From Terriglobales bacterium (lineage in GTDB: Bacteria; Acidobacteriota; Terriglobia; Terriglobales; Acidobacteriaceae), in contig JAOAPE010000003.1 in the NCBI GenBank assembly GCA_025462725.1, positions 310,001 to 374,000 of the forward strand: DNA of 64,000 bases, given 5' to 3'. Of this stretch, positions 1 to 64,000 are shown in pieces (within the stretch, counting starts at the first letter, position 1; each line of letters starts with the position of its first letter). The notes under the pieces are model-generated. The model had not been told where the DNA came from. It was given only the letters and a program-made list of their open reading frames with translations, and made no database searches. A program made the translations under genes and the position numbers.

Positions 1-1
1 T

Positions 2-298
2 TGCGTCGCGACGCTACTTTTCCTTGGCGGATGGCACAGCCCTTTTGAAGGCATCTCCTGGATTCCTGCAGTCCCACTTCCGCCGATCGTTGGCGCATTG
101 GTTCCGGTCTTCTGGTTCGCACTTAAGATTTTCTTCTTTATCTTTTTTTACATCTGGGTTCGCGGCACATTGCCGCGCTTCCGCTATGACCAGCTCATGG
201 CCTTTGGCTGGAAAGTTTTGTTGCCCTTGGCGATTGCCAACATCATTGTGACCAGCGCGCTGGTCGCCATGAACCTTGCTCCAATAGGTCCCAAGTAA
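2..298 (+). CDS. nuoH: NADH-quinone oxidoreductase subunit H, C-terminal part
   Basis: This is the 3' end of a gene that begins outside the window. The open frame reads from base 2 and encodes the last membrane helices of NuoH, the subunit at the junction of the peripheral and membrane arms of complex I, near the quinone site. Recognisable residues are [20 protein letters not shown] followed by a hydrophobic helix, which is the standard NuoH C-terminus. The stop TAA is 5 nt before nuoJ. In many operons nuoI lies between nuoH and nuoJ. It is absent here, so nuoI must be elsewhere or further upstream. The identity is firm although only about a quarter of the protein is visible. Confidence 0.92.
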
Positions 299-303
299 AC
301 GAA

Positions 304-801
304 ATGATTCATCAGGCATTGTTCTTCATCTTCGCGGCAATCTGTGTAGCAGGCGCTTTGAACCTGCTGCTGCAGAAGCACCCCATCAGCAGTGCGCTCT
401 CGCTCATTGTGGTAATGGGTTCGCTCGCCCTGCTGTATCTCTTGTTGGGGGCGCAATTTGTTGCCGCGATCCAGATCATCGTTTACGCCGGCGCCATCAT
501 GGTGCTGTTCGTCTTTGTGATCATGTTGTTGAACGCGGGCATTGAGGAACACACCGAAGGCAGCCGCATCGCCGTTTATTTTGGAGTGCCCGCCGTCGCC
601 GCCTTGGTGGGGATGGTGCTATACGTTCTGCTCAAGACCAGCCATATCGAATATCAAGTGCAACTGGGCGGCTTTGTGAAGCCGACTCGTGATGTCGCCA
701 TGCTGCTATTCCGTGAATACCTGTTGCCGTTCGAAGTGACTTCCGTGCTCATTCTGATCGCCATCATGGGCGCAGTAGTACTGGCAAGGAGGGAACCGTA
801 A
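304..801 (+). CDS. nuoJ: NADH-quinone oxidoreductase subunit J
   Basis: This 165-residue membrane protein has about five hydrophobic segments. It carries the conserved NuoJ stretch around residues 50-75 ([20 protein letters not shown]), which contains the pi-bulge helix of complex I. NuoJ is a small subunit of the proton-pumping membrane arm. It begins 5 nt after nuoH, and its TAA stop shares one base with the ATG of nuoK (TAATG), the usual sign of translational coupling. Length and order (H-J-K-L-M-N) match the family. Confidence 0.96.
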
Positions 802-1103
802 TGGTCCCTGTCACTTACTACCTTGTTCTCAGCGCCATCTTGTTCACCATCGGCGTGGCTGCATTTATCTTCAAACGCAACATCATCACGATCTTCATGT
901 CCATTGAGCTTATGCTCAACGCGGTGAACCTAAGCTTCGTTGCTTTCGCGAACATGCACCACAATCTCGACGGCCACATTTTTGTTTTTTTCGTGATGGT
1001 TGTGGCCGCAGCGGAAGCAGCTGTGGGACTTGCCATCATCATTTCGGTATTCCGCACGCGCGAGACATTGAATGTCGACCGCGTGAATCTGTTGAAACTC
1101 TAG
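801..1103 (+). CDS. nuoK: NADH-quinone oxidoreductase subunit K
   Basis: The protein has 100 residues and three transmembrane helices. Both conserved membrane glutamates needed for proton transfer are present: E36 in [13 protein letters not shown] and E72 in [14 protein letters not shown]. NuoK belongs to the MrpC-like part of the complex I membrane arm, next to NuoJ and NuoN. It overlaps nuoJ by one base and is followed 10 nt later by nuoL. Length and residues are entirely typical. Confidence 0.97.
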
Positions 1104-1113
1104 TTCGGAGACT

Positions 1114-3183
1114 ATGGACCAGAACCTTCATCTTTGGTTAATACCGCTACTGCCGCTCCTTGGTGCGCTTATAAATGGAGCGCTCGGCCGCCGATTCTCC
1201 AGGCAGGCAGTCGCGACGGTCGCGCTTGCGTCAACTGCCGCCGCATTCGGCATGGCACTGATGGTGGCTGCAAGCTTTTCGGGATTGGCGCACGTGCCCT
1301 ATGTGGAATCACACGGGCCATGGATCCAGATCACCGGTTTCACCGTTAATTTTACCTTCCTGCTCGACCAGCTTTCCCTGGTGATGTTGTTGGTCGTCAC
1401 CGGCGTCGGATTCCTGATCCACATCTACTCCGTCGGATACATGGCCGATGACGACGGCTACTATCGGTTTTTCGCCTACCTCAACCTCTTCATGTTCTTC
1501 ATGCTGATGCTGGTCTTGGCGAATAACTATCTTCTTATGTTCGTCGGATGGGAAGGTGTCGGCCTCGCGTCTTACTTGCTCATCGGCTTCTACTTCCTGA
1601 AGGACTCGGCCTCCCAAGCTGGCAAGAAAGCCTTCATCGTGAACCGCATCGGCGACTTCGCATTCCTTCTCGGAATGTTCATGATGACGAAGTATTTTGG
1701 GACGCTGGATTACACATCGATCTTCAGCCAGGTATTGTCGAACCCAGCTCAATTCCCTGTTGAAACTGGCGGAGCCGGATTGCTGACGTTAATCGCTTTC
1801 TGCCTGATGATTGGCGCAACGGGAAAATCCGCGCAGATTCCTTTATACGTTTGGCTGCCGGACGCGATGGAAGGCCCCACTCCGGTTTCCGCTTTGATCC
1901 ACGCAGCAACCATGGTCACCGCAGGCATCTACATGGTTGCGCGCTCAAACGTCATTTTCAATCACGCCCCCATGGCTTTGACCACCGTCGCTGTGATAGG
2001 CGCACTGACTGCGATCTTCGCGGCATCGATCGGTATAGTCCAGACAGATATCAAGCGCGTCCTCGCGTACTCCACCATCTCGCAGCTCGGATACATGTTC
2101 ATGGCCTGCGGAGTCGCAGCATATTCGGCGGCGATCTTCCACCTCATGACGCATGCGTTCTTCAAGGCGCTGCTATTCTTGTCGGCTGGCTCTGTGATCC
2201 ACGCACTCGGCGGCGAGCAGGACATGCGCCACATGGGTGGCCTGCGCAAATACATTCCGTGGACATTCGGAGTAATGGCCGTCGGGACCATCGCAATCGC
2301 CGGCATCCCACCCTTCGCCGGATTCTTCAGCAAGGACGAGATCCTCTGGAAGGCCTTCTCCAGTTCATCGAACGGTTGGATCTTCTGGGCAATCGGCCTT
2401 GTCACTGCGTTGATGACTTCGTTCTACATGTTCCGCCTGCTGTTCATGACGTTCTTCGGTGAACGCCGCGAAGCCGCTAACGCGCATGATGCTCACGCCT
2501 CAGCACACGGCGGACACAGCGACCACGGGCATGGCACTCCGCACGAAAGCCCTTGGGTCATGTTGACGCCGCTTGTTCTATTGGCGATTCTGTCCACCGT
2601 TGGCGGTTGGGTTGGGATTCCGCACTCAATGGGCGGCAACAACCACTTCGAGAAGTTCCTTGAGCCAGTGTTTGTTCATGAGGGCGGCCAAGAGACGGAA
2701 ATTGAAGGAACGGCTACTTGGACAAATAAGTTGCCGCCGACCAAGGAAACGACTGGTGAGCCCGCAGAAGCCGCTCACGCAAACACGAGTACAGAGCTAC
2801 TTCTCACCGGAATTTCCGTTGCTGCTGGCTTGATCGGACTTGCGCTTGCTTGGTTCCTCTACGTGTCTCGCCCGGAACTTCCCGCTCGCATCGCGCACAA
2901 CCTCGGCAATCTTTACACCACGGTACTGAACAAGTATTACGTCGATGAGATCTATCAGGAAGCTGTCGTCGATCCTATTGTCGAAGGTTCAACGGATATC
3001 CTGTGGCGCGGCGTTGATGTCGGTATCGTCGATGGCGCTGTCAACGGCGCGGGCACCAGCGCGCAAGCAGCGTTCGGCACGCTACGCAAGATGCAATCTG
3101 GCAATATCCGCTCATATGCAGGATGGGTTGCACTCGGGGCCGCCTTGGTCGTCGGCTACATGGTTTGGATGGGCATCCAATGA
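1114..3183 (+). CDS. nuoL: NADH-quinone oxidoreductase subunit L
   Basis: The 689-residue protein is the distal antiporter-like proton pump of complex I. The proton-translocation core is clear (VGWEGVGLASYLLIG; later the block around MEGPTPVSALIHAATMV with its ion-pathway residues). A charged, His-rich cytoplasmic loop (HDAHASAHGGHSDHGHG, about residues 450-470) separates the core from the C-terminal region that carries the lateral helix spanning NuoM and NuoN. The TGA stop overlaps the ATG of nuoM (ATGA). The His-rich loop is longer than in E. coli, but loops of this sort vary between phyla. Confidence 0.97.
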   Translation: MDQNLHLWLIPLLPLLGALINGALGRRFSRQAVATVALASTAAAFGMALMVAASFSGLAHVPYVESHGPWIQITGFTVNFTFLLDQLSLVMLLVVTGVGFLIHIYSVGYMADDDGYYRFFAYLNLFMFFMLMLVLANNYLLMFVGWEGVGLASYLLIGFYFLKDSASQAGKKAFIVNRIGDFAFLLGMFMMTKYFGTLDYTSIFSQVLSNPAQFPVETGGAGLLTLIAFCLMIGATGKSAQIPLYVWLPDAMEGPTPVSALIHAATMVTAGIYMVARSNVIFNHAPMALTTVAVIGALTAIFAASIGIVQTDIKRVLAYSTISQLGYMFMACGVAAYSAAIFHLMTHAFFKALLFLSAGSVIHALGGEQDMRHMGGLRKYIPWTFGVMAVGTIAIAGIPPFAGFFSKDEILWKAFSSSSNGWIFWAIGLVTALMTSFYMFRLLFMTFFGERREAANAHDAHASAHGGHSDHGHGTPHESPWVMLTPLVLLAILSTVGGWVGIPHSMGGNNHFEKFLEPVFVHEGGQETEIEGTATWTNKLPPTKETTGEPAEAAHANTSTELLLTGISVAAGLIGLALAWFLYVSRPELPARIAHNLGNLYTTVLNKYYVDEIYQEAVVDPIVEGSTDILWRGVDVGIVDGAVNGAGTSAQAAFGTLRKMQSGNIRSYAGWVALGAALVVGYMVWMGIQ

Positions 3184-4799
3184 ACTACTTCGACAAGATT
3201 GCGCTGACCGTCATCACCTTCCTGCCAGCAGCGGCTGCGCTTGCGCTGATGTTTTTTCCGCGCGGCACCGCACAGACTGATTCTCACGGACACACCCACT
3301 ACGCCTCAGACAAGCCCATTAAGTGGGTAGTCCTCGGCGTCTCCATTCTGGCATTCATCCTCTCGCTGCACTTGCCAGCGCACTTTGATTACGCACAGTC
3401 GGGATTCCAGCCCCGGTTCAACACCAACGTCGAGTGGATCGCCTCACCCAACATCCATTACCACTTGGGTGTTGACGGCATCTCCATGTGGCTCGTCGTG
3501 TTGACAACATTCCTCGTCCCGCTTTCCATCCTCATCCAATGGGATTCGGTACATGGGCGCGTAAAAGAGTTCATGGTGTTGATCCTGTTGCTTGAGACCG
3601 CCATGATCGGCGTCTTCCTCGCGCTGGACATGTTTCTCTTCTACGTCTTCTGGGAAGCAACGCTAATCCCGATGGCACTGCTGATCGGCATCTACGGGCA
3701 CGAGCGCCGCATTTATGCAGCGGTCAAATTCTTCCTGTACACCATGCTCGCGTCCGTATTCATGCTCGGCTCGATCATCTGGCTGTACTTGAAAGTTGGC
3801 TCGTTCGATTACGCCGCCATCCAGAATGCGCTTTCAGCCGGACAGATTCCCGGCATCGCCACCGCTGCCCCTTGGCTCTTTCTCGGATTCTTTATCGCCT
3901 TCGCCGTAAAGGTTCCGCTATTCCCCTTTCACACATGGCTGCCAGACGCCCACGTGGAAGCGCCTACCGCTGGCTCCGTCCTGCTCGCCGGCGTGCTGCT
4001 GAAGATGGGTACTTACGGCTTGATGCGCTTTAACGTCGCACTCTTTCCCGAGCAAGCGCGCATCAACGCCCCTTGGATCATCACTCTCGCAATCATCGGC
4101 ATCATCTACGGCGCGCTGGTCGCGCTTGTTCAACCCAATCTCAAAAAGCTGATCGCATACTCATCCGTAAGTCACTTGGGATTTGTCGTTCTCGGCATTT
4201 TCAGCTTCACGGTTGCTGGGGCCGACGGTGCCGTTTACCAGATGCTGAATCACGGTGTCTCGACCGGTGCGCTTTTCATGCTCGCGGGAATGCTCTACGA
4301 CCGGCGCCATACATACGAAATCAAACAATTCGGCGGGCTTGCCACACCAATGCCTGTTTACACGATGCTCTTCCTGGTCATAACGCTCTCATCGATCGGA
4401 CTGCCTCTGACCAACGGCTTCGTTGGCGAGTTCCTGATTCTCAGCGGCGCATTCCAAGCCAAAGCCATATACGCGATACTCGCAACCACGGGCGTCATCT
4501 GGAGCGCGGGATACATGCTCTGGCTCTATCAGCGCACATTTTTCGGCGAGATCAAGCTGGCGATCAATCGCAATCTGCCTGATGTGACGCAACGCGAACG
4601 CCTCGCACTTTTCCCGCTAGTCGTGCTCGCACTCATCATGGGTCTCTTTTCGCCTTATTGGATGAAGGCCATCGATCCTTCATCCATGCGCATTGTTGAA
4701 GCAGCGCAAGCACCCAAGGTCCATGCCACAGTGCATCCAGAAGATTCGAGTCTGAAGTTGGTTTCAAATCGCAATTCGGAAAACACAAATCGCAAATAG
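3180..4799 (+). CDS. nuoM: NADH-quinone oxidoreductase subunit M
   Basis: The protein is 539 residues from the ATG that overlaps the nuoL stop. A longer open frame begins at 3123, but its extra residues are basic, lie inside nuoL and do not resemble NuoM, so the ATGA-coupled start is preferred. NuoM is the middle antiporter-like subunit. The diagnostic block FPFHTWLPDAHVEAPTAGS followed by VLLAGVLLKMGTYG is present, as is the fourth-helix glutamate region (LFYVFWEATLIPMALLIG). An extended first periplasmic loop is typical of bacterial NuoM. The stop TAG abuts the ATG of nuoN with no gap. Confidence 0.97.
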   Translation: MNYFDKIALTVITFLPAAAALALMFFPRGTAQTDSHGHTHYASDKPIKWVVLGVSILAFILSLHLPAHFDYAQSGFQPRFNTNVEWIASPNIHYHLGVDGISMWLVVLTTFLVPLSILIQWDSVHGRVKEFMVLILLLETAMIGVFLALDMFLFYVFWEATLIPMALLIGIYGHERRIYAAVKFFLYTMLASVFMLGSIIWLYLKVGSFDYAAIQNALSAGQIPGIATAAPWLFLGFFIAFAVKVPLFPFHTWLPDAHVEAPTAGSVLLAGVLLKMGTYGLMRFNVALFPEQARINAPWIITLAIIGIIYGALVALVQPNLKKLIAYSSVSHLGFVVLGIFSFTVAGADGAVYQMLNHGVSTGALFMLAGMLYDRRHTYEIKQFGGLATPMPVYTMLFLVITLSSIGLPLTNGFVGEFLILSGAFQAKAIYAILATTGVIWSAGYMLWLYQRTFFGEIKLAINRNLPDVTQRERLALFPLVVLALIMGLFSPYWMKAIDPSSMRIVEAAQAPKVHATVHPEDSSLKLVSNRNSENTNRK

Positions 4800-6254
4800 A
4801 TGATGACGAACGAACTTCAATATCTGAGCATCTTGCCGGAACTGATCCTGACCATCTTCGGGATGCTCATCATGGTGCTCGACCCGCTCATGGCTGACCG
4901 TGCAAGCCGCAAGCCAATGGGCTGGCTCGCATTCGTCGGAACGCTTGCCGCGCTCGGAGCCACGTTCTATCAGGGCACGCATCCGGTGGCCGGGACAGCT
5001 TTCTTTGGCATGGTCCGCACGGACGCCTTCAGCATCTTCTTCCACGTTGTCGTTATCGTGATCGCCGCATTGGCTATCCTCTCTTCGCTCGATTACCTCG
5101 AGACTCAAGGCATCCGTAGCGGTGAATACTACGGACTCATCCTGCTGGGCACCGTCGGCATGGGACTTCTCTCCTCCGCAATGGAACTGGTCATGCTCTT
5201 TATTGCGCTCGAGATTTCCTCGATCTCCACTTACATCCTTGCCGGATACCGTCGCCGTGTCGCCGCCAGCGCCGAGTCATCCATCAAGTATTTCCTGCTA
5301 GGCTCATTCGCGACAGCGTTCTTCCTTTACGGCGTTGCCTTGATCTATGGAGCAACTGGAAGCACCAACATCACTGCGATCTCGCAGGCCCTGCACAACA
5401 ACCACATCTCCAGCCTCACTTATCTCGCATTGGTTTTGATGTTTGTCGGAATGGGGTTCAAGGTCGCAGTCACTCCATTCCACGTCTGGACACCTGACGT
5501 CTATGAAGGTGCGCCTGCTCCCGTAGTGGCATTGATGTCTACTGGCCCCAAGGCCGCGGCGTTTGCCCTGATGCTGCGAGTGTTATTCGGCTCCTTCGGC
5601 GAACTCAGCCAATGGTGGCTGCCGCTGATCTGGATCTCCGCCGCGCTCTCCATGACCATCGGAAACGTTGGCGCATTGCTGCAGAACAACGTCAAGCGGA
5701 TGCTTGCCTATAGTTCCATCGCGCACGCCGGATATCTTTTGGTCGCCTTCGCCGCCGGACAGGACATGGGAATTGCCGCTGCCATCTTTTACACCGCTAC
5801 ATACGCAGCCATGAACGTGGGCGCATTCGCGGTGGTCAGCCATTTCGCCAGCCGCGGTGAGCGATACGTCTCCATCGACGACTACGCTGGACTCGGCCGC
5901 CGCTCTCCGGTGCTCGCCATCACTCTCACCATCTTCATGCTGTCGCTGATCGGGATCCCGCTCACCGGCGGATTCTTCGCCAAGTTTTACGTCTTCAGCG
6001 CCGCGCTGAAATCAAATCTTGTGTGGCTCACCATCATCGGACTGGTCAACAGCGCCATCGCTGCCTACTACTATCTGCGATTAATTGTGGTGATGTATAT
6101 GAAGGAAGGCGATGACTCCGTCACTCTCGTCCCTGTGCCGGTTGCCACCGCTGCCGCTCTACTCATCGCGGCCGGACTTACCATCTATCTCGGGGTGATG
6201 CCAGGTGGGGTTCTCGGATACGCCCTCCTCGGCGCGCAAGATCTCATGCGCTAG
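4800..6254 (+). CDS. nuoN: NADH-quinone oxidoreductase subunit N
   Basis: The 484-residue protein is the third antiporter-like pump subunit and the last gene of the visible nuo operon. The family block VAVTPFHVWTPDVYEGAP followed by VVALMSTGPKAAAF is intact, as is the helix with the conserved glutamate (LVMLFIALEISSISTYILAG). About 14 transmembrane helices are expected. There are two adjacent ATG codons (4800 and 4803) and the first is taken. The gene ends 2 nt before the stop of the convergent ABC permease, so no intrinsic terminator fits between the operons. Confidence 0.97.
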   Translation: MMTNELQYLSILPELILTIFGMLIMVLDPLMADRASRKPMGWLAFVGTLAALGATFYQGTHPVAGTAFFGMVRTDAFSIFFHVVVIVIAALAILSSLDYLETQGIRSGEYYGLILLGTVGMGLLSSAMELVMLFIALEISSISTYILAGYRRRVAASAESSIKYFLLGSFATAFFLYGVALIYGATGSTNITAISQALHNNHISSLTYLALVLMFVGMGFKVAVTPFHVWTPDVYEGAPAPVVALMSTGPKAAAFALMLRVLFGSFGELSQWWLPLIWISAALSMTIGNVGALLQNNVKRMLAYSSIAHAGYLLVAFAAGQDMGIAAAIFYTATYAAMNVGAFAVVSHFASRGERYVSIDDYAGLGRRSPVLAITLTIFMLSLIGIPLTGGFFAKFYVFSAALKSNLVWLTIIGLVNSAIAAYYYLRLIVVMYMKEGDDSVTLVPVPVATAAALLIAAGLTIYLGVMPGGVLGYALLGAQDLMR

Positions 6255-6256
6255 CG

Positions 6257-6964
6257 TTACTCGATTGCCACCGTCACATCGCGCCTGGCAAATATCTTCG
6301 CAGTCAGAAACCACAGCAGTCCGATTTCTAACATTGCAATTGGCACGAAGTGCCATGAACCCGGCCAGCCGCGCGGGAACGAATACTCCAGCAACTCTTT
6401 CACGACATAATTTACAGGGACCAACATGGAGGCTGCCGGCCCCAGCCCTCGCTCCAACAGCAACGGCGTTCCCATCACAAGGCTCGTTCCCACGGCCGCC
6501 ATCGCCGGATGCAGGAGCGCTCCGAAGAACAATGCGATTGAACCGGCAAGGATTGACGCCAGCCAAGCCGCCCCGATTGTCGGCCACAATGACGCGTTCA
6601 TCCCGAACTTCCAACTGACAAACATGTAGACCGTTCCAAGACACCCCATATAGATGGATGTCAGCAGCGCGTTTCCCAACATCAACCCCGCAATGTATTC
6701 GCCGCGATAGATTCCCTTCGACAACACCGCCAATATCCTGCGCGACTTCCGCTCTCCGTGGATCGTCTGCAACGCCACGATCAGTCCGTAGACCACTCCA
6801 TAGATCGCCTGTTGTTGAAACAGTCCCTGATACTCACTCGCGGTCGCCGGTCCGGCAAATAGGCCGAAGAACAGTACAAAGCCGAATATCCAACCCACAA
6901 AGACCATGAGCACGATCCGCTGCTCGCGGACAAAATTCTCGGCGATGAGCCATATCGATCTCAT
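6257..6964 (-). CDS. ABC-2 type transporter permease
   Basis: This 235-residue protein has about six hydrophobic segments and no soluble domain, the size and layout of an ABC-2 family permease. It overlaps the upstream ATPase gene by 4 nt (ATGA), so the two are co-translated and probably form a homodimeric exporter. Nothing in the sequence gives the substrate. The pair lies between nuoN and the ATP synthase F0 genes but shows no direct link to either. Such small exporters often handle peptides, antibiotics or lipids. Confidence 0.85.
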   Translation of the reverse strand: MRSIWLIAENFVREQRIVLMVFVGWIFGFVLFFGLFAGPATASEYQGLFQQQAIYGVVYGLIVALQTIHGERKSRRILAVLSKGIYRGEYIAGLMLGNALLTSIYMGCLGTVYMFVSWKFGMNASLWPTIGAAWLASILAGSIALFFGALLHPAMAAVGTSLVMGTPLLLERGLGPAASMLVPVNYVVKELLEYSFPRGWPGSWHFVPIAMLEIGLLWFLTAKIFARRDVTVAIE

Positions 6965-7887
6965 CGCCGGATCTCCCCCGCTCCATCGGTTTCGGAGTCC
7001 GCCGATGTCAGCGACAAAAACAATTGCTCCAATGACCGCTTTTTGGGAGTAACACTGAGCACCTCTCCTCCGCTGCTCCAGATTGCCTCAATGCTCGGCT
7101 TCTGTTCTGCAGCGGAAACGACGAACCGCACGACGCCATCTTGCAGAGGCTCTCCCTGCAGCGAATCCAAAACCCCGCGCGCCAAGATCTCAAATTCCTC
7201 TTTCGATTCCAGCAACTCGCTGACCGTCCCAAGACGCACTAACTTTCCGCGGTGGATGATTCCCACGCGGTCACATATCAGCTCAATCTCGGAAAGCAGG
7301 TGTGAACTCAGGAATACCGTCTTGCCTTGAGCTTTGGCCTTGAGCAGGATTTCACGAACTGTAACTCTCGCCGATGGATCCAACGCGGACGTAGGCTCGT
7401 CCAAGATCAGCAACTCCGGATCATTCACGAGTGCCTGCGCAATGCCGACCTTCTGCAGCATTCCCCTAGAAAACTTCGTTACTGGCCTTCTCCCAACCTC
7501 TTTTAGGTCAAGCGCTTCCAGTAAATCCTTTATGTTCGACCTGAGCTCTTGGTCACGCACTCCGTTCAGTTCGCCATAGAAGCGGATCAGGTCAGCAGCT
7601 TTGCGGCGATAGAACGAGACATTCTCTGCCAGGAACCCGATCCGCCGTCTTGTGCGGGCATCGCCGAATGGCTTGCCCAGCATTTTTCCGCCACCGCTGG
7701 ATGCGAACGTCAGACCCATTGTGATGTGCAGGGCAGTAGTCTTACCGGCTCCGTTCGGGCCAAGGAATCCGAAAATCTCTCCCCGATCCACTTCGAGCGA
7801 AAATCCATCCAGCGCGCGAAAAGACTTTCGCCGCCAGAAGTCCCGATATTCCTTGGACAAGTTCTCGAATTGCAGGACAGCATCCAT
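6961..7887 (-). CDS. ABC transporter ATP-binding protein
   Basis: The ATPase has 308 residues from the ATG at 7887. An upstream in-frame start at 7920 would add 11 basic residues lacking family character. The Walker A motif GPNGAGKT is at about residues 43-50. A signature-like FSRGMLQKVGIAQAL is followed by Walker B LLILDEPTSALDP and the switch histidine in FLSSHLLSEIE. The 200-residue nucleotide-binding domain is followed by a roughly 80-residue C-terminal extension, common in ABC-2 exporters of the CcmA/YbhF class. It lies upstream of and overlaps the permease. Substrate unknown. Confidence 0.93.
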   Translation of the reverse strand: MDAVLQFENLSKEYRDFWRRKSFRALDGFSLEVDRGEIFGFLGPNGAGKTTALHITMGLTFASSGGGKMLGKPFGDARTRRRIGFLAENVSFYRRKAADLIRFYGELNGVRDQELRSNIKDLLEALDLKEVGRRPVTKFSRGMLQKVGIAQALVNDPELLILDEPTSALDPSARVTVREILLKAKAQGKTVFLSSHLLSEIELICDRVGIIHRGKLVRLGTVSELLESKEEFEILARGVLDSLQGEPLQDGVVRFVVSAAEQKPSIEAIWSSGGEVLSVTPKKRSLEQLFLSLTSADSETDGAGEIRR

Positions 7888-7924
7888 GCGAGAACATTGT
7901 AAAGAACCGCGGGTAAACACAAAT

Positions 7925-7951
7925 AAAAAACCTCCGCTGAGACAGCGGAGG
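7925..7951 (-). terminator. Rho-independent terminator after atpE
   Basis: A perfect 9-bp inverted repeat (CCTCCGCTG, 3-nt loop, CAGCGGAGG) is followed on the minus strand by a run of six T. It lies 24 nt past the atpE stop and before the ABC ATPase start, so the F0 genes and the ABC pair are separate transcription units. Confidence 0.9.
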
Positions 7952-7974
7952 TCGGGTCTTGCGCGAGCTGAAAA

Positions 7975-8277
7975 CTATTTCGCGAAAATGATAACTAGTG
8001 TGTAAAGCGCCAAGGATTCGATAAGCGCCAATCCGAGGATCAGTGCGAACTGGATTCCAGCGCGAGCGCCGGGATTGCGTGCCAAAGCTTCGGTCGCAGC
8101 AGCGGTTGCTTTGCCTTGTCCTAAAGCGCAGAGGCCGGAAGCAATCGCCATCGCCAGAGCGTAGCCAAAAGGATAAGCGTTTGTGGTTGCAGGAGCATTG
8201 CCCTGCGCGAATGCCGGAGTTGCCAAGAGCAGCATAGCCATTCCGACCATCATCAAGATTGAGAGTTTACGCATCAT
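7975..8277 (-). CDS. atpE: ATP synthase F0 subunit c with signal-peptide-like N-terminus
   Basis: The 100-residue protein contains a normal two-helix c subunit (about residues 35-100) preceded by about 25 residues that look like a cleavable signal peptide ending in PAFAQ. The ion-binding carboxylate is E87 in helix 2, followed by S88 and, five residues after the Glu, Y92. Helix 1 has Q54 in ALGQGKA. Two start ATGs are adjacent. AAGGAG lies 5 nt from the second one (8274), which is the better start. The gene follows atpB after a 97-nt gap and ends at a strong terminator. The N-terminal extension is unusual against E. coli but seen in some other phyla. Confidence 0.95.
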   Translation of the reverse strand: MMRKLSILMMVGMAMLLLATPAFAQGNAPATTNAYPFGYALAMAIASGLCALGQGKATAAATEALARNPGARAGIQFALILGLALIESLALYTLVIIFAK

Positions 8278-8374
8278 TTCTCCTTCATTTCTGCCAGTGG
8301 GTGGTTGACGTTACCTTGCAAACGCCCTCACGCTGGCAGTTCTCTGATTCGCAGCTTGCGCCACGCTCAAAACT

Positions 8375-9103
8375 TTAGTGCTCTTCCGCCACGGCACCGG
8401 CCAGGTACACGGTTGCCAGCAGAACAAAAATGTAAGCCTGCAAGAACGAAACACCAACGTGCAGAAGCAGGAACACGACAGGCAGTGCTATCGGAACCAG
8501 CGAAAAGAAGACCAACGTGACCATATCGCCTGCAAAGATGTTCGCGTAAAGACGAATGGTCAGTGACATGGCGCGTGCCATGTGGCTGACGATCTCGATT
8601 GGGAGCATCAACGGAGCAAGCCACCATACCGGCCCGAGGAAATGCTTGAAGTAAGCAGGCCCCTGTTTCGCGACACCTTGAAAGTGATAGTAGAACCAGG
8701 TCACGAGTGCCAGTCCAAGCGGCACCGCCGGACTCGCAGTCGGGGATTCAAACGTGGGAATCAACCCAATCAGGTTCGCAAACAGAATGAACACAAAAAG
8801 TGACGCAAAGAACGGTGTGAACTTTTCGCTGTGGTGTCCGATGATCTCTTCGCTTTGGCCGCTGATGAATTCGTTCAGTATTTCCGCCGTGTGCTGAAAC
8901 CCACCTGGACTCTCCACCGAAAGCCGGCTTCGCACCATGACGAAAAACAAGATCAACCCCACAACGACGATGGTTTCCATTGCAAACCAGTTGGGAATGG
9001 GAGCAGAAGGATCATGTGCCGGATGCCCAATGGAATTCAGCAAGGCGTTCGCCGGACCGCTAAGAATGCCGTTCAAGAAATGTGTGAAAGGAAGCTGATG
9101 CAT
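8375..9103 (-). CDS. atpB: ATP synthase F0 subunit a
   Basis: The 242-residue polytopic membrane protein is the stator subunit that provides the two proton half-channels of F0. The family hallmark in the penultimate helix, SLTIRLYANIFAGDM with the essential arginine, is present. The last helices (FLQAYIFVLLATVYLAGAV) also fit. The C-terminus ends in EEH. It is preceded by two small membrane proteins of the AtpI/AtpZ type and followed by atpE, the standard I-a-c order. Subunits b, delta, alpha, gamma, beta and epsilon are not in this window, so the operon is split. Confidence 0.96.
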   Translation of the reverse strand: MHQLPFTHFLNGILSGPANALLNSIGHPAHDPSAPIPNWFAMETIVVVGLILFFVMVRSRLSVESPGGFQHTAEILNEFISGQSEEIIGHHSEKFTPFFASLFVFILFANLIGLIPTFESPTASPAVPLGLALVTWFYYHFQGVAKQGPAYFKHFLGPVWWLAPLMLPIEIVSHMARAMSLTIRLYANIFAGDMVTLVFFSLVPIALPVVFLLLHVGVSFLQAYIFVLLATVYLAGAVAEEH

Positions 9104-9129
9104 GTGTAGCTGTTAGTCCAAGATTGAAT

Positions 9130-9576
9130 TTACAGTCCGCGACGCAACGCAACATACGTTTCGTACATTGCTTCCAGCAAAATAGCAGCGACTGGCAAAA
9201 ATAGTCCCGCCAGAAGCCCGCTGAGACTCACAATGGAACTCATAAATATAACATAGCCTACCGCGCCCAGCAGCCCGAAGCGCAGCGCAAAGCTTGTCGC
9301 TGATCCACCTGCAGGTTTGTCGGTATCTGCCTTAACGATTCGGTCAGCAAACGCGTTTACCGACCGCTTGATCCACATGAAATTGACTCCGGCGATGCCG
9401 CATCCCAGCGCGAATCCGAGTCCCACTCTGCTTCCCCACCTCGCCAATATGCCGACCGTCGCAACCGCAGCCACAACCACCATCAGCCGCACGATCCGCG
9501 AGTATGCTCCGGCGTAGAAACTCTCGGCTTCTAACTCATGTGGCGTACTTGGAACATTTAGATCAGCGTCGGGCAC
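9130..9576 (-). CDS. ATP synthase subunit I-like membrane protein
   Basis: This 148-residue protein starts with GTG and has four predicted membrane segments arranged as two hairpins (about residues 28-62 and 92-135). This size and topology, directly upstream of atpB, matches the AtpI/ATP synthase I family, whose members help assemble the c ring or handle Mg2+. Sequence conservation in the family is low, so the call rests on topology and position. It is 26 nt from atpB and 7 nt from the upstream AtpZ-like gene, so it is part of the operon. Confidence 0.75.
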   Translation of the reverse strand: MPDADLNVPSTPHELEAESFYAGAYSRIVRLMVVVAAVATVGILARWGSRVGLGFALGCGIAGVNFMWIKRSVNAFADRIVKADTDKPAGGSATSFALRFGLLGAVGYVIFMSSIVSLSGLLAGLFLPVAAILLEAMYETYVALRRGL

Positions 9577-9583
9577 GAATCAG

Positions 9584-9817
9584 CTACTCCTTGTTGCTTT
9601 CCGCCATCGCTACTCGCACTAGCTGAACAAACCCCGCCGCGATTCCCACCAGCAAGCCCGCAATGCGTATCCAATGTGTCCCCAACCAGCGGTCCATCAG
9701 CGATCCCAGGAAATAGCCGATCACAATGGCGGCGGGTAGCGTCACCCCAAGCTGGATATATTTTTCCGCCTCGACCCACGACTTCTTCTCTGACTTCTTT
9801 TCGTTATCGTCTGCCAT
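9584..9817 (-). CDS. AtpZ/AtpI-family small membrane protein
   Basis: This 77-residue protein has a charged Lys-rich head (MADDNEKKSEKKSW) and two hydrophobic helices. The first contains GYFLGSLMDRWLGTHW, which resembles the G-x-x-x-G...D-x-x-x-G pattern of AtpZ/F0F1 ATPase accessory proteins. AtpZ and AtpI act together in other bacteria as a cation channel or assembly factor for the ATP synthase. The gene lies at the head of the F0 set, 3 nt downstream of the small unknown gene. Identity is supported by motif and context. Confidence 0.8.
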   Translation of the reverse strand: MADDNEKKSEKKSWVEAEKYIQLGVTLPAAIVIGYFLGSLMDRWLGTHWIRIAGLLVGIAAGFVQLVRVAMAESNKE

Positions 9818-9820
9818 ATC

Positions 9821-10123
9821 TCATCTCGGCGATGTTGCCTGCTGGTACTGCTCGATCAATTCGCGGATGCGCCTTGCATCGGACTTCGTATGTCCGTGGC
9901 TGAGCAGCGGATTCGAGCCGCCAGCCGAGTCGATCCGGATATCAGAGAACATCATTCCCGTACTGATCTGCACGGACGCCACTTTCCCTATCGCCACGCT
10001 CTCCTCATCTTGTCCAAGCGCGCGCGGTTTGATTCGCAACACGCGCTCAGGACTCACCTCAATGCGTGTGGGAAACAGCAGATTGTTCTTGGTCCAGCGG
10101 CTGGCGGTAAATACTTCTGTCAT
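9821..10123 (-). CDS. Small soluble protein of unknown function, possible PH-like fold
   Basis: I do not recognise this 100-residue protein. It has no signal peptide or membrane segment. The alternating pattern (TRIEVSPERVLRIKP, VAIGKVASVQIST, DIRIDSAG) suggests beta strands followed by a C-terminal helix (KSDARRIRELIEQYQQ), which resembles small bacterial PH-like domains. It is the first gene of the minus-strand unit with the F0 genes, 3 nt from the AtpZ-like gene. It shares a divergent promoter region with lysS. A role with the ATP synthase is only suggested by position. Confidence 0.7.
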   Translation of the reverse strand: MTEVFTASRWTKNNLLFPTRIEVSPERVLRIKPRALGQDEESVAIGKVASVQISTGMMFSDIRIDSAGGSNPLLSHGHTKSDARRIRELIEQYQQATSPR

Positions 10124-10145
10124 CGTCTTCCTCGTGAACTGCGCG

Positions 10146-10175
10146 TCGAAACTGCGAACATCCCATTGCTATAAT
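10146..10175 (+). promoter_or_regulatory. Candidate sigma-70-type promoter of lysS
   Basis: A perfect TATAAT (10170-10175) lies 55 nt before the lysS start, with a weak -35 match TCGAAA (10146-10151) at an 18-nt spacing. It lies in the 107-nt divergent region between lysS and the F0 operon. The -10 is convincing and the -35 is not. Confidence 0.5.
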
Positions 10176-10230
10176 CATCTGTTCCCGTTCGCCAGTTCAT
10201 CTTACAACTTCCCGCGTTTAGAAAGGCCCC

Positions 10231-11793
<1,563 letters not shown>

Positions 11794-11834
11794 CTCTTTT
11801 CACCGTCCTGCTGCATCTCTAGAACAACACTGCA

Positions 11835-13313
11835 ATGACTCCGAATTTCAATTTCGACGAACAAACGCGCCGCGAACTCGGCACCATGTTGATGGACATC
11901 ATCAACGATTACTACACCTCGTTGCCCAGCCGTCCTGTCCAGCTTCCCCAGGAACAACGCACCTTCGGGCAGCTCACCGACAAAATGCCGGAGAATGGGC
12001 AAGACCCCGGCGAAGTCCTGCAAGATGTCTGCTTGAATCTCATCGACAAGGGATTCCACGTTCCCAGCGCCAACTACTTCGGGCTGATGAATCCTACGCC
12101 GACCTACGTCTCGGTTCTTGCCGAAGCGCTCGTCGCCGCAGTGAATCCGCAACTGGCAACGCAAGCACGTTCACAGCTCGCCTCAAAGATTGAGAATGAA
12201 ACTGTCCGTTGGATCGCTGAGCGCGTCGGATGGAAAGACAAAGCCGAATTGGTCGGAGGAACATTTACCAGCGGCGGTAACGAAGCCAACTTCAGCGCAA
12301 TCGCCCTCGCGCTCTGCCATCACTTTCCGAAATCCGTCGAAGAAGGTATCGCCTCGATCGGAGCCCGGCCCGTTCTATACGCGTCCTCCGAGTCTCATCA
12401 TTCGTTGGACAAGTCCGCCGGACTCCTCGGCCTCGGACGCAACGCTCTTCGCCGTATTCCCGTGAACGACTGCATCCAACTTGATCCGGCGAAGCTGGAA
12501 GCCGCGATTCAAGAAGACACCAATTCCGGACACAAACCCTTCTGCGTAGTCGCAACTGCGGGAACCACAAATTCCGGCGCGATTGATGACATCCTCGCAA
12601 TCGCCGACATCTGCAAGCGACATAGTCTCTGGCTTCACGTGGACGGCGCATACGGTGCCGCCGCCATGTTCTCTGACAAACATCGAAATTTGCTACGCGG
12701 AATCGAGCTTTCTGATTCCATCACCATCGATCCGCACAAGTGGCTCAGCATGCCTTTCGCTGCTGGCGTCATTATTACGAACAAAGCGCATCTACTGGAG
12801 AGCACTTTTGGCACGCATACACCTTACATGCCCAAGGTTGCCGGCTCCACCATGATCGACAACTTCAAAGTGAGCACCCAGTGGTCGCGTCGGATGAATT
12901 CGCTGAAGGTCTATCTCACTTTGCGCGTCCATGGACGCCTCGCCTACGAGCAACTGATCGACAAGCAACTGGCGCTTGCATCCAGCTTCGTTGAGCGGAT
13001 CATGTCTTCCGCTGATGCAGAATTTGAACTCGCAGTTCCGCAAGTCTTGCCCATCATCAATCTCAGAGTGAAAACTCCGGGCGCGTCAGAAGAAGAAATC
13101 GCCACCGCAAACGCAGCCATAGTCGATGAGGTAACTCGCTCCGGCGAACGTTGGATATCTATCACTCGCGTCAACGGACGTAGTGTGATCCGCGTGATGG
13201 TCATCAGCTATCTAACGACCGAATCACATCTCAGCGATCTTGCAGTCGCATTGGAAAGCGCAGCCCGCAAACTCGCTCCTCGGGCTGTCATCGCGAAGTC
13301 ATCGAAGCACTAG
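11835..13313 (+). CDS. PLP-dependent group II amino-acid decarboxylase
   Basis: The 492-residue protein belongs to the aromatic-L-amino-acid/glutamate decarboxylase family (fold type I). The PLP-binding lysine is K302 in IDPHKWLSMPFAAG, and the cofactor-ring aspartate and stacking region is HVDGAYGAA (about 268-276). FTSGGNEANF at about 144-153 binds the cofactor phosphate, and ATAGTTNSGAID (about 240-251) is also typical. The substrate cannot be fixed from sequence. Aromatic amino acids, 2,4-diaminobutyrate, aspartate and glutamate are all possible. It lies 41 nt after lysS on the same strand. Confidence 0.88.
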   Translation: MTPNFNFDEQTRRELGTMLMDIINDYYTSLPSRPVQLPQEQRTFGQLTDKMPENGQDPGEVLQDVCLNLIDKGFHVPSANYFGLMNPTPTYVSVLAEALVAAVNPQLATQARSQLASKIENETVRWIAERVGWKDKAELVGGTFTSGGNEANFSAIALALCHHFPKSVEEGIASIGARPVLYASSESHHSLDKSAGLLGLGRNALRRIPVNDCIQLDPAKLEAAIQEDTNSGHKPFCVVATAGTTNSGAIDDILAIADICKRHSLWLHVDGAYGAAAMFSDKHRNLLRGIELSDSITIDPHKWLSMPFAAGVIITNKAHLLESTFGTHTPYMPKVAGSTMIDNFKVSTQWSRRMNSLKVYLTLRVHGRLAYEQLIDKQLALASSFVERIMSSADAEFELAVPQVLPIINLRVKTPGASEEEIATANAAIVDEVTRSGERWISITRVNGRSVIRVMVISYLTTESHLSDLAVALESAARKLAPRAVIAKSSKH

Positions 13314-13365
13314 CCCGAACGCAAACCTGAGCTTCTCAACAATTGTGTTAGATTAAATAATGTGT

Positions 13366-13441
13366 GAGCGCGTAGCTCAGTTGGTAGAGCAACGCACTTT
13401 TAATGCGTGGGTCGCAGGTTCGATTCCTGCCGCGCTCACCA
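13366..13441 (+). tRNA. tRNA-Lys (anticodon TTT)
   Basis: The 76-nt gene has a complete cloverleaf: acceptor GAGCGCG/CGCGCTC, D arm GCTC/GAGC, anticodon arm ACGCA-CTTTTAA-TGCGT with anticodon TTT, T arm GCAGG-TTCGATT-CCTGC, discriminator A and an encoded CCA. It reads AAA/AAG codons. It lies 52 nt after the decarboxylase gene. The stop codon of the convergent hydrolase gene begins only 2 nt after the CCA, so no terminator fits between them. Confidence 0.98.
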
Positions 13442-13443
13442 AT

Positions 13444-15477
13444 CTACTTCGTCGCATCCTTCCATTCCTGCTTCCCTCTTTCAACCATCGCGGGCAGATC
13501 TTCGGCCAAAATAAAACGTTCCTTGATCAATTGCTTAACGGCTTCCGCATACTTCGCGAAGTACTCCTCGCTCGAAGCATAACGTTCAGCGATTGACGGC
13601 CTTGGGTCGCCATTCTGTTTCCGCTCCGCCGCCGTCTTCGCAAACGGAATGTCCGAACCCAAAAAGCTAAGCCTCTTATCAGGAGCGCCGATCTTGGGAT
13701 CTCGTAGGTTCCACCCCGTGTATGTGGCCAGCGGCACCTGTAATTCTGGCAGCCGCACGCCTCCCAAATCGTTTCCATCACTGTCTGACTGTGGAACCAG
13801 TGCAGTGAATGCCTTCCCTACTGTAGGTGGTTCCTTAGAGATGATTCCCTGTTTCCATTTCGCTCCGAAGTCCAAGTGATACGCGGTGCTCATGTCTTTA
13901 GGAGTATTCACGCCCGGCACTTTCGGAAACTTTGTTTGCGAAAAACTGACGAGCGTCCCGTCGCTCAATTTCGGATAGACATTCTCCGGCGGCGTCTTCC
14001 CCTCACGCACCCACTCATCCATGTCGGTGATGAGCGCCCGCCAAAACCAGCGGATAGGATTGGGATTTTGGAGTTGTTGTGATGTGTATTCCAAGTTCGT
14101 AGGATTGGCTTTCACCGGAGGAAATGCACCGGAGAAATGTTGCAGGCCCGCCAAGAAGTAAATGCGCGTAGTGTCCGGAATCTTCGCGTCAGAGCGCCCA
14201 TCGGCGGAACTATGGATCAACGAAGCCGCCCTGCCCCAATATTCATACGAAGTATTCGTGTAGAAGATCTTCGGCACCGAATGTGACGCGGTTGCTGCAT
14301 CTAGCACTCCCGCCCGTTCTGATGAATCCGGATCTTTCTCTGGCAAGTCTGTAAACGGAAAAAGGTCTGTTGGAAAATAAATGCTCGACATCGGCTGAGC
14401 ATCGCGCGACGGCTGTGCGAATCGGTGATTAAAACTTCCGCGTCCCGCGCCCGCCACATGCGCGAGCACGCCATCGAGCACTTGTCGATCGTTTTCATCA
14501 ACGTTGAAGTCCTGGTAAACATAGTGCCGGAGAAACCGCCCTGATTGTGAAATTCCGGCAGCATACGCGCGTTCAATCGGAGCAATGGCTTGCGCGTCGT
14601 GTTTGAGGTACGACACAAAATCGCGGACCGCCGCCAGCCCTAATCCCACAACTACGGGATTCTTAGCTGAATAAATAAGCTCGTAGATTTCCCCCGAATG
14701 AAATCCGTCATTCAAGTGGATGTGATAGGGGTCGGCCAACACCTTGCCGTCGACAGTATGCGCAAAACTCCATTCGCTCGAAGGAATGACCTTGCGCATT
14801 CCATCCGGACTACTCCGAACCGTCAAAACATTCTGCGGACTCTTTCGGTCGTCTACTGGATAACTCTGTCCTCCAGCAGGTCCGAGGAGTATGTGGCCCA
14901 GCGGCATATCTTCCCGCGTCTCGGGCAAGGTGAAGTCCGTCCGCACTAAGCCGTGAATCTCTTTTCCGTCCTTCTCGTGCGCGACGGGGGCGTACAACTT
15001 CAGATTTCTTGCGTCGGGCCCGAGGTCCCACTCCCACCCGAGCCAAGCCAGCGTATACCCTTTGTTCAGAAGCCATCCGTCGCCGAACGAAGCCTCTTGA
15101 TCGACTCCTCCGGGCGCTCCACCATCCACAATACGCAGTAATCCTCTACCTCCGCGGTTTGGGATTTCCAGCAGGAGCACGTGATTGGCCTTGCTAGAGT
15201 CCTTGGGTCGCAGCAGATACAGATCAGACGAGAACTCGACTTCGCCGTTCTTGCTCTTGTCGGCATTATCGATGTCCACGATCTGGCGATTGTGCTTGTT
15301 CTCAGGGCGCACCGAAAAATAGACACGCGCAATGATTTCCTCGTATGCGCCGGCCGTGCCCCAACTCTTTCCTCCTGCAACGTCAGTACGCGAGACCACT
15401 TCAACGCGAATAACTCTTGCATAACAAGATAAAGAGAGCACAAGAATGAAGAACATCAGGCAAAGCCAATATCTCAT
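13444..15477 (-). CDS. Exported alpha/beta hydrolase domain protein
   Basis: The 677-residue protein has an N-terminal signal peptide (about residues 1-21, ending SCYA). It belongs to the large alpha/beta-hydrolase-like family seen in Acidobacteriota and related soil bacteria. The nucleophile elbow is in AAGISQSGRFLRHYVYQDFN (G-x-S-x-x-G form), about 300 residues in. The order before it is a beta-rich domain (RVIRVEVVSRTDVAGG) and after it a long lid or C-terminal region. It probably acts in the periplasm on an unknown ester or amide. It is monocistronic, convergent with tRNA-Lys. Confidence 0.8.
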   Translation of the reverse strand: MRYWLCLMFFILVLSLSCYARVIRVEVVSRTDVAGGKSWGTAGAYEEIIARVYFSVRPENKHNRQIVDIDNADKSKNGEVEFSSDLYLLRPKDSSKANHVLLLEIPNRGGRGLLRIVDGGAPGGVDQEASFGDGWLLNKGYTLAWLGWEWDLGPDARNLKLYAPVAHEKDGKEIHGLVRTDFTLPETREDMPLGHILLGPAGGQSYPVDDRKSPQNVLTVRSSPDGMRKVIPSSEWSFAHTVDGKVLADPYHIHLNDGFHSGEIYELIYSAKNPVVVGLGLAAVRDFVSYLKHDAQAIAPIERAYAAGISQSGRFLRHYVYQDFNVDENDRQVLDGVLAHVAGAGRGSFNHRFAQPSRDAQPMSSIYFPTDLFPFTDLPEKDPDSSERAGVLDAATASHSVPKIFYTNTSYEYWGRAASLIHSSADGRSDAKIPDTTRIYFLAGLQHFSGAFPPVKANPTNLEYTSQQLQNPNPIRWFWRALITDMDEWVREGKTPPENVYPKLSDGTLVSFSQTKFPKVPGVNTPKDMSTAYHLDFGAKWKQGIISKEPPTVGKAFTALVPQSDSDGNDLGGVRLPELQVPLATYTGWNLRDPKIGAPDKRLSFLGSDIPFAKTAAERKQNGDPRPSIAERYASSEEYFAKYAEAVKQLIKERFILAEDLPAMVERGKQEWKDATK

Positions 15478-15534
15478 CCGGAATTCCTCGCAAAATGAAT
15501 AGCCGAGAGTCTAATGGAGAACGCCTGAATCCGA

Positions 15535-15565
15535 CACAAAAAGAAAGCAGCCCGAAGGCTGCTTT
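15535..15565 (-). terminator. Rho-independent terminator after the beta-barrel gene
   Basis: A perfect 9-bp stem (AAAGCAGCC, loop CGAA, GGCTGCTTT) is followed on the minus strand by TTTCTTTTTG-type sequence. It lies 22 nt after the stop at 15588, between the beta-barrel gene and the alpha/beta hydrolase. Confidence 0.88.
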
Positions 15566-15587
15566 ATGTCTCCCGCAAATAATGTGA

Positions 15588-16166
15588 TTAGAATCTGATC
15601 TGCGGTCCAAACGTCACGCGGACATTATTATGCGCGCCGTTCTGGAAGTACATCAGATCGCCAACTTCAGCACGAACTCCGAACCAGCCGATAAACGCTT
15701 CCACTCCGCCACCTGGATAGAACACCGGGTGCGTGTCACCGTCGGTGATGTTAGAAATCGTGCCATTGAATGTTGCTGGCGCGTTCGGCGTGACCACGCT
15801 GAAGTTCACGAAACCACCCTTCGCAACACCAAATACCCTGACCGCTCCGGGAGTGTGTACCTTCAGCCCGAATAGCCCGGTAGTCGTTCGGAAATTTGCC
15901 TGAAAAGTTGTTGGCGGTATCGTGATCGGAATATTCACTGTTGTGCTTCGACGGAAGTCGTAAGCTCCCTCGGCTTCCAGTTGCACTGATCGATGGACAT
16001 TGAACCCGATCCGGCCTCCAATACCATACTGGTTCAAATTGATCGGGTCTATCCGCAAGTAATCAAAAAATGCGCCGATTTCACCGTGGTCTCTATCTTG
16101 CGCGAACAGCGAAGGCGATGCCACCATCGTCAACGCCACAAAAAATAGCAGTGCTAGCTTTCTCAT
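15588..16166 (-). CDS. Outer-membrane beta-barrel protein (OmpA/porin-like)
   Basis: The protein has 192 residues from the ATG at 16166, which directly precedes a signal peptide (MRKLALLFFVALTMVASPSLFAQ). An upstream in-frame start at 16190 would add eight charged residues. After cleavage the chain shows alternating strands with aromatic ends (GEIGAFFDYLRID, YGIGGRIGFNV, VQLEAEGAYDFR, FGLKVHTPG, VRAEVGDLMYF) and ends in RVTFGPQIRF, a C-terminal aromatic typical of proteins inserted by the BAM complex. Predicted eight-stranded barrel, function unknown. It has its own strong terminator. Confidence 0.8.
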   Translation of the reverse strand: MRKLALLFFVALTMVASPSLFAQDRDHGEIGAFFDYLRIDPINLNQYGIGGRIGFNVHRSVQLEAEGAYDFRRSTTVNIPITIPPTTFQANFRTTTGLFGLKVHTPGAVRVFGVAKGGFVNFSVVTPNAPATFNGTISNITDGDTHPVFYPGGGVEAFIGWFGVRAEVGDLMYFQNGAHNNVRVTFGPQIRF

Positions 16167-16290
16167 TCGAGTCTCCCTGGCTTGCCGCAAATCCAGGGCT
16201 AAACGCGCCGGACTCGCAGTAACTTTCTAGTTAACATGGATGCTGGCAGAGTAGCAGGGGTGGGCTGCTTAGAGGGTCTTCTGGAGCGCT

Positions 16291-17346
16291 TTAATGATGT
16301 AATTTTTTCTTAAGATCTTGTGCGATTCGGCCGCCATGGAAACGTCCGTTTTCGATGAATATTTCGTTCGTCCGCGAACCCGCCAGCAAAACGCCCGCAA
16401 CGTAAACTCCCGGGACGTTGCTCTCCAATGTTTCTGGATCGCAGGCCGGACGCTTATCTTCGCCCAGCAGTTCGATTCCGACGCTGCGTAGGAAGTCAAA
16501 ATCAGGATGATATCCCGTAAGTGCGAAAACGAAATCGTTCTTCAACTCTTTCCGTCCGTCAGGAGTTTCGAGCACCACTGTATCCGGCGTGATCTCCACC
16601 ACTGAGCTGTAGAAGAAAGCGGGGATCTCGCCACTCTTGATGCGATTCTGAATGTCGGGAAGAATCCAATACTTGATGTTCTTGTGTAGCTCGGGGCCGC
16701 GATGCACTATCGTGACGCGCGCTCCATGCCGCCAAAGCGCCAATGCCGCAATCGCGGCCGAATTCTTTGCGCCGATGACAAGCACATCCGTGTCGTAATA
16801 GGGGTGCGGCTCCTTGTAGTAATGGAAGACCTTTTGCAAGTCCTCACCGGGAATGCCCATCATGTTCGGCAAATCGTAGTATCCCGTGGACATGATTATT
16901 TTCCGCGGTTTGTATTCGTGCGCCGCCTCGTGCTGATCGATCGTCATCACGCGGAAGTTATTGTCTTCACCCGTGATGTTAATGACCTTTTCGTATTGGC
17001 ATACTTTCAGTTTGTAAAACTGCGTTACGTTCCGGTAATACTCCAGCGCCTCTTCGCGCGTAGGCTTCTGATTGGCAGTCGTGAATGGGATACCGCCGAT
17101 CTCCAGCAGCTCCGGCGTGGTGAAGAAAAGCATGTTCGGCGGATAGTGATAAATGGAATTCACCAAACATCCTTTATCCACTACCGTAACTGTCGCGCCG
17201 GCTTTCTGCGCTTCAATCGCGCATGCAAGACCGGTTGGTCCCGCACCGATTACCAGTACATCGGTCTTGCTCGATCCATCCCGCTTGCGTTTCACGCGCG
17301 TCAACGTGGAGACGGTCGGCTTTTCCTTCGTCGATATCTTATCCAT
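16291..17346 (-). CDS. YpdA-type FAD/NAD(P)-dependent oxidoreductase (putative bacillithiol disulfide reductase)
   Basis: The 351-residue protein has two Rossmann motifs: FAD-binding VIGAGPTG at about 34-39 and NAD(P)-binding DVLVIGAKNSAAIAAL near the middle. The latter is the GxKNSA form typical of YpdA. The C-terminal motif GVYVAGVLLAGSRTNEIFIENGR also fits. There is no CxxC thioredoxin-reductase redox pair. In Firmicutes YpdA/Bdr reduces bacillithiol disulfide. The same role here requires that the host makes bacillithiol, which the window does not show. Divergent from aspA, with starts 96 nt apart. Confidence 0.82.
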   Translation of the reverse strand: MDKISTKEKPTVSTLTRVKRKRDGSSKTDVLVIGAGPTGLACAIEAQKAGATVTVVDKGCLVNSIYHYPPNMLFFTTPELLEIGGIPFTTANQKPTREEALEYYRNVTQFYKLKVCQYEKVINITGEDNNFRVMTIDQHEAAHEYKPRKIIMSTGYYDLPNMMGIPGEDLQKVFHYYKEPHPYYDTDVLVIGAKNSAAIAALALWRHGARVTIVHRGPELHKNIKYWILPDIQNRIKSGEIPAFFYSSVVEITPDTVVLETPDGRKELKNDFVFALTGYHPDFDFLRSVGIELLGEDKRPACDPETLESNVPGVYVAGVLLAGSRTNEIFIENGRFHGGRIAQDLKKKLHH

Positions 17347-17406
17347 CGGGAATCGAGTTTAACATTCTGCTTGTACTCGCTCGGACTCGCGCCCAGCTTG
17401 GTTCGA

Positions 17407-17412
17407 TATAAT
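17407..17412 (+). promoter_or_regulatory. Candidate -10 element of aspA
   Basis: TATAAT at 17407-17412 lies 31 nt before the aspA start, in the short divergent region with the YpdA-like gene. No convincing -35 box is seen. A clear Shine-Dalgarno AGGAG follows at about 17428. Confidence 0.45.
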
Positions 17413-17442
17413 AAAGAGTTCACCATCAGGAGATCACGACAC

Positions 17443-18885
17443 ATGGCCACTTCCACTTCGGCAGCAACGCGCCAGGAGAAAGATTCCATCGGCATCAAAG
17501 AGATTCCAGCGGATGTCTACTATGGCGTGCAGACCGCGCGTGCCGTTGAGAACTATCCCATCTCTGGCATGCGCGCCCATTCCACACTCATCAAGGCATT
17601 CGGAATGGTCAAGAAGGCCGCTGCCGAAGCCAATCAGGAACTCGGTCTGATTGATGACAAACGCGCAAAGGCCATCTTCTCCGCCGCGAACGAAGTCATA
17701 GAGGGAAAATGGAACCAGGAATTCGTTGTGGACGTTTTCCAAGCCGGCGCTGGCGTCAGCTTTCACATGAACACGAACGAAGTCATCGCTAACCGCGCTA
17801 CTGAGATTCTCGGGGGCAAACTTGGCGAATATCAAGTGCACCCTAACGACCACGTCAATTACGGACAATCAACCAATGACGTCTTTCCCACGGGCATGCG
17901 ACTCGGCGCGCTGCTTGAACTAGAAAACCTTTACCCCGCACTCGAATCCCTCGCGACTGCATGCGAAAAGAAAGCCAAAGAGTTCGACAAAGTAATGAAG
18001 TCCGGGCGCACACACATGCAGGACGCGGTTCCCATCCGTCTCGGCCAGGAGTTCGCCGCTTATAGCGTTGCCATTCGCAAATCCATTGAAGGTATCCGAC
18101 ACGCTGCAGAGTCGCTCCGTGAACTTGGCCTCGGCGGTTCCGCCGTTGGTACTGGAATCAACACCCATCCCGATTACCGCGAGAAAGCCATCGCGCACCT
18201 CGCGAAGATCTCCGGCCAAAAACTCACTCCCGCATCTGACATGCGCTGGGCCATGCAATCGAACTACGCCATGGCGAATGTTTCGTCAGCTCTCCGTAAT
18301 CTGGCACTGGAAATCATCCGCATCTCCAATGACGTTCGCCTGATGTCCTCCGGCCCCAACACCGGATACGCCGAGATCAATCTCCCTAGCCTTCAGCCCG
18401 GCTCCAGCATCATGCCCGGCAAGATCAATCCGGTCATGCCCGAACTCGCTGCGATGGTTTCTTTCCAAGTGATCGGCAATGACACCGCCGTGGCCTTCGC
18501 CGTCCAAGGCGGACAGCTCGAACTCAACGTCATGATGCCCACAATGTCGTACAGCGTGATGCAATCCATCACCATAATGACGAACATGGTCCGCGTCTTC
18601 ACTGACAAGTGCATAGCCGGAATCACTGCCAATGAGAGCCGCTGCAATTTTTATTCGCAAAGCACCGTTTCTCTTGCCACCGCTCTCAACCCCTATATTG
18701 GATACGCCAAGGCCGCCGAGATCGTGAAAGAATCTGTCGCCACCGGACGCTCCATCATCGACATCGCTCGTGACAAGAAGCTGCTCAGCGAAAAGGAGAT
18801 CGAAGAAATCCTCGATCCTGTTCGCATGACCGAACCGCAATACCCACTGGACTCAGCCAAAGAGCGCGACAAGAAAACAAAGTAG
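17443..18885 (+). CDS. aspA: Aspartate ammonia-lyase (aspartase)
   Basis: The 480-residue protein belongs to the aspartase/fumarase superfamily. It converts L-aspartate to fumarate and ammonia. The signature loop GSSIMPGKINPVMPE, containing the catalytic serine, and SGRTHMQDAVP are intact. NYGQSTNDVFPT also matches. The chosen start follows AGGAG by about 10 nt. A much longer in-frame extension upstream overlaps the divergent reductase gene and is not coding. Fumarase C is the main alternative. The ADVYYGVQTARAVENYPISG N-terminus is aspartase-like. Confidence 0.9.
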   Translation: MATSTSAATRQEKDSIGIKEIPADVYYGVQTARAVENYPISGMRAHSTLIKAFGMVKKAAAEANQELGLIDDKRAKAIFSAANEVIEGKWNQEFVVDVFQAGAGVSFHMNTNEVIANRATEILGGKLGEYQVHPNDHVNYGQSTNDVFPTGMRLGALLELENLYPALESLATACEKKAKEFDKVMKSGRTHMQDAVPIRLGQEFAAYSVAIRKSIEGIRHAAESLRELGLGGSAVGTGINTHPDYREKAIAHLAKISGQKLTPASDMRWAMQSNYAMANVSSALRNLALEIIRISNDVRLMSSGPNTGYAEINLPSLQPGSSIMPGKINPVMPELAAMVSFQVIGNDTAVAFAVQGGQLELNVMMPTMSYSVMQSITIMTNMVRVFTDKCIAGITANESRCNFYSQSTVSLATALNPYIGYAKAAEIVKESVATGRSIIDIARDKKLLSEKEIEEILDPVRMTEPQYPLDSAKERDKKTK

Positions 18886-18968
18886 AGTGTTACAAACAAC
18901 TACTTCCAATCTTCTTACGGCTTCCTTCGTGTGTCCGGTGTGATCCGTGGCAAGCGTTTGGTTTCAGA

Positions 18969-19895
18969 ATGAAATTCTTCATCATCCTGCTCGCGCTCAC
19001 CACCTCTGCATTTGCCGGCATCATTGATGACGTCCGCTCAAGCATTGCTCGCGGAGAGATCCGCACCGCAGAATCACAACTGCGCTCATATGAAGCGCAG
19101 CGCGGCTCGACGCCGGAATCGCTCGAAGCTCACTCATGGATCGCTCGCGGCCTATTAAGCACCCGACAATTCGCTCGTGCCGATGAATACGCCACGAAGA
19201 CCCAGGAACTCGTTGTCGCGCAGCTCAGGAAGACTTTTTCCACACTCGATGCTGAACCGCATCTCCCCGTCGCACTCGGTGCAGCCATCGAAGTTCAAGC
19301 ATTGTCAAAGGTGGCGACGGGCGAACGCGCATCCGCCGTGGACTTTCTACAGAAACAGCTTAAGACTTATTTCGATACTTCAATCCGCTCGCGAATCCAG
19401 AAGAACCTGAACCTGCTGAGCCTTGAAGGAAAGCCTGCCCCAGCTCTCCAGATAACTGAACATCTTGGCTCAGCGCCCAAGCCATTCTCCGCATACAAGG
19501 GACAACATCCGGTCTTGCTCTTCTTTTGGGCGCATTGGTGTAGTGACTGTAAAGCTGAGATTCCTATTATTCGTAGATTGAGCGATGAGTTTGCATCGAA
19601 AGGGCTGGCCATTGTCGGCCCTACGCAGCGCTATGGATACGGCGCCGGCGGCGCCAATCTATCGCCCGGCGCGGAGCTGAAATACATAGAGGAAGTACGC
19701 CAGAAATTCTATTCACCGCTCGAAGGTATGGCCATTCCCATCAGCCAGGAAAACTTCAAGCGCTATGGCGCCAGCACTACTCCCACTCTCGTTCTGGTCG
19801 ACGCAAAAGGAACCGTCCGCCTCTACCATCCCGGTGCAATGAGTTACGAAGACCTGCGCGACAAAATTGTGCCCTTATTTTCAACCAACCATTAA
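18969..19895 (+). CDS. Exported TlpA/thioredoxin-fold protein
   Basis: The 308-residue protein has a signal peptide (MKFFIILLALTTSAFA). A helical, TPR-like N-terminal region (about 20-150: repeated ARGEIRTAES, STRQFARADEYA patterns) precedes a TlpA-like thioredoxin domain with active site WCSDC (C191, C194) after FFWAHW. The cis-proline loop is in GASTTPTLVLVD. It probably acts as a periplasmic thiol-disulfide reductase or thiol-linked scaffold. It stands alone, 83 nt after aspA. Confidence 0.85.
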   Translation: MKFFIILLALTTSAFAGIIDDVRSSIARGEIRTAESQLRSYEAQRGSTPESLEAHSWIARGLLSTRQFARADEYATKTQELVVAQLRKTFSTLDAEPHLPVALGAAIEVQALSKVATGERASAVDFLQKQLKTYFDTSIRSRIQKNLNLLSLEGKPAPALQITEHLGSAPKPFSAYKGQHPVLLFFWAHWCSDCKAEIPIIRRLSDEFASKGLAIVGPTQRYGYGAGGANLSPGAELKYIEEVRQKFYSPLEGMAIPISQENFKRYGASTTPTLVLVDAKGTVRLYHPGAMSYEDLRDKIVPLFSTNH

Positions 19896-19932
19896 AACTA
19901 ACGACTGGGCCACCGTCCGGAAGTCGCACAAG

Positions 19933-19968
19933 CAACTAGAAACTAAAAATCAGAAACTAGAAACTCAC
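19933..19968. repeat. Degenerate heptanucleotide repeat (AACTAGA-type)
   Basis: About five 7-bp units with the consensus AACTAGA (AACTAGA, AACTAAA, AATCAGA, AACTAGA, AACTCAC) lie in the gap between two convergent genes. They run into the last codons and stop of the nitroreductase gene. The same 7-bp rhythm recurs at 44942, 45873, 46988 and 60628. Confidence 0.75.
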
Positions 19969-20631
19969 CTTCCCTCCCCAGGAATTCTCAAACACAGTGT
20001 GTTCCATCGGGAATCTTCCGCCGTAAGCCTTGTCTTGCCCTTTCAACTTGCCCACGCCCAACAACGCCACCACCCGGACATCCTGCTGCGGAATCTCCAG
20101 AACTTGCTTCACCTGCGACTCGACAAACCCTTCCATTGGCGCGGTGTCATACCCGAGCGCCTCCGCCATCAGCATCATGTGCGTGAACGCGATCATGACT
20201 TGCCTGTTTCCCCACACTCCCCAATCGGGGCCCCAGCCGCAAACGTCTCCCGGAGGCGCACTCAGCGCGCCTTCCACTGCTTGCCGCATTCCGTCCGCAC
20301 CTTCGGCTTTCACAAAGCCTTCTTTGATTCCCAGTTCGATAACTAACTCCAAGTCACCTTGCTGCCAGGCTTTCAGCGCCGCGCAGGCCACTATCACCAC
20401 GGACGCGTCTTCCACCTTCTGCTGCGCGAACGCAGCTCCCCGCAGTTTCTTCCGCTGCCCCGGATCGCGCACAACAATGAATCGCCACGGCTGAATGTTG
20501 TATCCGCTGGGCGCTTCGCGTCCCGCATCGAGAATCTTCTTCAGGTCTGCATCGGGGATTGGCGAACCATCAAAGTCCGAGCTAGCCCGCCTTGTGCGGA
20601 TGATTTCATCAAGCGACTTCAATTCCGGCAT
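19957..20631 (-). CDS. Nitroreductase family protein
   Basis: The FMN-dependent nitroreductase-fold protein has 224 residues from the ATG at 20631. AAGGAGAA lies just upstream of this codon, so it is preferred over the ATG at 20655. FMN phosphate-binding arginines are in IRTRRASSDFDG, and GREAPSGYNIQPWRFIVVRD is the classic family block. The C-terminal part contains LMLMAEALGYDTAPMEGF, also typical. Likely reduces nitro compounds, quinones or similar with NAD(P)H. The last codons and stop lie inside a heptad repeat, which may have reset the C-terminus. Confidence 0.9.
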   Translation of the reverse strand: MPELKSLDEIIRTRRASSDFDGSPIPDADLKKILDAGREAPSGYNIQPWRFIVVRDPGQRKKLRGAAFAQQKVEDASVVIVACAALKAWQQGDLELVIELGIKEGFVKAEGADGMRQAVEGALSAPPGDVCGWGPDWGVWGNRQVMIAFTHMMLMAEALGYDTAPMEGFVESQVKQVLEIPQQDVRVVALLGVGKLKGQDKAYGGRFPMEHTVFENSWGGKVSF

Positions 20632-20776
20632 CTTCGTTCTCCTTGCATTGGACAACCATATTCAACTTCGCATAGATGTCAAAATCCTTCCGCGTGATTC
20701 GACTAAAAATACGCGATTTTAAACCTTCCCTTTCCCGCAGCTCACATTTATCGTTACCCACCACAGAGGACAACTA

Positions 20777-21545
20777 ATGAATGATGTTGAACGAAGCTCG
20801 CGCAGCGGAGCAGTTCTGCTCGGGCTGTTATTGGCCGCCGGTCTCGTCATAGGTGGATGGGCGCTCGGTGCGCAGATTAAGGCCACACGACTTAGCGAGT
20901 CGTTATGTCACAGTAAAAGGGCTGGTCGAGCGCAAAGTGAAATCTGACCTCGCCGTCTGGCCGCTCAGTTACAAGGAAGCTGGCGACGATCTATCAACCG
21001 TCTACGCTAAGACAGAAGCTGACAAGCAAGCCATCTTGCAGTTTCTGGCGCAGCAAGGCATTGAATCTTCTGAGATTGAGTTAGGAGTCGTTCGGGTGGT
21101 GGATACGCAGGCCAACGAGTATGGCGGCAGCAACCGTGCGCCACATCGCTATATTGTCGAGCAACAGATTACAGTTCGCACTTCGCGAGTGGATCAAGTC
21201 GCGCTAGCCGCCCAGAAGACCATGCTGCTATTGCAGCGCGGCATTGTCCTCAACAGCAATCCTGGACAATCAGTCGCGTACAAGTTCACAGGACTGAACT
21301 CCATTAAGCCTGACATGATCACCGAAGCTACAAGGAATGCCCGCGCCGCCGCCGATCGCTTTGCTTCCGATTCAGGAAGTCGGGTTGGCTCCATCCGCCA
21401 AGCGAATCAGGGCACGTTTTCAATCGTCGCCGCCAACCAAGGCAGTGACACGAATGAGAATGAATACGGCGGAAATTCAGGCGATAGCAGTCTCATGAAA
21501 ACCGTTCGGGTCGTCACATCGGTGCAATATTACTTGGATAAATGA
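20777..21545 (+). CDS. SIMPL-domain (DUF541) exported protein, apparent frameshift
   Basis: Two frames together encode one SIMPL protein. From ATG 20777, preceded by AGAGGAC, the first frame gives a membrane anchor (VLLGLLLAAGLVIGGWALGA) and reaches ATRLSE. The next frame continues with RYVTVKGLVERKVKSDLAVW and the full SIMPL domain. The shift lies between about 20897 and 20901 and equals one extra base. The join gives about 255 residues. Read as it stands, the first frame stops at 20945. A GTG at 20853 in the second frame would give a 230-residue protein without the anchor. Either a real mutation or a sequencing error. Confidence 0.75.
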
Positions 21546-21611
21546 GGTTGACCCATACCGCTTAATTGATATAGTATGCGCGTTACACTTTACTTATTGT
21601 AATAGATAAGC

Positions 21612-21699
21612 CCTTTGTTTTCTCATTTTTACATTTAACTCCTTTGTTTTGTCATATTTGCCGACCATCGCTGTACAAACCCTTTGTTTTGTCATATTT
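21612..21699. repeat. Direct repeats CCTTTGTTTTGTCATATTT
   Basis: Two identical 19-bp copies (21641-21659, 21681-21699) and a degenerate one (from 21612) lie in an AT-rich gap of about 200 bp, just before a G-rich tail (AGGGGGAGGGGCGG). No gene is seen in the gap. The array is 58 nt upstream of the amidohydrolase start. Confidence 0.85.
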
Positions 21700-21756
21700 A
21701 GGTTTTAGGGGGAGGGGCGGTGGCAAGGCCCAATGCTGTGTTATAAAACTCCACCT

Positions 21757-23736
21757 ATGAAACTCCGCTTCCTTTTAGCGCTCCTCCTTGCATCAGTCAC
21801 TGCCTTCGCCCAGGCTCCGACGTATGACGTCCTTATCCGTAACGGAAGAGTGGTTGACGGCAGCGGCAATCCCTGGACTTACGCCGACATCGGCATCATT
21901 GGCGACCACATTGCCTTCATCGGACACGCCGCTCCGGCCGTCACCGCCAAGCGCACGATCGACGCCAAAGGTCTGATCGTCGCTCCGGGATTCATTGACA
22001 TGCTTGGCCAATCGGAAACAAACCTTTTGGTGGACAAGCAAGCGGTCAGCAAGCTCACGCAAGGCATTACCACGGAAATCACCGGAGAAGGCGAATCCAT
22101 ATCTCCGCAGAACGCGCGACTAGTCGCCGACGCAAAGGATTGGACTGAACACTTCCACGTCAACATCGATTGGCATTCGCTGGATGAATATTTTCGGCGT
22201 CTCGAAAAACAAGGCAGCGGAATAAATCTTGGGACGTACGTTGGCGCTACGCAGCTTCGCCGATTTGTGATCGGTGATGACGACCGCCCGCCTACGGCTG
22301 AGGAACTGAAGACGATGCAAGGCATGGCAGAAGACGCCATGCAGGAAGGCGCCATGGGCGTCTCCACATCGCTTATCTACGCGCCCGCTTTCTATGCCAA
22401 GACCGATGAGCTGATCGCGCTCGCAAAGATCGCTTCTCAGTACGGCGGGATTTACGCCTCGCACATTCGCAATGAGGGAGACCACGAGGCAGAAGCGCTC
22501 GACGAAGCTTTCCGAATCGCGCGTGAGGCAAACATTGCGGTCGAAATCTTCCACCTGAAATCATCTGGACGCGATAACTGGGGAAAGATGCGCGACGTTG
22601 TGGCGAAGATTGAGCAGGCACGTACTGAAGGGCTCGACATTACCGCCGACCAATATCCATATATCGCCTCCGCAACATCGCTAGGAGCATCCATCCCGCC
22701 CAAGTTCCACGACGGCGGCACCGATGCATTCATGGCCCGGCTCAAAGATCCGGCACAGCGCGCCGCAATCCGAACCGACCTCACCGGTAACGATCCAAAC
22801 AAATTTGAAAACATGTGGCGCGGCGTCGGCGGACCCGAAGGCGTGATGGTCGTCTCAGTGCTGAATCCCGAGCTGAAGCAATATGAAGGCAAGACCATCG
22901 CTGCCATCGCGCAGATGCAAAAGAAAGACCCGTTCGACGCATTGATGGATTTCGTCCTCGCCGACCACAACAACACCGGCGCAGTGTACTTCAGCATGAA
23001 TGAACAGGATGTGCGGCTGGCGATGCAGCAACCCTGGGTAAGCGTCGGCACCGATTATGGCGAAGTGAATCCTACCGGACCGCTGGGCGAGAGCAAGTCA
23101 CATCCTCGCGCTTACGGTTCATTCACGCGGATACTGGGCAAGTATGTTCGCGAAGAAAAAGTCCTGACGCTTGAGAACGCGATTCGCAAGATGACTTCCC
23201 TGCCCGCGCAGCGTGTGAAGTTGGAAAAGCGCGGCATGATTCGTCCCGACTACTACGCCGATATCACTATCTTCAATCCGGATACGGTCCTCGATGTAGC
23301 AACGTTCGAGAATCCCAATCGCACTTCCGCCGGAGTCGAATACGTCTTCGTGAACGGGGTCCTCTCACTCGAGCACGGCAAAGTCACTGGCCAGATCGGC
23401 GGACGCCCACTGCGCGGCCCCGGATATGCAGGTCGCGGCGTAGCTGCTGACGGGCTTCGCCCAAAAGGAAAGATTCAAGGCATCGTGACCTCGCCTGATG
23501 GTTGGCCTCTCACTCGCGCTACGGTCACTCTGACGGACGCAAAAGGCTCAGTGGTAGCAACGACAAACTCCAAGCGTGAAGGAGCATACGAGATCGTTGG
23601 AGCTGCCGAATGTAAGGCCTGCATCTTGAGCGCGGAGCGTCTCGGATTCACAAAGCAGGAAAAGAAAATCGACTACAACGGTTCAAACTCCGTCTCGTTC
23701 AGCTTTGCTTTGTCGCCGGAAAAGAAGATCAAGTGA
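21757..23736 (+). CDS. Exported amidohydrolase of the D-aminoacylase family, with atypical metal site
   Basis: The protein has 659 residues from ATG 21757, which leads a signal peptide (MKLRFLLALLLASVTAFAQ). The upstream ATG at 21733 is less likely. The TIM-barrel amidohydrolase follows (DVLIRNGRVVDGSGNPW; APGFIDMLGQSE). Metal ligands H236 (SHIRNEGD), H266 (FHLK) and D433 (VGTDYG) are present, but the usual HxH after GFID is replaced by M-L-G-Q. The NCG cysteine position reads GEGES. Residues from about 578 form a carboxypeptidase-regulatory-like beta domain (IQGIVTSPDGWPLTRATVTL). Substrate may be an N-acyl amino acid or a dipeptide. Confidence 0.85.
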   Translation: MKLRFLLALLLASVTAFAQAPTYDVLIRNGRVVDGSGNPWTYADIGIIGDHIAFIGHAAPAVTAKRTIDAKGLIVAPGFIDMLGQSETNLLVDKQAVSKLTQGITTEITGEGESISPQNARLVADAKDWTEHFHVNIDWHSLDEYFRRLEKQGSGINLGTYVGATQLRRFVIGDDDRPPTAEELKTMQGMAEDAMQEGAMGVSTSLIYAPAFYAKTDELIALAKIASQYGGIYASHIRNEGDHEAEALDEAFRIAREANIAVEIFHLKSSGRDNWGKMRDVVAKIEQARTEGLDITADQYPYIASATSLGASIPPKFHDGGTDAFMARLKDPAQRAAIRTDLTGNDPNKFENMWRGVGGPEGVMVVSVLNPELKQYEGKTIAAIAQMQKKDPFDALMDFVLADHNNTGAVYFSMNEQDVRLAMQQPWVSVGTDYGEVNPTGPLGESKSHPRAYGSFTRILGKYVREEKVLTLENAIRKMTSLPAQRVKLEKRGMIRPDYYADITIFNPDTVLDVATFENPNRTSAGVEYVFVNGVLSLEHGKVTGQIGGRPLRGPGYAGRGVAADGLRPKGKIQGIVTSPDGWPLTRATVTLTDAKGSVVATTNSKREGAYEIVGAAECKACILSAERLGFTKQEKKIDYNGSNSVSFSFALSPEKKIK

Positions 23737-24355
23737 GGTGAAGCCGCCAGAGCGTAATGCTCAGTACCTCGCGCAGAAATAAGGTAATGCGTTGTCGCGC
23801 GGCAAGATTTTTTGTTCCCGGACGTGGCGACCCGTATGCTGTCACACCTTGATCAGCGAGCATACGCTTTATCCGATAGATGTGATATCCGTCGCTGACC
23901 ACAACGCACGTGGTCATCTTGTTGGCCTTCGTGATCGCAGCCACACGTTGCGCGGATTCGTTTGTGTCTTGTCCCTGCGTTTCCGCGATGATCTTGCTCT
24001 CAGGGACGCCGACGGAAATCAGATATTCGCGCCCGACGCCACCTTCAGAGAAGGTTGGGTCATCCCCATTTCCACCAGTGGTGATGATGAATGGAGCGAT
24101 TCCCTGCTTATACAGAGTTAGTCCGTGATCCAGACGTGCGCGAAAGACAGGTGATGGTTTCCCGGCATACTCTGCCGCGCCAAAGACCACTATAACGTCG
24201 GCGCGGCGAGTCTCATCCTGTGTGGATTGCCTTGCGATCCGATAGTAGTTGACGGTGATGTAAACGATTAGAAGTGCAGCGATGATGAACGCAATCCAGC
24301 GTTTAGCATTGCGGCGAAAACCAGATGGGTTCTTTGCGTTGCGGAACAACGCCAT
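23729..24355 (-). CDS. YdcF/SanA-like DUF218 membrane protein
   Basis: The 208-residue protein has one N-terminal transmembrane helix (about residues 17-38) and a DUF218 domain. The domain is marked by ADVIVVFGAAEYAGKPSPVFRARLDHG, ITTGGNGDD, and TCVVVSDGYHIYRIKRM. Homologues such as SanA and ElyC affect envelope integrity and undecaprenyl-phosphate use. The biochemical activity is unclear. Its start overlaps the tsaC stop by one base (TAATG), so both are in one operon. Its 3' end overlaps the convergent amidohydrolase gene by 8 bp. Confidence 0.87.
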   Translation of the reverse strand: MALFRNAKNPSGFRRNAKRWIAFIIAALLIVYITVNYYRIARQSTQDETRRADVIVVFGAAEYAGKPSPVFRARLDHGLTLYKQGIAPFIITTGGNGDDPTFSEGGVGREYLISVGVPESKIIAETQGQDTNESAQRVAAITKANKMTTCVVVSDGYHIYRIKRMLADQGVTAYGSPRPGTKNLAARQRITLFLREVLSITLWRLHLT

Positions 24356-24996
24356 TAGCCAAGCACTTCCATAATGCTGTCGGCGGAAATAGCGCCTTCG
24401 CGGATAATGCGCCAGCCGTTCTCTTCGTCGGTAAGGTCAACGATTGTGGAAGCGACGACGCGCGGTGATGTTCCGCCATCTACGATCAATGGAATGCGGT
24501 CGCCTAATTGTTCGCGGACGCTTTCAGCAGTTGTACACTCGGCGGCGCCACTAAGATTCGCCGAGGTCGCGGTAATGGGAAATCCCGTAGCGCGCACTAA
24601 TGCGACTGGGATCTCCGCTGATGGAACGCGCACGGCGACATTTCCGGTATTGGCGGTTACTTTCAGCGGAAGTCGCGAAGAAGCTTTAACAATAACGGTC
24701 AACGGCCCCGGCCAGAACCTTCGTGCCAGCGCATAGAAATCCCCTTGCAGCGGCTGCGCAAGGTCTTCAATCTGTTCAATGCTTTCCACGATCAGTGAAA
24801 GAGCTTTATGTCGCGAGCGGGATTTGATCTCGTAGATACGGTCAACAGCACGCAGGTTTAAGGGATCCACGGCCAGACCGTAGAATGTGTCTGTCGGCAT
24901 GCCAACCACTTGTCCGGCTTTTATGCGGTCGGCGATGTAGCTGATCAGGTTGGATTCCGGCGTTGAGCTGTTGACCTTTAGAATTTCGGCAGACAA
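24355..24996 (-). CDS. tsaC: L-threonylcarbamoyladenylate synthase (TsaC/Sua5/YrdC)
   Basis: The 213-residue YrdC-fold protein makes threonylcarbamoyl-AMP from threonine, bicarbonate and ATP. This is the first step of the t6A modification at position 37 of ANN-decoding tRNAs. The family block GMPTDTFYGLAVDPLN and the KSRSRHKALSLIV motif are present, as is ITATSANLSGAAECT (S-x-N). It is a TsaC-length protein without the extra Sua5 domain. It is the first gene of a two-gene minus-strand operon with the DUF218 protein. Confidence 0.93.
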   Translation of the reverse strand: MSAEILKVNSSTPESNLISYIADRIKAGQVVGMPTDTFYGLAVDPLNLRAVDRIYEIKSRSRHKALSLIVESIEQIEDLAQPLQGDFYALARRFWPGPLTVIVKASSRLPLKVTANTGNVAVRVPSAEIPVALVRATGFPITATSANLSGAAECTTAESVREQLGDRIPLIVDGGTSPRVVASTIVDLTDEENGWRIIREGAISADSIMEVLG

Positions 24997-25168
24997 TCGT
25001 TCCTCTTTGTTCGGCTATTGAAAAATGATTGGAGCGGCGAAACGTAGCACAGGCTGTGCGCCCTAGACGCAAGAGTATAAGCCTAATTGCAGGCTTGTCA
25101 CTGCTAAAGATGGTACCAGTTCTCCCGGTTCCTATGTAGGATGAAGCAACGGCAGTTAATGTGAGACC

Positions 25169-26005
25169 TTGAACAAAATCGTGAAGACAACCGAGCGATT
25201 GCGTCCGGTACAGAGCCGGCAGAACGCAACCATAAAAGCACTCCGGAGAGCATTCGCGCACGGCGAACTGACTGAAGAAGGCTGCTGCGCCATCGAGAGC
25301 GTCAAGATTGTTGAAGAGGCCATCCGCAGCGGACTCAAGTTTCACGCCATCATCTTGAGCGAATCAGCCACGAATTCACGGTCAGCGGAAATACTACTTT
25401 CGCAAATTAAGCCCAGTGTCGAGGCTCTAGTTGTTCCAGACGATGTCTTTAAAAGTGCAGTGGATACGGAATCACCGCAAGGTGTCGCAGCTCTAGTATT
25501 CCCTGCCAAACACAAAATAGCGGAGATACTGCGACCAGGTTCTCTGGTCATAGTCACTGCGGGAATTCAGGATCCCGGAAATCTGGGGACGATCATTCGT
25601 TCCGCTGAGGCATTCGGCGCAAGTGGCGCAATCCTTGGTGAAAACACGGTTAGCCGATTCAACGCAAAAGCCATACGGGCGTCAGCAGGATCTCTGTTCC
25701 GTGTGCCCTGTGTAGCATCGAACCTCAAAGATGCCATCGCGGCGCTTAGAAAAGCAGGATTTCGCCTCTTCGGTACTTCGTCGCACAAAGGCGTTCGACT
25801 GGACGGAGCGAAGCTGACCGGTTCCATGGCGCTTCTTATTGGCAGAGAAGGCTCTGGATTGCCGGAGAACGTAATGGCACAAATGGACCAACTCGTGACC
25901 ATTCCTCATTCGAGCACGTTGGAATCTCTCAATGCCGGAGTCGCAGCTTCTGTCCTGCTTTATGAAGCGGACCGGCAACGTCGCTCGGCTGGAGAATCTA
26001 AATGA
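25169..26005 (+). CDS. TrmH/SpoU-family RNA 2'-O-methyltransferase
   Basis: The 278-residue protein starts at TTG 25169; no ATG fits the frame. An N-terminal L30e-like substrate-binding domain (about 1-105, ending in VPDDVFKSAVDTESPQGVAAL) precedes the SpoU knot domain. All three motifs are present: NLGTIIRSAEAFG, ALLIGREGSGLP and IPHSSTLESLNAGVAASVL. It is likely to methylate a ribose in rRNA (RlmB-like) or tRNA. The exact site cannot be assigned. Its TGA overlaps the rarA start (ATGA). Confidence 0.9.
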   Translation: MNKIVKTTERLRPVQSRQNATIKALRRAFAHGELTEEGCCAIESVKIVEEAIRSGLKFHAIILSESATNSRSAEILLSQIKPSVEALVVPDDVFKSAVDTESPQGVAALVFPAKHKIAEILRPGSLVIVTAGIQDPGNLGTIIRSAEAFGASGAILGENTVSRFNAKAIRASAGSLFRVPCVASNLKDAIAALRKAGFRLFGTSSHKGVRLDGAKLTGSMALLIGREGSGLPENVMAQMDQLVTIPHSSTLESLNAGVAASVLLYEADRQRRSAGESK

Positions 26006-27327
26006 GTCTGTTCGCTTCGGTCCCGGATTCACATGTGACACGCGACCGGAGCCGACCGCTGGCAGACCGAATGCGTCCTGCATCGCTCGACGAATTCGTT
26101 GGGCAGGAACATATACTCTCTCCCGGCAAACCCCTGCGGCTTCAGATTGAACGCGACGATCCTGGCTCCATCATCTTCTGGGGACCGCCCGGCGTTGGCA
26201 AAACCACCCTCGCCAAGATCATCGCACGTGTCACCAAAGCTGACTTCCTGGAATTCTCAGCAGTCTTGGTAGGAATAAAAGAGATCAAGCAGGTGATGGC
26301 TGATGCACAGAAGGCCCGCGAGATGGGAACTCGCACCATCATCTTTGTTGACGAGATACATCGTTTCAACAAAGCCCAGCAGGACGCGTTCCTTCCGTAC
26401 GTCGAAAACGGCAGCATTCGCTTGATCGGCGCGACTACGGAGAATCCGTCGTTCGAGGTCATTTCCGCTCTGCTTTCGCGATGCAGAGTGTACGTTCTCA
26501 ATCCGCTTACTGAAGATCAGATTGTGCTGCTGCTGCAACGCGCGCTCGCCGATAAAGATCGTGGACTCGGCCCACTCACCCTGACTGCGTCTGAAGAGAT
26601 ACTCCGGACCATCGCGCGATACTCAGATGGCGATGCCCGCGCTGCCTACAACGTTCTGGAAGTGGCGTCGGCCACAGCAGCCGAGACCGAGAATCGTGAG
26701 ATCACGGCGGAAATAGTTTCTGACGCGATGCAACGGAAGTTGCTGAAGTACGACAAAGCAGGTGAGGAGCATTACAACCTCATATCCGCATTGCACAAAT
26801 CCGTCAGGAACAGTGATCCCGATGCCTCGCTCTATTGGCTCGTTCGAATGCTCGAGGCCGGCGAAGACCCGATGTATTTGGCGCGGCGAATCGTCCGCAT
26901 GGCCGTTGAAGACATCGGGCTGGCCTCTCCGCAGGCGCTCGCTGTCACGTTGGCTGCGCGCGATGCCTTTGATTTCCTCGGACATCCTGAAGGTGATCTA
27001 GCCCTTGCACAAGCGGTTGTTTATCTGGCGCTCGCTCCGAAGTCGAATGCGGTGTACACCGCCTTCGGCGCAGTCCAGCAGGACGTGGCCACAACGTCGG
27101 CAGACCCCGTACCGCTTCATCTTCGTAATGCTCCCACCGGATTGATGAAGTCAATCGGATACGGCAAAGGTTATCAGTACGCCCATGATCTCGAAGAGAA
27201 AGTTGCAGACATGCAGTGCTTGCCTGACAACCTAAAAGACAGGCGTTACTACAATCCTACTGGCGAAGGGTACGAGCGCGAGTTGCAGAAAAGGATGGAA
27301 GAGATCAGGAAAGCGCTGAAGAAATGA
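26002..27327 (+). CDS. rarA: Replication-associated recombination protein A (AAA ATPase)
   Basis: The 441-residue clamp-loader-like ATPase of the RarA/MgsA/WRNIP1 family acts at stalled replication forks. The N-terminus DRMRPASLDEFVGQEHIL is diagnostic. Walker A GPPGVGKTTL, Walker B FVDEIHRFNKAQQD and sensor GATTENPSFEV follow. The C-terminal tetramerisation region contains LHKSVRNSDPDASLYWLVRMLE and FGAVQQDV, and the last third has YQYAHDLEEKV. Translationally coupled to the methyltransferase gene. The stop abuts the stop of the convergent gene with no spacer. Confidence 0.96.
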   Translation: MSLFASVPDSHVTRDRSRPLADRMRPASLDEFVGQEHILSPGKPLRLQIERDDPGSIIFWGPPGVGKTTLAKIIARVTKADFLEFSAVLVGIKEIKQVMADAQKAREMGTRTIIFVDEIHRFNKAQQDAFLPYVENGSIRLIGATTENPSFEVISALLSRCRVYVLNPLTEDQIVLLLQRALADKDRGLGPLTLTASEEILRTIARYSDGDARAAYNVLEVASATAAETENREITAEIVSDAMQRKLLKYDKAGEEHYNLISALHKSVRNSDPDASLYWLVRMLEAGEDPMYLARRIVRMAVEDIGLASPQALAVTLAARDAFDFLGHPEGDLALAQAVVYLALAPKSNAVYTAFGAVQQDVATTSADPVPLHLRNAPTGLMKSIGYGKGYQYAHDLEEKVADMQCLPDNLKDRRYYNPTGEGYERELQKRMEEIRKALKK

Positions 27328-27738
27328 TCAGCGGTTGCGTCTGCGGTGTTCTTTCAGGATGCACCGATCCATCACAACAGTGATACCCGCTTGACGGGCT
27401 TTTTCCGCAGCGGCTTCGTTTACGACCTCTTCTTGCATCCAGATACACGGCACTTTCAGTTGTATCGCCTGATCGACTATTTCGTCCACAAACTCCGCAC
27501 GGCGAAAGATATTCACGACATCGATTTTCTCCGGCACATCTTGAAGGGTAGGAAACGCCTTCTCACCGAGCGCGCCATTGATGGTGGGATTTACGGGGAT
27601 AATCTTGTATCCGGCGGATTGCATGTAGGCCGAGACACCGTAGCTGGGTCGGAGCGGACTAGACGAGAGTCCTACCACGGCAATGTTTTTAGCACTGCTC
27701 AAAACTTCAGAGATTTGATCAGTAGCAGTCGTGTTCAC
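27328..27738 (-). CDS. CoA-binding domain protein (YccU-like)
   Basis: The 136-residue single-domain protein has a Rossmann fold of the succinyl-CoA-synthetase type CoA-binding domain. NIAVVGLSSSPLRPSYGVSAYM is followed by a strand turning at NPTINGALGEKAFPTL, then IDVVNIFRRAEFVDEIVDQA and PCIWMQEEVVNE. These are the standard features of small YccU-like proteins, whose function is unknown although they bind CoA-like ligands. No enzymatic residues can be assigned. The gene is monocistronic and its stop touches rarA. Confidence 0.88.
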   Translation of the reverse strand: MNTTATDQISEVLSSAKNIAVVGLSSSPLRPSYGVSAYMQSAGYKIIPVNPTINGALGEKAFPTLQDVPEKIDVVNIFRRAEFVDEIVDQAIQLKVPCIWMQEEVVNEAAAEKARQAGITVVMDRCILKEHRRRNR

Positions 27739-27874
27739 GGTTCACTCTCCAATCAGATCCACGGCAATCCTTCTGCTCGCGGTCTTTTCACATAAGCTCA
27801 CCGGCTTTTCAATCCCACCGATGCGAAGCATTGTATGGGATGCAAGACGAATACAGTAGTTTTCCTTCAACGGC

Positions 27875-28627
27875 TTATTTTGCCGGACCGCTCTTTTCCT
27901 TGAAGTTCTTCAACGCCACCTTTTTGAGCGTCTCAGGCACATTCTTGTTCATCGAAAGCGCTTTCAGATCGTTCACTTGAAGGTTCTTGACCATCGTTAA
28001 TGACAAATCCAACGGACAACGCGGATTGTTGATCAAGTTCTTCAGCACGTTGTAATTTTTCATGAACTTGCGGCTGCGCTGGATATCGCGCAACACGCTT
28101 TGCTGCACGTTCTTCATCCCCGCAATATTCTCGACCTCGGAATCGGTGAGCTTTGGAGATGCCAGAACCGCGGAAGACACCACTTTCGAGCCATCACGGA
28201 TCAGCACGGAGCGCTCTTCCTTGTTTCCGAGCATGGCAAGCTTCACCCGGTCGCCCACCTTCAGTTTCGCGATCTTCTGCAGGATGGATTCCCTGCCGGA
28301 TTCTTGTTTTGCTGCGGCTGGTGCTGCGGCAGCAGCTGGAGCCGCGGGCGCAGCCGCAGCGGCTGGAGTGCCAAGATAAAGTTCAGTGACCGTACCCGCC
28401 GGAGCTTCTTCGCTCGTGGCTAAAGCTGGCTGCGCCGCAGCAGCCTGCAGTGTGCTTGAGACTGACCTGACGCCAGTAACGGCCAGTTCGTCAGACGTGC
28501 CGTCAGTCAATTCGAACGGCTTGTCCATCTCCGCTGCAATATCAGCGGCATGCTCGGTCATGTATTGATCGAGAAAGAGGAGATCTTCGTGGTAATCGTG
28601 CGTGGTGCCTATCTTCTGTTCGTCCAT
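27875..28627 (-). CDS. Conserved protein with Ala/Pro linker and helical repeat domain
   Basis: The protein has 250 residues from the ATG at 28627. A longer start at 28693 adds residues without family character. The N-terminal acidic part (about 1-65) is followed by a low-complexity Ala/Pro linker (about 84-108). The C-terminal half is an alpha-helical repeat domain with the pattern KVGDRVKLAMLGNKEERSVL, LTDSEVENIAGMKNVQQSVL, NYNVLKNLINNPRCPLDLSL and LKALSMNKNVPETLKKVA. The same repeat logic occurs in proteins of Deltaproteobacteria and Acidobacteriota; function unknown. It is 74 nt downstream of prfB, probably co-transcribed. Confidence 0.8.
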   Translation of the reverse strand: MDEQKIGTTHDYHEDLLFLDQYMTEHAADIAAEMDKPFELTDGTSDELAVTGVRSVSSTLQAAAAQPALATSEEAPAGTVTELYLGTPAAAAAPAAPAAAAAPAAAKQESGRESILQKIAKLKVGDRVKLAMLGNKEERSVLIRDGSKVVSSAVLASPKLTDSEVENIAGMKNVQQSVLRDIQRSRKFMKNYNVLKNLINNPRCPLDLSLTMVKNLQVNDLKALSMNKNVPETLKKVALKNFKEKSGPAK

Positions 28628-28701
28628 TGGTATCCTATTGGCTGCTTTATTGCAATGTAGAGCGACAGCATACCCCACGAGCATCACGGACACGCAGGAA
28701 T

Positions 28702-29821
28702 TTAATCCGCAGCAGTAGCCGGGGTTCCCGAGCGACGCATCACGAGAAATGCGTTAATGAAGGGATTGATGTCGCCATTTAATACGCGATCGACATCGCC
28801 GACTTCAAATTTAGTCCGGTGGTCTTTGGCCATACGGTAAGGATGAAGCACGTAAGACCTGATCTGCGAACCGAAATCAATGTCGAGCTTCGAATCCTCG
28901 AGCTTCTTGGTGACCGCTCTCTTCTTTTCCAGCTCGAACTCGTAAAGCTTTGACCTCAAAATCTTCATTCCACGTTCACGGTTCTTATGCTGGGAGCGCT
29001 CGTTCTGGCAGCTCACCACGATCCCTGTCGGTATATGAATGATGCGGACGGCAGAATCGGTGGTGTTAACGTGCTGTCCTCCCGCGCCGCCCGACCGGTA
29101 CGTATCAATACGTAGATCGTCCTGCTTGATGTCCACTTCGATGGATTCATCAATCTCCGGCGAAACAAAGACGCTGGCAAAGGATGTATGCCGCCGCTTG
29201 GCTTGATCGAAGGGCGAGATACGCACCAAGCGATGCACACCGATCTCACTGGAAAGCAGGCCGAATGCATATTCGCCGGTCACCGTAAATGTCGCGGATT
29301 TGATTCCTGCCTCTTCCGCGGGTTGGTGATCGTTGATGACAGTGGTGAAACCTTGGAGCTCGGCCCATCGCAGGTACATGCGCAGCAGCATCTCTGCCCA
29401 GTCCTGTGACTCCGTGCCGCCTGCTCCCGGGTGAATTGTAACGATCGCGTTCAGCGGGTCTGTTTCGCCGGAGAGCAGCGTCTTGGTCTCAAGCTTGTCG
29501 AGAAGCGTTCGGAGTGAACCGATCTCGCGTTCCAAGTCGGCGGTGATGTCCTCGCCTTCTTTGGCTAGGTCGAAGTAGGCGGCAATGTCCGCAGCGCGCC
29601 GCTCTAACTCAGCATCAGTCGCGAGAGAATCCTCAAGCCGCTTGCGCTCACGCATGGTTTGCTGCGAAAGCTCAGGATTCGACCAGAAATTCGGGTCGGC
29701 AGTCTTCTTTTCAGTTTGCTCTAGTTGGCGGCGCAGGTTGGGAGCGTCAAAGATACTCCCGAAGGTCGTGGACCTTTTTGCCGAGGGATTGGTATTCGCG
29801 TTCTAATTCTTCAATGTTCAA
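28702..29821 (-). CDS. prfB: Peptide chain release factor 2, with programmed +1 frameshift
   Basis: The gene consists of a 24-codon lead frame from TTG 29821, an in-frame TGA at 29749-29747, and the main frame from GAC 29748 to the stop at 28702. The joined product is about 372 residues. The main frame carries the helical N-terminal domain, then the tripeptide region and GGQ loop (RSGGAGGQHVNTTDSAVRI). RF2 ends translation at UGA and UAA. If low RF2 leaves the early UGA unread, the ribosome slips +1, giving autoregulation. The TTG lies 1 nt from the lnt stop, so prfB is co-transcribed and coupled with lnt. Confidence 0.95.
29746..29760 (-). promoter_or_regulatory. prfB +1 frameshift site
   Basis: Read on the minus strand the site is GGGAGTATCTTTGAC: an internal Shine-Dalgarno-like GGGAG, three bases, the slippery CTT codon (29752-29750), then the TGA stop and C. 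This is the canonical RF2 arrangement, with GGGAG in place of the more usual AGGGGG. Confidence 0.95.
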
Positions 29822-29822
29822 G

Positions 29823-31433
29823 CTAGTTGCCCCTTATGACGCCGGCGCGCAGTGAGAACCGCACGAACAGCACCATCACAGAAATTATCGCACACGCAAT
29901 GGCAAACCAATCACCGTGCCGGGTGTAGAACGTGGTTTCCGAAATCAGAGAATATTTCGCACGCAGACTAGTTTGCACGTTTGGCTCGGCAGCTGCTACT
30001 ACGCGTCCATAGGGATCGATTGAGGCGGTTATTCCGGTGTTGGTGGAACGCAGTACCCAACGTTGATTTTCAATCGCTCGCATGCGCGCCATATTCAGGT
30101 GTTGTCTGGCGGCGCCTGTCGCGCCGAACCATCCGTCATTCGAGATGTTTACGAATACCTGAGCGCCGTTCGCAGCGAATTCCCTGATCTCGTCCGGGAA
30201 AACGGATTCGTAACAGATGAACGGCCCCACAGACTCAGTCGCACCATCCTGGCTCATGTTGAACACGCTGCGGCCAGTTCCAGCAGAAAATGTGCCCACT
30301 TCTTTGGTAAGGTTCTTAGCGAAAAATAGCAGCGCCTTGAATGGGACGTACTCGCCGAACGGAACAAGGTGAACTTTGTCGTAGCGCGAGACGAACGCAC
30401 CCGAAGGTGCGATCAATGCGGCGGAATTCAAGGTTTCGCCTTCGGCGTTCTGTGCCGATGCGTTTCGCACTCCGAGACTGCCCGCGATGATGAATGCATC
30501 CCGGTCTGCAGCAAGCGTCGACATCCAATTGTGAAACTTTGGGTCGTTCAAATAGAAGGGCGACGGTGATTCGGGCCACACGATCAATCTCGGAGCGGGA
30601 TCGTCCCGCTTTGCTGCCCGTCGCGTCTCGTCGGCAAGCTTCGCCATAGTGGCGTCGTAGCTTTGTGATGTCCACCGGAAATCCAGCGGAATGTTCTGTT
30701 GAACCAATACAGCGACGTGAGTGGACACTGACGGCGCGATTGAAACAGCTCTCCCGCCTTCAAATAGCCCTACCGCAACAAGAGCGGCACCGGCAATTAC
30801 CAGTCGCCGCTTGCCTCGGCTAAGAATCGCGCCGACTACCATCGCGTTGATCGCCGCAATCACAAAAGACAATCCATACACGCCGGCTCTAGTAGCAATT
30901 AACGGTGTCCAAAAAGCACTGTCCACTTGAGCGGTTCCAAGTAGGTCCCACGGAAATCCGGTAACGCGCGCTCTTGCGAGTTCAACCGCAACCCAAAGGA
31001 CTGGAACCAAGATCAATGCCTGTGTTCCGGAAAAGAGCTTTCGATTAGTGCATCGGACTATCAAAGCACCAAACAATCCGTGGTACAGCCCCAAGTACAT
31101 GCAGAACAGGAGCAGCATTAATGCAGCAATGGGTGCTGACAGTCCACCATACAAATGCATGACTCTATACACCCAGTAGCAGGAACATGCATACCAGACT
31201 ATCCCGCTTGCGTAGCCGATCCAGAATCCTTGTGCTTGAGTGAGAACACCGTCGTCAGAACGAGAAATGACTTGTACTGAAGGACGAGCGAGCAGTGCAT
31301 ACAGCAGCGGTGCAAGTGCGATCCAAGAAAGCCATGTCCAACTCGCGTTGGGAAAGATCAACGCTTGCAGCAGACCAGAGAAGGACGCCAACAAGATTCG
31401 AGTGTTTCGCTGGTTCATCCGCCTGAGACTCAC
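29823..31433 (-). CDS. lnt: Apolipoprotein N-acyltransferase
   Basis: The 536-residue inner-membrane enzyme transfers an acyl chain from phospholipid to the N-terminal cysteine of lipoproteins. An N-terminal block of membrane helices (about residues 10-230) precedes a periplasmic nitrilase-like domain. The catalytic triad regions are visible: Glu in IVWPESPSPF, Lys in YDKVHLVPFGEYVPF and Cys in FICYESVFPDEIR, followed by NISNDGWFG. A final helix closes the protein. Start is GTG 31433 or ATG 31418; neither has a clear ribosome-binding site. It heads the unit lnt-prfB and supports a diderm host. Confidence 0.95.
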   Translation of the reverse strand: MSLRRMNQRNTRILLASFSGLLQALIFPNASWTWLSWIALAPLLYALLARPSVQVISRSDDGVLTQAQGFWIGYASGIVWYACSCYWVYRVMHLYGGLSAPIAALMLLLFCMYLGLYHGLFGALIVRCTNRKLFSGTQALILVPVLWVAVELARARVTGFPWDLLGTAQVDSAFWTPLIATRAGVYGLSFVIAAINAMVVGAILSRGKRRLVIAGAALVAVGLFEGGRAVSIAPSVSTHVAVLVQQNIPLDFRWTSQSYDATMAKLADETRRAAKRDDPAPRLIVWPESPSPFYLNDPKFHNWMSTLAADRDAFIIAGSLGVRNASAQNAEGETLNSAALIAPSGAFVSRYDKVHLVPFGEYVPFKALLFFAKNLTKEVGTFSAGTGRSVFNMSQDGATESVGPFICYESVFPDEIREFAANGAQVFVNISNDGWFGATGAARQHLNMARMRAIENQRWVLRSTNTGITASIDPYGRVVAAAEPNVQTSLRAKYSLISETTFYTRHGDWFAIACAIISVMVLFVRFSLRAGVIRGN

Positions 31434-31494
31434 GAGCAGAAGTGTATCAGCCCAAGAATATCCCTACGGCCCATGCACAGCGTCTAAACAGTTA

Positions 31495-31677
31495 ATGGTA
31501 GATTCTGCAGGCAGAGTCGTCAGTCTTGTTGCGCGCGTTCTGGAAGCAGTGTTCTTCTTCGGAGCGGGACTCGTGCTTGTCGTCATCGTGCTCACCTTTG
31601 TCGACATCGTACGCGCCATCGCGGTGCCAGATTCACCTTCGAAGAGCGAAATTGACGCTATGAATAGGGCGGCGTAG
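31495..31677 (+). CDS. Possible small single-span membrane protein
   Basis: A 60-codon frame from ATG 31495 encodes one strong hydrophobic helix (VLEAVFFFGAGLVLVVIVLT), flanked by charged ends, and stops 28 nt before the APC permease gene. It could be a real small protein in the permease operon. It has no clear ribosome-binding site and no recognised family. The region also reads open on the other strand, so this is a weak call. Confidence 0.35.
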   Translation: MVDSAGRVVSLVARVLEAVFFFGAGLVLVVIVLTFVDIVRAIAVPDSPSKSEIDAMNRAA

Positions 31678-31705
31678 AGTAGATACCCAGCGATAAAAAA
31701 GATAA

Positions 31706-34096
31706 ATGTCGTCAACTTCCCAGCCTCCCATTCCAAGTTCAAGCCGCGTAAGAATCGTAGTAGCGACCTCAGTCGCGCTCACGTTCATTTCTTTTTGGCG
31801 CGCGGCAGCGATAGTCCTCAATGACCTTGGATCCTCAGCTTTTTACGCAGGTGGCATCGCGGAACAAGCGGTAGGCAAGGCAGCGCCGTGGTTCATTCTC
31901 GGTGTAATGCTCTTCTCCTTTGCGGTTCGCGCCGTGTACATCGAGAGCTGTTCGATGTTCGTGCGCGGCGGTGTTTACCGCGTAGTCAAGGAAGCTCTTG
32001 GCGGAACATTGGCCAAGATCAGCGTTTCCATGCTGATCTTCGACTACATCCTCACCGGACCTATATCCGGCGTCAGCGCGGGACAATACATTGGCGGCCT
32101 CATCAACAGCCTGCTGATGATCGCAGAGCGGCACGGATGGATCCCCCGCGCCGTCCATGAGATCTTTCACGGGACTCCGCAACTCAATGAAGCTTGGACG
32201 GCCGTTGTCTTCGCGCTTGCGATGACGATCTTTTACTGGTGGGAAAATATCAAGGGCATTGAGGAATCCAGCGAGAAGGCGTTGCGGGTCATGCAGGTCA
32301 CCGCTGTCATGGTGTTCATGCTGCTGGCCTGGTCAGCCATTACTATCTTGAAAGCGCCTGCGGGATCGGTCCATCTGCCGCCACTACCCATTCCTTCAAA
32401 CCTGCACTTCAGCGAAGACGCCTTAGGATTCCTAAAAGGCACGAGCCTCGCAACTACTTTTGGACTGTTCGGCATTCTTATCGCCTTCGGGCACTCAGTC
32501 CTGGCGATGAGCGGTGAAGAGACTTTGGCGCAGGTCAACCGCGAGATTGCCCATCCCAAGCTGAAGAACTTGAAGCGCGCCGCGATCGTAATAGCGATTT
32601 TCAGCTTCGTGTTCACAGGCATATGTTCCCTGCTTGCCGTGATGTTGATCCCGGACGAGGTCCGTGTAGCGGTCTATCGCGACAACCTCATCAGTGGATT
32701 GGCGATGCACATGGTCGGGCCAGTCGTGCTCAGGTTGCTGTTCCAGGCTTTCGTCGTGGTCTGCGGATTTCTCATTCTCTCCGGCGCGATCAACACTTCG
32801 ATTATCGGCTCAAACGGTGTCTTGAATCGCGTGTCAGAAGATGGAGTTTTGACAGACTGGTTCCGCAAGCCGCAGAAAAAGTACGGGACAAGTTATCGCA
32901 TCATCAACCTTGTAGTCGTGCTGCAGTTGATAACCATCGTCCTCAGCCGCGGCGACGTTATCAAACTTGGCGAAGCATATGCATTCGGAGTGATCTGGAG
33001 TTTCACATTCAACAGCCTTGCCATGCTGGTGCTGCGCTTCAAGTACAAGGGAGAACGCACTTGGAAGGTTCCGCTGAATGTAAAGATTGGAAAAATTGAG
33101 ATTCCATTTGGATTGCTCTCAGTCCACTTGGTTCTGCTTTCCATTGCGATCACAAATCTATTCACCAAATCGATCGCCACAAAGGTCGGCATAGTTTTTG
33201 CCGTTACCTTCTACCTGATTTTCTATTTTTCTGAGCGCGACAACCAGCGCAGGCACAAGCACAACGCCCAGCAGATGAAAGAGCACTTCCAGTTAGAGCA
33301 TCAGGAAACGGTGTCGCCGGAGATTGTCGGAATTCAGCCCGGAAACGTATTGGTCACCGTTCGCGACTACAACACGTTGGCACACTTGCGATGGGTGCTC
33401 GAACGCACCGACACTGCGGAACAGGATGTGGTCGTTCTCTCCGCTCGATTAACGGGTCCGGGCAGCGCTGAATACGATCTCTCCACGGAGCAGATATTCA
33501 GCGACTACGAACAACTTCTCTTCACGAAAATTGTTTCCGTAGCTGAAGGCGTAGGGAAGACTGTTTCTCTGCTCGTCATTCCCGCGCGCGATGTCTTCTC
33601 CGCAATCTCGCAGACTGCGAACACTTTGGAATCCGCAGCCGTCGTTGCTGGAGCGTCCACAAAGATGGCTCCGGAAGAACAAGCATTCCGATTGGGACAA
33701 GCATGGGAAGCGATGCCCGAGCCCAAGCGACAGTTTGTTCTCCAAGTGGTCCATCCTGACGGAAAGGTAGATACCTTCCGCATCGGCCCGCATACTCCGA
33801 CGATGAAGACCGAGGACGTACACTTGGTCCATCGTATGTGGCTGCGCTTGCGCCGTTTCCATGGAATGGAGAATCTCCACCATTCTGACATCGTGACTTT
33901 CGCTTTGACGCGGCTAGCGCAAGACTTCGGCCGTGATCCTGACGAGATCGTCCGCGCACTTCGTAAAGGCGAGGGGCGGACATCCGGCTCCCTGGCCGCT
34001 GCTACCCAACCGGCGAAGCTGGAACCCCCAAAGGTCGAAGCTGTTCCTACAGACCGCCAGGGCCGCGCCTCTAAGGACAAATTTCAGGGGTTCTAA
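31706..34096 (+). CDS. APC-family amino acid permease with C-terminal UspA-like domain
   Basis: The 796-residue protein has an APC-type transporter (about residues 20-510, roughly 12 helices). Helix 1 follows the family pattern at AAAIVLNDLGSSAFYAGGI, and SVSMLIFDYILTGPISGVSAGQYIGG is typical of APC helix 3. After a short charged linker a soluble domain of about 230 residues starts near VGIQPGNVLVTVRDYNTLAHL and contains ESAAVVAGASTKM, like UspA nucleotide-binding domains. Such fusions are known among APC transporters. Probably takes up amino acids or amines, with nucleotide-linked control through the tail. Confidence 0.87.
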   Translation: MSSTSQPPIPSSSRVRIVVATSVALTFISFWRAAAIVLNDLGSSAFYAGGIAEQAVGKAAPWFILGVMLFSFAVRAVYIESCSMFVRGGVYRVVKEALGGTLAKISVSMLIFDYILTGPISGVSAGQYIGGLINSLLMIAERHGWIPRAVHEIFHGTPQLNEAWTAVVFALAMTIFYWWENIKGIEESSEKALRVMQVTAVMVFMLLAWSAITILKAPAGSVHLPPLPIPSNLHFSEDALGFLKGTSLATTFGLFGILIAFGHSVLAMSGEETLAQVNREIAHPKLKNLKRAAIVIAIFSFVFTGICSLLAVMLIPDEVRVAVYRDNLISGLAMHMVGPVVLRLLFQAFVVVCGFLILSGAINTSIIGSNGVLNRVSEDGVLTDWFRKPQKKYGTSYRIINLVVVLQLITIVLSRGDVIKLGEAYAFGVIWSFTFNSLAMLVLRFKYKGERTWKVPLNVKIGKIEIPFGLLSVHLVLLSIAITNLFTKSIATKVGIVFAVTFYLIFYFSERDNQRRHKHNAQQMKEHFQLEHQETVSPEIVGIQPGNVLVTVRDYNTLAHLRWVLERTDTAEQDVVVLSARLTGPGSAEYDLSTEQIFSDYEQLLFTKIVSVAEGVGKTVSLLVIPARDVFSAISQTANTLESAAVVAGASTKMAPEEQAFRLGQAWEAMPEPKRQFVLQVVHPDGKVDTFRIGPHTPTMKTEDVHLVHRMWLRLRRFHGMENLHHSDIVTFALTRLAQDFGRDPDEIVRALRKGEGRTSGSLAAATQPAKLEPPKVEAVPTDRQGRASKDKFQGF

Positions 34097-34152
34097 ACGG
34101 CTGAAGTAAACGCTTGTAGTGGCAATCTGCAAGCGATATTCTTGAGATATCT

Positions 34153-34809
34153 ATGAGCCATCCACTCCGCACAACTGTTGAAGATTTCGTTCAAGGCCTC
34201 AAGAGCTTTGAGCGGGAACTGATCACGCAGGATCGAGTGCGGGATTTCGTGCATGGCCAGCAGCTCTCAATGGAGGCGCTGGCTCCCTATGCGCATTTCC
34301 GGGATGAGTACTACACGCGCAACCTGATTTACCGCGACCACCTTTTCGAAGTGATGGCGATCTGTTGGAAGCACGGCCAGAAGACGCCAGTGCACACGCA
34401 TAACGGACAGCTCGGATGGATGACGATCGCCCAAGGTGAAGTAGCCGTTCACAACTACCGTTACTTGGCATGTAACTGTCCGGAGAGGCAGAACGTTGTT
34501 GGACTCGATTGCCTCGGCGGAGCTTCACACATCGAGCTCGAACGGCTTTCGACTGAAGTCTGTAATCAGGATTCCGGCGTTTCCACCGTAGACAAATTGC
34601 AATCAATTCACCAGATCGAGAATACTGACACATCAAAGTTCGGTGTCGTAAGCCTGCACGTCTATTCCCTGCCGTTTGATTCGTGCATCTCTTTTGATCT
34701 GGATAAGCAACACTGCTGCCGCAAGACACTCAGCTACTACAGCAAGTTCGGCAAAGTGGAAGGCGCGGTAGAGCACACTCAAACTGGCGAATTGCGCGTC
34801 ATCGGCTAA
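34153..34809 (+). CDS. Cysteine dioxygenase type I
   Basis: The 218-residue cupin oxidises cysteine to cysteine sulfinate with a mononuclear Fe(II). The three histidine ligands are visible: H81 and H83 in TPVHTHNGQLGWM and H169 in VVSLHVYSLPFDSC. The position of the mammalian cross-linked cysteine is a glycine (HNG), as in bacterial members. A substrate-related homologue such as 3-mercaptopropionate dioxygenase cannot be excluded. The gene stands 56 nt after the permease. Its stop overlaps the stop of the convergent P-loop gene by 3 bp. Confidence 0.87.
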   Translation: MSHPLRTTVEDFVQGLKSFERELITQDRVRDFVHGQQLSMEALAPYAHFRDEYYTRNLIYRDHLFEVMAICWKHGQKTPVHTHNGQLGWMTIAQGEVAVHNYRYLACNCPERQNVVGLDCLGGASHIELERLSTEVCNQDSGVSTVDKLQSIHQIENTDTSKFGVVSLHVYSLPFDSCISFDLDKQHCCRKTLSYYSKFGKVEGAVEHTQTGELRVIG

Positions 34810-35438
34810 ATACTCGCGCTTATAGCGGGCACTCGTAACTTCTCACGCACAAATTCCACGATCTCAGAAGTCACATATTCAGGCGGAGTGATCCTGAAGA
34901 TTGGTTTGCCTTGAATCAGTTTGAGTGACACACCGTCCCATTGCGGTTGAGATTGGCTCGTTCTGTGCACGATTACCGCATCTGCTCGGTCGAGGAACTC
35001 CAAAGCCGAAGCTTTAAAATCAGCGGTCTCGAAGTCCAACACACTCAGATAAAGATCAGGCCGCAAAAACTTCATCACGCTGTTGGATTCGATGATGACA
35101 TTTGCAGCCCCTGCAATTTCCTTCCGCAACGCGGGCATAGCTTCGGCGAGCATTCCCTGTTTCGTTCGCGCCCAGATTGAGCGCACCGCACCGGAAACAA
35201 GAAATCGCGAGGTATCACTATCGCCAGACCGGTCGCTTTCATCGTCAAGTGACCATGAATGTTCTGTCAAGTTGAGAGCACACTCACATGGCTCAGCGCT
35301 GATGGAGCAGACACCGTGTCCGAACTGCGTGATCTTCACGGCAGTCCAGTGATGTACTGTCAGGGCGGCGATCAACCCTGCAACCACGCTGGTTTTGCCA
35401 ACATCGCGAGAGTGCCCGCCCACGACGATAATCGCCAT
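34806..35438 (-). CDS. P-loop nucleotide-binding protein, MobB-like
   Basis: The protein has 210 residues from the ATG at 35438; an upstream in-frame start at 35519 lies inside lpxD. The N-terminus MAIIVVGGHSRDVGKTSVVA carries the P-loop GGHSRDVGKTS. The layout (P-loop, then ADVIV-like strands, DLYLSVLDFET and DAVIVHRTSQ) resembles MobB or dethiobiotin-synthetase type NTPases. There is no molybdopterin gene nearby. The start is 2 nt after the lpxD stop, so it is the third gene of the lpxL-lpxD unit. Function unknown. Confidence 0.65.
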   Translation of the reverse strand: MAIIVVGGHSRDVGKTSVVAGLIAALTVHHWTAVKITQFGHGVCSISAEPCECALNLTEHSWSLDDESDRSGDSDTSRFLVSGAVRSIWARTKQGMLAEAMPALRKEIAGAANVIIESNSVMKFLRPDLYLSVLDFETADFKASALEFLDRADAVIVHRTSQSQPQWDGVSLKLIQGKPIFRITPPEYVTSEIVEFVREKLRVPAISASI

Positions 35439-35440
35439 CT

Positions 35441-36451
35441 CTATTTCTCTTTCGCCAACCGCGACAAAACTGCCAGCTGCTTTAGATGCTGTTTGAGCGG
35501 TTTTGCCGGGATTCCCCAAAAGACCTCACCCTTCCCTGTGATCTCTTTGCCGGTCAGCACCCCGCTTCCGGAGCCGAGAATCACGCCTTCCCCGATGGTC
35601 ACATGATCGCCCAGTCCCACTTGTCCGCCAATGATGGCTTTGTCCTTGATGACACAGCTTCCGGATATCCCCGTCTGCGCGGCAATCACAACATCTTCGC
35701 CAACGAGTACGTTGTGTCCCACGTGAATGAGGTTGTCGAGCTTAGTCCCCCGCCCGATTATGGTTGCGTCCAGAGCACCGCGATCGATCGTGGTGTTCGC
35801 GCCTATTTCCACATCGTCGTGGATTTCCAGTTTGCCAATCTGGGGAAATTTCTCGTACTTGCCAGTGGTGTTATCAAGCACATAACCGAAGCCGTCACTG
35901 CCGAGTACAGCGCCTGAATGGACGATGATTCGATCGTGCAACGTTGTTCCCGGATAAATGGTTACGTTGGCGTGGATCACGCAATCCTTGCCGATGATTA
36001 CTCCCGCACCCAATGTCACACCGGAAGCGATTCGCGTTCGGGCACCCACTTCAACCCGGTTGTGCAACACCGAATGTGGCCCGACCGAAGCTCCAAGTCC
36101 GAGCTTCGCGTTCTGGTGAACCACGGCTGTTGGATGAACACCCAGTTGGTGGTCTGCACTGTGCTCAGAAATGAGCATCGCTGCGCGCACGAAAGCGAGC
36201 TTCGGTTGACCCGCTAAGAGGAATACCTTCGCCGCCTGACCGATTTGTCCCGCGATCTTCTCCGGAGCGATCACTGCAGCCGCTCGCGACTCCAGCGCCG
36301 ACGAGAGGAACTTCTCGCCTTCAATGAAGACCAGATCGTGCGGGCCCGCGCTGCCTAAGCTCGCGACGCCGGAAATATCCGGTACCTTCGGGTCTTCATT
36401 GACGAGTCTAGCGCCTATGCTCTTCGCAATCTCCTGGAGCGAATATCCCAT
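35441..36451 (-). CDS. lpxD: UDP-3-O-(3-hydroxyacyl)glucosamine N-acyltransferase
   Basis: The protein has 336 residues from ATG 36451. A longer frame to 36664 only adds basic, non-family sequence overlapping the upstream acyltransferase. LpxD adds the second 3-hydroxyacyl chain in lipid A synthesis. The N-terminal uridine-binding domain ([12 protein letters not shown]) is followed by left-handed beta-helix hexapeptide repeats from about residue 105, including [20 protein letters not shown] and [14 protein letters not shown] with the catalytic histidine region. The C-terminus is helical ([12 protein letters not shown]). Downstream of an LpxL-type acyltransferase gene by 40 nt. Confidence 0.95.
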
Positions 36452-36491
36452 GTGGATGGTTTCCTCAATTCCGATTGTAAGGCACTCAATT

Positions 36492-37391
36492 TCAATACAG
36501 TGCGGGTTCTCCGGGCGGACGCGTCTTCCACCTGCGATGCACCCAGAGCCATTGGTCGGGATGTCGGCGAGCGCACTTCTCCAAAGCCTTCGTGAACAGC
36601 GCTGTGTTCGCGATTGCGTCGGCCTCCGCATCTCCGGTGCGAATGAGTGTGAGCGCTGGCTCAAACTGAATGCGATATCGCTTCAGATCGGGATCCCATA
36701 TTGTGAATGCCGGTAGAACTGCAGCATCTGTTTTCAATGCTACTCGTGCCATCCCGCTAGCCGTACAAGCCGCGATTCCGAAGTAGTCAACAAAAACACC
36801 TTGTGGCGGAGTCATGTTGGTGTCCATCAGAATTCCCACCGTATCACCCGCTCGCATCGATGAGATCAATGTCCTCGCGAATTCTCTGTTGTCAAAAGTG
36901 CTGTTGCCATGTAGCGTTCGATAACGCCGCACCAAGTCATCAATAAGCGGATTATCCAAATCGCGAACCACGATCTTAATGGGGAATCCGTACAACGAGT
37001 GCGCGAAGGACCCGACTTCCCATCCACCGAAATGGCCGGTGAGTAGCAGGACGCCTTTCCCACGCTGTCGCGCGGCTTCGAAATTCTCGAAGCCGTCGTG
37101 GATGGCAACCGTCTTTACGTTTTCTTTCGTGTATTTCGGAAAGAGGCAGAACTCCGCGAGTTGACGCCCCATGCCGGTGAATACAGCTCGCAAAATGCGA
37201 CTGCGTTCTGCTTTTGTTTTTTTCGGAAACGCGAGTTCCAAGTTCCGGCGTCCAACGCGACGCAGCTTGGGATGCGCCAAATAGACCAATCTGGCAAGCG
37301 TAATTCCCACCGCCCGCGCGAGCGGACGCGGCAGCATGCCTATGCCACGCACCAGAAGCCAGAGCGGCAGAAATTCCAATTTGTAGCGCAT
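36492..37391 (-). CDS. LpxL/HtrB-family lipid A acyltransferase
   Basis: The 299-residue membrane-associated protein has the HX4E-type catalytic motif at [14 protein letters not shown] (H120, E125). This is the pattern of LpxL/LpxM late acyltransferases, which add secondary acyl chains to lipid A on the inner face of the inner membrane. The N-terminal hydrophobic stretch ([18 protein letters not shown]), the [18 protein letters not shown] block and [15 protein letters not shown] near the C-terminus all match the family. First gene of an apparent operon with lpxD and the P-loop protein. Confidence 0.88.
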
Positions 37392-37456
37392 TCGGTGCTT
37401 TGGACGTTAGCATCCGTCAAAATTCAATGTCAAACCTAAGCGATACAATGGTCGGC

Positions 37457-38005
37457 ATGAAATCCGTTCACCTGTCCGTTTTCGCCGTAGCTTTGGTTAT
37501 CTCCGGATGTAAAGCCTCCGCTCCCGGCTCTCTTGAGACCAGCGTGGCCACCGAGTTAAAGCAGAACGTCACCATTGGCGGCAAAGATGCGAAGAATCCC
37601 ACACTAGACACGCCAGACATCGCGCATGAGGGACAGGAACACTTCATGCATCACTGCCAGATTTGCCACGGATACGACGGACAGAACACGGGCGTACCTT
37701 TTGCGGAGAAGATGTCGCCGCCCGTAGCCGACTTGAAATCAAAAGATGTTCAGGGATACACCGACGGACAAATGAAATGGATTATTGAAAATGGCATTGG
37801 GCCTTCCGGTATGCCGGGATGGAAAGGGATCCTCGAAGAAGACGAGATGTGGAAGATTGTCCGTTATATGCGGCATCTGCCGCCGAAGGGCAGCTTGGGT
37901 ATGCCGGACATATTCAAAGAGGAAGCTGAAGAACATCAACAACTGAAGTCAGGAAAAACAGATGAGAGCAAGCCGCACTCACATACCCATCTGCACCAGC
38001 ACTAG
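37457..38005 (+). CDS. Class I cytochrome c lipoprotein
   Basis: The protein has 182 residues from ATG 37457, which opens a lipoprotein signal sequence with cysteine lipobox VISGC. One haem-binding motif, CQICHGYDG, lies at about residue 70. The distal methionine is probably in GPSGMPGWKG (about residue 118). A helical C-terminal part ends in an HSHTHLHQH tail. It probably shuttles electrons at the periplasmic face, partner unknown. Codons upstream of ATG 37457 are non-coding in style. Stop TAG is part of a CTAG shared with the SYLF gene on the other strand. Confidence 0.87.
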   Translation: MKSVHLSVFAVALVISGCKASAPGSLETSVATELKQNVTIGGKDAKNPTLDTPDIAHEGQEHFMHHCQICHGYDGQNTGVPFAEKMSPPVADLKSKDVQGYTDGQMKWIIENGIGPSGMPGWKGILEEDEMWKIVRYMRHLPPKGSLGMPDIFKEEAEEHQQLKSGKTDESKPHSHTHLHQH

Positions 38006-38739
38006 TTTGTTTTAGCAGCAGGGCCTGCCGGAGCAGGCTTGCTTTCGGCTTCCACTTGAGTTGCATATTTCAAGACTGTGGTCGTGAAGACCGTTCCGTC
38101 TGCTGGCGTCTCGATTCTTCCCATCAAGATCGTCCTGGTAGGCACGCGGCGACCGTAGAAGCTACGTGTGCTGTCGTCATCGGCATAGATTGCGGCGCCG
38201 TTGAGCGTCAAGCCTGCAAAGACTCCGCGAGCGCGGGAGTAGGTCAGCACTTGTGCGCGCATCTTCCAATCCGTCATGCCTTCGGCGTGACGTCCAACCG
38301 GACCGGCCGCAGCTGAAGCATCCGCTCCCAGCTTAAATTTGCTGCTAAGCAGCGCGCGCATGCCGCGGTCGTTCATCACTAACATCACTAGGTCAACAGC
38401 TTGGGCACCGATTTGCAATCCGAAGCTTCCGCCCTCAACTCGGAAAAAAGCCGGTGCGCTCCATTTGTTCGGGGCGTCCGGTGTGCGGCAGGTAGCTACG
38501 CCGCGTCCGTACGATGCGCCGACTACAAATCCACCTTTGAGCAGTGACGGCACTACGGCCACGCATTTTGCCGAGCGCAGGATCTCTTCCGGCACGCCTT
38601 TGTCGGGAGCTGCCATGATCTCGTCCAAAGTTGTGGCAGCGCTCTGAAGCCTGTCTAGCGTGTCTTCCTTGCTGCTCTTTTTTGCGAAAGCCGAGACACT
38701 CAACAAAAGAGACAGGACGAGCACACAAAACTTCTTCAT
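38002..38739 (-). CDS. SYLF-domain (Ysc84-related) exported protein
   Basis: The 245-residue protein has a signal peptide (MKKFCVLVLSLLLSVSAFA) and a SYLF domain. The domain is marked by CVAVVPSLLKGGFVVGASYGRGV, WSAPAFFRVEGGSFGLQIGAQAVDLVMLV and a Thr-Arg-Gly-rich central part. SYLF proteins bind lipids; bacterial members are often periplasmic. A Pro/Ala-rich tail follows. The gene overlaps the convergent cytochrome gene by 4 bp at their stop codons (CTAG). Confidence 0.9.
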   Translation of the reverse strand: MKKFCVLVLSLLLSVSAFAKKSSKEDTLDRLQSAATTLDEIMAAPDKGVPEEILRSAKCVAVVPSLLKGGFVVGASYGRGVATCRTPDAPNKWSAPAFFRVEGGSFGLQIGAQAVDLVMLVMNDRGMRALLSSKFKLGADASAAAGPVGRHAEGMTDWKMRAQVLTYSRARGVFAGLTLNGAAIYADDDSTRSFYGRRVPTRTILMGRIETPADGTVFTTTVLKYATQVEAESKPAPAGPAAKTN

Positions 38740-38970
38740 GTGTTTTTGACCTCAGAGTTGGATTGGAAGGTGGAACTCAGACAAGATTATCAGATTGCAA
38801 ATTAGAAGGGGCCGAAAGCTGGTGACCCTCGTTACCAGCTCTCGACCCCATCTCCCAGGTTCTGTGGTAGGTGAGTGCAGTATGCAATGGAATGATCGGG
38901 TTGAATAGATTACGGAAGTAGGTGATTCATCGCGTATGGGACAGTGGCCAGTGGTACATCATCCGCCACG

Positions 38971-39630
38971 CTATTTGGCCGACGTCACCAGCGAATGCGT
39001 GATCGCGTGAACTGAGAGCGCGATTCGATTCTGCACACCCACTTTACGCATGAGTTTCGCGACGTGAGCTTTTACTGTGCGTTCTTCGATCGTTAGTGCC
39101 GCTCCGATCTCCTTGTTTGATCTGCCAGCAACAAGAAGTTCAAGAACTTCCTTCTCCCGGTCGGTGAAGTTCACACGGCCTGCGGGAAATATTCGGCCCG
39201 GTGATGACGTGACTCGCTCGATAAAGATTGACAGCACGCGACGCGGCGCCCAAACGGATCCCCCATTCACCATACGAATAGCCTGGATGAACTCCTCAGC
39301 CGTGGCTGCTTCATCCACGTATCCTTTCGCGCCAGCCGCAACCGCCTTGAGGATGGTCTCATCGTCGGCGCCGGTACCCGTGACAATGATCCGCAAGTCA
39401 GGGCGCGCGGCTTTCATGCCTGCCATCAGATCGAACAAGTTTTGCCCGTTGCGGCTCCCCAGCAGTACCAGGTCTATGTTCGTGGTAGCTCCGAGTTCCG
39501 GCAACGTGTGGGAGACCAACTCGAGGTCCTGCTCAGAATCGAAAAGCGAACGGAATCCAATGAACCTGAGGGGATCGCTCTCAACTACAGCGATCCTGAT
39601 GCGTGGCTTCTTTGCGACAGCAGCTTTCAT
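38971..39630 (-). CDS. LuxR/NarL-type response regulator with degenerate receiver
   Basis: The protein has 219 residues from the ATG at 39630, which has AGGGGAA just upstream; the ATG at 39654 has none. An N-terminal receiver-like domain (about 1-125) and a C-terminal helix-turn-helix of the LuxR type (TDREKEVLELLVAGRSNKEIG and ERTVKAHVAKLMRKVG) are clear. The phosphoacceptor Asp is replaced by glycine (DLVLLGSRNG, G58). The lysine in GAKGY is kept and the acidic pair is only partial (VVESDP). It is likely regulated without phosphorylation. No sensor kinase lies nearby. Confidence 0.9.
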   Translation of the reverse strand: MKAAVAKKPRIRIAVVESDPLRFIGFRSLFDSEQDLELVSHTLPELGATTNIDLVLLGSRNGQNLFDLMAGMKAARPDLRIIVTGTGADDETILKAVAAGAKGYVDEAATAEEFIQAIRMVNGGSVWAPRRVLSIFIERVTSSPGRIFPAGRVNFTDREKEVLELLVAGRSNKEIGAALTIEERTVKAHVAKLMRKVGVQNRIALSVHAITHSLVTSAK

Positions 39631-39760
39631 GATTCCCCTGGAAGGATTTGCCATTCAGAATTGAATACAGAATAGCCGCAATCGGCCACCGGGCAAAGCG
39701 CAAACGCTACTGAGGACATGTACTAAGGGACATGTACCCTGCGTCTCTAAGTACAAGGAC

Positions 39761-40477
39761 TTAATGTTTAAGCTGGGAGATGCGGGCAGATTCGCCCTTG
39801 AACTCACGAATGGAGCGGATATCGTCTTTTCCTAAGAGGAATCCGGCGCCGTATCCGCCACAAAAATCAGGCTGCGCCATGTGTTCCGCTTCGCATTTCG
39901 CGGTGGCCAACTGACCCAATCCGGGGGCGTAAGCAGTGGACTCTGCGCTGCTGAACCCATCTTGATATCCACGTCCTACACCAGCATCGAAACTGTAAGT
40001 CGTCATTTTTGGCAGGTAACTACGCCTGGGAACTGCCGGGGTTTGGCTTATTGCGTCCGGTGCCACCTGTGCCGCCAGGTCGGTCAACTCCTGGGTGCTT
40101 CGAAAAGCTTGTCCAGAGTAACTATCGGCGTATCCAGCCCGATAACCGCTGGCGAAGCCCTGCATGTAACTCTTCTTGTCACCGAACTCGTGTCGGTACC
40201 CAGTCACCCTTGCGACCTTTTTGTTGGCATCCGGTGAATGGAGCAGATGATAGTCTTCATTTCCGAAGTGAAATCCTTCTTCGTAACCGTGCCTGTGGCC
40301 ATGCGCGAACGCGGAGAAAGTGTAGACACTTCGTGCGGAGTCTTGAGTGATGTGAAAGTCGCCTGTTTTAACCGGGGATGATTGCTGTGCGGAAGTCGAG
40401 GTGACCAACGCTCCAAGGAAGACAACACCTAACCAGATTCGGCCCGATAAAAACACCAATTCCTCGCAATCGAACAA
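39761..40477 (-). CDS. Exported glycine-tyrosine repeat protein, unknown function
   Basis: Family not recognised. The 238-residue protein has a signal-peptide-like N-terminus (LGVVFLGALVTSTSAQ). Its start is uncertain: TTG 40477, or GTG 40456 which follows GAGGAA closely. The mature part repeats a G-Y-x-x-G-F/Y pattern: HGYEEGFHFG, SYMQGFASGYRAGYADSY, GRGYQDGFSS and GGYGAGFLLG. Similar YxxG-type repeats are common in small exported acidobacterial proteins. There are two cysteines late in the chain. It lies alone between the response regulator and queC genes. Confidence 0.75.
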   Translation of the reverse strand: MFDCEELVFLSGRIWLGVVFLGALVTSTSAQQSSPVKTGDFHITQDSARSVYTFSAFAHGHRHGYEEGFHFGNEDYHLLHSPDANKKVARVTGYRHEFGDKKSYMQGFASGYRAGYADSYSGQAFRSTQELTDLAAQVAPDAISQTPAVPRRSYLPKMTTYSFDAGVGRGYQDGFSSAESTAYAPGLGQLATAKCEAEHMAQPDFCGGYGAGFLLGKDDIRSIREFKGESARISQLKH

Positions 40478-40535
40478 TCAGATGTCCGTAATGTTTTGCG
40501 AGATGTAACAACTGCTCGGGGCGCGATGCGCCAAA

Positions 40536-41246
40536 TCACGACCTTGCGTAGGAAACCGGATCGACCAGCCCATTCTGTTCAAAGCCCTTGCGCCGCAAAA
40601 TGCACGCGTCGCACCTGCCACATGCGTCTCCGCCAATTGGATCGTAACAACTGACGGTCATTGAGTAATCCACCCCGAGTGACACTCCACGAGCGATAAT
40701 CTCAGCCTTTGAGAGGCTGATCAGCGGTGTATGAATACGCAGCTTATTGCCTTCCACAGCGGCCTTTGTGGCTAAGTTTGCCATGTGCTCGTAAGCCTCA
40801 ATGTATTCAGGACGGCAGTCTGGATAGCCGCTGTAATCCACCGCGTTCACACCGATGAAGATGTCATTGCTGTGCAGAACTTCAGCCCACGCTAAGGCGA
40901 ATGACAAGAAGATAGTGTTCCTGGCGGGAACGTAGGTGATTGGAATCTCCTGCGTCATCTCCTTCGATTCCCGTCCCTTGGGAACGGCAATGTCGCTCGT
41001 TAGTGCGGACCCTCCAAAAGTACGCAGGTCGATATCCGCAATGACGTGCTGCGCAACTCCCATGCGCGTGGCAATCTTCTTGGCCGCTTCAATCTCTAAT
41101 GAGTGTCGCTGACCATAGCGAAAGGTCATGGCGTAGGGACTAAAACCCTCGGCTTTTGCAATCGCCAGAACCGTGCTGGAATCCAATCCGCCGCTCAGCA
41201 GGACAACTGCCGGGTTCCACGCTGCGATTGTTCTATCGCCACTCAT
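40536..41246 (-). CDS. queC: 7-cyano-7-deazaguanine synthase (queuosine biosynthesis)
   Basis: The protein has 236 residues from ATG 41246; extra codons back to 41300 are not conserved. QueC forms preQ0 from 7-carboxy-7-deazaguanine with ATP and ammonia. The PP-loop motif [12 protein letters not shown] is at about residues 16-27. YGQRHSLEI and [14 protein letters not shown] are standard. Zn-binding cysteines lie near the C-terminus ([17 protein letters not shown]). No other que genes are in the window. Between this gene and the ATP-grasp gene is a strong terminator for the latter. Confidence 0.95.
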
Positions 41247-41311
41247 CTGTTCAGCATAAATGGGAATTGCGGACGCGAGAAGTATTTTCGAAATACCCAA
41301 CTAACGCCTAT

Positions 41312-41341
41312 AAAACAAAAGGAGAGGCGCAAAGCCTCTCC
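41312..41341 (-). terminator. Rho-independent terminator after the ATP-grasp gene
   Basis: A perfect 8-bp stem (GGAGAGGC, loop GCAAA, GCCTCTCC) is flanked on the left by AAAACAAAA, so the minus-strand transcript ends in a U-rich run. It lies 22 nt beyond the ATP-grasp stop at 41364. The other side (CTTTTTATTT) could also terminate plus-strand transcripts. Confidence 0.88.
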
Positions 41342-41363
41342 CTTTTTATTTCTAAAAACTTGC

Positions 41364-42431
41364 TTAGGACTGTGCTCGTGACCAAGCCATATCCACGATC
41401 TCGCCTATCAGCTGCGTGTAATTGCGTCCCGACTTCTTTGCAGCCATCGCGAATTCCTGTGAGCTTGCCAGCCACGGATTCGGATTCGCCTCAATCACAT
41501 AAACTTCTTTCTTCTTGTTCACGCGCATATCAATACGCCCGTAATCACGAAACTTCAGTGCGCTGAATGCGAGCCGGGCAGTTTCGGTTACCTTCTCCGT
41601 GATCTCTTCATCCAAATCTTCGGCCAGCGCGGACTTCGTCAGCTTGTATGCTTCGGTCTCGCGATCAAACTTTACATCTTGGCCGGCGACGCGAGGCGTC
41701 CCTTTCGGCAGCTTCGAAAGATCCAGTTCGATTAGTGGCAATACGTCTGGGATCGAGTTCCCCAAAACTGCCGCATAGATTTCTCGGCCATCAATGTATT
41801 CTTCGATCAACGCCGGAGAATCGAACTCTTCGTGGATGTAGTGAATCCGTTCCATCAACTCTTTCACGCTATCCACTACGGAGTCGCCATCAATACCGAT
41901 CGATCCATCTTCTGAAGTGGGTTTCACGATCAGTGGAAAACTGATGTCATGCGAGTGGTCGAGCATTCCTTTGTATGAGGTCGCAAAGAACGGCGTCCTT
42001 ATTCCGTGGAATTGAAAAAGTTTCTTCGCAACGGATTTGTCTTGGCCCAGGAAAAGTCCGCGCGGACCGGTGCCCGTATAAGGTACGTGGATCAAATCCA
42101 TGTAAGCAGCGATGCTCATGTCCATGGTGTCATCGCCGGCGTATGACTCTGTCAGATTGAAGACAAGATTTGCGCCGCAACGACTCAATGAGAAGAGCGA
42201 TTGCTTTGTACCATCCAGCACTTGGTAAAAAGGCTCGTGGCCGAGCTTTTCCAGTGCTTCGAAGATCTCTTCGCGATCTTCTTTCAGCTTTTTCTTTTGC
42301 TTCTTCGGCTTGCCGTTTTTTCCGTTCTTGCCATTTTTGCCAGCTTTAACTTCTTCAAGCTCGGGAACAGGCGTTGGCTCTTCGTCCCAAATGTCATAGA
42401 GCACGGCAATCTTCAGTTTTGTGGTGCCCAT
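41364..42431 (-). CDS. D-Ala-D-Ala ligase-like ATP-grasp protein
   Basis: The protein has 355 residues from ATG 42431; residues back to 42479 look non-coding. An N-terminal domain has an unusual insert of three GKN repeats and a Lys-rich run (about 31-49). The ATP-grasp core follows: KLFQFHGIRTPFFA, FPLIVKPTSEDGSIGI, ALIEEYIDGREIYAAVLG and the Mg-binding end DYGRIDMRVNKKKEVYVIEANPNPW. Overall like Ddl, but the Ddl signature loops differ, so the substrate is uncertain. Downstream of a zinc-metallopeptidase gene by 69 nt, with its own terminator. Confidence 0.8.
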   Translation of the reverse strand: MGTTKLKIAVLYDIWDEEPTPVPELEEVKAGKNGKNGKNGKPKKQKKKLKEDREEIFEALEKLGHEPFYQVLDGTKQSLFSLSRCGANLVFNLTESYAGDDTMDMSIAAYMDLIHVPYTGTGPRGLFLGQDKSVAKKLFQFHGIRTPFFATSYKGMLDHSHDISFPLIVKPTSEDGSIGIDGDSVVDSVKELMERIHYIHEEFDSPALIEEYIDGREIYAAVLGNSIPDVLPLIELDLSKLPKGTPRVAGQDVKFDRETEAYKLTKSALAEDLDEEITEKVTETARLAFSALKFRDYGRIDMRVNKKKEVYVIEANPNPWLASSQEFAMAAKKSGRNYTQLIGEIVDMAWSRAQS

Positions 42432-42500
42432 GCACACCTCTATGGGTATTCTGACCCTGTTCGCATGAGAAATCCACAAAAGAAGTACAAACTTTGTTTA

Positions 42501-43514
42501 TCAACTTTGTACGAACTTACCGCGTGATAGATAGTTCATCGCCATTGCCGTGCAAAAAACCGTTAGCTCTGTCAGATATTGTTTCTCGCAATCCACCTGT
42601 GCTTTCAATCCGAGCTCAGTCAATCGCTTCTCAATAGCTTCCAATAGATTCTTGATCAGCGGACGTTGCACTCCGGTCCAATAAGTCAGCTTGTCCGTGA
42701 TGACTTTTCTGTTCTCGCGCAAGAAATCCACTGCGGGACGGACGCCTTTCCTTTTTCGCGACGAAACGTTGAAGATGTCCTTGAGATCGTTATCGAGTAG
42801 GAGTTCATCTCCATCGCGCGGAGTAACAGTGTGGTTCTCGTAGAACTGTTCGACGGTATCATCCATCTCTTCTACGGTGAGATCGGTATTCCCTTGCGGA
42901 CGGAGCGGATCGGCGCCACCAAACTTCTTGCTGATGCGCTCCATGTATTTGAGCTTCTGCATCGCGCCCCAACCTTCGTAGCGCTTGCGCCAGTTGGATC
43001 GAGGAGTCATCCACACGGCGAAAGTCTCTGCAAAGTCTTCGTCGGGATGTTTTTGTGCGTACCATCCCTCCATGTGGCGGACGAACCGTCGTGAGAATGG
43101 AATGGGCTTGTAGTTCTCGCGATACGGCTTACGAAAAGAACCGAACAGCTCGTGCCATTCCGGGGTCTTATAAAGTTGGTATGCGTAATTGAAAGCGTGT
43201 CCCGCTTCATGACGCATGTACATCATGATCTGTCGAGAGTCTTCCAGGTCGTTCATCTCGCGTTCGAGCTTTTGCAGTTTTGGATCGGCAAGATAAAAGG
43301 GTATTCCAATGACTGGCTCTTCAGAGGGACATCCCCATTCATCGCTCAGATATACCAACGGACGGAATTTCTTTAGTCCCTTTTTTTCCAGCTCGCGATA
43401 GAGCTGGTGGACGAATCTCTCTACCGATGATCCTTCAATCTTGAGCCCCAGGTCGCGGATGGGCTTGCTCAGCAGCTCTTTAACGTCAGGGGGCGCCTTC
43501 TCGAACGTGACCAT
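42501..43514 (-). CDS. Putative zinc-binding metallopeptidase
   Basis: The 337-residue cytoplasmic protein has no signal peptide. It contains HEAGH (H102, E103, H106) in MYMRHEAGHAFNYAY, and a later DEDFAETFAVWM that supplies the third ligand (E163) of a gluzincin. The family is annotated as putative zinc-binding metallopeptidase; the substrate is unknown. The Trp/Arg-rich middle and helical C-terminus (KNLLEAIEKRLTELG) have no recognised domain. It lies just upstream of the ATP-grasp gene and probably in the same transcript. Confidence 0.78.
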   Translation of the reverse strand: MVTFEKAPPDVKELLSKPIRDLGLKIEGSSVERFVHQLYRELEKKGLKKFRPLVYLSDEWGCPSEEPVIGIPFYLADPKLQKLEREMNDLEDSRQIMMYMRHEAGHAFNYAYQLYKTPEWHELFGSFRKPYRENYKPIPFSRRFVRHMEGWYAQKHPDEDFAETFAVWMTPRSNWRKRYEGWGAMQKLKYMERISKKFGGADPLRPQGNTDLTVEEMDDTVEQFYENHTVTPRDGDELLLDNDLKDIFNVSSRKRKGVRPAVDFLRENRKVITDKLTYWTGVQRPLIKNLLEAIEKRLTELGLKAQVDCEKQYLTELTVFCTAMAMNYLSRGKFVQS

Positions 43515-43600
43515 GAGTCAGAGAGCCTAGCACATCCGCAAAGAACTGGCAGACATGCTCCCAGAGGCTTGATTCCGCCGCATTTGGCGCAAATTTGTAG

Positions 43601-44440
43601 TCAGGCTGCGGCTTGAGCGCTTTGGCCAAAGAATTCCAGCATGTCCTCATTGATCCTATCTTTCAAAACGGAAGGGATGCCGTGAGGCGCACCCTTGTAG
43701 ATCTTCAGGGTGGCTCCTTTCACGATCTTGGATGACTGCAGTGCCGAAGCACCGATCGGGACTATCTGATCGTCATCGCCGTGAAGAATGAGCGTTGGCA
43801 CATCTATTCTTTTGAGGTCTTCAGTCAGGTCAGTTTCAGAAAAGACCTTGATGCAGTCGTAAGCCGCCTTCAGCCCGCACTGCATCCCTTGCAGCCAGAA
43901 GAAGTCGCGCAATCCCTGTGACACCGTCGCCCCGGGGCGATTCGCGCCATAGAACGGAGCGCCTAGGTCCTTAAAAAATTGCGCTCGATCCTTCCGGACG
44001 TCAGAGCGAAGTTCGTCGAAAGCTTCGATGGGAAGCCCTCCAGGGTTATCTTTCGTTTTGACCATAAGTGGCGGAATGGCGCTGATCAGCACAGCTTTAG
44101 CAACACGTTTCGTGCCGTGACGACCGATGTAGCGCGTGACCTCACCGCCTCCAGTCGAGTGGCCCACGTGAATGGCATCCTTCAGATCTAGCTTTTCCAC
44201 AAGAGCCGCAAGATCATCGGCATATGTATCCATATCATTGCCGTTCCACGGTTGTGACGACCGCCCATGACCCCGCCGGTCGTGCGCAATGCAGCGGTAT
44301 CCGCGATCAGCAAGAAACATCATTTGGTCCTCGAATGCATCGGCGCTGAGTGGCCATCCGTGGCTGAAGACGACGGGCTGTCCTGTGCCCCAATCCTTGT
44401 AATAAATCCGCGTGCCGTCTTTTATGGTGATGGTGGGCAT
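43601..44440 (-). CDS. Alpha/beta hydrolase (non-haem chloroperoxidase-like)
   Basis: The protein has 279 residues from ATG 44440, 7 nt after AAAGGAG; the start at 44479 is not supported. The fold I nucleophile elbow is [17 protein letters not shown] (Ser in GHSTGG). The acid is in [11 protein letters not shown] and the histidine in [29 protein letters not shown] and [13 protein letters not shown] are characteristic of the cofactor-free haloperoxidase/esterase group. Its natural substrate is unknown; esterase activity is most likely. It stands alone, upstream of the repeat island. Confidence 0.9.
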
Positions 44441-44584
44441 AGCATGTTCTCCTTTGCGTGGACGATACTCGGGAAACATCTCTGGTTCAACTTGAACACC
44501 CGCGTTGATTACGCGGGTGTTCGGCCAGTCGTTATACGGGCCTTGAAAGGGGACACTCGAACTTTGAAATCGACGCCTCAGATC

Positions 44585-44622
44585 TTAGTTCTGATTTGTG
44601 TCTTTAGTTCTGATTTTTGTCT
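44585..44622. repeat. 19-bp tandem repeat
   Basis: Two tandem copies of a 19-bp unit (TTAGTTCTGATTTGTGTCT, then the same with one change) lie in the gap 44480-44642, which holds no gene. They immediately precede the first copy of the long repeat and match in style the tandem units before the second copy. Confidence 0.75.
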
Positions 44623-44642
44623 TTTGTCTTTCAACATCTTGC

Positions 44643-44969
44643 CTTTGGTTTTCGGCGATTTTGAGCTCGAAGCTTGAACTACTGATTGGAACCTGAGATT
44701 TGTCCACTGGCGGAAACCGCAATTTGTCGCTGAAACGGCAACAGACACGCCACCAAGATGGAGCGCCATAGGCGCGGCGACGCGAAGCGCTTAGCCCAGC
44801 CCGTAAGGGCTGGGTAGGAACGTAAAACGATACGAGCGCCGGAGGCGCGGCAGCCTTGCCGCATGCCACGACAACATGGCAGGGCACGGCTTCAGCCGTG
44901 CTGGTCACACATCCATGGATGCGGCTTTGGTCCAGGGATTTTGAAACTTGAAACTCGAAACTGCTTTCC
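44643..44969. repeat. Long intergenic repeat, copy 1
   Basis: This block shares its whole modular order with 45612-45900: TTCGGCGA, GCTCGAA/CTTGAAC, TTTGTCC plus GGCGGAAAC-GCAATTTGT, AACGGCAACAG, GGAGCGCC-GAGGCGCGGC, AGCCCAGCCCGTAAGGGCTG, AACGTAAAACGAT, GAGCGCC-GAGGCGCGGCAGC, and finally TGAAACTTGAAACTCGAAAC. It also holds a GCACGGCTTCAGCCGTGC hairpin (44884-44901), absent from copy 2. No open reading frame with family character. Confidence 0.85.
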
Positions 44970-45010
44970 CGTAAGGTAAGATTTCAACCAGAATCGAGGA
45001 AACCTGCCTT

Positions 45011-45505
45011 ATGTTCTGTGACAAGTGCGGCAAAGAGATCCAAGCAGGACAACAATTCTGCAGCGCCTGCGGCAAGCCCGCACTCGCCACCACTGGCAAT
45101 TTCCAATACAAGAGCAAGGTCGCGCGACACGTCCACATCCTCGGCATCCTTTGGCTTGTCTATTCGGCGTTCACTTTCATCGGGTCCTGCATTCTCTTCA
45201 TTCTCGCCATGACCCTCTTCGGACCATACGGACATCTCAATGATCCCGATGTGCCCGTTCCCTTTCTCCACGTTCTCTTTGTTTTCCTGGGCACGTTCAT
45301 CCTGATCAAAGCCTTTGCTTCGCTGGCGATCGGTACTGGGCTACTCCAGAAGCAACCCTGGGCCCGGACACTGGCGCTCATCGTCGCCTTCCTCGCACTA
45401 TTGAATATTCCGGTCGGCATGGCTCTTGGCATCTACACGCTCTGGGTATTAATGTCCCCTTCGGCCGCCGAAGAATACCGCCGCCTATCAGAAACAACAC
45501 CCTAA
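45011..45505 (+). CDS. Zinc-ribbon membrane protein
   Basis: The 164-residue protein starts with a zinc ribbon (CDKCGKEIQAGQQFCSACGK; CxxC pairs at C3/C6 and C17/C20) followed by four hydrophobic segments (about residues 40-65, 85-105, 117-135, 140-160). Such zinc-ribbon plus membrane proteins are common in bacteria and of unknown role. It lies alone between two copies of a long repeat, so its promoter is probably within copy 1. Confidence 0.85.
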   Translation: MFCDKCGKEIQAGQQFCSACGKPALATTGNFQYKSKVARHVHILGILWLVYSAFTFIGSCILFILAMTLFGPYGHLNDPDVPVPFLHVLFVFLGTFILIKAFASLAIGTGLLQKQPWARTLALIVAFLALLNIPVGMALGIYTLWVLMSPSAAEEYRRLSETTP

Positions 45506-45567
45506 AAGCTGCTGAATGTTTAATCCTTTTCTGCGTTGCTTGCTGATCCTTTTGCTCTTTGTGTTTT

Positions 45568-45619
45568 AAGGTTTTGACTTTTTTCAAGATTTTGACTTTT
45601 TTCAAGGTTTTGACTTTGG
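45568..45619. repeat. 18-bp tandem repeat
   Basis: Three 18-bp units AAGGTTTTGACTTTTTTC (45568-45585, 45586-45603 with one change, 45604-45619 partial) form a direct tandem array. It lies immediately left of long repeat copy 2. No gene in 45506-45957. Confidence 0.85.
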
Positions 45620-45900
45620 TCGGCGACTTAAAAGCTCGAACTTGAACCTCGAAACAGCTTGGAGCATGAGCTTTGTTCACGGGCGGAAACTGCAATTTGT
45701 TCGACAAAACGGCAACAGGTATGCCAGCACAATGGAGCGCCAGAGGCGCGGCAACGCGAAGCGCATAGCCCAGCCCGTAAGGGCTGGTAGAAACGTAAAA
45801 CGATTCGAGCGCCAGAGGCGCGGCAGCCTTGCCGCACATGCCGAAACAATACCGGCGGCATGCCTAGCGATTTTGAAACTTGAAACTCGAAACTCTTTCC
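45612..45900. repeat. Long intergenic repeat, copy 2
   Basis: Second copy of the block at 44643-44969, in the same orientation, about 950 bp downstream. The palindromic core AGCCCAGCCCGTAAGGGCTG is at about 45767-45786 and the heptad tail TGAAACTTGAAACTCGAAAC at about 45873-45892. The two copies differ by scattered substitutions and one 44880-44930 insert. Confidence 0.85.
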
Positions 45901-45957
45901 CCTGTGCTCCTCTGTGTTCTCTGTGGTTCAATGTCTTAATTCGGACTGGTAACCGCT

Positions 45958-46536
45958 CTGCAAGAAATCGAAGTCAAATTCCGCATCGATAACCTGCCCG
46001 CCCTCGCGCGCAAACTCCGCGCCGCCGGCTTTTGCATAAAGACGCGCCGCACCCACGAGCTCAACACGCTCTACGATTTCCCTGACTCCTCCCTCCGACA
46101 GCGCGGCGAGGTCCTCCGCATCCGCAAGTACGGAGACGCATGGACGGTCACGCACAAGTCCAAAGGCACCACCGGACGCCACAAGACCCGCACCGAAACC
46201 GACACTCAAATCTCCGACGGCCAACAACTCGATTCCATCTTCAACACCCTCGGCCTCGCCCCTGCTTTCCGATACGAGAAATTCCGCACCGAATGGACCG
46301 ACGGCGAAGGTGACGTAGTCCTCGACGAAACTCCCATCGGCAACATCGCTGAGATCGAAGGCCCTCCCCGCTGGATCGATTCCACCGCCAAGAAACTCTC
46401 CATCACTCCCGACGCGTACAGCACCAAGTCCTACGTGCAACTCTTCCTTGAATGGAAACTCGCCAACGGAAGCCCCGCCCAAGACATGACCTGGAAGGCC
46501 CTAAACAAGCGAGTTCCAAGCAAACGACAGCCTTAG
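45958..46536 (+). CDS. CYTH-domain protein (class IV adenylate cyclase-like), apparent CTG start
   Basis: An intact 192-codon frame encodes a CYTH domain that begins QEIEVKFRIDN, with the ExExK metal/triphosphate motif at residues 3-7. The body has ELNTLYDFPDSSLRQRGEVLRIR, TVTHKSK, RYEKFRTEW and VLDETPIGNIAEIEGP, which closely match CyaB/ThTPase-like proteins. Upstream a stop (45937) closes the frame and no ATG, GTG or TTG lies between, so the likely start is CTG 45958, directly before the motif. An ATG two codons before the stop (45931) may be coincidental. Binds triphosphate substrates; exact activity unknown. Confidence 0.8.
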   Translation: MQEIEVKFRIDNLPALARKLRAAGFCIKTRRTHELNTLYDFPDSSLRQRGEVLRIRKYGDAWTVTHKSKGTTGRHKTRTETDTQISDGQQLDSIFNTLGLAPAFRYEKFRTEWTDGEGDVVLDETPIGNIAEIEGPPRWIDSTAKKLSITPDAYSTKSYVQLFLEWKLANGSPAQDMTWKALNKRVPSKRQP

Positions 46537-46608
46537 CAGCAACTCTGCCCTCATACCTGTGTTCAATCCAGCAAAGGTCCCTACGCCACGGGGAGGAAGG
46601 AATTACAC

Positions 46609-46965
46609 ATGCGAAAGTTAGGATTATTAGTTCTTGGAAGCGCGCTCGGCATCGGTACTGCAGCCTTTGCGCAAACCACCACTCCGGCGAATTCACCTTT
46701 AACGCCGGACATCAAGGCTGATCGCACAGACATCAAGCAAGACAAGCAAACACTTTCTCAGGAAAAGCAGCGGGCCAAGAACGATGCCCAGCGCCTCAAA
46801 GCCGACAAACGCGCCCACGCCAGCGCCAGCCAGCTTGCGGCAGACAAAGCCGCGGTCCAGCAGGATCGCGCCATCGTCAATGCCACAAAGACTGACATCG
46901 CCAAAGACAAGCGCGACGTGAAAAAGGACAAACGCAAGCGTCACCGCCGCAACGCCTACCGGTAA
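46609..46965 (+). CDS. Exported Lys/Ala-rich coiled-coil protein
   Basis: This 118-residue protein has a signal peptide (MRKLGLLVLGSALGIGTAAFAQ). The mature part is almost all charged helix: repeated KADRTDIKQDKQTLSQEKQR, KADKRAHASASQLAADKAAV and TDIAKDKRDVKKDKRKRHRR. A long amphipathic coiled coil with a very basic C-terminus is predicted. Small proteins of this type are frequent in Acidobacteriota; function unknown. AAGGAA lies about 10 nt upstream. The gap of 72 nt behind the CYTH gene holds nothing else. Confidence 0.8.
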   Translation: MRKLGLLVLGSALGIGTAAFAQTTTPANSPLTPDIKADRTDIKQDKQTLSQEKQRAKNDAQRLKADKRAHASASQLAADKAAVQQDRAIVNATKTDIAKDKRDVKKDKRKRHRRNAYR

Positions 46966-47004
46966 ACAATTGAGCGAGCAAAACAAAAAACTAGAAACTC
47001 GCCT

Positions 47005-50000
47005 CTACGCCTCAAGCCCATGGCACTTCTTATACTTCTTCCCTGACCCGCACGGACACGGCTCATTCGGCCTGACCTTCTCGCCCGACCTCACCACCTG
47101 ATGCACCGGAGCAGCTTCCGCCGCGCCGCCGCCTGCCATCCGCGCTTGCTCTAATTCTCTCTGCTTGCGACGCTTGAACTCCTGCTCCATGTCATCCATG
47201 GACGCCGCCCTCTTCCGGCTTCCACCGTTCGTCGATGCCCCTCGCGTCGGCGCTGCATCTCCATCGAACGCCGCTTCAGCTAGTGTCTGCGCCGGTGCTG
47301 ATTCCCCGCCAGCCACCTGCATGAGAAACAAATACCGGACCGTCTCTTCCTGGAACCGTTCCATCATCGCTTCGAACATCTCGAACGACTCGCGCTTATA
47401 TTCCACCAGCGGATCCTTCTGCGCATATCCACGCAGTCCGATTCCCTCTTTCAGGTGGTCCATATTCAGCAAGTGGTCTTTCCACTGGCTATCAAGGACG
47501 CTCAGCATGATCATGCGCTCGTGGTATCTCATCGCATCCGGGCTGATCATCGCCTCTTTCGCGCTGTATCGTTCGCGCAATTTCTCGAAGACCGCGTCGC
47601 CCAGCTCCTGCCGCGACATCTCCTCGATCTTCATCCCCTCTGCCTTCAAGTCCAAACCAAACTTCGCGACAACCTGCGTTTGGAATGCAGCAAAATCCCA
47701 CTGGTCAGGATGCGCATTCGGCGGCATGTACTGCGCCATCATCTCCGCCAGCATTCCCGCAACGTAATCTTCCAGGATCAAATCCTTCTGGTCGATTCCC
47801 TCCAGCAATTGGTCGCGCAATCCATATACCGCGAGCCGCTGTTTGTTCATCACGTCGTCGTACTCAAGCAAATGCTTACGCGCTTCGAAGTCCTGCGACT
47901 CAATCGCCTTTTGCGCCGCCTCGATTCTCCTGCTGATCATCCCCGACTCGATCGGCACGCCCTCTTCCATGCCTAACCGCTGCAGCAGCGTGGAAACCCA
48001 CTCTTTCGCGAAAATGCGCATCAAGTCATCTTCCAGCGACAGATAAAATCGCGACGACCCCGGATCACCCTGGCGCCCCGCGCGTCCGCGCAACTGATTA
48101 TCGATACGCCGCGCCGAGTGCCGTTCCGTTCCCAGGATGTGCAATCCGCCCGCGCTCACAACTTCTTCGTGCTCAGCGTCAGTCAGCAACTTCTGCCGAT
48201 TGAACGCCTCCTCCCACTGCGCCGTCGGGATTTCAAACTCCGTCCCTTGGTAATAGAAACGAGTCATCGTGCTGGAGCTTGCTTCAAGATCAAGTTCGCC
48301 AGCAGCCGCATGGACAGCCTGCGCCCAGCCCTTCTTCACGCATTCCTGCTTCGCAACAAAATCCGGATTCCCACCCAGCAAGATGTCCGTGCCGCGGCCC
48401 GCCATGTTGGTGGCAATGGTGATTGCTCCCCTGCGGCCCGCTTGCGCAACGATCTCCGCTTCGCGCTCGTGGAATTTTGCGTTCAACACAACGTGCTTCA
48501 CGCCCTTTTTCTTGAGGAGTTCTGAAAGTCGCTCGGATTTCTCCACCGACGTGGTTCCTACCAGCACCGGACGCGCTTCCGCGCTCATCGTCTGTATCTC
48601 GTCCGCGACAGCGAAATATTTTTCCTTCTCCGTCCTGTACACCACGTCCGCATTCTCAATGCGCAGCAGCTTCCGGTTCGGAGGAATCACGATCACTTCG
48701 AGCTTGTAAATTTTGTCGAACTCAGCGGCTTCGGTTTCTGCCGTTCCCGTCATACCCGCAAGTTTGTTGTACATGCGGAAGTAATTTTGAAAAGTGACGG
48801 TTGCGAGCGTCTGGTTTTCGCGCTCGATCTTTACGCCTTCTTTGGCTTCAATCGCCTGGTGCAATCCGTCTGACCATCGGCGCCCCGGCATCAAGCGCCC
48901 GGTGAACTCGTCAACAATAATGACTTCGCCGTCCTTGATCACATACTCAACGTCTTTGCGATACAGCGCATGCGCCTTCACTGCCGTCTCGACGTGATGT
49001 TTCAAGTCCCAATTTTCCGGATCGGCAATGTTGCTGATGCCCAGCAACTGCTCAACCTTTTCCCAGCCCTGGTCTGTGACTACCGTGTTGCGATGTTTCT
49101 CATCGACAATAAAATCCCCGGTGTAATGCTTCTCTTCCGCGAATCCAATCTCTTCTCCGCGCTCCAGCTTGGGGATGATGCGGTTCACGCGAAAATACTT
49201 ATCTGTCGATTCCTCGCTCGCACCGCTGATGATCAACGGAGTACGCGCTTCATCGATCAGGATCGAATCTACTTCGTCCACAATGGCAAAGTGATGCCCT
49301 CGCTGCACTCGCTCTGCGAGATCAAACTTCATGTTGTCGCGCAGATAATCGAAACCGTATTCGTTATTCGTACCGTAGGTGATGTCCGCTGCGTACGCCG
49401 CGCGACGCTCATTGTCATCCAGGTCATGCACGATCACGCCAACCGTCAGCCCCAGAAATGAATACAGTTTTCCCATCCACTCCGAGTCGCGTTTTGCCAG
49501 GTAATCGTTGACGGTCACCACGTGAACGCCCAGCCCCGCCAACGCATTCAAATACACGGGTAAAGTCGCTACCAGCGTTTTACCTTCGCCGGTTTTCATC
49601 TCGGCGATATTCCCCTCATGCAGCACTGCGCCGCCTATGAGTTGCACATCGAAGTGCCGCATCTGCAATACGCGACGCCCTGCCTCGCGCACCACCGCAA
49701 ACGCCTCCGGCTGCACCGCATCCAGAGCCTCCTGCAATACTCGCTTGTATTTCGCCGTGAATGACGGCCCAAAGTCGTCGCCAGCGCCATCATCTTCCGC
49801 CATGGATTTCTCCGCATCGGGCTGGCCCTTCTTCAATTTGCTCGCCGTTGTCCGGGCGACAACGTCTGCTCCCAGCTCAGCTTGCAGATGCTCCTGAATG
49901 CGTTGCTTGAACTCTTGCGTCTTCAAACGAAGCTGCTCGTCAGAGAGCTTTTCGGTCTCCGCTTCCAGCTCATTCACGCGCAACACCAGCGGCTGTATCC

Positions 50001-50058
50001 GCTTTACTTCGCGTTCATTCTTCGTGCCAAATACCTTGGCTAATACACTTCCTATCAA
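47005..50058 (-). CDS. secA: Preprotein translocase subunit SecA
   Basis: The 1017-residue ATPase drives protein export through SecYEG. It starts with TTG 50058, with AAAGGA 8 nt upstream. Motor domains carry Walker A MKTGEGKTLVA, Walker B VDEVDSILIDEARTPL and the helicase-like TNMAGRGTDILL. The protein-binding and two-helix finger regions are complete. An insertion-like stretch near residue 80 (KKGQPDAEKSMAEDDG) and a C-terminal extension precede the zinc-binding tail CPCGSGKKYKKCHG. Longer than E. coli SecA (901). Monocistronic, bounded by repeat-containing gaps. Confidence 0.98.
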   Translation of the reverse strand: MIGSVLAKVFGTKNEREVKRIQPLVLRVNELEAETEKLSDEQLRLKTQEFKQRIQEHLQAELGADVVARTTASKLKKGQPDAEKSMAEDDGAGDDFGPSFTAKYKRVLQEALDAVQPEAFAVVREAGRRVLQMRHFDVQLIGGAVLHEGNIAEMKTGEGKTLVATLPVYLNALAGLGVHVVTVNDYLAKRDSEWMGKLYSFLGLTVGVIVHDLDDNERRAAYAADITYGTNNEYGFDYLRDNMKFDLAERVQRGHHFAIVDEVDSILIDEARTPLIISGASEESTDKYFRVNRIIPKLERGEEIGFAEEKHYTGDFIVDEKHRNTVVTDQGWEKVEQLLGISNIADPENWDLKHHVETAVKAHALYRKDVEYVIKDGEVIIVDEFTGRLMPGRRWSDGLHQAIEAKEGVKIERENQTLATVTFQNYFRMYNKLAGMTGTAETEAAEFDKIYKLEVIVIPPNRKLLRIENADVVYRTEKEKYFAVADEIQTMSAEARPVLVGTTSVEKSERLSELLKKKGVKHVVLNAKFHEREAEIVAQAGRRGAITIATNMAGRGTDILLGGNPDFVAKQECVKKGWAQAVHAAAGELDLEASSSTMTRFYYQGTEFEIPTAQWEEAFNRQKLLTDAEHEEVVSAGGLHILGTERHSARRIDNQLRGRAGRQGDPGSSRFYLSLEDDLMRIFAKEWVSTLLQRLGMEEGVPIESGMISRRIEAAQKAIESQDFEARKHLLEYDDVMNKQRLAVYGLRDQLLEGIDQKDLILEDYVAGMLAEMMAQYMPPNAHPDQWDFAAFQTQVVAKFGLDLKAEGMKIEEMSRQELGDAVFEKLRERYSAKEAMISPDAMRYHERMIMLSVLDSQWKDHLLNMDHLKEGIGLRGYAQKDPLVEYKRESFEMFEAMMERFQEETVRYLFLMQVAGGESAPAQTLAEAAFDGDAAPTRGASTNGGSRKRAASMDDMEQEFKRRKQRELEQARMAGGGAAEAAPVHQVVRSGEKVRPNEPCPCGSGKKYKKCHGLEA

Positions 50059-50245
50059 TGTGGGGGTCCTTTATAAGTGCGCTCGCGACCTCACCTGTCG
50101 CGTCACTGTAGGTCTTTGAAAGTGGTAGGAGCCGGAACCATCCAGCCCTCCCCAAAAGCCTACCATATATAGATGCGGAGACACTGAACCCGACGCACTA
50201 AGCTTTATCTGACGTTGTCATGACTTTGACGACATCCTGGGGAGG

Positions 50246-50265
50246 GGCACGACTTCAGTCGTGCC
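50246..50265. repeat. REP-like palindrome
   Basis: GGCACGACTTCAGTCGTGCC is a perfect 9-bp stem with a 2-nt loop. The core GCACG-CTTCAG-CGTGC is shared with the hairpin at 44884-44901, so both belong to a REP-like family. It lies in the 471-bp gap 50059-50529 between secA and the ankyrin gene. That gap also holds a CTCTGCGTCCTTTGCG repeat at about 50319-50346 and no gene. Confidence 0.8.
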
Positions 50266-50529
50266 ATCACCGAGGCCGCTGAGGTAAATGGCATTCGCCA
50301 CTTGGCCCAACTTAGTTTTCTCTGCGTCCTTTGCGGTGCAAGGTTTCGCATTAACGGCTCGGGGCCCCATTGACTCCCTCCCCAACTCCGCTGTATTTTT
50401 TCTTTAGCGCGAAGGGCGCATCCAGTCCGCGGAAAGGGCCGTGCCCACCTTATCTGAATTTTGAAGGCTACGAACCTTCTTTCAGCCTGACCTAGTGCGG
50501 ACTCCAGGCGACACACGAAAGGAGTTCGT

Positions 50530-51756
50530 ATGTACCCCAACCCGCAAGACGTAATCCCTCTACCGCCTCGTCCCAACCTCGAACAATATAGGAAACAGGC
50601 CAAGGATCTCGTAAGAGCCTGCAAGTATTCCGATTCCGATGCCATTAACAAATGGGCAACTCAATGGGTCCCAGAACTAGCCCACCAAATCCAACGATTC
50701 GCCCAAACAGAGCTATCCAAATCCTGTTCGCTCACCACCGCTCAGTTCATCCTCGCGCGCGCTCACGGATTTCCCAGTTGGCCCAAGTTCTCGGAACAAA
50801 TCCAAGCACTCGCCCGCGCGAATTCTCCTATTTCGCAATTCGAACTCGCCGCCGACGCCATCATCACCGGCAACATCCCCAATCTCAAACGCCTGCTCAT
50901 CGAAAATCCCGAACTAGTCCGCGTACGCTCCGCACGCGAACACCACGCCACGCTCCTACATTACGTTGCCGCCAACGGAGTCGAAAACCACCGCCAGAAG
51001 ACTCCAAAGAACATCGTCGAGGTCACGGCGCTACTGCTCGATTCGGGTGCAGACGTCAACGCCGAAGCCGAGATGTACGGCGGCGGATCAACCACTCTCG
51101 GACTCGCCGCCACCAGCGTTCACCCCGAGCGCGCCGGAGTGCAGCTCGAACTTATGAAACTCCTGATGGACCACGGCGCCATTGTTAGCGCCAACCAGCG
51201 CGCCCGCGGCGCCGCTCGTGTTCGCGCCTGCCTCCACAACGGACGCAAGCAAGCCGCCGAATTCCTCGCGCAATACAGCAACAATTTGGATCTCGAGGAA
51301 GCCGCCGGAGTCGGAAACCTCGATGCAGTAAGAACCTTCTTCAACTCTGACAACACGCTAAAACCGCCCGCCACAAAACTCCAAATGGAAGACGGATTCT
51401 GTTGGGCCTGCCAATTCGGACACATCAACACCGTCGAACTCCTTCTCGATAAAGGTGTAGACATTTCCGCCGACGGTGACACCGGACAGACGGGTCTGCA
51501 CATGGGCGTCATCGGCACACACCTCGACATAATCAATCTGCTCCTGAAACGCGGGGCATCGCTGGAAACAAAAAACTCCTACGGAGGCACGGCCCTCGGA
51601 CAAGCAACCTGGTCCGCCATCCACGATCCCACAATCGACTACGCTCCTGTGATCCAGCGATTGCTAGAAGCCGGCGCCGACATCACCCAAGCCGACTACC
51701 CCACCGGTAAAAAGGAAATCGACGACCTCCTCCGCAAGCACGGAGCCCACCCGTAA
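50530..51756 (+). CDS. Ankyrin-repeat protein
   Basis: The 408-residue soluble protein lacks a signal peptide. After an N-terminal helical region (about 1-110, PPRPNLEQYRKQAKDLVRACK) several ankyrin repeats are recognisable: NIPNLKRLLIENPELV, NIVEVTALLLDSGADVNAE, QLELMKLLMDHGAIVSAN, NLDAVRTFFNSDNTL, HINTVELLLDKGVDISAD, HLDIINLLLKRGASLETKN and YAPVIQRLLEAGADITQ. Ankyrin proteins mediate protein contacts; its partner is unknown. A strong Shine-Dalgarno AAAGGAG lies just before ATG. The coding strand is Cys-poor and uses CGC/GCC heavily, like the rest of the region. Confidence 0.88.
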   Translation: MYPNPQDVIPLPPRPNLEQYRKQAKDLVRACKYSDSDAINKWATQWVPELAHQIQRFAQTELSKSCSLTTAQFILARAHGFPSWPKFSEQIQALARANSPISQFELAADAIITGNIPNLKRLLIENPELVRVRSAREHHATLLHYVAANGVENHRQKTPKNIVEVTALLLDSGADVNAEAEMYGGGSTTLGLAATSVHPERAGVQLELMKLLMDHGAIVSANQRARGAARVRACLHNGRKQAAEFLAQYSNNLDLEEAAGVGNLDAVRTFFNSDNTLKPPATKLQMEDGFCWACQFGHINTVELLLDKGVDISADGDTGQTGLHMGVIGTHLDIINLLLKRGASLETKNSYGGTALGQATWSAIHDPTIDYAPVIQRLLEAGADITQADYPTGKKEIDDLLRKHGAHP

Positions 51757-51771
51757 GGGGCTCAACCAATC

Positions 51772-51872
51772 CCTTTGCGTTCTCCTCGCGCCTTTGCGTC
51801 TCCGCGGTGAATCCGTCTTTTCGCCTTATTCGTCTTTGGCCTTAGCCGTTTTTGATCCTTCTTTGATCCGCG
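51772..51872. repeat. Mixed repeats: CTTTGCGTC type and GATCAAAGAAGGATC type
   Basis: The 187-bp gap 51757-51943 has no gene. It contains CTTTGCGTTCTCC-CTTTGCGTC (51772-51811). A second element at about 51846-51872 reads, on the minus strand, CGCGGATCAAAGAAGGATCA. That element recurs in the opposite orientation at about 59508-59540. Confidence 0.7.
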
Positions 51873-51943
51873 CTTAAAAACGGTTTTGCCTTTGTGGTGA
51901 AACTCCCAACCCTGCTAATATTCACACCTGAACGGAGCCACCC

Positions 51944-52399
51944 ATGAAACGCACACTGCTCATCTTCGCCGCCCTGCTCATCGCCACTCTTGCCATCTCG
52001 CAAACCATAATCGGTGACAAAGGACAATGGTCCAAGACCTCCGAAGAGGCCGCTGCCAATGACGCTCAAAAAGCCTGGCTCGCCAAGGGCAAACAGCAGA
52101 CCATCACCGGAGAAGTCGTCGATGTCTCCTGCTACATGCAACTCGGCAAGACCGGAGAGAAGCACATGGACTGCGGCGCCAAATGTGTCCGCGCCGGGCA
52201 GCCCGCAGGAATCCTCACTGCTGAAAAGGAGCTTTATCTCGTGATGCCGGAAGAACATCATCCCCGACGCGACGGCCAAGTCGACCTCCGCGAAACTCTC
52301 GCCAGCAACATGGATAAACAAGTCACCGCCACGGGAATGGTTCAGGAAAACAAACAAGGCAAGGCCATCTTCATCTCCGCACTCGATATGAAGAAGTAG
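51944..52399 (+). CDS. Exported protein of unknown function with conserved cysteines
   Basis: I do not recognise this 151-residue protein as a named family. It has a signal peptide (MKRTLLIFAALLIATLAISQ). The mature part has a beta-rich segment that begins ITGEVVDVSCYMQLGKTG, continues with MDCGAKCVRAGQPAGILT and ends in TATGMVQENKQGKAIFISAL. This resembles an OB-like fold with three cysteines (SCY and CGAKC) that could bind metal or form a disulfide. Its stop lies 8 nt before the PilT-like ATPase gene, so the two may be co-transcribed. Confidence 0.75.
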   Translation: MKRTLLIFAALLIATLAISQTIIGDKGQWSKTSEEAAANDAQKAWLAKGKQQTITGEVVDVSCYMQLGKTGEKHMDCGAKCVRAGQPAGILTAEKELYLVMPEEHHPRRDGQVDLRETLASNMDKQVTATGMVQENKQGKAIFISALDMKK

Positions 52400-52407
52400 T
52401 CGGCCCA

Positions 52408-53550
52408 ATGGACGATTACAACAAGATCGAGCTTGTACGCGGGGAAACAAGCGAGGAGCCTACTGGCTCCTATGCCAGTGCGCGCTTAGATCAATGGCTC
52501 GCGATGCTTGTCGATCGCGGTGGCAGTGATCTGCTCCTCGTTCCCGGCGTTCCCGCATGTATCCGGTTCGAAGGCAAAGTTGTAAATATCGGAAACAAGG
52601 AGCTCGATGGCCCTGAGATCGAGGACGCTGTTCTGCCGGCGCTCACATCGCACGCTCTCAAGCTTTATCGCGAGACTCAGATCGCGGATTCGTCTTACCG
52701 GGTCGCTCGCTTAGGCCGCTTTCGCATTAATCTTCATCGCCAAAAAGGACACGCCTCTGCTGCCATCCGTGCCTTGCCCACGATTGTTCCTGAATTACGC
52801 GACCTTCATCTCCCGCCTTCCGTTGAACAGTTGGCAAAACTTCCCCGCGGACTCGTTCTCATCGGTGGTGCCGCGGGTTCTGGCAAGACGACTACTCTCG
52901 CCGCGTTGATCAACGAGATTAACCGCCGCGACCGCCGGCACATCCTCATGATCGAGGATCCTATTGAGTACGAGCACAAGCACGCCAAGAGCGTGATCGA
53001 GCAGGTCGAAGTGGGAATTGACGCTCCGGACTTCCCCACCGCATTGCGCGCCGCTCTGCGACAAGCACCGGACGTTCTAGTCGTCGGCGAGATGCGCGAC
53101 GCTGAAAGCATGCGCATTGCCGTGAGCGCCGCCGAAACCGGACACCTCGTCCTCTCTACGCTGCACACCACTGATGTCGCTGGCACCATTTCTCGAATAG
53201 CAGACTCGTTCCCTCTGGAGCGGCAACACACCATCCGCCAAGAACTCGCAATGGCGCTCTCCGCAGTCCTTACTCAGGTTCTGCTTCCCAGCAAACATGG
53301 CGGACGAATGCCCGCAGCCGAACTGCTCATGATCGGATACGGCGCGCGCCAGCACATCAGGAGAAATGCTCTCCAGCACATCCATCAGGAGATCACCCTT
53401 ACGAAGAGCACAGGGTCCTTCAGCCTGGAGGATTCACTTTCAGTCCTCCTGGCAGACGGCCACATTGATCGCGAAGAAGCCCTCGCCTGCGCCAACCATC
53501 CCGACGACTTGGAAAGCCTCCTCCGCAAAAAACAATCCTCCGGATATTAA
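52408..53550 (+). CDS. pilT: PilT-like type IV pilus retraction ATPase
   Basis: The 380-residue protein has the PilT/GspE-type two-domain layout. The N-terminal PAS-like domain reads LDQWLAMLVDRGGSDLLLVPG. The RecA-like domain carries Walker A GGAAGSGKTTT (about 153-163), the Asp box around ILMIEDPIEYEHKHAKS, Walker B DVLVVGEMRDAESM and the His box TGHLVLSTLHTTD. The C-terminal helical region is shorter than usual. Members of this family disassemble pilin for twitching. No other pil genes are visible, so PilU or a related motor remains possible. Confidence 0.82.
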   Translation: MDDYNKIELVRGETSEEPTGSYASARLDQWLAMLVDRGGSDLLLVPGVPACIRFEGKVVNIGNKELDGPEIEDAVLPALTSHALKLYRETQIADSSYRVARLGRFRINLHRQKGHASAAIRALPTIVPELRDLHLPPSVEQLAKLPRGLVLIGGAAGSGKTTTLAALINEINRRDRRHILMIEDPIEYEHKHAKSVIEQVEVGIDAPDFPTALRAALRQAPDVLVVGEMRDAESMRIAVSAAETGHLVLSTLHTTDVAGTISRIADSFPLERQHTIRQELAMALSAVLTQVLLPSKHGGRMPAAELLMIGYGARQHIRRNALQHIHQEITLTKSTGSFSLEDSLSVLLADGHIDREEALACANHPDDLESLLRKKQSSGY

Positions 53551-53597
53551 GAATTCAACTATGAGGCCTGTCATCCCCAACGAATTCCCTTTCCAGT

Positions 53598-53683
53598 TGT
53601 CACCCCGAGCGAAGCGCAGCGAAGTCGAAACCTGGACCCCCGACGGCTTGTCATCCTGAGCGGAGCGTGGCGGAGTCGAAGGA
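53598..53683. repeat. Two copies of the GTCATCCTGAGCG repeat family
   Basis: Two direct copies, 53598-53632 and 53650-53683, share GTCA-CC-GAGCG-AGCG and end CGGAGTCGAAGGA-like. A third, inverted copy is at 60751-60785. They fill a 347-bp gap (53551-53897) that also holds a CCTTTGCGTCCTTTGCG repeat at about 53804-53837 and no gene. Confidence 0.8.
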
Positions 53684-53897
53684 GCCCTATCACTCTGCAA
53701 GATGGCTGGCACTAACTCATCAATCTGCCGCGAAGCGGCACCAAGGGCGGAGCTTTATTCCCCGCAGAGCGCGCACTATGCGTCACCTACCCCAAAACGG
53801 TTTTCCTTTGCGTCCTTTGCGATTCAAGGTTTTTGCTTCTAGGAAGATCCCCAACCGCTGCGGTTCAAGGTTTTGCCTTATCATGTGACAACTCCTT

Positions 53898-56717
53898 ATG
53901 CAGAGCTTCTACAGCCGATTCCAAGCCTCTGTCGACAACTTTCCCTCCCATATCGCTGTAGAACTGCAACTCGCTTCCCCAAGCACTGAAGTCATCGCCC
54001 ACACCTACACCGAACTCCGTACCATGGCAGAATCCGTCGGCAATTGGATTCGACACTCCAACATCCCGCCGGGTGCCCGATGCTCCATCATCGCCGCCAA
54101 CACTCCCCGATGGGTCGCCGCGTATCTAGGTATCATGGCCAGCGGCGCTGTCGCCGTCCCACTCGACACCGCATTTACTTCAAAACAAATCTCTAAGCTC
54201 CTACTCGACAGCGGCAGCACTCTAATCTTCACCGACGAAAAACAACTGGCAGACGTCAAAGACGCAGTCGCCGAAACCGGACGCGACATCCGCATCGCGC
54301 TTCTAAGTGCGTGCCCCACGTACGCGGAGTCCGAAGGGCGGAGCTTACGTGGGGCACCCATACACACTCTCGACGAAATGTTCGCCGCCGGTTCCACCGG
54401 ATTCATTCCCGCGCAAACTCATCCCCACGATCTCGCAGTAATCCTCTACACCTCTGGAACCACCAGCGACCCAAAAGGCGTCATGCTCACGCATGCCAAT
54501 CTAGACGCAGAAGCTAACTCTGTTTTCTCATTCATCCGCATCGACGACACCGATGCCATCCTCGGCGTCCTGCCGCTCTTCCACGCGCTCGCGCAAATGG
54601 CGAACCTGCTGCTCCCCTACTCCGCCGGAACCCGCGTCGTTTACATGGAGCAACTCAACACCACTGAACTTCTCCGCGCGTTGCGCGACCGCAAGATCAC
54701 TCTCTTCTGCTGCGTGCCGCAATTCTTTTATCTGATTCACGAACGCGTAATGAAGCAGGTGAAGGAGCGCAGCGGATCACAACAATTTGCATTTCGCATG
54801 ATGATGAGGACCGCGGCCCTGGGACGCTCAGTCGGAGTCAATCTCGGCAAGATCTTCTTCGGACAAGTCCATCGCATGTTGGGCACGCACATCCGATATC
54901 TAATCACCGGCGGCTCCCGCTTCGAACCCCAGATCGGACGCGATCTCGAAACCCTCGGCTTCGATATCCTTCAAGCCTACGGACTCACCGAGTGCTGCGG
55001 CGGCGCAACCGTCACCGGATTGCGTGACCGATTCACTGGCTCCGTCGGCCGCGCACTTCTCGGAGTCGAATTGAAAATTCTCCAAGCCGCACAAACCGAT
55101 TCAACCGAGGACGCTGATTCAGGCGAAGTCGCCATCAAAGGTGGCATCGTCATGAAGGGCTACTACAACCGCCCGGACGCCACCGCCTCTGTCATCAAAG
55201 ACGGATGGCTTCTCACTGGCGATCTCGGCCGCCTCGACAACACTGGAAACCTCTTCATCACTGGACGCCAGAAAGATGTCATCGTCCTCAGCAACGGAAA
55301 AAATGTATATCCCGAAGAACTCGAAGCCCACTATCTCCGCTCACCCTGGATAAAAGAGATTGCTGTGATGGGCATTCAGTCCCGCCCCGGCGAACCTATT
55401 TCCGAACGCATTCACGCGGTTGTCGTGCCCAACATGGACGTCATCCGCGAGAAGAAGATCGTGAACATGAAAGAGGTCATTCGTTTCGACATCGAAAACC
55501 TCTCCACCGAATTGCCCAGCACCAAACGCGTCCTGAGCTATGACATCTGGCAGTCCGACTTGCCCCGCACTACCACGCGCAAGCTCAAGCGATACCAGAT
55601 CAGCAAAATGGTCGAAGAAAAGCAAAACGGTGCCCCATGTACGCAAAGCTTACATGGGGATTCGCGCGGCGCGGAAACCGAGACCAAAGAACTCACGGCA
55701 GAAGAATCCGCATGGATGGCAAGCCCTGACGTCGCACTCGCTCTCGAAACCATCCGCGCTGCCGCAAAGCGAAAAGGCAATCACCTCCACCCCTCTGACA
55801 ATCTCGAACTCGATCTCGGACTCGACTCCATGGAGCGCGTCGAACTAGTTGTTGCGCTCGAGCAAACCCTCGGCGCGAAAGCCGACGAAGCACTTATCAA
55901 TGATGTGTACACCGTCCGCGAGCTGATTGAAGCCGTTCGCGCCGGCATCGGCGACGGCGGTGCCCGAGCAAAATCCGGTTGGGCGGAAGTCTTCGCCACC
56001 GAGACTACCGACCCCGAAGTCCTCGCCATCGTTGAAGACCGCCCCATCGCCACTCATCTCTGGTACGCGCTTCAACGCATCGCCCGCCCGCTCACGCGCT
56101 TGCTCTTCCGCATGAAGATCACCGGACTGGAAAAACTTCCTCAGTCCGGCCCATTCATCCTTTCTCCGAATCACCAGAGTTTTCTTGATGGCCCCATCGT
56201 CACCGCGCATCTTCCCTATCGCATCTTCAAAGATTTGTTTTACGTCGGCACCAGCGAAGTCTTCGGCAGCGGCTTGATGCGTCGCCTCGCGCGTTCGCTG
56301 AAACTCATCCCCGTCGATCCCGACGCCAACCTCGTTCCCGCCATGCGCGCGGGTTCCTTTGGCCTGAAACGCGGCAAGATTCTCGTCCTCTACCCCGAGG
56401 GCGAGCGCAGCATTGACGGCGAACTCAAGACCTTCAAGAAAGGCGCCGCCATTCTGGCCGCCTATCACAACGTCCCCATCGTTCCCGTTGCCCTCGAAGG
56501 CTTTCACAACGCCTGGCCCCGCAGCAAAAACTTCCAAGGATTCCACCACCTGCAAATTGCAATCGGTGATCCGATTTATCCGCCAGCTAATGCCGCTTCC
56601 CCCGAGGCCGCTCACGAACAGATAACCCGGGAATTACGCGACAGTATCTTTAAGCTATGGACGCCGCTCCACGCCAACAACTCCCCCGTGTTAACCAGAA
56701 AGTCAACAAATGCCTGA
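53898..56717 (+). CDS. Fused AMP-dependent acyl ligase, acyl carrier and PlsC-type acyltransferase
   Basis: The 939-residue protein has three domains. An AMP-binding acyl ligase covers about 10-570 (YTSGTTSDPKG 184-194, YGLTE 361-365, TGD 440-442, RKLKR 561-565). An acyl carrier domain lies at about 605-690, with the phosphopantetheine serine S644 in LDLGLDSMERVEL. A PlsC acyltransferase covers about 735-920 (NHQSFLD 758-764, YPEGERS 832-838). Likely role: activate a fatty acid, load it on the internal carrier, then acylate a lysophospholipid. E. coli Aas has the order acyltransferase then ligase, without a carrier. Two palindromic repeats lie in frame at residues 138-154 and 579-588. Confidence 0.88.
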   Translation: MQSFYSRFQASVDNFPSHIAVELQLASPSTEVIAHTYTELRTMAESVGNWIRHSNIPPGARCSIIAANTPRWVAAYLGIMASGAVAVPLDTAFTSKQISKLLLDSGSTLIFTDEKQLADVKDAVAETGRDIRIALLSACPTYAESEGRSLRGAPIHTLDEMFAAGSTGFIPAQTHPHDLAVILYTSGTTSDPKGVMLTHANLDAEANSVFSFIRIDDTDAILGVLPLFHALAQMANLLLPYSAGTRVVYMEQLNTTELLRALRDRKITLFCCVPQFFYLIHERVMKQVKERSGSQQFAFRMMMRTAALGRSVGVNLGKIFFGQVHRMLGTHIRYLITGGSRFEPQIGRDLETLGFDILQAYGLTECCGGATVTGLRDRFTGSVGRALLGVELKILQAAQTDSTEDADSGEVAIKGGIVMKGYYNRPDATASVIKDGWLLTGDLGRLDNTGNLFITGRQKDVIVLSNGKNVYPEELEAHYLRSPWIKEIAVMGIQSRPGEPISERIHAVVVPNMDVIREKKIVNMKEVIRFDIENLSTELPSTKRVLSYDIWQSDLPRTTTRKLKRYQISKMVEEKQNGAPCTQSLHGDSRGAETETKELTAEESAWMASPDVALALETIRAAAKRKGNHLHPSDNLELDLGLDSMERVELVVALEQTLGAKADEALINDVYTVRELIEAVRAGIGDGGARAKSGWAEVFATETTDPEVLAIVEDRPIATHLWYALQRIARPLTRLLFRMKITGLEKLPQSGPFILSPNHQSFLDGPIVTAHLPYRIFKDLFYVGTSEVFGSGLMRRLARSLKLIPVDPDANLVPAMRAGSFGLKRGKILVLYPEGERSIDGELKTFKKGAAILAAYHNVPIVPVALEGFHNAWPRSKNFQGFHHLQIAIGDPIYPPANAASPEAAHEQITRELRDSIFKLWTPLHANNSPVLTRKSTNA
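54311..54357. repeat. REP-like palindrome inside the acyl ligase gene
   Basis: GTGCCCCACGTA (54311-54322) and its exact complement TACGTGGGGCAC (54346-54357) form a perfect 12-bp stem around a 23-nt loop. It encodes residues 138-154 (ACPTYAESEGRSLRGAP), in an exposed loop of the ligase domain, and keeps the frame open. Confidence 0.85.
55633..55659. repeat. REP-like palindrome, second copy in the same gene
   Basis: CCCCATGTA (55633-55641) and TACATGGGG (55651-55659) form a perfect 9-bp stem around CGCAAAGCT. The pattern TGCCCCA-GTACGC...GCTTAC-TGGGG is the same as in the 54311 copy. It encodes about residues 579-588, at the hinge between the ligase and carrier domains. Confidence 0.82.
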
Positions 56718-56738
56718 GAATGCCTGGTTTTTCCACAG

Positions 56739-56754
56739 TGTTCCACGTGGAACA
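56739..56754. promoter_or_regulatory. parS-like centromere site
   Basis: TGTTCCACGTGGAACA is a perfect 16-bp palindrome that matches the ParB-binding parS consensus (TGTTtCACGTGaAACA and its known variants). It lies 22 nt after the ligase gene stop, in a 139-bp gap. TTTTCCACA, which fits the DnaA-box pattern TTWTNCACA, is 2 nt to its left (56729-56737). No parA or parB gene is in the window. Confidence 0.8.
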
Positions 56755-56856
56755 TTTCTTCGGATTTTTCGCGGATGTTTGTTGCTTACATACCTAAATT
56801 CGTAACGTCAAAACATCGGAACAATGTCACAATGCTACTTACGCCGGAGGTTTTAC

Positions 56857-58524
56857 ATGGCAAAATCTCGTCTTAGCGGAATGCGACAGGTTTCTTTTTT
56901 CGCTTTTTTCATTTTGGTTTTTTGCGCTTCGCTTTTTGCGCAGATCGAAATCGCTGGGCCGCAACAGCAGCGGCCACAGCGCGGCAACCGCGGCGCGGGT
57001 GATGACAAGATTGCGCGCGAGCCATCGATGTCGGCGAAGGAAAAAGCTGCGAACGAGCAGATGCAGCGTGACCTGCTGGCGCGCGCGTATGGCATGTCAA
57101 AGGATCTGAGCGAGAGCGACCGCGCGTTCCTGCTGGCGCGGCTGGCGCAGGCATCGACAAAAGTCGATGCGGAGAAATCGAAGAAGTGGGCGGATGAAGT
57201 TTTTGACGTGAGCGCCGGGCTTCCGGCCGACATGTCGCGAAACCAGAACGAGATGAATGCGATGATCGCTATCGCCGAGAACGATCCCGATCACGGGTTG
57301 CAATTGTTGCTGAAGATGGAACCTCCGGCGCCGCGTGATGATGGACGTCCGCAGCCTGACATGCGCTCCGGTGCAGCGATGATGTTGTTCCAGAAATACT
57401 GGCAGAAAAAAGGCGCAGACGGAATCGAGGCTTTGCAATCTACGGCGCGACAATTGGGCGAAGCGGGGAACTATCCGTACATGGCGATGACGCCGATCAT
57501 TCGCAGCGTGGGTCGCACGGACAAAGACAAAGCGCAGGGGCTCACGAATGAAGCGCTCGCATATTTCTCGCGGCGCACAAAGTCAGACATGGGCGCGCAA
57601 CAACTCAGCATGTTCTTGCGAACCAATCGCGAATTTATTCCATTGCCGATGTTGAAAGACATCTTGTCACAAATGGTGACAGATGCACTCGACACCAAGA
57701 ATGACACCAGGTCCAATGCGGTGCTCGCTACGTTTTCTTCAGGACGCGGGTCGGCGACGATGACAGGCGCAGCCAATCTAGTCTTGTTCAACCTATTGCC
57801 GATGATCAAAGAGATCGACCCGGAGTGGGCAAAGAAAGTAGAAGCGCAAAGCCAAGAACTGAAGGCGGCCGCGAGTCTAAATGACAACCAGGCCTCGAGC
57901 GGCCCTTCCACCAATCGCGTCGGCATCGTGATGGGTGCGCCGGGTGGAAACATGAATACCGCGAACATGATGGAAGAGATGAAGTCGCGAGAAGTGGATT
58001 CTCTGCTGCGCGATGATCCGCAGGAAGCGATGAAAGTCGCAGAAGAGATTCACGATCCGGTAATCCGAGCGGCCACAGATGCACGTCTCGCGGGTGAAGT
58101 GAACAAGACCGATCCGGCGAAAGCTGCGGAGATGGTGAAGAGTGCTCGCGAGGCAATGGCGCGCGCGACTGAACCGGGCGACAAGCTGCGAATCCTCGTG
58201 GGACTGGCGCAAGCGCAAGCGGCGATGAAAGACAAAGCGGGATTCAGCGCGACACTCGACCAGGCGTATGCGATGGGCGAAGAGTTGTTCCGCAAGTCGG
58301 TGGACAAAAGTCCTACTCTGCCGCTGATGGCGCGTCCCGGATTTGACCTGATGAGCCGGTTGACGATGGCGGGTGTGAAACTGGATTCGACGGCGACTAT
58401 CGCGCATATTGATAGCGTGCGCATGCCGGTGCTGCAGGCGTTGTTGCTGGTGTCGGCGGCGCAAGGACTTGATCCAGACGGACGGCCACAGGATGGCGCG
58501 TTCCGCATGATCATGCGTTCCTAA
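56857..58524 (+). CDS. Exported helical-repeat protein of unknown function
   Basis: The protein has 555 residues from ATG 56857, which follows CGGAGG by six bases; a longer frame from 56824 is less likely. A signal peptide (about 10-29, VSFFAFFILVFCASLFAQ) leads into a Gln/Arg/Pro-rich linker (PQQQRPQRGNRGAGD). The rest is helical with repeated short hairpins (RAFLLARLAQASTKV, AMIAIAENDPDHGLQLLLK, DLMSRLTMAGVKLD). It looks like a solenoid or TPR-like scaffold, family unknown. It ends 2 nt before the convergent xerC stop. Confidence 0.75.
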   Translation: MAKSRLSGMRQVSFFAFFILVFCASLFAQIEIAGPQQQRPQRGNRGAGDDKIAREPSMSAKEKAANEQMQRDLLARAYGMSKDLSESDRAFLLARLAQASTKVDAEKSKKWADEVFDVSAGLPADMSRNQNEMNAMIAIAENDPDHGLQLLLKMEPPAPRDDGRPQPDMRSGAAMMLFQKYWQKKGADGIEALQSTARQLGEAGNYPYMAMTPIIRSVGRTDKDKAQGLTNEALAYFSRRTKSDMGAQQLSMFLRTNREFIPLPMLKDILSQMVTDALDTKNDTRSNAVLATFSSGRGSATMTGAANLVLFNLLPMIKEIDPEWAKKVEAQSQELKAAASLNDNQASSGPSTNRVGIVMGAPGGNMNTANMMEEMKSREVDSLLRDDPQEAMKVAEEIHDPVIRAATDARLAGEVNKTDPAKAAEMVKSAREAMARATEPGDKLRILVGLAQAQAAMKDKAGFSATLDQAYAMGEELFRKSVDKSPTLPLMARPGFDLMSRLTMAGVKLDSTATIAHIDSVRMPVLQALLLVSAAQGLDPDGRPQDGAFRMIMRS

Positions 58525-58526
58525 AG

Positions 58527-59429
58527 CTACTTCGCTTTGGGATGGGTCTTGTCATACACCTGCATGACGTGAGTGATGGTGAGTTGCGTGTATCGCTGAG
58601 TGGTGGAGAGGCGCTCGTGCCCGAGCAGGTCTTGTATCGAGCGAAGGTCGGCGCCCTCTTCAAGCATGTGAGTACCGAAGGCGTGACGCAGAGTGTGGGG
58701 ATGCACGTCAGAAGGTAGTCCCATGCTGATGGCGATGTGCTTCACGATGCGGCGCACGCTGCGATCGGTGAGTCGGGTACCGCGTCCGTTGACGAGTAAT
58801 GCGTCGACGGATTTTTTTTGCTTCGTCAACAATGCTGCGCGCGCCTGCAAGTAAGTGTGCAGCGCAGATTCTGCTGAGCCCATCAGCGGAACTAATCTTT
58901 CCTTCTTCCCTTTTCCGCGAACAAGAATCGTCTCGTCTGACCAGTGAATGTCAGTGAGGTCGATGCCGACAAGTTCGGAGTTGCGGATGCCGCATCCGTA
59001 AAGGAGTTCTAGGATCACGCGGTCGCGTTCGGGAAAGGCTGCGGCTTCAGAGATGTCGCCATCGAGAACAGTGTTCATTTCTTCAATGGTGGGAACGCGG
59101 GGCAAAGTCTTCGGAAGCTTGGGTGTGGAGACAAGCTTCGCAGGATTCTGTTTGACGACGCCTTCACGTGCGAGCCATTTGAATATTGAGCGCAGCGAGG
59201 CGAGTGCCCGTGCGACAGATGGTTTACTCAAATCGTTTTGAAAAAGTTCGGAGAGGTACGAGCGGATGAGCAGGTGGTCAATTTGTTTCCACGCAATATC
59301 AGGTCCGACGAATTGCGTGAATTTGGCGAGGTCTTTTGTGTAGGCGGCGACTGTGTGCGGCGAGCAGTTGCGCTCGGCACGGAGGTAGCGGAGGAAGGCG
59401 GTGATGTTTGGTTGGAGCTTGGACTGCAT
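58527..59429 (-). CDS. xerC: Tyrosine recombinase XerC
   Basis: The 300-residue recombinase resolves chromosome dimers at dif together with XerD. The N-terminal core-binding domain covers about 7-95. The catalytic residues are all present: R149 (GCGIRNSEL), K173 (RGKGKKER), H245 and R248 ([13 protein letters not shown]), H271 ([11 protein letters not shown]) and the nucleophile Y280. Length and order are typical of the Xer family. A second Xer-type gene lies 215 bp upstream on the same strand. The two may be XerC and XerD, with assignment by best similarity only. Confidence 0.9.
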
Positions 59430-59507
59430 CCTCGTCAGAGTCTATATGCGACGACGGGAAAAACAAGTAAATAGGCGGGTTCAATGCGAAGGCAAAACCA
59501 TTCTAAC

Positions 59508-59620
59508 CGCGGATCAAAGAAGGATAAAAAAGGATAAGGCAAGTCAACAAATTGAACCCTAGCCGCAGATTAACGCAGGTGGACGCAGATCAAAGCCGTT
59601 GTCACTGCGAGTCGCGGAGT
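59508..59620. repeat. Mixed GATCAAAGAAGGAT and GCAGATTAACGCAGGTGGACG repeats
   Basis: The 215-bp gap 59430-59644 between xerC and xerD holds no gene. It carries CCGCGGATCAAAGAAGGATA (about 59507-59540), inverted relative to the copy at 51846-51872. Next is CCGCAGATTAACGCAGGTGG (from about 59562), which repeats a GCAGAT/GACGCAGAT core, and CGGAGTACACGGAGGA at about 59614. Confidence 0.7.
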
Positions 59621-59644
59621 ACACGGAGGAAGCAAGTTTTCGAG

Positions 59645-60619
59645 CTACTTTTTGCCGGCCCGCGGATGATGATTGCGGTAAACGCTCTTGAGGCGGTCGA
59701 CGGCCATGTGGGTGTAGATCTGGGTGGTGGAGATATCGGCGTGGCCGAGGATGGTTTGCACCGTCCGGAGGTCGGCGCCGTTTTCGACCATGTGTGTGGC
59801 GCAACTGTGGCGAAGCATGTGCGGGCTGGCGTGGCGTCCGGTCTTGGATGCGGAGTTAACCATTTGCCAGACGCGATTGCGAGTGAGCGAGTGAGCGCCC
59901 TTTGCGAGGAAAAGAGATGGAGATGGCGCTGTTCGCCGAGACGCCGATTTGCGGGATGCGGAAGCGGCGAGTGTGGGGCGCGCGGTGCGCAGATAGATTT
60001 CGATGGCGTCGAGGGCGGAGCGTCCGAGGGGGACGATGCGCTCCTTATCGCCCTTGCCGCGGACGATGACGCAGCCTTGATCCCGCTTGAGATCGATCAC
60101 GCGAATTCCAATAATCTCTGAGACGCGGACTGCTCCGGCGTAGAACATCTCAAGCATGGCGCGGTCGCGAATGGCGAGCGCTTCGGACAGTTTGCTGTCG
60201 GTGTTAGCACGCGGGGCTTTGAGTAATGCATCCGTTTCAGAACGCGAGAGCGCTTTCGGCAAGACCTTCCATTGCTTCGGCGAGTCGATGTTGAGAGTGG
60301 GATCGTGTTCGATTCGTCGGTCGAGGATGAGGTGCTTGTAAAGGTGTCGCAAGGTGGAGAGCTTGCGGGCGATGGAGCGTCCTTCGACACGGTTTGTAGA
60401 AAGTTGATCGAGAAATGCGCGGACGTCTTCGCGCTTGGCGTTGATCAGAGAGCGGTCTTTCAGGAATTCGGCGAATTGGGTGAGGTCGCGAGTGTAGGCG
60501 GAGATGGTGAGCGCGGCGAGTCCCTTCTCTACTTTGAGATAGGCGACGAATCCGGCGAGGATGCGCTCGTTGGTCACATGAGAATTATGGGGTGTTATCG
60601 GACGTGGTGGAAGTGGCAT
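59645..60619 (-). CDS. xerD: Tyrosine recombinase XerD
   Basis: The 324-residue recombinase has the catalytic set R165 (AGAVRVSEI), K189 (RGKGDKER), H267 and R270 (SPHMLRHSCATHM), H293 (ILGHADISTTQ) and Y302. The block SISTTQIYTHM is close to the XerD consensus. A Ser/Arg/Ala-rich insert of about 20 residues (TLAASASRKSASRRTAPSPS) precedes the last third. The N-terminus from ATG 60619 may be slightly too long; a GTG at 60574 is possible. It is paired with xerC downstream. Confidence 0.88.
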   Translation of the reverse strand: MPLPPRPITPHNSHVTNERILAGFVAYLKVEKGLAALTISAYTRDLTQFAEFLKDRSLINAKREDVRAFLDQLSTNRVEGRSIARKLSTLRHLYKHLILDRRIEHDPTLNIDSPKQWKVLPKALSRSETDALLKAPRANTDSKLSEALAIRDRAMLEMFYAGAVRVSEIIGIRVIDLKRDQGCVIVRGKGDKERIVPLGRSALDAIEIYLRTARPTLAASASRKSASRRTAPSPSLFLAKGAHSLTRNRVWQMVNSASKTGRHASPHMLRHSCATHMVENGADLRTVQTILGHADISTTQIYTHMAVDRLKSVYRNHHPRAGKK

Positions 60620-60627
60620 CGGAGGTG

Positions 60628-60672
60628 CAGTTGTCAGTTGTCGGTAGTCAGTAGTCAGTAGTCAGTAGTCAG
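60628..60672. repeat. Heptanucleotide tandem repeat (CAGTAGT)n
   Basis: Six 7-bp units (CAGTTGT twice, CGGTAGT, CAGTAGT three times, plus CAG) form a direct array just upstream of the xerD start. The same 7-bp rhythm with a different unit recurs at 19933, 44942 and 45873. Confidence 0.85.
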
Positions 60673-60689
60673 AAAAAGCAAACCTTAGC

Positions 60690-60785
60690 ACACGAAGGAC
60701 ACTAAGGTTTCACGAAGGACACGAAGGTAAGTCAAGAGCGAATGCATAGATCCTTCGACTTCGCTGCGCTGCGCTCAGGATGACA
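60690..60785. repeat. CACGAAGGA repeats and inverted GTCATCCTGAGCG copy
   Basis: Units CACGAAGGA, CACTAAGGTTT, CACGAAGGA and CACGAAGGT (60690-60728) follow each other directly. A copy of the GTCATCCTGAGCG family (60751-60785) follows, reading on the minus strand. The 265-bp gap 60620-60884 contains these and the heptad array but no gene. Confidence 0.8.
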
Positions 60786-60884
60786 ATCCACAAGAGACAA
60801 GCTATTCATCTATTTGCAGATGACTATTTGCAGATGAACACCATCAACTGACGATGCGCTCAGCTGACACTCTTACCTTGTCGA

Positions 60885-61619
60885 TTACTCCTCGTACTCA
60901 TCTGAGCCCTGGACCCAGAGGAAGGATTGGATGTCGATCATGTCTTTGGGCTTGAGGTCGCGCAGGTCTTTTTTCACTTGCGCGGCGAAGCGGAGCAATG
61001 CGGCGTAGGTCTCGAAGGAGGGTTTGGATTTGTAGGCGAAGTCGTGTCCGTATTCGCGGGCGGCGATGCGAGTGACATTTGGTTTCAGAAACAAATGCGT
61101 TTTGGGCTGCGCGATGAAGCCGAATACCGTAACCAGGGGCCATGTGAGAACGCGGGTCTGCTTGCGGGGCAAGGCCGCGACCACTTCAATCCAGTTGGCG
61201 AATCGTTCGCTGAGTTGGGATTCGCCGTAGAGGAATTCAAATAATCCGATGGCAAAGGCGCGTGCTCCTTGGGGGTCGCGGAGGGCGTCGCGTAAGGCCA
61301 TCTTTTCGAATGAAAACAGCAGGTTGGTGCGCGACTCGATGCGGACTGCACGGGCGGCAATCTCGGCGAAGTCTTTGCTACGGATGAGCGCGGCGAGTTG
61401 TTCGCGGCTGAGTTGCTCTTGCCATTGTTGGTGGGCGGTGAATTTGTATCCGCGCTCCCAGTCGTAGTAGGTTTCATCGGCGAATCCGCCGGGGAAAAAG
61501 CGTAGGAATTTCTTTTTGGAACGCAGAGCTGCGGGTGGCAGCTTTGAGGCAGGCGCGGGAGTGTCAGTGAAACGCGCGGTGGAGCGGGCCAGTTGTGACT
61601 CCGTCCGGGGATATTTCAT
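60885..61619 (-). CDS. Conserved hypothetical protein
   Basis: The 244-residue protein has no signal peptide or membrane segment. It contains FLRFFPGGFADETYYDWERGYKF and later NVTRIAAREYGHDFAYKSKPSFETYAALLRF, and ends KPKDMIDIQSFLWVQGSDEYEE. Widespread uncharacterised proteins share this layout. The strong Trp/Tyr/Phe content and conserved YDWERGYK block suggest a ligand-binding domain. Function unknown. It stands alone between repeat-rich gaps. Confidence 0.75.
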   Translation of the reverse strand: MKYPRTESQLARSTARFTDTPAPASKLPPAALRSKKKFLRFFPGGFADETYYDWERGYKFTAHQQWQEQLSREQLAALIRSKDFAEIAARAVRIESRTNLLFSFEKMALRDALRDPQGARAFAIGLFEFLYGESQLSERFANWIEVVAALPRKQTRVLTWPLVTVFGFIAQPKTHLFLKPNVTRIAAREYGHDFAYKSKPSFETYAALLRFAAQVKKDLRDLKPKDMIDIQSFLWVQGSDEYEE

Positions 61620-61801
61620 AGGAACTTAGGATGCGGAACCCTGTTTGCAGGTGCGCTGGATCGCGCGTGGTGTCCCTACGGGACTCTGATCCTTCGCTTC
61701 CCCTCCACAGCACCTACGTATTGTTAGAAATTACAGCGACTCCGATTCAGATATACTGCGTCGATAGATTTCATTTTTGGTTCATCTTGTAGGAGTGTGG
61801 A

Positions 61802-62989
61802 ATGAGCGGAGTACGTGTGTTAGTGGGAACACGCAAAGGTGCATTCATATTGACGTCAGACGGCAAGCGGGAAAAATGGGAAGTCACCGGTCCGCATTTT
61901 GCCGGATGGGAGATGTATCACCTGAAGGGATCGCCGGTTGATCCGAATCGGATCTACGCGTCGCAAACCAGCGGATGGTTCGGGCAAATCATCCAGCGTT
62001 CAGACGATGGCGGCAAGACTTGGCACCAACCCGGAACACCGCCCGGCGCACCGCCACCCGAACCAGGCGCTATGCCAAAGGGCGAAAGCAACAAGTTCGT
62101 TTATGACACATCTGCCGAGACCGGAAAACCGCTCACCACTCATCAGTTTTACGATGGCACCCAACATCCATGGGAGTTCAAGCGAGTCTGGCATCTGGAA
62201 CCTTCGCTGACCGATCCGAGCGTTGTTTATGCGGGGATTGAAGATGCCGGGCTGTTTCGCTCGAATAACGGCGGAGAGAGCTGGCAAGAGCTTTCCGGAT
62301 TGCGCGGCCACGGCACAGGTCCCCAATGGCAGCCGGGAGCGGGCGGACTGTGCTTGCATACGATCTTATTGGATCCGAAAAACCCACAACGGATATTCAT
62401 AGCGATTTCTTCGGCGGGAGCATTTCGCACTGATGACGGCGGGAAAAGTTGGAAACCGATCAACCAAGGGCTGCGCTCGCAATACATTCCTGATCCGAAG
62501 GCGGAGGTGGGACACTGCGTTCACCGGATCGCGATGCATCCTTCGAAGCCGAACACGTTGTTCATGCAGAAACATTGGGACGTGATGCGCAGCGATGATG
62601 GCGGCGATCAATGGCGGGAAGTCAGCGGCGACCTGCCGACGGATTTTGGATTCGTAATTGACGTTCATGCGCATGAGCCGGAGACGATTTACGTTGTCCC
62701 CATCAAGAGTGATTCGGAGCATTTTGTTCCGGATGGAAAGTTGCGCGTGTATAGAAGCAAGACCGGGGGAAACGAGTGGGAGGCGCTGACCAAAGGGCTG
62801 CCGCAAAAAGATTGCTACGTGAATATCCTGCGCGATGCTATGGCAGTCGATTCCCTCGACAAGTGCGGCGTGTATTTCGGAACGACGGGCGGACAGGTAT
62901 ACGCGTCGAATGATGCGGGCGACAGTTGGAATGCGATCGTCCGCGATCTGCCTGCGGTGCTTTCAGTCGAGGTGCAGACGCTGAAATGA
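61802..62989 (+). CDS. BNR/Asp-box beta-propeller protein
   Basis: The 395-residue protein lacks a signal peptide. Asp-box motifs (S-x-D-x-G-x-x-W) recur: [32 protein letters not shown] and SNDAGDSW, the hallmark of sialidase-like propellers. The N-terminus [18 protein letters not shown] and the internal [20 protein letters not shown] are strongly family-like. No sialidase catalytic residues can be assigned. It is preceded by GGAG 8 nt upstream and coupled (ATGA) to a MoaD/ThiS gene. Similar pairs exist in other genomes; function unknown. Confidence 0.87.
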
Positions 62990-63288
62990 GTGCAATCAGG
63001 GTAGAGCTGCCGGCGCACCTGCGAAACTTGGCGAAGGTCGGCAGCGAGGTGCAGGTGGAAGTTGCGGGGCCAGTGACACAACGGTCCGTGATCGATGCGC
63101 TTGAAGCGAAGTATCCGATGCTGCACGGGACGATCCGCGATCATGTGACGAAAAAGCGCCGCGCGTTTATCAGGTTCTTCGCGTGCGGCGAGGATGTCTC
63201 GCATGATTCGCCGGATGCGGTGCTGCCGGATGCGATCGCGAACGCGAAGGAACCGTTGATGGTGATCGGCGCGGTTGCGGGCGGATGA
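62986..63288 (+). CDS. MoaD/ThiS-family sulfur-carrier-like protein
   Basis: The 100-residue protein has a ubiquitin-like fold: [34 protein letters not shown] and [10 protein letters not shown]. It ends in the double glycine of activated sulfur carriers (IGAVAGG). The start ATG 62986 overlaps the BNR gene stop. A frame opening at 62926 does not resemble the family. A matching E1-like activator is not in the window. It may carry sulfur for an unknown pathway or be a covalently attached modifier. Confidence 0.85.
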
Positions 63289-63314
63289 GCATTGCAGAGT
63301 AACGTCAAGATGCG

Positions 63315-63340
63315 ACGCGGCAACAGGCATGTTGCCGCGT
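63315..63340. other. Perfect 11-bp hairpin
   Basis: ACGCGGCAACA, loop GGCA, TGTTGCCGCGT lies 26 nt after the MoaD-like stop. On the plus strand it is followed by GAAAAAGG, not a T-run, so intrinsic termination is uncertain. It may be a REP-type element or an mRNA end. Confidence 0.5.
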
Positions 63341-63380
63341 GAAAAAGGCAGTGCATCGAAGCGGCGTAGGAGCCATTTCG

Positions 63381-64000
63381 ATGAAAACTTTCGCGAGTCT
63401 TGCAATCCTACTCACACTGACAATCTCTTCGTTCGCGCAAAGCAGCGACCGCGGATTCACCGTGCACGCCGGAGGTGGATACACGCCGCTTGTTGGCCCG
63501 CTCTCGAAACGGCTCGACAACGGATGGAACTTCCAGGTTGGCGGCGGTTACATGTTGACGCCGCACTTTGGACTGGTGGGCGACTATCAGTACAACCGGT
63601 TGGGAGTTCCGCAATCGGTGCTGACCGGCTTAGCGGTCCCGGATGGAAGCGCGTGGGTGCACTCGTTGACGTTCGGGCCAGAGATACGCTTTGCGCCGAA
63701 CGGTAAGGTCGATCCGTATTTTATCGGTGGGCTGGGGTGGTATCGGCGGACGGTGGAGTTCACGCAACCGACCTTGTCACCTGCAACCGGCTTCGATCCA
63801 TTCTTCGGATTCTTCTTCCCTACCATCTCCGGCGAACATTGTGCTCGGGTCAATCACTCGCGATGGATTCGGCGGCAACGCGGGCTTGGGGCTGGCGTTC
63901 CGGATTCGCGAGTCGCGGACGCGAGTGTTCGTGGAAGGCAGATATCATTTCGCGTCCCATTCTCGGAACGATACACAGATTGGTTCCGTTTACCGCGGGA
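63381..64000 (+). CDS. Outer-membrane beta-barrel protein, 3' end cut, apparent frameshift
   Basis: The start ATG 63381 leads a signal peptide (MKTFASLAILLTLTISSFAQ) and strands typical of barrel proteins (GFTVHAGGGYTPLVG, WNFQVGGGYMLTPHFGLVGD, VDPYFIGGLGWYRR). After about residue 148 the frame loses barrel character. From about 63832 the neighbouring frame (+1) reads ANIVLGSITRDGFGGNAGLG and RVFVEGRYHF, which clearly continues the barrel. One extra base near 63820-63835 would explain this. The gene runs off the window. Function unknown. Confidence 0.72.
   Translation, partial: MKTFASLAILLTLTISSFAQSSDRGFTVHAGGGYTPLVGPLSKRLDNGWNFQVGGGYMLTPHFGLVGDYQYNRLGVPQSVLTGLAVPDGSAWVHSLTFGPEIRFAPNGKVDPYFIGGLGWYRRTVEFTQPTLSPATGFDPFFGFFFPTISGEHCARVNHSRWIRRQRGLGAGVPDSRVADASVRGRQISFRVPFSERYTDWFRLPR

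Follow-up and report, generated by a model that had tools for sequence, protein, structure and literature searches.

Several described systems pair hairpin-forming or repeated DNA with a transposase of the tyrosine type. REP sequences and the REPtrons combine short, many-copy palindromic units with a Y1 gene (TnpA_REP, or RAYT), around which two units stand inverted. The IS200/IS605 elements (TnpA subclass 1.1) have an HUH/Y1 transposase with hairpins beside the gene, and their orientation follows replication, according to the sections of a review drawn on here (PMC5371812). TIRYTs, in TIRtrons, are tyrosine transposases with flanking inverted repeats, some of them double-palindromic, and the portion of the original description used here includes four acidobacterial species (De Nocera et al. 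2013, PMC3733652). For TnpA-Y1 subclass 1.2, the published row gives a length of 148 aa, a WQ motif, and the sequence YIKNQKEHH, with "no" under REP and "Cyanobacteria Bacteroidetes" as the distribution; the passage on this subclass states that IS properties are not shared by it (PMC6006769; Quentin et al. 2018, table and passage on the subclass).

The Rfam family RF01687 (Acido-Lenti-1) appears in the parts of the literature consulted as a noncoding RNA of little-known function. A 2026 paper proposes that it may regulate proteases in Tannerella (PMC13298647), and it otherwise figures in published lists (further literature drawn on: PMC10059132 and PMC7682815). Within the open-access literature (supplements and most subscription journals lay outside this scope), we found no paper joining RF01687 to a transposase. 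The transposase systems named above are already known; what is new here is the identification of one orphan, RF01687, with another, subclass 1.2, together with the strand evidence.

Here, we analyzed two repeats around one gene in a 64,000-nucleotide stretch of a Terriglobales genome (the window). Each copy contains one non-autonomous, REP-like three-hairpin DNA unit, which probably provides an IS200-like transposase (HUH/Y1, bearing the subclass 1.2 signature) with its recognition or terminal sequence.

RESULTS

Anatomy of the two repeat copies

The original prediction described two direct copies of 290 to 330 bp around one zinc-ribbon gene, each with internal palindromes and a tandem array on its left. 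Ungapped blocks and gapped local alignment both confirm the copies (Table 1). The ungapped blocks keep their order and are 83 to 94% identical, the main pairs being 44733-44813/45707-45787 (89%), 44813-44863/45786-45836 (94%), 44681-44727/45654-45700 (83%), and 44934-44970/45866-45902 (89%). The predicted size was somewhat too small, as the gapped alignment takes in the T-rich arrays, which do lie to the left of each copy. Copy 1 is the longer by ~40 bp, which lie inside ~44878-44925 and contain another palindrome, one that belongs to a different family.

Table 1. Features of the repeat-bracketed locus (window positions) and comparable brackets on other contigs of the same genome
Feature	Position	Strand	Basis or remark
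Copy 1, duplicated intergenic segment	44581..44970		Local alignment to 45545-45901
T-rich tandem array, left of copy 1	44585..44631		Repeat families D2, D8
Three-hairpin unit, copy 1	44758..44852	-	H1 44761-44775, H2 ~44793-44815, H3 44834-44848
RF01687 match, copy 1	44762-44814	-	29.8 bits
Second palindrome, different family, copy 1 only	44883..44901		Similar palindrome GCACGGCTNNAGCCGTGC flanks REP_Tyr gene of L034
GAAACTY heptamer array, right end of copy 1	44940..44962		Repeat search and shuffle test
Zinc-ribbon gene, 164 aa, between copies	45011..45505	+	Zinc-ribbon domain; resident, not cargo
Copy 2, duplicated intergenic segment	45545..45901		Local alignment to 44581-44970
T-rich tandem array, left of copy 2, period 18 bp	45564..45617		Repeat family D2
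Three-hairpin unit, copy 2	45732..45826	-	RF01687 match 45736-45788, minus strand, 25.0 bits
GAAACTY heptamer array, right end of copy 2	45872..45894		Repeat search and shuffle test
CYTH gene frame, directly right of copy 2	45937..46536	+	ORF inspection
Other same-strand unit pairs around one ORF	C70 267007/268259; C75 249470/250330; C75 81660/82728		

The internal palindromes are more frequent than in shuffled sequence. With up to 3 mismatches, CAGCCCGTAAGGGCTG has 4 matches (2 places, both strands) against a shuffle mean of 0.34; the GAAACT array has 2 matches against 0.00, and the second palindrome is likewise above shuffled expectation. The family of this second palindrome, also found at ~1357-1374 and 1881-1899 around the REP_Tyr gene of locus L034, recurs in relatives and is probably a classical REP family of these bacteria. 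Copies of the GAAACTY heptamer array are scattered through this genome and through those of several relatives, some of them apart from the hairpin unit (L009, L015, and L016). A radC RNA match at 44789-44898 was ignored (18.5 bits against a gathering score of 40).

A count of genome copies, run with a 16-base core in place of a 20-mer, gave only 2 exact matches in the 4.33-Mb genome and, at up to 2 mismatches, 10 matches, compared with 4 when the core was reversed as a control. The other occurrences of the module have diverged. A blastn search hit 16 places in the genome: 3 are pieces of the two copies, 9 contain the hairpin unit, 3 contain only the GAAACT array, and 1 contains only the second palindrome. 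The left part of the copies had no other blastn match in this genome. At three further places, same-strand unit pairs flank an apparent single-gene ORF (Table 1), so the bracket in the window is not unique.

The bracketed gene in congeners

A relative of the zinc-ribbon protein was found in 42 of the 61 genomes searched (this genome counted). Four congeners share, as far as the loci extend, the order polyprenyl synthase (named by Pfam in one of them, L038), zinc-ribbon gene, CYTH gene, small gene, and secA, and in all four congeners examined, no repeat accompanies the zinc-ribbon gene, which has polyprenyl synthase on one side and CYTH on the other. The repeats thus joined a gene that was already in place and did not bring it along; the zinc-ribbon gene is a resident rather than cargo.

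The congeners have 36 to 70 bp before the zinc-ribbon gene, and its stop codon lies ~40 bp ahead of the first conserved CYTH residues. The window counterparts of these stretches measure ~530 and ~450 bp, and the 64-kb window has no polyprenyl synthase; the repeats are thus additions in this lineage, and there is a rearrangement on the left as well. The addition also seems to touch the gene to the right. In the congeners, the CYTH gene has an ATG close after the zinc-ribbon gene. The CYTH frame of the window has no ATG, GTG, or TTG from the upstream in-frame stop (45937) to 46435; therefore, copy 2 appears to have displaced or removed the normal start, and judging from the frame, its addition seems to have removed it. 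A CTG remains at 45946 or 45958.

A three-hairpin unit related to RF01687

Each copy holds one unit of ~95 bp (~95 to 100 bp) with three hairpins, H1-H2-H3. The RF01687 model covers H2 and H1, and H3 lies outside the model. Both window units score under the RF01687 gathering score (29.8 and 25.0 against 37 bits), which counts against our reading; they are relatives of RF01687 and not members by the curated threshold. Other units of this genome score up to 62.8 bits and form a single three-hairpin alignment together with those of the window. Among the 30 units aligned as three hairpins (28 other RF01687 matches of this genome plus the 2 window units), two-sided changes occur at 11 of 17 predicted pairs. 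On the strand opposite the Rfam strand, TAG is invariant before H2 in 30/30 units (TTAG in 20, ATAG in 9, and GTAG in 1). A longer GCGCTTCGC-type linker is found in 10 of the 30, namely, the 2 window units and 8 others, which include both flanks of the transposase gene at C56:79916-80239. There is, in addition, a subfamily of units with H3 replaced by another shared module (C75 247895-250377 and C70 267007-268305 of this genome).

Association with Y1 transposase genes

This genome has 6 Y1_Tnp genes (PF01797), and the core flanks one of them on both sides in inverted orientation (L032). Altogether, 5 of its 29 RF01687 matches flank 3 of the 6 Y1 genes, where 0.04 would be expected. We extended the comparison to 35 Y1 loci, which comprise every PF01797 place of this genome (6) and the top-scoring place in 29 others (of 51 other matching genomes), a sample that favors IS200-like genes since the best-scoring place per genome was chosen. 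At an RF01687 cutoff of E ≤ 1, an inverted pair (minus on the left, plus on the right, within 250 bp) was present at 17 loci, a match on one side at 4, and neither at 14. The signature Y-x3-Q-x2-HH separates these loci: with it, 21/24 are flanked on one or both sides; without it, 0/11 are.

A larger set consists of the best 80 of 580 relatives, chosen by protein with a query (A1) built from 16 flanked loci (15 both-sided and 1 one-sided; L033 was omitted because its frame is seemingly shifted near the start), and is thus enriched by design. In these 80 loci, RF01687 (E ≤ 0.1) stands on both sides at 29, on one side at 13, and on neither at 38, and the orientation of matches near the gene is as predicted in 81/99. 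The 29 both-sided loci among these best 80 come from Acidobacteria, Planctomycetes, Verrucomicrobia, Calditrichaceae, Nitrospirae, Deltaproteobacteria, Lentisphaerae, Ignavibacteria, and Bacteroidetes; at the Lentisphaerae locus L240, the arrangement H1-H2-H3-gene-H3-H2-H1 is visible in the sequence. As controls, 20 zinc-ribbon loci (67.7 kb; drawn nonrandomly from the 30 fetched) had 0 RF01687 matches at E ≤ 1.

Parts of this evidence count against our reading. Many of the matches counted are below 37 bits, and if only matches of at least 37 bits are taken, 9/35 loci and 13/80 of the best 80 of 580 are both-sided. The 38 of those 80 loci without a correctly placed RF01687 match also weigh against it; at 13 of the 38, inverted repeats of another kind exceed the 99% control (a comparison without 1 of the 80 loci, whose flank was too short). 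Among 61 genomes, 25 have a gene over the NF033573 cutoff, and 24 of these contain RF01687, in favor of our reading; so, against it, do 12 of the 36 others, with G008 (46 matches) and G035 (11 matches) among them. In these two genomes, the transposase gene may have been lost, may have diverged, or may be unneeded for persistence. Some flanked genes are themselves below the NF033573 cutoff of 55 bits (G000:C33, 45.1; G004:C112, 50.0).

Two loci stand beside these sets as observations of their own. L131 (1405-1941) encodes a transposase of the same type with Phe in place of the catalytic Tyr and has no RF01687 match. The Flavobacterium Y1 gene of L236 is flanked by inverted ATCCC..GGGAT hairpins at 880-1000 and 1465-1536, which are not matched by RF01687 and may represent a variant of the RF01687-transposase system. 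Flavo-1 RNA (L236 and L258) was considered as a second case and dropped, as it lies outside the flanking inverted repeat and differs in sequence.

The transposase and its place among known systems

The four RF01687-flanked proteins scanned all exceed the cutoff of NF033573 (transpos_IS200) and fall under that of NF047646 (REP_Tyr; three weak matches and one none). The three nonflanked Y1 proteins of this genome show the reverse. A classical RAYT was rejected as the partner because the three REP_Tyr genes of this genome (L034 to L036) have no RF01687 match. In the aligned proteins, HxH, Tyr, Gln, and HH are invariant (16/16), as is the WQ motif (16/16), and the median length is 147 aa; DH[IV]H as printed occurs in only 7/16, and [DN]HxH occurs in 16/16. 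The Y-x3-Q-x2-HH signature is present at 24/35 loci and at 78/80 of the best 80 of 580. The transposase profile matches IS608 and other solved transposases.

These features resemble those published for subclass 1.2, namely, Y---Q--HH, WQ, a length of ~148 aa, proximity to IS200 transposases, and few gene copies, a likeness of motif and length (PMC6006769, table and passage on the subclass). Our loci differ from the published subclass in two respects: its row has "no" under REP, whereas 21/24 signature loci are flanked here, as are 42/80 on one or both sides (best 80 of 580), and the relatives here belong to many other phyla than those in the published distribution.

As in REPtrons, short palindromic units in many copies stand as an inverted pair around a Y1 gene, there are gene-less copies, some of them paired or clustered, and TAG is invariant at the foot of H2 on one strand. 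Unlike in REPtrons, there are three hairpins, the four flanked transposases scanned are of the IS200 type and not REP_Tyr, and most units are single; the foot of H2 is TTAG or ATAG (GTAG in 1/30), compared with the GT[AG]G published for REP sequences (PMC6006769, in the portion used). With IS200/IS605 elements, the units share the HUH/Y1 transposase, hairpins beside the gene, and an orientation tied to GC skew in two genomes. They differ in that a single three-hairpin unit stands, in inverted copies, on both flanks, the signature is Y-x3-Q-x2-HH rather than Y-x3-Q, and few genes accompany many gene-less units per genome. The likeness to TIRYTs and TIRtrons, a tyrosine transposase flanked by inverted repeats, is one of description. 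The elements of De Nocera et al. are, by this comparison, probably in part the same as the present acidobacterial ones under another name; the word Rfam is absent from the text of that paper as available to us (PMC3733652). The units match Acido-Lenti-1 RNA in sequence and in stems H2 and H1 (PMC2864571, in its section on this family) and differ from the published version, a probable RNA, in that we read them as transposase-recognized DNA with a third hairpin.

Dispersal and variation between sister species

At E ≤ 0.001, RF01687 has 29 matches in this genome (copy 1 included, copy 2 not), 50 in G001, and 35 in G003. As with REP-type sequences, a palindromic repeat is thus present in many dispersed copies (intergenic position was looked at for a minority). 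In this genome, 24/29 matches lie away from any Y1 gene. Most units are single (25/29 in this genome and 15/20 in G034), and the units of the window are direct, ~974 bp apart, rather than an inverted pair of the REPIN/BIME kind. Inverted neighboring units do occur elsewhere, e.g., among 14/51 matches in G030.

G001 and G003 are sister species with ~90% nucleotide identity. At 9 comparable sites, which cover 39/50 G001 and 24/35 G003 matches (the noncolinear G001:C53:3439 was dropped), 2 sites have units in G001 only, 3 have unequal numbers, and 4 have equal numbers. One insert limited to G001 corresponds to roughly a single three-hairpin unit. Comparison of the filled and empty G001/G003 sites revealed no clean target site duplication, and exact ends could not be fixed, which counts against our reading.

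Unit strand and replication

We compared the strand of the units with 20-kb GC skew, excluding inverted neighbors (4, 5, 14, and 0 in G000 [this genome], G034, G030, and G035, respectively) and two matches for which no skew window was available. Strand and skew agree for 22/24 units in this genome (one of those counted, C51:372176, is itself a transposase flank) and for 15/15 in G034. The relation is weak in G030 (23/37) and absent in G035 (6/10), which counts against our reading. Neighboring units are on the same strand in 10/12 cases in this genome, 6/6 in G034, 15/17 in G030, and 7/7 in G001, compared with 0/3 in G035. Flanking genes are codirectional with the units in 67/169 cases (genes being the longest ORFs, a crude call in GC-rich DNA), so gene direction does not explain the strand bias. 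In the window, where the skew around the units is negative, both occupy the minus strand. Under the usual skew convention, which we take to apply here, the Rfam strand would be the lagging-strand template in this genome and G034. The NTAG that precedes H2 as a REP-like foot, however, occurs on the strand opposite the Rfam strand, so either strand may be the active one.

DISCUSSION

From these sequence patterns, we read RF01687 as the DNA target of a clade of Y1 transposases and not primarily as an RNA. Weinberg et al. (2010) considered the family probably an RNA and probably not cis-regulatory (PMC2864571, in its account of the family), and a genuine small RNA, either carried by the transposase gene or regulating it, would account for the covariation of its stems. 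DNA hairpins, however, are expected to covary equally, and a small RNA sits poorly with a unit that stands on both sides of the gene in inverted orientation, that in this genome mostly lies away from Y1 genes, that is codirectional with a minority of neighboring genes (on the crude gene calls used), and whose strand tracks GC skew in two genomes. We consider this explanation unlikely.

The bracket itself admits two other accounts. The original prediction took it as a composite unit without a transposase, with the zinc-ribbon gene as a cargo that recombination between the copies could amplify or delete, and one gene bracketed by two direct repeats does have that appearance. The congeners speak against it: all four have the gene in place without the repeats, so we rejected a composite transposon whose flanking elements mobilize the gene, and no loss or amplification of the gene between copies was seen at the loci examined (4 congeners, all of other species). 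We therefore regard the cargo reading as highly improbable; what survives of the prediction is a dispersed, transposase-less class of repeat that varies among relatives, and the part in which it forms a composite around the gene does not. More weight attaches to the possibility that the bracket is a mere segmental duplication or gene conversion, with the hairpin unit as an inert passenger and no present mobility driven by a transposase. The duplication reaches past the unit, local same-strand and tandem repeats exist elsewhere in this genome, and genomes such as G008 have many units without an IS200 transposase over the cutoff. As an account of the unit, it is doubtful, since it leaves the dispersal of the units, the differences between sister species, and the association with transposase flanks unexplained. 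Segmental duplication may nevertheless be right for the bracket, where it forms part of our main explanation: a transfer confined to the unit does not account for the bracket, because the duplicated segment is longer than that and the left part of the segment is matched nowhere else in this genome.

On the transposase reading, the unit would fold into its hairpins while it is single-stranded at the replication fork. The subclass 1.2 transposase, whose gene, where present, typically lies in the layout H1-H2-H3-gene-H3-H2-H1, would cut and join the folded hairpins, and intergenic DNA would receive copied or moved units, most of them pointing the same way with respect to the fork. In the window, a resident gene ended up between two copies of one unit and its neighboring intergenic DNA, for which the simplest course would be insertion followed by local duplication. 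We think it likely that RF01687 is the single-stranded DNA substrate of a transposase subclass published in 2018 without a REP-like partner and that the two constitute a separate REPtron-like system, present in about nine phyla, in which the fork sets the orientation of the inserted three-hairpin units.

Two orphans, RF01687 and TnpA subclass 1.2, would then explain each other, and the bracketing repeats of the window are explained without a cargo role for the zinc-ribbon gene. If the link is true, RF01687 annotations should be taken primarily as mobile DNA, and binding and cleavage by the transposase can be studied on a defined substrate. The strand of the unit might mark the direction of replication in genomes like this one and G034, and other orphan Rfam hairpin families could hide transposase DNA of the same kind.
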